From positions 1-22,976 of IMG/VR virus record IMGVR_UViG_3300027996_000178: 22,976 nucleotides of DNA. One strand, 5' to 3'. Numbering within the stretch: position 1 is the stretch's first letter; each line of letters opens with the position of its first letter. Below are positions 1 through 22,976 of the stretch, one piece after another. Under the pieces are notes generated by a model. That model was not told the DNA's origin. It saw nothing but the letters and a program-made list of their open reading frames with translations, and did not search any database. This DNA comes from a virus. Position numbers and translations under genes: made by a program.

Positions 1-3
1 GGG

Positions 4-618
4 ATGGCCCTCTTCTCGTTGTATGACCATTTCTTCGGCGACTACTACCTGACGGCTCCGTTCTACTGGGGAGCCGCTACGGATACAGGGGCGACGGTCA
101 CCAACGAGACGCATTGGGTCAAACTTCGGACGGGCACCACATACGGGAACTACTCGTCGATTTGGACCGACTTGACAATCATTCAAGGAGACCCCGACCC
201 GCAGACTCTTCGGTGGAGGATGAAGGTTGTCAGTGAATCAGGTGACGCGGACCTCTGGGGTGGCTACACCGGCTGTCACGACCCCGACAATCTCACGTCC
301 AGCCACATTTGGGTCCAGGTCGGGACGAATACGAACACGGTCAAATTTGTAACTAGGTCGGGCGGCACAGCGACGACAACGGACAACATCGCAGATGACC
401 CTCATGACTTCCACGAGTACGCTATAGTGATCACGGCCTCCGATGTGAAGCTCTACATTGACGGGACGCTGCGAGCAACGCACACGACGAACATCCCGTC
501 TGTGGAGCTAACGCCTGGGTTCAGTTGTGAGACCTTGGACACTGGGAACCGCAAGTACATCAACCTTGACTACGTGGCGCTCCTGCTGGAACTCGCAGAG
601 TATGAACCCTACCACTGA
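4..618 (+). CDS. Concanavalin/LamG-like lectin-fold virion protein
   Basis: A 204-residue protein rich in beta-strand, Thr and aromatic residues. Its second half (about residues 137-165, including HEYAIVITASDVKLYIDGTL) has the strand-turn-strand pattern 'hxY.I..t...V.lyiDG.l' common in concanavalin/LamG-type carbohydrate-binding jelly rolls. I infer a virion surface or fibre-associated protein that may bind sugars. The exact family was not confirmed. The chosen start is the first ATG in the window, and the reading frame is still open at base 1, so the true start could lie upstream and no ribosome site can be checked. It is followed after 15 bases by the next gene on the same strand. Confidence 0.6.
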   Translation: MALFSLYDHFFGDYYLTAPFYWGAATDTGATVTNETHWVKLRTGTTYGNYSSIWTDLTIIQGDPDPQTLRWRMKVVSESGDADLWGGYTGCHDPDNLTSSHIWVQVGTNTNTVKFVTRSGGTATTTDNIADDPHDFHEYAIVITASDVKLYIDGTLRATHTTNIPSVELTPGFSCETLDTGNRKYINLDYVALLLELAEYEPYH

Positions 619-633
619 TATTCGGAGTAGACG

Positions 634-900
634 ATGGCGATGACTCTAGCGGAAGTTGAGGCTTTGCTCCTCGTCGTGCAGAGGCGGCAGAGGATCATGA
701 ACAGGAGGGTTCACACCCTGATAGCTCTCCTTTGTCGAACGCCCCAGCATTTCCTTCCGCAGCCCATCTACCGCTTTCTGATGGCTGAGACCGCTAGATT
801 TCTCACTCGACGAGGTCTTCCCGCAGATACCTTTGATACTTGGGTTCACGCCGACGACTGGTTGGACCTCGACCCGTTTGATGATGAGGTGGACCCATGA
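634..900 (+). CDS. Small hypothetical protein (88 aa)
   Basis: I do not recognise this protein. It is predicted mostly alpha-helical: residues 1-35 are an amphipathic helix with many Arg/Gln (VQRRQRIMNRRV), the middle is hydrophobic and aromatic, and the last 20 residues are acidic (DDWLDLDPFDDEVDP). Its stop overlaps the start of the next gene (ATGA at 897-900), which implies translational coupling. The start ATG at 634 has only a weak purine stretch (ggag, 625-628) upstream. Being sandwiched between virion-type genes suggests a structural accessory or assembly role, but that is inference from position only. Confidence 0.55.
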   Translation: MAMTLAEVEALLLVVQRRQRIMNRRVHTLIALLCRTPQHFLPQPIYRFLMAETARFLTRRGLPADTFDTWVHADDWLDLDPFDDEVDP

Positions 901-1208
901 CTGAGAACGACCTGGACCTAACGGGGCAAGTTCTCGAATCTAGTGTGTCCTTGGGGATTCAGATCAATTTTTATAGGAAGACCGGGGAAGCTCCCATCGT
1001 TAGTGCTTATGTGGATGGGCGACATATTGTCACTTTCCAGGTAGGGGTCTCGACGCCTCTACCCGTGGACGCTGGAACTTCCATAGAAACTGAGCACAGT
1101 CGTCGGGAACAGGTGGTGAAGCAGATTTGTGACTTCCCATTGGTGAAGGATGCGATGAGGTCTGTTTTAGTGAAAAAGCTGAAAGAGTCTAAGAGAGTGG
1201 ACCCGTGA
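897..1208 (+). CDS. Small hypothetical protein (103 aa)
   Basis: I do not recognise this protein. The N-terminal 60 residues alternate hydrophobic and polar residues as in a small beta-sheet domain (SLGIQINFYRK, PIVSAYVDGRHIVTFQVG). The C-terminal third is helical and basic, ending VLVKKLKESKRVDP. It overlaps the upstream gene by ATGA and the downstream gene by GTGA (1205-1208), so it belongs to a tightly coupled translation unit. There are no cysteine pairs, no signal peptide and no membrane segment. Base composition looks more AT-rich than the genes that follow, and the over-used CTCGAG word of the core genes is absent. Confidence 0.55.
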   Translation: MTENDLDLTGQVLESSVSLGIQINFYRKTGEAPIVSAYVDGRHIVTFQVGVSTPLPVDAGTSIETEHSRREQVVKQICDFPLVKDAMRSVLVKKLKESKRVDP

Positions 1209-2026
1209 CGATCAATGCTTCAGTAGGTGAATTGGTTCAGATCCAGTTCCCTGTCTTTGACGTGGACGGCATCACTCCGGTGACGGGGCTCGTCGATGGG
1301 GACTTCGGCAAGATGCTTCTCGTCGGGAACGTGGTTGCGGGGCCGACGATGACCATTTCTGAGGTCGCGGCTACAGGGCGCTACGTCATGGAATTCACCC
1401 CGAATGCTGATGGTCTTTGGTACGCCGAGGTGGAAACACCGATTGAGGACATCTTCGCCGATCAGGTCGAGGTTGGTCCATTGCCCGACGACGTCATTGC
1501 TTCCATTGTCGAGGGTGTGTGGTCTGAGGTCTTGGCTGGCACCTACGCGGTGAGCTCAGCAGGGTGGCGTCTAGCTCGAGCGGACGACAACGCACAGGCT
1601 CTCAGCGATGCTCTCATCATGGGTGTGTTCACGGCTACGGGTGGAACGTCGGCAGACCTCGAGACCGATGCGAGCAAGGTCACTGGGTTCTACGACGGCT
1701 TGACTGTGGTGGTGCGCAACGCGGCGGGGAACGTCTCGAGGCACATCGTCACCTACGAGCAAACCGATGGTGTGTTCAATTTCGGTGATGACGAGTTGCC
1801 GTTCACGCCCGCTGTTGGCGATGAGGTCATCGTGCTTGGGGTACTCGGGAAGGTCGCGTGTGAGAATCCCGACATGCTCGAGCGCTTGGTTGAAATCTGG
1901 CAACGTCTCGGGCTCGACCCCGACAACCCGCTTTGCATCAAGAAGACCACGCACACGTCGAACGGCTGGGAACTCACTCATTCCACGGTCGGTGATAAGA
2001 TCATCGTCCAGAGGAGTGATACCTAG
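1205..2026 (+). CDS. Phage structural protein with Ig-like N-terminal domain (273 aa)
   Basis: The start is GTG, overlapping the previous stop (GTGA). Residues 1-90 read as an immunoglobulin-like beta-sandwich: a VGELVQIQFPVFDVDG opening, then ATGRYVMEFTPNADGLWYAEVE. This pattern recurs in phage surface and baseplate-upper proteins. Residues about 95-130 carry VEGVWSEVLAG and SAGWRLARA, a short helical linker ('iWdevl...GSaG') that I have seen in many phage tail and head decoration proteins. Residues 135-215 form a second beta domain (GVFTATGGTSADLETDASKV, then a VGDEVIVLGVL strand). The C-terminus looks like a small beta-hairpin (GWELTHSTVGDKIIVQ). The exact virion position is unknown. Confidence 0.6.
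   Translation: MTINASVGELVQIQFPVFDVDGITPVTGLVDGDFGKMLLVGNVVAGPTMTISEVAATGRYVMEFTPNADGLWYAEVETPIEDIFADQVEVGPLPDDVIASIVEGVWSEVLAGTYAVSSAGWRLARADDNAQALSDALIMGVFTATGGTSADLETDASKVTGFYDGLTVVVRNAAGNVSRHIVTYEQTDGVFNFGDDELPFTPAVGDEVIVLGVLGKVACENPDMLERLVEIWQRLGLDPDNPLCIKKTTHTSNGWELTHSTVGDKIIVQRSDT
2011..2016 (+). promoter_or_regulatory. Shine-Dalgarno that decides a TTG start
   Basis: GAGGAG lies 10 bases before the TTG at 2027, inside the end of the preceding gene. The next in-frame ATG is at 2075 and would remove the first 16 residues. The purine block therefore favours the rare TTG start. Confidence 0.5.
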
Positions 2027-2509
2027 TTGGAAAATCTGCTCCCTCCCATCCCTGAGCATCTTGCGACGCTGGGCATGTTCGACGGCCCGCTCGGGATGGC
2101 GACCCTTGGTTTCATCATTGGCCCCGATATCGTTCCTCGATTCCCTGCTGAGGGGATGCTCGAGGCTGAGAAGCTCTTCGGGTTCGTCGATGAGGAGGCG
2201 CTGTATGCCTTGGTCGAGGGTGTGGGCGTCAGCATGGCGGCTGTCGAGGAACAAGACCTCGCTGGTATCTTCGCGCAGCAGACGTTGACGGGTGCCGTCG
2301 ATGCGTCGCAAGGTGGACTCGAGGCGATGGTGGACGGAAACAGGGCAAGCGCTGAAGTGGTCGAGGATGACGAGATGTTCGGGGCTCTGGTGACAGAGGC
2401 CGACTTCGTTGCCGAGCTCGCGGAGTGCGATCTCGAGGGCATCATCGACGACGACGAGCTCACCGCTTCAATCGAGGAAGCTCCAGGTGAGGGGAGATGT
2501 AGGGAATGA
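2027..2509 (+). CDS. Acidic nonapeptide-repeat protein (160 aa)
   Basis: Starts with TTG directly after the previous stop, supported by GAGGAG 10 bases upstream. Residues 1-49 are hydrophobic and Gly/Pro-rich. From about residue 50 to 152 the sequence divides into roughly eleven units of 9-11 residues with the pattern hydrophobic-x-(A/G)-x-(V/I)-x-x-x-(D/E), for example LYALVEGVG, LAGIFAQQT, LEAMVDGNR, FGALVTEAD, FVAELAECD and LEGIIDDDE. Such regular spacing suggests a solenoid or beta-roll fibre. The protein is very acidic. No family is recognised. Its stop overlaps the next start (ATGA at 2506-2509), which ties it to the Ig-like structural genes on both sides. Confidence 0.6.
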   Translation: MENLLPPIPEHLATLGMFDGPLGMATLGFIIGPDIVPRFPAEGMLEAEKLFGFVDEEALYALVEGVGVSMAAVEEQDLAGIFAQQTLTGAVDASQGGLEAMVDGNRASAEVVEDDEMFGALVTEADFVAELAECDLEGIIDDDELTASIEEAPGEGRCRE

Positions 2510-2883
2510 CGTCACCAGGGCAACTGATGAACCGTGTGTCTCTCTGCCAGGGGCAAACCAAGGTGCTCAAAGTCACCATCAAGAATCAGGATGGACAACC
2601 AGCGAACTTGAGCTCTGCGATGCTCTTCTTCACCGTGCGGCAGAAGCCGACGACTGACATTCTCATTTGCTTGATGTCTCCCGACGAGGGCATCGGGGTC
2701 ACCGACGCTGCAAATGGGCTGGCGACGATCACGATCTCGAGCGTCGACAGTGATATCGACGCGGGGCGTTACAGGTACGACCTTTGGGTCCAGTACGCCG
2801 GCGACCCTCCCTTGCGGCACCCTGTCGTGAAGAACGCCGAGTTCTGTGTCGAGGAGTCGGTCATCGCTTTCTGTGGAACCTGA
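2506..2883 (+). CDS. BppU-N-like Ig-fold phage structural protein (125 aa)
   Basis: A 125-residue beta-sandwich that resembles the N-terminal domain of baseplate upper proteins (BppU-N type): KVLKVTIKNQDGQPANLSSA for strands 1-2, FFTVRQKP, then GIGVTDAANGLATITISS and AGRYRYDLWVQYAGD, ending in a KNAEFCVEESV strand. These steps (add a quantity, limit it, 'generates ... value for the model') are hallmarks of this small adaptor fold in phage virions. It is coupled to the upstream repeat protein by ATGA. It is the last gene before a promoter-bearing gap at 2884-2946, so it probably ends a structural transcription unit, although I see no hairpin-plus-T terminator there. Confidence 0.6.
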   Translation: MTSPGQLMNRVSLCQGQTKVLKVTIKNQDGQPANLSSAMLFFTVRQKPTTDILICLMSPDEGIGVTDAANGLATITISSVDSDIDAGRYRYDLWVQYAGDPPLRHPVVKNAEFCVEESVIAFCGT

Positions 2884-2911
2884 TATCGAGCTTTCTCTCC
2901 TCATTTAGACG

Positions 2912-2940
2912 TTGACAGACGGTTATTGTCGGTCTATGGT
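2912..2940 (+). promoter_or_regulatory. Sigma-70-type promoter, leaderless
   Basis: A perfect -35 TTGACA (2912-2917) is followed by a 17-base spacer and TATGGT (2935-2940) as the -10. Transcription would begin about base 2947, which is exactly the A of the ATG of the next gene. That predicts a leaderless mRNA. There is no Shine-Dalgarno before that ATG, in agreement. It stands in one of the few non-coding gaps of the window. Confidence 0.6.
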
Positions 2941-2946
2941 TGTCTC

Positions 2947-3183
2947 ATGTCGGGAAACACCATAGCTACTGAGGCACACCGCGCTGAGACCTTCGCCAAG
3001 GACGTCGCCGACGCCATGTTGGTGCTTCGTGGTTATCAGAACAAGACCCCCCCTCGTGACGTGGTCAACGATGTCTTCGCTGAAATCGCGAAGGCTGACC
3101 GCTCTTACACGAGTTGCTTCGCTGGGGGCGTCTCACCCACGGTCACTGCAAAACTCATCCAAGACCGAATTTGGGGTTTTTGA
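2947..3183 (+). CDS. Small hypothetical protein, first gene of accessory cassette (78 aa)
   Basis: I do not recognise this helical 78-residue protein (MSGNTIATEAHRAETFAKDV...). I chose ATG 2947 because the promoter just upstream would start transcription there. An in-frame TTG at 2926 lies between the -35 and -10 hexamers and would not be transcribed from that promoter. Residues 1-35 form a likely amphipathic helix. The middle contains KTPPRDVVNDVFAEIAKADR and the end LIQDRIWGF. One Cys is present and no membrane segment. It begins a run of five tiny genes with near-zero spacing, typical of phage regulatory or moron cassettes. Confidence 0.55.
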   Translation: MSGNTIATEAHRAETFAKDVADAMLVLRGYQNKTPPRDVVNDVFAEIAKADRSYTSCFAGGVSPTVTAKLIQDRIWGF

Positions 3184-3184
3184 G

Positions 3185-3625
3185 ATGGACACTGTTTTCA
3201 CGGTCACTGTCGAGTTCTTCACCTACTTTTTGGTGCGGCGGTCTGTCGCTACCAAGGGAGCGGTCACCGTGTGGCGATGGGCCATCGTGGCGAAGGATCG
3301 CCGCGACGGGACGGTCTACGTGTATCGCCCCGACCATTGGCGGGACACTGAGGGCGAGGAGAACCCCTTTCGCCCCTTCAATGAGTTCTCATTCGTCACG
3401 GCGAACCTGATCGATCCAAAGGCAAGTGGGTGGAAGGTCCATGTTTCAGAGGCGAAGGATGATGGTGTTCCGTGCGCTATGTGCGGTGACCCTTGTGACC
3501 CTGAGCATTGCTACGACGGTGATCATCGCCCTATCTGTGAGCGGTGCAATGACGACCTCTTCGATCACTCGTTCGCGAGCCAGCCTCCCATCTCTGATCG
3601 GTGGCTATCAGAGGCGAAGAGATGA
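3185..3625 (+). CDS. Zinc-ribbon-like hypothetical protein (146 aa)
   Basis: ATG 3185 begins one base after the previous stop, and the in-frame extension upstream overlaps the previous gene, so this start is preferred. Residues 1-90 form a beta-rich domain (FTVTVEFFTYFLVRRSV, VTVWRWAIVAKDRR). Residues 97-121 hold six cysteines: C97-x2-C100-x3-C104-x4-C109 and, after DGDHRP, C118-x2-C121, plus nearby His. That is the spacing of a treble-clef or zinc-ribbon metal site. A nucleic-acid or protein-binding role is plausible but not shown. It overlaps the next gene by ATGA. Confidence 0.55.
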   Translation: MDTVFTVTVEFFTYFLVRRSVATKGAVTVWRWAIVAKDRRDGTVYVYRPDHWRDTEGEENPFRPFNEFSFVTANLIDPKASGWKVHVSEAKDDGVPCAMCGDPCDPEHCYDGDHRPICERCNDDLFDHSFASQPPISDRWLSEAKR

Positions 3626-3909
3626 GTAGGGCGATGAAAATGTCGTGGGCTGAGATCAGGAGCTACCGTATTGAGAGCGGTTGTCTTGACTGTAAGATGA
3701 TTCACACGTCGAAACACATCGCTCGCAAGCAACTCCACTGCGACTGTGGCGACGTCATCGCCATTGGTGAGCGCTACTACGCTGAGGTGTTCCGACTTGA
3801 TGGGGAGCTTCAGCATTCCAAGATGGGGCTCGACCACGTTCACTCATGGGATCGTGAGGTCATGGCGCAAGCGGTCGAACAGGGTCTCATCGGCGAGGAG
3901 GAACTCTGA
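3622..3909 (+). CDS. Small CxxC/CxC hypothetical protein (95 aa)
   Basis: ATG 3622 overlaps the previous stop (ATGA). An in-frame GTG at 3601 exists but would overlap the neighbour by eight codons. Cysteines C21-x2-C24 and C40-x-C42 (GCLDC ... HCDCGD) suggest a small zinc knuckle. They are followed by a beta region (DVIAIGERYYAEVFRLDGE) with His residues in LDHVHSWD, and an acidic helical tail. This layout (two Cys pairs, then 'I..GerYy') resembles small phage and bacterial zinc-ribbon proteins that bind nucleic acid. I cannot name the family. It overlaps the next gene by TGATG at 3907-3911. Confidence 0.5.
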   Translation: MSRAMKMSWAEIRSYRIESGCLDCKMIHTSKHIARKQLHCDCGDVIAIGERYYAEVFRLDGELQHSKMGLDHVHSWDREVMAQAVEQGLIGEEEL

Positions 3910-4121
3910 TGATGGATTTTTACAACTCGCTGGGAGGCCGACGCTTCATCGACGGCACGATCCCAAAGTTCATTGCTGCGGTGGAGCGTGTCGCGAAGGC
4001 GGCAGAGCGTATCGCCGACGCATTGGACAAGCAAAACGCTGACGAGTTGGGGTGTCATTGTCACCCCGAGGTCGATGTCTGCGTTCGAAGCGAAGTGGAA
4101 AAGGGGTTGAGATGTCAGTGA
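3909..4121 (+). CDS. Small hypothetical helical protein (70 aa)
   Basis: Starts at ATG 3909, overlapping the previous TGA by one base; ATG 3912 is an alternative. After a short N-terminus (NSLGGRRFIDGTIPKFI) a long amphipathic helix AAVERVAKAAERIADALDKQ follows. The C-terminus has three Cys and two His (GCHCHPEVDVC ... LRC), perhaps a metal site. The product is not recognised. Small proteins of this build are common in phage accessory cassettes. It overlaps the next gene by ten bases. Confidence 0.5.
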   Translation: MMDFYNSLGGRRFIDGTIPKFIAAVERVAKAAERIADALDKQNADELGCHCHPEVDVCVRSEVEKGLRCQ

Positions 4122-4366
4122 GTAGGGATAAGGGGTCCATTGCGGACTTCGCCGTGACCGTGGATGTGGGTGATGAGGTGGGCGTCTACGAACAACTTGA
4201 TCGGATGATCTACAAGGACATCGTCAAGCGCATTACACCAACAGGGCGCATCGTGCTTGAGATGGGGAGCGTTTTCAAGAGCGATGGGATGCGTTACGGA
4301 GGCGGCGTGTACTGGAACCGTCATATCTGGAAGGTTCAGGAGGATTCACACCGCGTCGTCGACTGA
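4112..4366 (+). CDS. Small SH3-like hypothetical protein (84 aa)
   Basis: ATG 4112 follows the purine block AAAAGGGGTTGAG and overlaps the end of the previous gene. A GTG at 4118 that overlaps the stop as GTGA is an in-frame alternative. The protein is predicted all-beta: TVDVGDEVGVYE, KRITPTGRIVLEM, VFKSDGMRYGGG, HIWKV. The order 'dG-D-V-hxx ... IT-TGRI ... F..dG' is that of a small SH3-like barrel frequent in phage proteins of unknown role. It is the last of the five-gene run; a second promoter begins at the end of this gene. Confidence 0.5.
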   Translation: MSVSRDKGSIADFAVTVDVGDEVGVYEQLDRMIYKDIVKRITPTGRIVLEMGSVFKSDGMRYGGGVYWNRHIWKVQEDSHRVVD

Positions 4367-4387
4367 CCTTACCCCTCTGTGTAGAAT
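4359..4387 (+). promoter_or_regulatory. Sigma-70-type promoter, leaderless
   Basis: A good -10, TAGAAT (4382-4387), is preceded by a 17-base spacer and TCGACT (4359-4364) as a weaker -35. Position +1 falls at about 4394, the A of the downstream ATG. Like the promoter at 2912-2940, it would make an mRNA without a leader, and no Shine-Dalgarno is present before ATG 4394. Confidence 0.5.
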
Positions 4388-4393
4388 GAGCCC

Positions 4394-5413
4394 ATGTCTT
4401 ATGGTCTTGCCAGCCGAACCCTAAGCGCACCAATCGGAGTCAACCAACAGCATCGCTTTGGGCAGACTCGCGCCTACGTGCCCCTTTCACAGTTCTTCTT
4501 ACAACAGGGCGGGAAGTCGCCGGAGGGGAACGAGAAGGGGGTGCTTACCGGCAAACAGGCAAAGGGTGAAAAGAAGCCGAAGACCAAGAAGACCAAGAAG
4601 ACCAAGAAGCCGAAGGCTGACACTGAGGCCATGGTCGAGGTGGAGGATGAGAAGGGCAATCGGTTTGCCCTTTTGTTCGACGAGACCAAGAAACACCCTG
4701 AGTTTGGCGGGTGGAAGCTCCTTGGCATCAACGATGAGGTCGAGACCTGTGAAAACTGCGGCAAGCGTGGCTTGAAGCGAACGATGGTGCTCGAGCCCGT
4801 TGACGGCGATGGCGGCATCATCTACGTCGGTACGACCTGTGGTGAGATCCTGACGGGGCGCCAAGGCTCTTGGCTCATGAAGCGAGCTACGCAGGTGCAG
4901 CAAGAGAAAGAGAAGGTGACGGCCTCGTCGGGTCGGAGCGAACTCATCGGCAAACTCGTAGGTTCAAAGTTTTGGAAGCTCCACCGGAATATGTGGGGGC
5001 GTTACTTTCACGGCACAGTCAAGGGTGGTCATCCTCTCGATGGTCGCGACAAGCGGAGCCTTCGTAGAATGATGGCGAACCTACTTCGAGACACGGGGTT
5101 GAGCTCAGACGTCATCAAGGCTCACTTCAAGGGTGGTCTCGATTCGACGACTCAGCATCATGTCGACGACTGGTACGCCATCGCTCTCGGGAAGACTGAG
5201 ATGACGGGCACCGTCTTCAAGAGCGGTGCGGCTGGTCCTTCAGCGGGGATGACCGGCTCTGGAAACATTCCAGCGGTGGCAGTGCCCATCGGTGCTGGCG
5301 ACGGCGGGTGGGATGCCATCGACGCCCCTGGTCGGAAGCGCAAGCGCAAGCGCAAGAAGGGGGATGACGAGCTCTCGAAAGGCATATCTTACCTACTACG
5401 ACCCGCGTGGTAG
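4394..5413 (+). CDS. Basic zinc-binding-like protein with Lys/Arg tracts (339 aa)
   Basis: Not recognised as a named family. Residues 1-50 are Gln/Gly-rich. Residues about 55-77 are a Lys-Thr tract built from repeats of accaagaag. Residues 80-160 form a compact domain with C119-x2-C122 and C149 (ETCENCGKRGL ... IIYVGTTCG), the layout of a zinc ribbon also seen in other phage proteins. Residues 160-260 are basic and helical. A Gly/Ala linker follows, then a second basic tract (RKRKRKRKK) near residues 314-323, ending LSKGISYLLRPAW. The two polybasic tracts suggest nucleic-acid binding. It has its own predicted leaderless promoter and directly precedes the tail assembly module. Confidence 0.55.
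   Translation: MSYGLASRTLSAPIGVNQQHRFGQTRAYVPLSQFFLQQGGKSPEGNEKGVLTGKQAKGEKKPKTKKTKKTKKPKADTEAMVEVEDEKGNRFALLFDETKKHPEFGGWKLLGINDEVETCENCGKRGLKRTMVLEPVDGDGGIIYVGTTCGEILTGRQGSWLMKRATQVQQEKEKVTASSGRSELIGKLVGSKFWKLHRNMWGRYFHGTVKGGHPLDGRDKRSLRRMMANLLRDTGLSSDVIKAHFKGGLDSTTQHHVDDWYAIALGKTEMTGTVFKSGAAGPSAGMTGSGNIPAVAVPIGAGDGGWDAIDAPGRKRKRKRKKGDDELSKGISYLLRPAW
4583..4609 (+). repeat. Three perfect 9-bp tandem copies (Lys-Thr tract)
   Basis: Three consecutive copies of accaagaag encode the Thr-Lys-Lys repeat in the basic protein at 4394. Perfect short repeats in a coding tract suggest growth by strand slippage. Confidence 0.85.
5336..5353 (+). repeat. Three perfect 6-bp tandem copies (Lys-Arg tract)
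   Basis: Three copies of aagcgc followed by aagaag encode the second polybasic tract near the C-terminus of the protein at 4394. Confidence 0.8.
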
Positions 5414-5416
5414 GAT
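5408..5416 (+). promoter_or_regulatory. Possible extended -10 promoter
   Basis: TGG-TAGGAT has the TGn extension directly before a -10-like hexamer, so a strong -35 would not be required; a 17-base-spaced CTTACC at 5388-5393 is poor. Transcription would begin near 5423, giving a leader of about 48 bases with a hairpin and a strong ribosome site before the tail chaperone gene. Confidence 0.35.
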
Positions 5417-5430
5417 GACCAGGAGATAGA

Positions 5431-5451
5431 GCGACCCCGTGAGGGGGGCGC
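5431..5451 (+). promoter_or_regulatory. Leader hairpin with GUGA tetraloop
   Basis: GCG (5431-5433) pairs with CGC (5449-5451) and CCCC (5435-5438) with GGGG (5443-5446), closing a GTGA loop (5439-5442, GNRA class), with a small internal loop A/GG. It ends directly before the ribosome site AAGGAGAAGGAG (5452-5463), so it could influence translation or mRNA stability. No T-run follows, so it is not a terminator. Confidence 0.4.
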
Positions 5452-5470
5452 AAGGAGAAGGAGAAACACC

Positions 5471-6478
5471 ATGGCCGACAAACAGGCCCAACCAACACCA
5501 GACGGCGGAACCACAAAAGGCGAGCCATCGAACCATCTTCAGCGGCTTCTGGCGGCGCAGGCCAAGGGAAGCACCGTTCTCGACACGGGTCAAAGCGACC
5601 AGTTCGACTTTGCGACAGAGGCGCAGCCTGAGAAGGGGACCTATCTCCTCGTGGGTGGCTACGTCGATGCCAACGGGAAACTCCACAACGACGTCGACCT
5701 TCGGGCGATGAGTGGTGAGGAGGAGGACCTACTCGGCAACGATAAGGTTCCCTTCATGCTGATCATGAATTCCATCATGGGGCGCTGTGTCACGAGGTTT
5801 GGAACCCTCACCGACGAGGCGTCGATTCGTCGAGCTATCAACGACATGCCCTCGGGTGCTCGCACCGACTTGATGATCTACCTTCGAGTGACCTCGCACT
5901 GGAAGGCGGTGAAGGACGAGTACGAGATGGAACTCAGGTGCCCCGCTCGAGACACCTGTGGTCAGGAGTCGAGTCACAAGGTCAACCTACTCTCGCTCGC
6001 TCGGTTCCAACCAGTCGATCCAGCCAAGCAGGAGTACACAACTGAGCTCGCCGACGCGAACGTCAAGGCGACGTGGCGCGTGCTCACTGGGGACTACGAC
6101 CTCGCCCTCGACGCTCTCTCTGACTCGACAGAGCATCGCAAGGACGCTCTTTCGTGGGCGATTCTCGTGCGGCTCCTCTACTTCGGAGACCAGCGGATTG
6201 ATCTTGGCCTCACGGATCTGCTCTCGAGGGACCGTCGCAAGCCGAAGCTCTCGAAAAAGGCGCGGCAGTGGCTCAAGATCGTCAAGGCGATGAGCGTTCA
6301 TGACCGCGACACACTCCGGGCTGATTTCCTCGATGCAGAACCAGGGGTCGATACCGACCTCACATTCACCTGTCCCCATTGTGGGCTGGACTTCGAGGGG
6401 AGGTTGAGGGTGGGACAACCGGCTTTTTTCTTCCCGCAGGCGACACGCAAGCGCTTGAATCGGAGGCGCTCTTCTTGA
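5471..6478 (+). CDS. Tail assembly chaperone, upstream frame (gp26/T4_baseplate-like)
   Basis: A 335-residue soluble protein placed directly before the tape measure gene, where contractile-tail phages encode their tail assembly chaperone or gp26-like baseplate hub assembly protein. Cys pairs C157-x5-C163 (CPARDTCG) and C301-x2-C304 (CPHCG) match the zinc-binding layout of that family. So do the helical middle (ALDALSDS...WAILVRLLYFG) and the ending GVDTDLTFTCPHCGLDFEG followed by an aromatic FFFP. The strong ribosome site GGAGAAGGAG supports ATG 5471. A T TTT TTC heptamer at the FFFP codons offers a -1 shift into the 60-codon downstream frame. The product probably binds the tape measure protein during tail assembly (known for such chaperones). 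Confidence 0.65.
   Translation: MADKQAQPTPDGGTTKGEPSNHLQRLLAAQAKGSTVLDTGQSDQFDFATEAQPEKGTYLLVGGYVDANGKLHNDVDLRAMSGEEEDLLGNDKVPFMLIMNSIMGRCVTRFGTLTDEASIRRAINDMPSGARTDLMIYLRVTSHWKAVKDEYEMELRCPARDTCGQESSHKVNLLSLARFQPVDPAKQEYTTELADANVKATWRVLTGDYDLALDALSDSTEHRKDALSWAILVRLLYFGDQRIDLGLTDLLSRDRRKPKLSKKARQWLKIVKAMSVHDRDTLRADFLDAEPGVDTDLTFTCPHCGLDFEGRLRVGQPAFFFPQATRKRLNRRRSS
6424..6430 (+). promoter_or_regulatory. Candidate -1 ribosomal frameshift site T TTT TTC
   Basis: In the chaperone frame the bases read T TTT TTC, a canonical X XXY YYZ slippery heptamer. A -1 slip moves translation into the frame that is open from 6379 to the stop at 6610-6612. A purine-rich, Shine-Dalgarno-like stretch (GAGGGTGGG, 6406-6414) lies about 10 bases upstream, the spacing that stimulates bacterial -1 shifting. 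The fusion would be 380 residues. Confidence 0.55.
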
Positions 6479-6612
6479 TGGAGACGCTGAACCAGGGCTA
6501 TCAAGATGTGATGTCGATGCCCATTGGTCGGCGTAAACGCTTCTGTCAGGAGAAGGAGCACCTCGAGCGTGTGCGAAAGCAGAGGAGGCAGTCGAGGTCG
6601 AAACTTCGATAG
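6478..6612 (+). CDS. Tail assembly chaperone, downstream frame (44-aa ORF or 60-aa frameshift extension)
   Basis: This frame follows the chaperone and ends 15 bases before the tape measure start. As a separate gene it begins at ATG 6478, overlapping the chaperone stop by one base (TGATG). As a frameshift product it adds 60 residues from 6430. It reads METLNQGYQDVMSMPIGRRK and then a very basic coiled tail. The pattern 'hxx..Y..lm.MPi.rR..f' is typical of the short downstream frame that precedes tape measure genes in many phages. Both expression routes could operate together. The role is to make a minority chaperone form that recruits the tape measure (known from the lambda gpG/gpGT system; here inferred). 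Confidence 0.55.
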   Translation: METLNQGYQDVMSMPIGRRKRFCQEKEHLERVRKQRRQSRSKLR

Positions 6613-6618
6613 CCGGAT

Positions 6619-6625
6619 GGAGGAG
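6619..6625 (+). promoter_or_regulatory. Strong Shine-Dalgarno for the tape measure gene
   Basis: GGAGGAG stands 2 bases before ATG 6628 (GGAGG core with 4-base spacing), fixing the start of the tape measure reading frame and showing that the short upstream part is meant to be translated. Confidence 0.55.
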
Positions 6626-6627
6626 CG

Positions 6628-7023
6628 ATGGCAGGGGTCAGCGGCGCAGGGATGGGGCGTCTCATGGGTTTCGGGTTTCTCTTCGGAGCCCGTGACGATG
6701 GGGCGACTCGTACTGCTCGCGAGGTTCGTGAGAACGTAGAAGGTCTCAACACGGCGGCTGAGAACTCGGGTGGTCGCGCTGCCAATGGCCTTCGTCGTCT
6801 CAACGCTGTCATCGGAGCGCTTCAACTCGGGCGACTCACTCAGATCGGGGGTGCCCTCCAAGACATTGCCCAGCGGGCGGGGGCGATGAGTGATGTCGCC
6901 TCGAGCGAGCTCGAGTCGTGGGGGGCACAAGCGGGTCTTTCGTTCAGGCAAGCCTCGGCCGGCGCTGGGGAGTTCCGTGATGAACTCGAGGCGATGCGAG
7001 GCCCGATCATGGGCACCGCTTGA
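6628..7023 (+). CDS. Tape measure protein, N-terminal part (ends at in-frame TGA)
   Basis: 131 codons with an excellent ribosome site, beginning MAGVSGAGMGRLMGFGFLFG, then a helical region (ARTAREVRENVEGLNTAAEN) of the kind found at tape measure N-termini. It stops at TGA 7021-7023, but the same frame continues immediately (ALD) and reaches an in-frame ATG at 7033 that opens the 1331-residue remainder. The style of sequence (alpha-helical, Ala/Gly/Leu, Glu/Arg-rich) is the same on both sides. I therefore read the two parts as one 1466-codon gene interrupted by a single nonsense codon (codon 132). It could also be a genuine separate small gene, which I think less likely. Confidence 0.6.
   Translation: MAGVSGAGMGRLMGFGFLFGARDDGATRTAREVRENVEGLNTAAENSGGRAANGLRRLNAVIGALQLGRLTQIGGALQDIAQRAGAMSDVASSELESWGAQAGLSFRQASAGAGEFRDELEAMRGPIMGTA
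7021..7023 (+). other. In-frame TGA interrupting the tape measure gene
   Basis: The codon stands between GCT and GCA in a frame otherwise open from 6628 to 11028. Most genes of the window end in TGA, so global recoding of TGA is excluded. Possibilities are a base error, a real nonsense mutation with restart at ATG 7033 (no ribosome site before it), or programmed readthrough. Confidence 0.75.
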
Positions 7024-7032
7024 GCACTCGAT

Positions 7033-10000
7033 ATGGACGTTCAGAGCCTAACCCGGCTCAACAGAGGTGTTCTGACAGCGGGTGTCTCTCTCGACGAGCT
7101 CGGTCTTTCTCAGCGTCAGGTCGCTGGGGCACTGCAATCAGGCATGATTGACGCTGAGGGGTTTGGGCAGTCGCTCCGTGAGATGCGGCAAAACCTCGGG
7201 ATGTCGGGCGAAGATATCGGCTCTTTGCTCGACGAGTTCACAGCCCTCGGTGAGAGCGTAGGCGAGGGTGAGGCGTTTGTGCGTGGGGTGCCGACGCTTC
7301 TCGAGGGCATCCGTGAAGGCGTCGCTGAGTTCCCGGCTCTTCGGAACAACTCAAGACAGCTTCTCACTTCATTGGGGCGTCTCGCGCGTGGGATGCAACA
7401 GGTCAGTGGTTCGACGCCAGAGGAAGCTCTCGGAGCTACAAACCAAGTTTTCCAGACGCTCTTGGGCTCGAGGCGCAACCTCCGTGACCTCTTCTCGGGC
7501 ATGGGGAGCGACTTTGACGACCTCGCAACGCAACTCGGCATCGGTGGTGCTGGTGTCGGCGGTGCGCTCGAGATGATCCTTTCTGATCCAGCGACCTTCG
7601 CGGTGCGTGCCGCAGAGCTCTTCGAACAGTCTGGAGGCGCTGGCACTGTGATGGGTGACCGTCTCACGTCGGTGCTTTCACGCATGGGGCCTTCCTTCGT
7701 TCGTCTCGTCGATGGTTCAGAGGAGTCGACTGCGGCGCTTGCGGTGATGCGTCAGGAGATGGGTGACACTGAGGGGGCTTTCGGGCGGATGGCGCAGAGC
7801 GCTTCTGGGTCGACGCGAACCTTCTCTGGGAACATGGAGCGGCTCCGAGACAACTTCAACGAGCACCTCAATCAGATGCCACGTCTCGCGAGTGGGCGTC
7901 GGTTTGACACAGAGGTGTTGCGGCAACAGGCGCGGGCTTATCGAACTCTTGGGCGTCGCGTGGACGCTGCGACGGCGAGGACTGACGGGTTTGGGGTAGC
8001 GGCTCGATTGCTGAGGGGAACCAGGCGGGGCGGTCTCGTAGGACTCTCAGTCGTGATTCAGGATGAACTCGGGCAACGCTTCCCAGAGCTTCGTAGACAG
8101 ATCGGAGAGACGCTCCCTGTTTTGGGTGAGTTTGGTGGCGCAGCATTCGAGGGTGCGCAGCAGATTGCTCCGTTGCTCGTAGGGATGAGGGCGCTCAAAA
8201 TTGAGATACCGGGTCTTGGTGGAGCGATGCGTCTCCTCTTCAACCCGATCACGCTCATCGCCGGCGGGCTCTACCTTCTCATCCGCTACTGGGATCGTAT
8301 CGAGCCAATGCTTGAAGTTGGCGCGAGAGCTTTCCGTGATTGGTCACGCTCAGCACTCGAGAGCGTGAGGGAGATCGACTGGCAGAGTCTCGGTAGGGAC
8401 ATTGTTGACGGCGTTCTCATGGCCTTCGGCACCGTCGCGGATATGGAAGGCTCGAACGAGACCTCGAGAGCTTTCGCAGAAGGTCTCCGCAACGTCTTCT
8501 TGGCGGCCGGCACGATGGTCCGTGGCATGGCTTCTGGTATCTGGGATCGTGTTGTTGAGTGGATCATGGAACCCGAGGGCGGGTGGGGTCGATTTAGGCG
8601 AGGCGGCGCGGTGGCTGGTGTTGCTCTTGCGGCTGTGATGTTCACGCCGATGCGTGGGCCGCTCGTTGCAGGTGCGGGGCGCATGTTCATGTGGCTCGGT
8701 GGTCGCATGGTTGCGATGATGGCTGCTCGAGGCGTGCTCGGGTCGGCGATCCTACGAGGAGGAGGAGCGGCGGGTCGAGGTGTCGGTAGTCTTCTCGGTC
8801 GCATGATCGGTATCCCCACGGGGCAAGCCATTGCCTCGAGCGTGCAGGCGTCGATCAGTGGTACGGCGACGGGGGCGGCGACCAGGGGTGCAGGTGGTCT
8901 CTTCGGGCGCATTGGATCTTCGCTCGCTGGCGTCTTCGGTCGAGGCGGGGCTCGTGCCGTATCTGGGATGGCGTTGCGTACTGCGGTCAGGGGTATCCCT
9001 GTCGTCGGGGCTATCCTTGGAGTGCTCTTCGACCTTCCGCAGATCCTTCAGTCATTCAGGACAGACGGTATCACCGGCGGTATCACTCAGCTTCTCGATT
9101 CAGTCATCAACGGGGTGCTCCTCGGCTTGCCTCGTCTTCTCGAGCGCTTCACTGGCTTCGACATCATCGACACGCTCTTCGAATACATGGGCTTCAACCG
9201 AATGATGGCGGCGTGGAGCTCTGGCAGTTGGAGCACTATTCTCACCGAAGGTCTGTGGAACCTGTTTTCTGCGGTGTTTGGGAACATCCCGAACATCATT
9301 CGAGCAGCGGTCGAGGACATCACAGGCACCGACGTTCTCGGAGACATGCTCGGCAACATCGGCGAGATGATCACTGAGGGGTGGGACGTCGCTGTCGCTG
9401 TCGCCGATGTTCTTTGGGACACCTTTCGTGAGCTCGCTTCAATCCTCGCTGACGTGTTGCAGCCATTGTGGGAAGCAATGAGTCTTGCGTTCCGTGAGCT
9501 TCAGGCGGTGGGTGCTGATGTGTGGGGCGAGCTCAGAGACGTCATGCGTGATGTCTTCACTGAGGTTCAGGCGGCGTTCACCGACGTCATTGGTCTCATC
9601 CAAGAAACGGTATTCCCGATCATCGAGGATCTCGGAGAGCTCTTCATGGGGGTGTGGACCGACTACATCCAGCCGGCATTTTCGGAGGCGGGACGCTTCA
9701 TCTATCGCGTGCTCATCCAACAGGTGCTCCCTGCTGGACGTCGCCTGTTCCGTGGCCTCGGACGTCTCGTGATGTGGTGGTGGGAGAACGTGACGAGCCC
9801 GGTGCTCGAGACTCTCGGTAGAACCTTCCTCCGCGTGATGAATTTCATGCGCGAAACTGGGTTCCGTGTCATCGGGGCCATTGCGCGGTTCATGGTCGAG
9901 CAGTTCTTCGATGCCATGGCGGCTATCGCTTCGATTCGGGCGAATTGGGAGGGCATGGTCAACACCATGCAAGCCACGAGCAACGCGGTGCAGGTCATTA

Positions 10001-11028
10001 TCAGGAATTCCTTGGTGTCGCCGCTGCTCGAGGCAGAGGACGCCATCATGACGATTTCTGAGCGCATCGAGGAGGTCTTCGCGGGGCTGCGTCTCGTCGT
10101 AGTCAACCTCGTGCGATCCCTCGTTACTCAACTTCGTGATGCTGTGGTGTCGATGGGTCCAGTCGGTGCTCTCCTCGCGGGGCCGCTCAACGATGCGGTG
10201 ACGCAGATGGATGCTGCCTTCAACAGAGAACAGGCGGTGATCGCTGAACTCCACAGAACAAACCGTATCGACTCCAATGCGCGTAGAGACGCTCGCAATG
10301 AGCGTGCGCGTGAGAGCCGAGAGGCGCTGTTGGCGGCTGTCAATGCTCGGTCGGCGCATGTCGTTGGGGTTGCTGATGCGGAAGCCGGGGTCAGGAGGGC
10401 TGAGGCTGACTTCCTTAGTGGAATGTCAGGAGTCGGTGAGCGTGTAGCTATCTCACTCGAGACAGCATCGTCGCGACTTCAAGATATCTTCTCGCCAGAG
10501 GGCAGAGCTCGACTACGGGCGGCGAGAGGCGAGCGAGCGGCTGCGGCTGAGGCTGGTAGGCAAGAGGCATTCGAGTCGGTGTTGGAGTCGGTGTCGTCTT
10601 CGAGGAACCTCTCGAGGCGAGAGCGGAGAGTGCTTGCGGGTGCTCTCACTACAGCGGCAGAGCAGGGGCGCTCCATCGACGCTGCGGACATGACACGAAG
10701 GCTCCAAGCGATTCGGGGGAGAGGAGCAGTGCGGACTGAGGCGATCAGCGGTGTCATGCGAGGTTTGGGCGTCGAACCCGAGGAGGCTGCGGCACCAGCC
10801 GCAAGTGAGGGACCGGCGCGTCGTCGGGGCCGTACTCGAGCGGCTCACGCGAATCGTCAGCAAGTACGAGAGCAGCAAGAGCAGACTGAGATGCAAGCCC
10901 TTGCGGGCGAGCTCGTGATTGCCAGCTTCGGCGAGCAGGCTATGAGGCAACTTGCACAGGTCTTCACCATCGAGGTGCAGGGGGCTGGCTTGATTCAGCC
11001 GTTGCCCCTGGACGGGCAGGGGCAATAG
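7033..11028 (+). CDS. Tail tape measure protein (main part)
   Basis: 1331 residues, by far the longest frame, between the chaperone and the baseplate genes: the standard place of the tape measure protein, which sets tail length and is ejected with DNA. With the upstream part it makes 1466 codons; at about 1.5 angstrom per residue (known rule) this predicts a tail near 220 nm. Numbering from ATG 6628, hydrophobic segments lie near 533-555 (LLFNPITLIAGGLYLLIRYW), 661-711 (VAGVALAAVMF ... MVAMMAARGVLGSAIL) and 788-808 (PVVGAILGVLF). Long helices rich in Trp/Val/Glu follow (DVLQPLWEAMSLAFRELQAV), and the C-terminal 300 residues are Ala/Arg/Glu coiled coil. ATG 7033 lacks a ribosome site. No peptidase domain or lysozyme motif was seen. 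Confidence 0.8.
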   Translation: MDVQSLTRLNRGVLTAGVSLDELGLSQRQVAGALQSGMIDAEGFGQSLREMRQNLGMSGEDIGSLLDEFTALGESVGEGEAFVRGVPTLLEGIREGVAEFPALRNNSRQLLTSLGRLARGMQQVSGSTPEEALGATNQVFQTLLGSRRNLRDLFSGMGSDFDDLATQLGIGGAGVGGALEMILSDPATFAVRAAELFEQSGGAGTVMGDRLTSVLSRMGPSFVRLVDGSEESTAALAVMRQEMGDTEGAFGRMAQSASGSTRTFSGNMERLRDNFNEHLNQMPRLASGRRFDTEVLRQQARAYRTLGRRVDAATARTDGFGVAARLLRGTRRGGLVGLSVVIQDELGQRFPELRRQIGETLPVLGEFGGAAFEGAQQIAPLLVGMRALKIEIPGLGGAMRLLFNPITLIAGGLYLLIRYWDRIEPMLEVGARAFRDWSRSALESVREIDWQSLGRDIVDGVLMAFGTVADMEGSNETSRAFAEGLRNVFLAAGTMVRGMASGIWDRVVEWIMEPEGGWGRFRRGGAVAGVALAAVMFTPMRGPLVAGAGRMFMWLGGRMVAMMAARGVLGSAILRGGGAAGRGVGSLLGRMIGIPTGQAIASSVQASISGTATGAATRGAGGLFGRIGSSLAGVFGRGGARAVSGMALRTAVRGIPVVGAILGVLFDLPQILQSFRTDGITGGITQLLDSVINGVLLGLPRLLERFTGFDIIDTLFEYMGFNRMMAAWSSGSWSTILTEGLWNLFSAVFGNIPNIIRAAVEDITGTDVLGDMLGNIGEMITEGWDVAVAVADVLWDTFRELASILADVLQPLWEAMSLAFRELQAVGADVWGELRDVMRDVFTEVQAAFTDVIGLIQETVFPIIEDLGELFMGVWTDYIQPAFSEAGRFIYRVLIQQVLPAGRRLFRGLGRLVMWWWENVTSPVLETLGRTFLRVMNFMRETGFRVIGAIARFMVEQFFDAMAAIASIRANWEGMVNTMQATSNAVQVIIRNSLVSPLLEAEDAIMTISERIEEVFAGLRLVVVNLVRSLVTQLRDAVVSMGPVGALLAGPLNDAVTQMDAAFNREQAVIAELHRTNRIDSNARRDARNERARESREALLAAVNARSAHVVGVADAEAGVRRAEADFLSGMSGVGERVAISLETASSRLQDIFSPEGRARLRAARGERAAAAEAGRQEAFESVLESVSSSRNLSRRERRVLAGALTTAAEQGRSIDAADMTRRLQAIRGRGAVRTEAISGVMRGLGVEPEEAAAPAASEGPARRRGRTRAAHANRQQVREQQEQTEMQALAGELVIASFGEQAMRQLAQVFTIEVQGAGLIQPLPLDGQGQ

Positions 11029-11030
11029 GG

Positions 11031-11366
11031 ATGGCAGAAGCCAATATCAATGTTCGAAGCACCTCGTGGTTGCAGTTCTCTCGTCTTCTGAACATCGACG
11101 GTGTGACGTGTTGGGAGATGCCAGAGTTCCCTGATATCCAACCCGCTGACGACGATGTCATCTACACTGTTGCGCGAACCGACCGTATTGACGTGCTCGC
11201 GGAGCGCTACCTCGGGTCGCCTGAGCTTTGGTGGATGATTGCCGTGCTCAACGACTTCGATATCTTGCCGAACGACCTCTATTCCAATCAGACGATTCGC
11301 ATCATGACGCGGAACAGGTCTTCGGATATCAGGAGGCAGGCAGCGCTTCGACGGGAAGGCAGGTAG
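11031..11366 (+). CDS. Baseplate wedge protein, gp53-like (LysM-type fold)
   Basis: A 111-residue protein beginning two bases after the tape measure stop. The central motif VLAERYLGSPELWWMIAVLN followed by D..LPNDLYSNQTIRI is the signature of T4 gp53-like wedge proteins and related LysM-fold baseplate proteins ('lA..yyGd..lWw.I...N......l..G..l.IP'). These proteins link the wedge to the hub and often follow the tape measure. The N-terminus (VRSTSWLQFSRLLNIDGVTC, then WEMPEFPDI) also fits the family, where a residue pair equivalent to 'wd.p..p.i' begins the domain. Length fits a short gp53. The C-terminal 20 residues are basic (RNRSSDIRRQAALRREGR). Confidence 0.75.
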   Translation: MAEANINVRSTSWLQFSRLLNIDGVTCWEMPEFPDIQPADDDVIYTVARTDRIDVLAERYLGSPELWWMIAVLNDFDILPNDLYSNQTIRIMTRNRSSDIRRQAALRREGR

Positions 11367-11368
11367 GA

Positions 11369-12769
11369 GTGCCTGTCATCGATCCATCGGGCTTCCATAT
11401 CTCAGCCCAACTCGTGACCTCTCGAGGCGTGTTCCCCTTGCGGGTGGGCGGGGCTCAACAAGGAGGTCAGAGCTTCTTCACTGGTGAGAGTGGGCAAGAC
11501 ATGCTCGACCTCCCTGTCGTCGAGCGTGCGAATATCGAGCTCAACTTCGGTATGGGCGGGAATATCTCTGTGGACGTCTACGCGCCTTTCGAGATCTCGA
11601 AGGCGATCCTGAATTCAGAGCTCTTCAGAATCGGAAATCTTCTTCAGGTGCAGATCGGCTATCCCGCTTCGGGGGCATTCTTGCCATGGTTCTCGGGGAT
11701 GACGACGCCGCCGTCGTTTCGCATCGACCCGTCACAGGGTCTCACGGCGACGATCACAGCGGTGAATGGGGCGTTCACAGCGGTGCGCAACTCGAACCCT
11801 GCGGTGTGGGAGGGAAGCTCCTACGCTGACATCGTCACTGATATCGCGTCTCGGCCTTACAACAACTGGCGCGTCGAGCTCCCAGAGCAGACGAGAACGG
11901 GGTCTGTGCCCAACCGAAACGACCCGCTCTATCGAGAGCGCGGTAGCATTTCGCAGTCGAATCGGGCGGATTGGCCTTTCCTCTACCACCTTTGTCGCAC
12001 TGCATCGTGCGAATTGGTGCTGCTCTACACCAACGACCAAGAGTCGAGGCCGACGCTTCAGGTGCGCCGACGGAGCGACATGCTTAGTGGTGAGCCGGTC
12101 TACACGTTCGTCATGTGGGGACAGGTCGACTTCATCAACCGCTTCCCCCTGTTCAACTTCGAGACATCTGGTGAAGGCGTGTGGATGCCGCGAGGCAACG
12201 CTCCCGTGCGATACGGTGATTGGAACCCTGACACCCAAGAGGAGATCGCTGGTGTCGTCACCCAGGAGGACCGCACACTTGCCCGTATAGACCGACTTCT
12301 CGAGGAGACGCTTGGTAGTGGCGTCACCGATGAGGCACTGGGCACGGAGATAACGCTCTCTGCTCTCGCCGACGTGGGGATCTTCCTTCCAGCCAGGGGC
12401 GCGGAGAGCGGCTACGATGCGGCTGAGGGTGCGGCACAGGAGGCCGACGAGGACTCTGGTCGAGGTGGCATCAACGCGAGTTTCTCATCCATCGGACTTC
12501 CATTCGTCTATCCAGGTGACCTCGTTCGCATCTTGGGCGTGGGGGATTTCTTCGACGGGAACTATCTTGTGGAGGGCATCACGCACGAGGCGAGTGCTGG
12601 TGAGTGGACCATGAACTTCAAGTGCCTGACGAATGCACCAGGCGGGAGAGGGGCTATCGCTCAGCGTCTCGTGCAGACATGGTCCAACCCGAACAGGCAA
12701 GAAGCACCTGAGCACGACGAGCCAAGTAGTGGCGTGGCTACCGACCGAGTACCAGAGGGCACCGAGTAA
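11369..12769 (+). CDS. Baseplate hub protein, gpD/gp27-like (late control D family)
   Basis: The start is GTG 11369, two bases after the previous stop (TAGGAGTG); an upstream in-frame region overlaps gp53 and is rejected. The 466-residue protein has a beta-rich N-terminal domain (ANIELNFGMGGNISVDVYAP), and GNLLQVQIGYPASGAFLPWF with 'FSGMTTPPSF...TITAVNGAF', which is the tube-like beta-barrel pattern of gpD/gp27 hubs. The C-terminal domain ends with PGDLVRILGVGDFFDGNYLV and H-E-A repeats (EGITHEASAGEWTMNFKC), the typical last strands of late control D proteins. An acidic Ala/Glu-rich linker lies around residues 340-370. The hub trimer attaches the spike encoded next. The last codons overlap the spike start (TAATG). 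Confidence 0.75.
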   Translation: MPVIDPSGFHISAQLVTSRGVFPLRVGGAQQGGQSFFTGESGQDMLDLPVVERANIELNFGMGGNISVDVYAPFEISKAILNSELFRIGNLLQVQIGYPASGAFLPWFSGMTTPPSFRIDPSQGLTATITAVNGAFTAVRNSNPAVWEGSSYADIVTDIASRPYNNWRVELPEQTRTGSVPNRNDPLYRERGSISQSNRADWPFLYHLCRTASCELVLLYTNDQESRPTLQVRRRSDMLSGEPVYTFVMWGQVDFINRFPLFNFETSGEGVWMPRGNAPVRYGDWNPDTQEEIAGVVTQEDRTLARIDRLLEETLGSGVTDEALGTEITLSALADVGIFLPARGAESGYDAAEGAAQEADEDSGRGGINASFSSIGLPFVYPGDLVRILGVGDFFDGNYLVEGITHEASAGEWTMNFKCLTNAPGGRGAIAQRLVQTWSNPNRQEAPEHDEPSSGVATDRVPEGTE

Positions 12770-13554
12770 TGGCTGTTTTGAACCTGAGACAGCCCCGAAG
12801 GCCCATTGGTTCACCCGCGTATTCCTCGGGTTACAGGCGGTTCATCGACCGTCTTGCGCTCCATGGTCTCGAATATTTCTCGCTCTACTACGGCATCTAT
12901 CGAGGCAAGGTTGTCGGCAACGATGATCCAGACGTCCAGGGCGACCCCGACCCCCAAGGGCGTCTTCGGGTGCAGGTGCGGTCTGTTGGTGACACGGAGG
13001 GGGTCTCGCGACTTGCCTATCCCATTTTCAGCTTCGCCGGCGCGGGCTATGGCTTCAAAAATCTGCCCCCTGTCGACTCATTCGTCTACGTGTTCTTCGA
13101 GAACGGGCGACTTGATGCACCTCTGTGGTTTGGTGGGTGGTATGCCCAAGACCAAATGCCAGAAGACCTCGCCGCGGCCGAGAGCTTTGGATGGATCACC
13201 CCTGGTGGTCACAAGGTGGTGCTCGATGAGCAAGACGGCGAGGAGTACATCAAGGTCGAGCATCAAAACGGGGCGATCATCAACATCGACAAGGACGGCA
13301 ACATCTTCATCACCAACGTCGACCAGAAAAAGGTCTACGTGGGCAATGGTGCCGATGCTGAAGCTCCGAACGATGAGCCCGCAGCCCTTGGCCGAACGCT
13401 GAAGGGTCTTCTCGAGGAGATCATCGACGCGATCAACGCTTTGACTGTGCCGACACCAGCGGGGGCGTCGGGTACGCCAGTGAACGCGCCGCAGTTCTCT
13501 GCCATCAAGCAGAGGCTCTCACAGATTCTCAGCGAGACGGTGAATGTGGTCTGA
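12769..13554 (+). CDS. Baseplate spike protein, gpV/gp5-like (OB fold)
   Basis: A 261-residue protein coupled to the hub gene by TAATG. Residues 40-130 hold the OB-fold domain (YYGIYRGKVVGND, QGRLRVQVRSVGD, LPPVDSFVYVFFENG, APLWFGGWY), as in gpV/gp5 spikes. A beta-helix-like stretch follows (GWITPGGHKVVLDEQDGEEY, VEHQNGAIINIDKDGNIFI). The C-terminus GRTLKGLLEEIIDAINALTV and 'PTPAGASGTPVNAPQF...IKQRLSQILSETV' is a conserved tail of phage spike proteins. No lysozyme domain and no clear apical His-x-His metal site are present, so the tip is either different or supplied by another protein. It punctures the outer envelope (known function of the family). Confidence 0.75.
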   Translation: MAVLNLRQPRRPIGSPAYSSGYRRFIDRLALHGLEYFSLYYGIYRGKVVGNDDPDVQGDPDPQGRLRVQVRSVGDTEGVSRLAYPIFSFAGAGYGFKNLPPVDSFVYVFFENGRLDAPLWFGGWYAQDQMPEDLAAAESFGWITPGGHKVVLDEQDGEEYIKVEHQNGAIINIDKDGNIFITNVDQKKVYVGNGADAEAPNDEPAALGRTLKGLLEEIIDAINALTVPTPAGASGTPVNAPQFSAIKQRLSQILSETVNVV

Positions 13555-14036
13555 TGGCGCTTTTGTTGCCAGTGCTGACGAGCCAACTTGTCACGGCGAT
13601 GCAGCAACCGTCAGACCAGGGCGCGGCGAAGGCACAGGAGTGGGCTCGAGCGTACACGATTTATGCTTCCACGGCGCAGGCAGGAGCTTTGTTCCCGGTG
13701 TTTGTGGGGGTCGAGGTTCAGGCTCTTGCTGGGCACCTTACGAGGGTCATGACGAACCCCAATGGAACAGCGGTGCAGTTTGCAAGAGCTTTCGCGAGTG
13801 GCATCGAGGCGTTCTGGCTTTTGCCTCCGGTGGTCTTCACAGTGGGTGGTGTGGGGGCGGTGAGTTTGTTTCCTGGGAAGGGTGCCCTGGTGGGGCAGTT
13901 GACATCGGTGTTTTCGAGTTTCACTGACCAGACGGCTGCGAAGGCGGCAGAGGTCGCTTCAGCACTCGACATTGCGACGCGGACGGTCATTGTGGCTTTC
14001 GTTCCTCCCCCCGGTTCCACGGCGCCATTGGCGTGA
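13554..14036 (+). CDS. Conserved hypothetical baseplate-region protein (160 aa)
   Basis: Overlaps the spike stop by one base (TGATG). It is an Ala/Val-rich protein with a helical N-terminal half (QGAAKAQEWARAYTIYASTA) and a short motif ASGIEAFWLLPPVVFTVGG that I associate with a small protein commonly found between spike and gp25-like genes in contractile phages. A second helical part (QTAAKAAEVASALDIATRTV) follows. No membrane anchor is clear, although residues about 60-75 and 90-110 are hydrophobic. Function unknown; a baseplate or tail-tip role is inferred from position. The name of the family cannot be given with confidence. Confidence 0.6.
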   Translation: MALLLPVLTSQLVTAMQQPSDQGAAKAQEWARAYTIYASTAQAGALFPVFVGVEVQALAGHLTRVMTNPNGTAVQFARAFASGIEAFWLLPPVVFTVGGVGAVSLFPGKGALVGQLTSVFSSFTDQTAAKAAEVASALDIATRTVIVAFVPPPGSTAPLA

Positions 14037-14052
14037 TGTAGGATGGTGTGAG

Positions 14053-14436
14053 ATGGCGATCATCGGCATAAAGCACCCATTTCAAAAGGGGTCGAGTTCA
14101 TTCCCGGCGCAGTCGTTTGATGACGACGTGATCCGTGACAACATCATCCGCACCCTTTCAACACCACGTAGATCGCGTGTGATGAGGCCGGGGCAGGGTT
14201 CTGATGTTTGGACGATGGTTTTCGAGAACCGTGGTCCACTACTTCGAGCTCGCATCAATGCGGAGACGAGGCGGGCGCTCGGGGTGGGCGAGCCACGGAT
14301 CACTGTGGTTCAGGTGGTGGTGAGTGCGAAGACAGCCGCGACGGGCCAGGAAATCGTCTACGTCGAGGTGATGTATCGCGTCAACTCCAATGTGACCAAG
14401 GTGGCGGTTCCCTTTGTGATTCCGGGGACAGGGTAG
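14053..14436 (+). CDS. Baseplate wedge protein, gp25/gpW-like
   Basis: ATG 14053 is chosen because AGGA (14039-14042) lies about 10 bases upstream; longer in-frame starts overlap the previous gene. The 127-residue protein shows the gp25-like (GPW_gp25) order: IKHPFQKGSSSFPAQSFDDD near the start, then VIRDNIIRTLSTPRRSRVMR. This 'i...I..ll.T..GeR.m.p..Gs' motif is diagnostic (here RRSRVMRPGQGSDVW), followed by helix RARINAETRRALGVGEPRI and final strands VVQVVVSA, IVYVEVMYRVN. In T4, gp25 joins the wedge with gp6 and gp53; all three types are present in this cluster, and the gp6-like gene follows eight bases later. Confidence 0.8.
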   Translation: MAIIGIKHPFQKGSSSFPAQSFDDDVIRDNIIRTLSTPRRSRVMRPGQGSDVWTMVFENRGPLLRARINAETRRALGVGEPRITVVQVVVSAKTAATGQEIVYVEVMYRVNSNVTKVAVPFVIPGTG

Positions 14437-14444
14437 GGTAGGAC

Positions 14445-16571
14445 ATGACCGAACCGATTCAACTTGAAAGCCCGCAAGCACTCATCAATCGGGCGAGGTT
14501 CGCCTCCAAGGACTTCTTCACGTTTGTCGACGACCTCCTTGCGAGGATTCAGGTCAATTTTGTCACGGCGTTCAACGACTTCATTTCGAGCGACGTCGGG
14601 CTCATGCTCATTGATATCGTTTCGTGGGCCTCAGAGTCGCTCTCGTTCTACATTGATCGTCAGGCTGCGGAGTCGTACCTTGACACGGCGCGGACCCGAA
14701 GGGCGGTCAATCGCATAGCTCGCCAGCTTGGCTACAAGATGGTGCCAGCGGTGGCAGCGTCGGTTGACCTCGAGATCAACCTCACTCGGGTGTGGGCTTT
14801 CGATGTCGTCATCCCTGTCGGCTTCCAATTCCAGGGGCCGAACGATCTCATTTTTGAATCTGTCGAGTCGATCACCTTCCCTGCTGGAGAGGGTCCGACA
14901 AGCTCCTCGCGAACTATCTCTTGCGCTGAGGGTGTCACCGTCATCGAGAACTTCCGCTCTGACGGCTCGCGCAACCAGCGCTTTGCTCTCTCTCCAGGGT
15001 CAGGGAAGTTCGTTGCTCAAAGCACCGTTGGTCTCACCGTGGCGGCCGCTCCGTGGGTCGAGTCGGAGTTCATTTCCTACGACCAAACCGATCAGTACGA
15101 GGTCGACTTCAATCACGAACCACCTCTTCTTCGATTCGGCGATGGGGTGGCGGGAAACATTCCAGTCGTGGGCTCTGACATCTTGGTCGAGTACGTTGCG
15201 ACCACGGGGCAAGGTGGTCTCGTTACGAGTGAAACCATCGACGACGTGGTCTCGCCGCTAGTCGTCATGTTCCAGACGATCCCGCTCACCATCATCAACC
15301 CAGACCCCTCGAGCGCTGGTGCCAATCGTGAAGAGCTCACGGAGACCAAGCGGCGCGTGCCCTTCTTCTTCAAGGCTCGAGGCGTGGCTGTGACGCAGGA
15401 GGACTACATCGGTCTCTCGCAGGCGTACAGCGACCCCACAGCGGGCACAGTGGCAGTGGCGCAGGCGTTTGTGGCTCTTGGTGCCGAAGACGACCTCACC
15501 CTTGCGACGCTCCTCGATAACATTCGAGCGATCACTGTGTTGCTCTCGACGAACGTCATTGCCGAGACGGCTTCAATCGAGGCTAGTAGGCAGGTCATCT
15601 TCAACGCTCGAGACGATGCGGAGAGCGAGAACAACAGTGTGGGCACGGGGCTCGCTTCTATCGCGACGGCTTCAGCGGGGGCGCGGACGGGGGTTGAGGG
15701 TTCCAAGACTGAGATCGTCACACTCGAGGGTGAAGCTGCGGCACTCTCTGCGTTCATTGCGACGCTCTCCTTGGCGTCACCATCGCAACTCGATACCAGT
15801 GAGCGAGCGTCCATCAACATTCTTATCTCGTCCATCCAGGGCAAGGCGGGTGCGGCGAAGACTGACGCTGACGTTGCCCTCGGTGAGATCACCACAATCG
15901 ACAATGAGCAGGCTGCGGCATTGGTCGACCAGGCGGCTATTGCTTCCGACCTCACAACCATGGTGACACCGCTGGCTCAGATCGCCTTGGACGTTGCCGA
16001 CATCGACGCTTTGATGGTCACTGGATTCGTGGCGGGGATTGAGACTGAGCTCCAAGCCATCTACGACCACATCGACGGCTTCCTCTCGAGCTCGTGTCAG
16101 GCGAATCTCGTGCAGGTGCCGATTGCCACCAAAGATGTCGACGGGTTCCTCGTAGCTCCGAGCAATGCCTTGGTGCAGTCGCTCAATTCCTACTTGAATG
16201 CACGCAAAGAGGTGACGCAGATCGTCGAGGTCATTTCTGGAGGACCATTCCTTGTCGCTGCCGAAATCGTAGGCACCGTGGGCGTGCTCGAGGGTTATGT
16301 GCAGGCGACGGTGCTCTCACAGGTGAGGGCGGCTGTTGACGACCTTCTACGTGACCGAGTCTTTGGTGAGAGCTTGCGTCTCTCGGATATCTACACGTCC
16401 ATCGCTCCCGATCCGCTGAAGGGCACTGGCGGTGTCGTGGGGGTCAAGTACGCGGTCTTTGAGATCACGGGGCCGGCGGCGAAGGTCGATTCTGATGGAA
16501 ACCTCATCATTCTCGGGAGCGAGGTCATCACGAAGGGGACTGTGGCGATCTCAGGGGAGACGGCATCATGA
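14445..16571 (+). CDS. Baseplate wedge protein, gp6/gpJ-like, with helical insertion
   Basis: A 708-residue protein that closes the wedge module. The N-terminal part (LIDIVSWASESLSFYIDRQA, then ESYLDTARTRRAVNRIARQL, GYKMVPAVAASVDLEI) is the standard opening of gp6/gpJ proteins, which bind the tube and sheath and form the wedge ring. Residues about 230-340 (LLRFGDGVAGNIPVVGSDI, TETKRRVPFFFKARGVAVTQ, EDYIGLSQAY) and about 550-700 (NLVQVPIATKDVDGFLVAPS, LNSYLNARKEVTQIVEVISG, VFGESLRLSDIYTSI) continue the fold. Between them about 200 residues (345-550) are inserted: Ala/Ile/Glu/Thr-rich, predicted alpha-helical and coiled coil, and absent from ordinary members. Overlaps the next gene by ATGA. Confidence 0.78.
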   Translation: MTEPIQLESPQALINRARFASKDFFTFVDDLLARIQVNFVTAFNDFISSDVGLMLIDIVSWASESLSFYIDRQAAESYLDTARTRRAVNRIARQLGYKMVPAVAASVDLEINLTRVWAFDVVIPVGFQFQGPNDLIFESVESITFPAGEGPTSSSRTISCAEGVTVIENFRSDGSRNQRFALSPGSGKFVAQSTVGLTVAAAPWVESEFISYDQTDQYEVDFNHEPPLLRFGDGVAGNIPVVGSDILVEYVATTGQGGLVTSETIDDVVSPLVVMFQTIPLTIINPDPSSAGANREELTETKRRVPFFFKARGVAVTQEDYIGLSQAYSDPTAGTVAVAQAFVALGAEDDLTLATLLDNIRAITVLLSTNVIAETASIEASRQVIFNARDDAESENNSVGTGLASIATASAGARTGVEGSKTEIVTLEGEAAALSAFIATLSLASPSQLDTSERASINILISSIQGKAGAAKTDADVALGEITTIDNEQAAALVDQAAIASDLTTMVTPLAQIALDVADIDALMVTGFVAGIETELQAIYDHIDGFLSSSCQANLVQVPIATKDVDGFLVAPSNALVQSLNSYLNARKEVTQIVEVISGGPFLVAAEIVGTVGVLEGYVQATVLSQVRAAVDDLLRDRVFGESLRLSDIYTSIAPDPLKGTGGVVGVKYAVFEITGPAAKVDSDGNLIILGSEVITKGTVAISGETAS

Positions 16572-17164
16572 AATGGTCTCATTGGTTTCTCTACGTGGTT
16601 TGCTTGCCTTGGAACCTCATCATCGCATGGCCCGCAGTGCTCCTCATCCGTTTGTTTTGGGGGAAGGGGCTCAGATGGGAGAAACCGCCGGCCTACGATT
16701 ACGACAAGGGTGGTGGTGGCGGGTGGTGCCTGTCGTGTCAGATGAAGGATGGTAGCTTCCCGGTGGTGCCTGGGACCTTCCCCAAGGGGTGGTATTTTCG
16801 CAAGAAAGACAACAGACCATGGGGTGGAACAGCGCTGGGGCACGGCGTTTTCTACGGTCCAAACGGGCGCAACGACGAGAATTGGGGACGGTGCCAAGCT
16901 CACGAGCACATCCACGTTGAGCAATTCGAGGTGGCGATGCTCCATTCTTTCATTGTGGGTTTGGTGGCTGGTATCGTGCTTCTGGCTTTTGGGCACATTG
17001 TGGCAGCACTCTGGTCCTTTTTTGGTATCTGGTTCACGGGTTCTCTTCTCAAGAGCTCGGCAGCGTGGCTCACAGCGGCTCTCAGGGGCGAAGAACCCTA
17101 CTGGGGTTCGACGCATGAGGAAAGTGCTCGAGCTCAAGACGACGGCCTGAAAGAGCAGCGATAG
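16568..17164 (+). CDS. Membrane protein with HEHIH metallopeptidase-like motif (198 aa)
   Basis: ATGA overlap with the gp6-like gene shows co-translation. Residues 6-32 (WFLYVVCLPWNLIIAWPAVL) form a membrane segment, and residues about 126-165 (SFIVGLVAGIVLLAFGHIVA, LWSFFGIWFTGSLL) one or two more. Between them lie WCLSC (58-62) and, at 112-116, HEHIH followed by VEQFE, i.e. an HExxH zinc-peptidase motif with 'HVEQ'. The end has GEEPYWGSTHEESARAQ (Glu184 or Glu185 could be a third zinc ligand), resembling membrane-bound HExxH proteins in which 'E..A.A' follows. No peptidase family is assigned. It could process a virion protein or be a moron acting on the host membrane. Its position between baseplate and fibre genes is unusual. 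Confidence 0.55.
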   Translation: MKWSHWFLYVVCLPWNLIIAWPAVLLIRLFWGKGLRWEKPPAYDYDKGGGGGWCLSCQMKDGSFPVVPGTFPKGWYFRKKDNRPWGGTALGHGVFYGPNGRNDENWGRCQAHEHIHVEQFEVAMLHSFIVGLVAGIVLLAFGHIVAALWSFFGIWFTGSLLKSSAAWLTAALRGEEPYWGSTHEESARAQDDGLKEQR

Positions 17165-17175
17165 GGAGACGGAAG

Positions 17176-19890
17176 ATGTCGCAACAGACCCCACGGATGC
17201 AGGCTCCCTACCCTTCAAGAGAAACAGATCCCTGGTATGACGATTTCGTCGACTACGTCAACAGCGCTGACGCCTCGGGCTACGCGGCTCGAGAAGACAG
17301 GCACCTCATTCTCATGGACGGCGGAACCGTCGCGTGGGACCTCGCCACTGAGACGCTCTCGTGGACTGAGGACATTCTCGTGCTCTCAGGCATCGTGGGG
17401 CGCTCTTGGATCGTCAATGCTGGGTCTATCGTGCTCTCGGCTGCCAATGGCGTCATTTTCTATTCTGAGATCAATCGAGCTCCAGGCGAGAACACGGCGA
17501 TTGCGGCTCTCGCGGCGAACACACTCACAGCGGTGGCTGGCAACAACGCCCTCGCCATCGCAGTGCGCCACGACGACATCATCTACTTCCGCACTGGGAT
17601 CAGCCTGGCAGATGGTGACTCTTCTGAAGGTGTCGCACCTCCACCAAGCGGGGCTGCGCTAGAGATCGACAACGATGGCACTCCTGTAGACACAGAGACC
17701 GTCAAGATCGACTTCACTGGTACTGGGGTCACGGCTTCTCAGACTGCTGTCGGGGAAGTCGAGGTGAGCATCCCGTCAGTCTTCGAGGCCGATGCCGTAA
17801 ATAACGAGATCCAGCCCATTACGACGGAGATTGGTAGGAGCTTCATTGTCGGCTCTCAGGCCATGGATGAATCCGGGGTGGCGAACGATTCTCGGATGTT
17901 CTTCGACAAGGCCACAGGAGCGTTCAGGGCTGGCACTGTCACTGGCGCGGAGTGGGATGCCGCGAGTCGTGGAGCAAATTCGTCGGCCTTCGGAGACAGG
18001 ACCACTGCGTCTGGTGCTGCGTCACATGCCGAGGGCAGAGACACGCTGGCGAGTGGAGATTACTCCCACGCTGAAGGTCAAGATACGGCAGCTAGCGATA
18101 ATTGTGATCATGCTGAGGGGCGTTCTTCGGCGGCGAGCGGTGGATACTCACACGCCGAGGGCTACTCGACTCAGGCGACTGGGGCTTACTCCCACGCGGA
18201 GGGCATGGATAATGTCGCTGCCGCAAGTGCCTCTCACGTTGAAGGCGATACAAATAGCATTCATGCCGATGCTCAGTTTTCTCATGCTGAGGGGTACTAC
18301 AACAGTATCGGGGGCTATGGGTGGGCCGCTCATGTTGAGGGTTACTATGGCTTAGCGGTCGACGTTTGCGATCATGTCGAAGGTTGCTTCTGCGAAGCTA
18401 ATTGCGGGAACGGCGGGTACGATTGGTACTACGGCGGCGGTGCCCATGCTGAGGGGCATAGCACAACGGCGCAAGGGTATGGAGCGCACTCAGAGGGGTA
18501 CAGCACTTTCGCCGATGATGACGGGGCGCACGCTGAAGGGCGCTATACTACAGCAAGTGGAAGGGGGTCACACGCCGAGGGCTACGTCACCTTAGCTGAT
18601 GGCGACTATTCTCACGCTGAGGGTGATGGAGCTACAGCAAGTGGAAGGGGGTCACACGCCGAGGGCGAGGATACATTAGCTGAAGAGGATTATTCCCACG
18701 CCGAAGGCATCGACTCTCGCGCACACGTCATTGGCTCACATGCGGCAAGCGGCGGTGTCATTTCACAGGCATTGGATGCTCAATACCTCCGGGCGAACCT
18801 GACGAGGCTGATCGACGATACGCTGTCGTGGGAGCCCTTGACCATAGGTGGTGGAACTCCTGACATCGGGACCGATGGTGACGCGAACATACTCCTGATG
18901 CCGACGAACCATTCGTGGGCAGCGGACATCACCGTGACTGCGAGGGATGCGAAAACCAGCGATGGTGGCGGAGAAACAGGGGATACAGCGACATTCTTTT
19001 TCAAGGTGGCAGCTAAGAACACACCAGCCGAGGATGCTTTAGCGACCAACATTCTCAGCATGGGCTCGAATCCGAATCACAATGAATATATCCAGATTCG
19101 CAATAAAGGGCTGTCTGTTCCTGGGTTGGAATCGTTTACATACAGATGGTACTCGACGCTCGCTTATCCAACCGCTGGTCGGGTACTTATTGATTCGTCG
19201 TCACTTTCAGGGACACTGGACAATCTTGTAGCGGCTGTCACTAAGGGGCCTGGAGCGGGGAAGGTCGGAAGTTTCACGCTGTCGGGCAGCACGATCACTC
19301 TTGTCGCCTCTGAGGGAACTTTCGATCCTTCAATGAACGGCAAGACGATCAATATTTACTACGCGCCATCCACCGGGAACAATGGGGCGTACACCATGAC
19401 CTACGTCGACTCGACGACGGTCACATATACAAACGCTGGTGGGGCGACCGAGGCAGGTGCGGCCAACACTGTGTGGAGTGTGCTGTATGGGGCTCTCACC
19501 CGCGAGTGGGACACGAGCACGCTATTCACCGCTGTCGCTGGGGTTGGCAACACGGTGGACTTCACCGCTGTCCCTCTGGGGACAGAGGGGAACTTGATCT
19601 ACACCGCAGAGGGCATGGCTGCTGCACTCAACAAGTGGCTCAACACTTCAAGATATTTCGAGGGAGGCGGCGACATTGGGCTTGTCGGTGGGTCGTCACC
19701 GTGGCCGTGGGCGCAGTCTTTCAAGGATTCTGGTGCGTCGGCATGGGATTGCCGCGTTGTGCTTGGTTCATCTCATGGGAACGCATTTGATATCGAATGC
19801 TTGGGGGATAGTAGTAGGTACACGGTGTGGGAAGCAACTGTGCATCTCACTGAGGTTGGTACAGTCGCGTGGATACCGACAATTGCGTAG
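17176..19890 (+). CDS. Tail fibre with YadA-like SHAEG head repeats (904 aa)
   Basis: GGGAGACGGAAG gives the ribosome site. Residues 1-155 are the typical phage fibre attachment domain (PYPSRETDPWYDDFVDYVNS, RHLILMDGGTVAWDLATETL, then DDIIYFRTGISL). A linker (LEIDNDGTPVDTETVKI, 'FTGTGVTAS') leads to residues about 283-525, a run of roughly 14-residue repeats with the core SHAEG, like the head repeats of trimeric autotransporter adhesins, so a trimeric left-handed beta-roll stalk is expected. One unit is expanded and Cys/Tyr-rich (CDHVEGCFCEANCG). Residues 530-904 form globular beta domains that end with VHLTEVGTVAWIPTIA, likely the receptor-binding end. No peptidase S74 chaperone is seen. Confidence 0.75.
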   Translation: MSQQTPRMQAPYPSRETDPWYDDFVDYVNSADASGYAAREDRHLILMDGGTVAWDLATETLSWTEDILVLSGIVGRSWIVNAGSIVLSAANGVIFYSEINRAPGENTAIAALAANTLTAVAGNNALAIAVRHDDIIYFRTGISLADGDSSEGVAPPPSGAALEIDNDGTPVDTETVKIDFTGTGVTASQTAVGEVEVSIPSVFEADAVNNEIQPITTEIGRSFIVGSQAMDESGVANDSRMFFDKATGAFRAGTVTGAEWDAASRGANSSAFGDRTTASGAASHAEGRDTLASGDYSHAEGQDTAASDNCDHAEGRSSAASGGYSHAEGYSTQATGAYSHAEGMDNVAAASASHVEGDTNSIHADAQFSHAEGYYNSIGGYGWAAHVEGYYGLAVDVCDHVEGCFCEANCGNGGYDWYYGGGAHAEGHSTTAQGYGAHSEGYSTFADDDGAHAEGRYTTASGRGSHAEGYVTLADGDYSHAEGDGATASGRGSHAEGEDTLAEEDYSHAEGIDSRAHVIGSHAASGGVISQALDAQYLRANLTRLIDDTLSWEPLTIGGGTPDIGTDGDANILLMPTNHSWAADITVTARDAKTSDGGGETGDTATFFFKVAAKNTPAEDALATNILSMGSNPNHNEYIQIRNKGLSVPGLESFTYRWYSTLAYPTAGRVLIDSSSLSGTLDNLVAAVTKGPGAGKVGSFTLSGSTITLVASEGTFDPSMNGKTINIYYAPSTGNNGAYTMTYVDSTTVTYTNAGGATEAGAANTVWSVLYGALTREWDTSTLFTAVAGVGNTVDFTAVPLGTEGNLIYTAEGMAAALNKWLNTSRYFEGGGDIGLVGGSSPWPWAQSFKDSGASAWDCRVVLGSSHGNAFDIECLGDSSRYTVWEATVHLTEVGTVAWIPTIA
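18022..18750 (+). repeat. SHAEG head-repeat array in the fibre gene
   Basis: About sixteen units of mostly 42 bases (14 codons) encode S/D-H-A/V-E-G cores, from SHAEGRDT to SHAASGG. Two units are nearly identical at DNA level: 18548-18582 and 18632-18666 match for 35 bases, exactly 84 bases (two units) apart, showing a recent duplication. Confidence 0.8.
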
Positions 19891-19902
19891 GAGATGGTTG
19901 GA

Positions 19903-20190
19903 ATGGCGATGACAGAAGAGCAAGGTTCGGCAGTCCTGTCCCGTATTTCTGACGGGGAGAGTGTGAAATCCATATTGAGGAGCTTGACTGTTTCAAGGTC
20001 AGATTTTTCGACATGGCGGCGAGAGAACCTATTCGCATTTCGGGCTGCAATGAAGGCTGGAAAGCCTGCCAAGTCTTCGCTCACAAGGAGTCAGAAGTTG
20101 AAGAAACTTCGGATGAATAAGGCCAGGGCTCAGGAGCGGTTGAGTGGGATCGATATGAAGATCGCTGAAGTCGAAGCAGAGGACGAATAA
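19903..20190 (+). CDS. Small helix-turn-helix-like protein (95 aa)
   Basis: I chose ATG 19903 because AGGAG (19889-19893) lies 9 bases before it; ATG 19894 touches that ribosome site. Residues about 10-50 (SRISDGESVKSILRSLTVSR, SDFSTWRRENLFAFRAAMKA) follow the helix-turn-helix pattern 'I..G.S...i....vs.s.f..W......f...y..a' known from terminase small subunits and small DNA-binding phage proteins. The last 40 residues (TRSQKLKKLRMNKARAQERL) are a basic coiled coil with an acidic end. A DNA-binding protein inside a receptor-binding cluster is out of place for a terminase; a regulator or assembly helper is possible. It overlaps the sulfotransferase start (TAATG). Confidence 0.5.
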   Translation: MAMTEEQGSAVLSRISDGESVKSILRSLTVSRSDFSTWRRENLFAFRAAMKAGKPAKSSLTRSQKLKKLRMNKARAQERLSGIDMKIAEVEAEDE

Positions 20191-21023
20191 TGCGGAAACT
20201 TTGCTTTCTCTGTGGAACTCCCAGGAGTGGCTCGACATTGCTTGCGAACTTGCTGGCGCAGAATCAAGAGGTCTACGCCACAGCCACAAGCGGTCTGCTT
20301 GATACGCTACGGGCTGTCAGAGACGTGTGCGATCAGAACACTTTCTATAAAGCCATGGCTTCGGAGGAGCGGAAGGAGACAAAGCTCTCGCTTTTGCGCG
20401 GGGTGACCAACGGATATTTCGCACACCAAGAGGGCAAGGTGTGCTTCGACAAGAGTCGGGGGTGGCCTACATCTTTCGAGTTGGCGTCCTGGGTGCTTGG
20501 AGGTCGTGAGAGAGTCAAGGCCATTGTGTGCGTCCGTGACACTCGTGACGTGCTTGCGTCCTTCGAGAAACTCTACAGGGCCACCGCAGAGGTATCAGCG
20601 ACGACGCAGGAGCGGGCTGCTTTCGTCGAGCATCGGACTGCCGAGGGGCGAGCGAAATTCATCCTTCGGCCTGATGAGCCTTTTGGCTACGCCATGGACG
20701 TCGTCCGAGATGCTGTGACGCGGGGGTGGCGCGATAACATGCTGTTTGTTGAGTATGACGCGCTTTGTCGAGACCCGAACGGTACGGTGAAGAGCATCTA
20801 CAGTTTCATCGGCGAGAAGCCATTCGAGCACGATCCGACACACGTCGATCAAGTGACTGTGGAGAATGATGAGGTGTTTGGCTTCGTCGGGCTTCATGAC
20901 ATCCGGCCAGAGATCAAGCCCCAAGAACCGCAGTGGCCTCTGGTTTACGACGGAGCGATGACGGGGACTGAGTTCTGGTCTCGTGTGACAGAGGGTGCTC
21001 GCTATTGGGAGCACATGAGGTAG
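20190..21023 (+). CDS. PAPS-dependent sulfotransferase
   Basis: A 277-residue enzyme, the usual size of a cytosolic sulfotransferase. Residues 9-22 (GTPRSGSTLLANLL) are the 5'-phosphosulfate binding loop and residues 114-128 (CVRDTRDVLASFEKL) carry the 3'-phosphate site (Arg116, Ser124). YDALCRDPNGTVKSIYSFIG near the C-terminus is the typical 'yEdL..dP......i..FlG' motif. It should move sulfate from PAPS to a hydroxyl or amino group, probably of a sugar or a tyrosine. No signal peptide, so it acts in the cytoplasm. Overlapping the small upstream gene and followed by a tailspike and a glycosyltransferase, it may sulfate fibre glycans or host surface sugars; the acceptor is unknown. Confidence 0.8.
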   Translation: MRKLCFLCGTPRSGSTLLANLLAQNQEVYATATSGLLDTLRAVRDVCDQNTFYKAMASEERKETKLSLLRGVTNGYFAHQEGKVCFDKSRGWPTSFELASWVLGGRERVKAIVCVRDTRDVLASFEKLYRATAEVSATTQERAAFVEHRTAEGRAKFILRPDEPFGYAMDVVRDAVTRGWRDNMLFVEYDALCRDPNGTVKSIYSFIGEKPFEHDPTHVDQVTVENDEVFGFVGLHDIRPEIKPQEPQWPLVYDGAMTGTEFWSRVTEGARYWEHMR

Positions 21024-21027
21024 GAGG
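21022..21027 (+). promoter_or_regulatory. Consensus Shine-Dalgarno for a GTG start
   Basis: AGGAGG overlaps the sulfotransferase stop and stands 6 bases before GTG 21034, the best ribosome site of the window, fixing this GTG as the start of the tailspike gene. Confidence 0.65.
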
Positions 21028-21033
21028 AAACTC

Positions 21034-22251
21034 GTGACTGAGCAAGTTGTAGGGGCAAGCTCCCCACCCGCGAACCCCCGACTCAACGATTCCTACTTTG
21101 ATGATGGGACGAACACTGGGACTGGAAACCCTGGATGGCGCTTCTGGAATGGCTCGGCGTGGGCTGACAGTGGTGGTGGGGGGAGTTCCTCTGATCGGCA
21201 TACTGCTACGATCATTGTCGGGAACAGTCTCGATGGTGACAGTTTGGTGAACTGCCACTACCTGGACGTCGGCAATGGTGTGCAACTTCAGCTTGCCTTG
21301 AATGTGGGAGCGGATGTGTACATTCGCCCCGGAACCTACAATCTGCAATCAGGGGCTCAGGTTCCATTGACGGTTGCCGCTGGGGTGCGTGTGCGGGGTG
21401 CGGGGCACAAGAAGACGATCATTAGCACAGCGGTCTCCGGGGGTGGCGCCGACGATCAAAGGGCATTCAACCTCACCAATGCCGACGTCACATTGGAGGA
21501 TATTGGGGTCTATTGCCCAATCCCTACTGGGGCTTTCATTGGAGCCGCTGGGGCTGTTGTGCATGTGGCCGCTGCGGGGTGTACCGTTCAGCGGGTAGTG
21601 GTGAGTTTCGAGAGTGGTTGGGTGGGAATATACAGCGCCGCTTATCCCAAGATAAACGCTGCCTTTGGGGCGTATTCTGTAACGGACGTGCGCTTTATAG
21701 ATTGCAGATCGATCCTCACCCCACAGGTGGGACGGTTGGGCGGGGCTCTGTTTTACGGGTGTTTCCTCAGTGGCGTTTCGAGACTGGCTACCATTCGAGG
21801 GATGTACATCGAGAATGCGGATAGGGGGCTGTACGCCACCGCTTCTCAATTCTCGGTACACCAGCTTGAACTGAACGGGTTCCATTCTAGGGCGGCAGAG
21901 CTACTCGCGGCCTCACGCGGGGAGATTGTTGGGGGGCGGTTCTATCCTTCGAGTTACGCCCTCACTGCTCGACGTGGAGTGGACGTCTCGGCGTCGGATG
22001 ACTGTGTACTGGATGATCTGTACATAGCGGGACGGGCGGCGTCGGATGCCGCCATCGTGCTGATCAACTCTGATCGTGCTGTCGTCAAGGGGTGTCGAGG
22101 GGACGGCAACTGGGACAGCGGTAGCGGCACCTATGGCGAGTTTTTGCATCTGGATGCGTCTTGCGTGGATTGCATCGTGATCGCCAATCAATCGAATGGT
22201 GATGGGTACACCGATCTGGGCACCAATACCGATCTGGCTCACAATCACTAG
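21034..22251 (+). CDS. Tailspike/fibre with right-handed beta-helix (405 aa)
   Basis: GTG start with an ideal ribosome site. Residues 1-45 (SSPPANPRLNDSYFDDGTNT, NPGWRFWNGSAWADSGGG) are a short phage adaptor motif seen at fibre N-termini. Residues 70-390 have the rhythm of a right-handed parallel beta-helix of the pectate-lyase-like class: VYIRPGTYNL, VRVRGAGHKKTIIST, ADVTLEDIGVYC, CTVQRVVVSF, and repeated short strands such as AVVKGCRGDGNW and CIVIANQSNGDGY, ending in LAHNH. In phages this fold usually binds or cuts surface polysaccharide. Catalytic residues cannot be assigned. It lies between the sulfotransferase and the glycosyltransferase, so the four host-interaction genes form one transcription unit. 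Confidence 0.7.
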   Translation: MTEQVVGASSPPANPRLNDSYFDDGTNTGTGNPGWRFWNGSAWADSGGGGSSSDRHTATIIVGNSLDGDSLVNCHYLDVGNGVQLQLALNVGADVYIRPGTYNLQSGAQVPLTVAAGVRVRGAGHKKTIISTAVSGGGADDQRAFNLTNADVTLEDIGVYCPIPTGAFIGAAGAVVHVAAAGCTVQRVVVSFESGWVGIYSAAYPKINAAFGAYSVTDVRFIDCRSILTPQVGRLGGALFYGCFLSGVSRLATIRGMYIENADRGLYATASQFSVHQLELNGFHSRAAELLAASRGEIVGGRFYPSSYALTARRGVDVSASDDCVLDDLYIAGRAASDAAIVLINSDRAVVKGCRGDGNWDSGSGTYGEFLHLDASCVDCIVIANQSNGDGYTDLGTNTDLAHNH

Positions 22252-22256
22252 GGGCG

Positions 22257-22976
22257 ATGATGAACCCGAAGGTTTCGATAATTTTGCAATGTGGCGGCGA
22301 GGATTATCTCAGCCGGATGGAAGTCTGTCTTCGGGCTCTTGACCTTCAGGATTACCAGGGTGAGACGGAGCGCATCTTGACCTATGTGGTCGGGTTGGAC
22401 GATCCAATCCCAGAGGAGCGTCTGAAGGCTCTCAACGTGGACACGCTCCTCATTCGACGTCATGTCTTGGCGGCGTACCCGACTGCTTGGGCAAAGAACG
22501 TGGGGATTCGGCAATCGACGGGAGAGGTGATCCTGAATCTTGACGGGGACGTCTTGCTACGACGCGACATGCTGCGGCGATTGGTGCTCTCAGCGCAGGA
22601 CGGCAATCTGGCGTGGTGCAAGGTGCGTGCTCTGGATGCCCCGATGGACGACTACGACCTCACTGACGATATGTTTCGACGAGCTATGCAGCAATCGCAC
22701 ATGACCCACTGGCCTTGTGCGTTTGTGTCGGCGGTTCCGCGTGAGGCTGTGTTTGCCATCCGTGGGTGGGATGAGAGGTACATTGGGTATGGGAGTGAGG
22801 ATCAGGACTACCACGACCGGCTGATTCGCCACGGGCTCCGTGAGCAGGTCTTCGAGGCCCATGGTCCCGTAGCGAATGTGATTCACCAGTGGCACGAGCG
22901 CACCCGTCTCGATGACGAGGATGCTATGCGGGTCCGCAACCGGCTCATCTTGGAGAGGAGCACCGCAGATGACGTG
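22257..22976 (+). CDS. Glycosyltransferase, GT-A / galactosyltransferase C-domain type (partial)
   Basis: 240 codons are visible and the frame is open at the window end, so the C-terminus is missing. ATG 22257 follows GGGGCG and lies five bases after the tailspike stop; ATG 22260 is an alternative. MMNPKVSIILQCGG opens a Rossmann GT-A fold. AWAKNVGIRQSTGEVILNLD leads to D96-G97-D98, the DxD metal and nucleotide-sugar site. GWDERYIGYGSEDQDYHDRL (residues 170-189) is the Glyco_transf_7C motif of galactosyl- and GalNAc-type transferases and chondroitin-type polymerases, followed by H210 and H213 (HQWHER) as further metal ligands. It should transfer a sugar from a nucleotide sugar; the acceptor is unknown. 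Confidence 0.8.
   Translation, partial: MMNPKVSIILQCGGEDYLSRMEVCLRALDLQDYQGETERILTYVVGLDDPIPEERLKALNVDTLLIRRHVLAAYPTAWAKNVGIRQSTGEVILNLDGDVLLRRDMLRRLVLSAQDGNLAWCKVRALDAPMDDYDLTDDMFRRAMQQSHMTHWPCAFVSAVPREAVFAIRGWDERYIGYGSEDQDYHDRLIRHGLREQVFEAHGPVANVIHQWHERTRLDDEDAMRVRNRLILERSTADDV

Follow-up and report, generated by a model that had tools for sequence, protein, structure and literature searches.

Sulfotransferases (STs) are common in environmental phage contigs, with relatives encoded in at least 581 viral stretches in our ST-profile scan, and their function in phages is stated as unclear in PMC10580990. Here we report that the ST gene lies directly behind a fibre-like gene in close to half of the loci scored, a non-random association with adhesins for which no earlier report was found in the open-licence literature. 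This placement suggests that phages may chemically modify the very proteins by which they attach to the host, and makes that idea directly testable.

The window, by which we mean the whole stretch of DNA analysed, is an entire viral record of 22,976 bases. In PHROG scans it contains tape measure, baseplate wedge and baseplate hub-like genes, and so covers the tail and baseplate genes of a phage resembling myoviruses. Five genes at its right end lie on one strand in tight succession, with overlaps or short gaps between them:

17176..19890, + strand: tail fibre, with an N-terminal adaptor of about 150 aa common to relatives, followed by 16 SHAEG-type repeats
19894..20190, + strand: small helix-turn-helix-like protein of 98 aa, overlapping the ST start codon (TAATG)
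20190..21023, + strand: predicted PAPS-dependent sulfotransferase (ST), 277 aa, identified by Pfam, PHROG, motifs, predicted structure and a homologue in the related contig L009
21034..22251, + strand: right-handed beta-helix adhesin or tailspike-like protein, 405 aa, identified by predicted structure and homology to relatives' fibres
22257..22976, + strand: GT-A glycosyltransferase (Glyco_transf_7C / Glyco_tranf_2_2), identified by Pfam and motifs and cut by the contig end

Ten bases separate the ST from the tailspike gene, and five separate the tailspike gene from the glycosyltransferase. This packing on one strand bears out the preliminary description, which had placed the ST in a tail adhesin operon; it had also named the ST, tailspike and glycosyltransferase after the SHAEG fibre correctly, while making no mention of the 98-aa gene that separates the fibre from the ST.

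Two Pfam models recognize the ST above their cut-offs, Sulfotransfer_1 (6.3e-14; 52.4 bits, cut-off 22) and Sulfotransfer_3 (1.6e-12), and it matches phrog_27463 at 2e-39. The 5'-PSB P-loop-like motif PRSGST is present as GTPRSGSTLL, and in an alignment of 36 viral sequences its residues G9, P11, R12, G14 and T16 are invariant, as are R116 and S124 of the 3'-phosphate-binding R...S motif and R90, W92 and H236. The predicted structure (pLDDT 91.8) has a sulfotransferase fold, whose best solved matches in Foldseek are human TPST2-PAP complexes (E 3.3e-8, TM about 0.5), followed by polyketide and heparan sulfate sulfotransferases. These motifs and the modelled fold place the ST in the PAPS-dependent sulfotransferase superfamily; it would transfer a sulfuryl group from PAPS. 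By reading, neither the ST nor the glycosyltransferase has an evident signal peptide and both begin directly in the catalytic fold, supporting the earlier proposal that both enzymes are cytoplasmic.

Phage STs themselves are already known. The STs of the cyanophage or marine phages S-SKS1, S-SCSM1 and S-SRM01 (phrog_27463) belong to the same family at 26-28% identity, and the S-SCSM1 protein matches the window ST model in fold (E 7.7e-16); the S-SCSM1 gene, however, sits among endonuclease and late sigma-factor genes, whereas the window ST lies between fibre and tailspike. Rhizobial NoeE-type STs, which act on Nod factor sugars, are matched weakly in their P-loop region (1.5e-6; 27 bits, where the family cut-off is 500).

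To ask how general the siting is, we scored 57 non-redundant viral ST loci, drawn from the best 80 of the at least 581 stretches plus annotated phages. Genes were called fibre-like by composition rather than homology, with thresholds of our own choosing (length of at least 250, GSTN at least 32%, KRED at most 20%). The gene directly upstream of the ST was fibre-like in 25 of 53 loci (47%), compared with 16% for all other genes and, likewise, 16% (42/260) for non-fibre genes of similar size from those loci. Against these similar-sized genes the odds ratio is 4.6 (p 3.8e-6), with 24 cases observed and 7.3 expected by locus; the loci are metagenomic fragments for which no per-record completeness is given, and their lineages are partly non-independent. 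Downstream of the ST no excess was seen (5/53). Of the 17 ST clusters formed at 50% identity that could be scored, 9 include at least one ST right behind a fibre-like gene, and in L038, L042 and L043 YadA/SHAEG-like repeat fibres directly precede the ST; in the window, fibre and ST are parted by the 98-aa gene. Some homologues do lie away from fibres, in S-SCSM1 and the L062-like lineage, but homologues are not always far from fibre genes, as they would have to be to contradict the preliminary description. Two ST-bearing records hold further genes of the kind: L027 has two ST-family genes in close succession (9974-10777 and 11156-11929), and L046 carries at 11514-12308, on the opposite strand, a second sulfotransferase-like gene outside the main family (GNPRSGTTALATCL).

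Conservation of the ST was followed in 14 related viral contigs found by a baseplate search, several of them short fragments. Among these 15 records, the window included, only the window and L009 have the ST family, and L009 repeats the window's order of fibre, small gene and ST. The two STs share 79% aa identity (dN 0.155, dS 1.36, omega 0.11), and their omega is the lowest among the stretches compared between the two records; the baseplate wedge (54% identity, omega 0.29) and the fibre adaptor (54%, omega 0.26) have diverged further at similar dS. Such ratios place the ST under purifying selection while its neighbours change. Recent transfer of the ST between window and L009 is not favoured, since its dS lies near the 1.55-1.72 of the other genes. 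A single-protein scan with the window ST did not recover L009; a two-sequence ST scan returned only L009 among viral contigs and no match in bacterial genomes, an outcome due to the narrowness of the search patterns no less than to rarity.

The proteins around the ST have changed more. The fibre has 16 H[AVS]EG repeats, mostly at 14-residue spacing, and the 98-aa protein, with weak HTH_Tnp_1 and terminase-small-subunit matches, has a homologue in L009 (14935-15219; 37% identity over 91 aa). The tailspike falls under the Pfam Beta_helix cut-off (22.1 vs 25.9 bits), so that Pfam alone does not carry the call and structure is needed. In structure comparison its model (mean pLDDT 74.7) resembles tailspikes of phages and adhesins of the beta-helix type, with beta-helix proteins including CBA120 TSP2 at E 6e-5 to 1e-3, and the Sf6 tailspike at 2.7e-3. 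By this model it has a right-handed beta-helix fold; a phage tailspike of this class would also have endoglycosidase activity on host glycan. The beta-helix is homologous (30-36%) to the C-termini of relatives' tail fibres, namely those of L019, L008 and L011, with a shorter match to that of L014. Because the fibres that carry it in relatives have the same N-terminal adaptor as the window's SHAEG fibre, adhesin modules are shuffled at this site. The L009 protein after the ST is unlike the window tailspike except for a shared N-terminus of about 52 residues, NPRxNDxYxDDGTNTGxGxPGW... (window 21034-21189, L009 16066-16227), which holds a tyrosine in an acidic context.

Tyrosine sulfation deserves separate consideration. 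Protein-tyrosine sulfotransferases come first in the profile search of the ST family (2.1e-12), and TPST1/TPST2 are the closest solved relatives of the window ST by profile as well as by fold, with PAPS-binding loops that align. A Glu in the GEET motif is the catalytic residue of TPST; the motif aligns with an a-s-a-T-S stretch of the phage profile, so that T/S stands in place of the Glu. Since phage STs do not conserve this residue, we do not file the ST as a TPST, and the phage enzyme differs from TPST1/TPST2 also in that no membrane anchor is seen. Tyrosines in acidic context are not enriched in fibres near STs (2.07% vs 1.98%), a result that lends no support to TPST-like tyrosine sulfation as a general feature of such fibres. 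A single conserved motif, ND[ST]Y[FL]DDGT, is present in the proteins that follow the ST in the window and L009.

The glycosyltransferase was seen over 240 aa, its C-terminus being lost at the open contig end. Glyco_transf_7C (6.9e-8) and Glyco_tranf_2_2 (2.2e-7) both match above cut-off and DGD and GWDE/GSEDQD motifs are readable, which marks it as a GT-A glycosyltransferase akin to Glyco_transf_7C/GT2; the profile searches proposed at the outset, for Sulfotransfer and Glyco_transf_7C, thus both gave matches above cut-off. No Glyco_transf_7C match was found in L009 or the other baseplate relatives searched, and neither the phage and plasmid collections nor the viral scan gave a match to the protein. 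In L009 the ST stands at the same position with no such glycosyltransferase. The module of ST, tailspike and glycosyltransferase first envisaged is therefore not a conserved one: of the co-occurrence suggested for relatives, the ST next to fibres was found and the glycosyltransferase was not, and the conserved unit is ST plus adhesin rather than the trio. In a set of ST-bearing phages PF02709 was matched in 4 of 50 records, one above cut-off, and a GT2 match above cut-off occurred somewhere in 13 of 50; several of those records have GT2 matches, above cut-off or weaker, 2-4 kb from the ST. At 2778-3533 of L046, about 6.5 kb from its ST, lies a glycosyltransferase weakly similar to that of the window (phmmer 5.5e-6).

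STs that stand behind adhesins in many phages, are strongly constrained and are sometimes accompanied by an APS-kinase-like gene are most simply read as sulfating the adhesin or a glycan on it. We tentatively favour, at a little short of an even chance, the view that the ST is a late-expressed companion of the tail adhesin genes. We infer its catalysis, timing, target and benefit as follows. The enzyme would be produced late, together with the fibres, in the cytoplasm of the infected cell, and would draw PAPS from the host. Sulfate would pass to the new fibre or tailspike directly, or to a sugar added there by a glycosyltransferase, and the negative charge gained might adjust binding to the receptor or give the adhesin a shield. 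If phages do sulfate their receptor-binding machinery, this would add a new form of virion modification, with a bearing on adsorption and on how hosts are recognised. That this is a widespread and hitherto undescribed phage strategy, in which dedicated STs, joined in some lineages by an APS-kinase-like PAPS supplier and by glycosyltransferases, sulfate the phage's own fibres (protein or glycan) during virion maturation, is a possibility we hold more loosely. A partial parallel is the glycosylation of mycobacteriophage virion structural subunits (Freeman 2023, as cited in PMC12619734), which likewise puts a phage-borne glycan on the virion; there the capsid and tail tube are the targets, and the portion of PMC12619734 that describes the system mentions no sulfation.

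The main rival places the sulfate on surface or secreted glycans of the host, where the ST, perhaps with glycosyltransferases, would stop progeny or other phages from adsorbing again, or would free progeny from released receptor. Modification of host glycans by phages is well established, and one marine lineage has sugar-transferase-like genes at its ST loci (L062, L066, L076, L081, L087, L097), several with a PF00535 match no more than about 3 kb from the ST; in S-SRM01 the ST stands beside a glycosyltransferase and a nucleotide-sugar epimerase. However, a position directly after fibres in a tail operon would suit late expression and leave little time for remodelling the surface, and no membrane or export gene was recognised beside the ST in the window or L009. 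We consider this role less likely, though a serious possibility.

Fibre regions are insertion hotspots, and the ST could be auxiliary metabolic cargo that gathers in such a zone of turnover and acts on small molecules. Phage STs are indeed listed in papers as auxiliary metabolic genes. Yet similar-sized genes in the same loci stand behind fibres far less often (16% against 47% above), and the ST is retained under strong constraint between distant relatives whose neighbouring genes diverge, so we regard a passenger role as rather doubtful. Modification of phage DNA bases, for which phage nucleotide glycosylation and sulfation systems cited in PMC10829341 offer a precedent, is very improbable, given that PHROG scans recognised no DNA-modification gene in the window, that the ST lies inside a tail module and that the solved enzymes nearest to it have protein tyrosine, polyketides or heparan sulfate as their targets.

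If adhesins are sulfated, a supply of PAPS may in some phages be encoded beside the ST. In genes adjoining the ST, the APS kinase, Kelch and RCC1 beta-propeller families rank with the most frequent Pfam matches; the families shown for genes six positions off do not include them. Of the 46 ST-bearing records searched, 9 have an APS-kinase-family match, whereas the four baseplate relatives with no ST in the same 50-record search have none. Seven of the nine genes lie within 3 kb of the ST on the same strand, against 1.3 expected by record length (p 1.5e-5), several of the seven coming from related lineages; in L031 and L088 the gene overlaps or abuts the ST. Most of the matches are partial, and three such ST neighbours that were scanned fall under the NCBIfam cut-offs; L065 has a full-length match, 10.6 kb from its ST on the other strand. 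Judged by sequence, phage-made PAPS is plausible in L031 and L065 and unproven in the other records with such genes. At 9176-10768 of L031 a fibre, a small nucleotidyltransferase-like gene, an APS kinase-like gene (TIGR00455 1.6e-18) and the ST follow one another, possibly a compact cassette for sulfate activation and transfer. Genes in L058 (13587-14390) and L088 (10819-11646) join an APS-kinase-like N-terminal half to a nucleotidyltransferase-like C-terminal half, and these proteins, with weak scores, could be PAPS-synthase-like.
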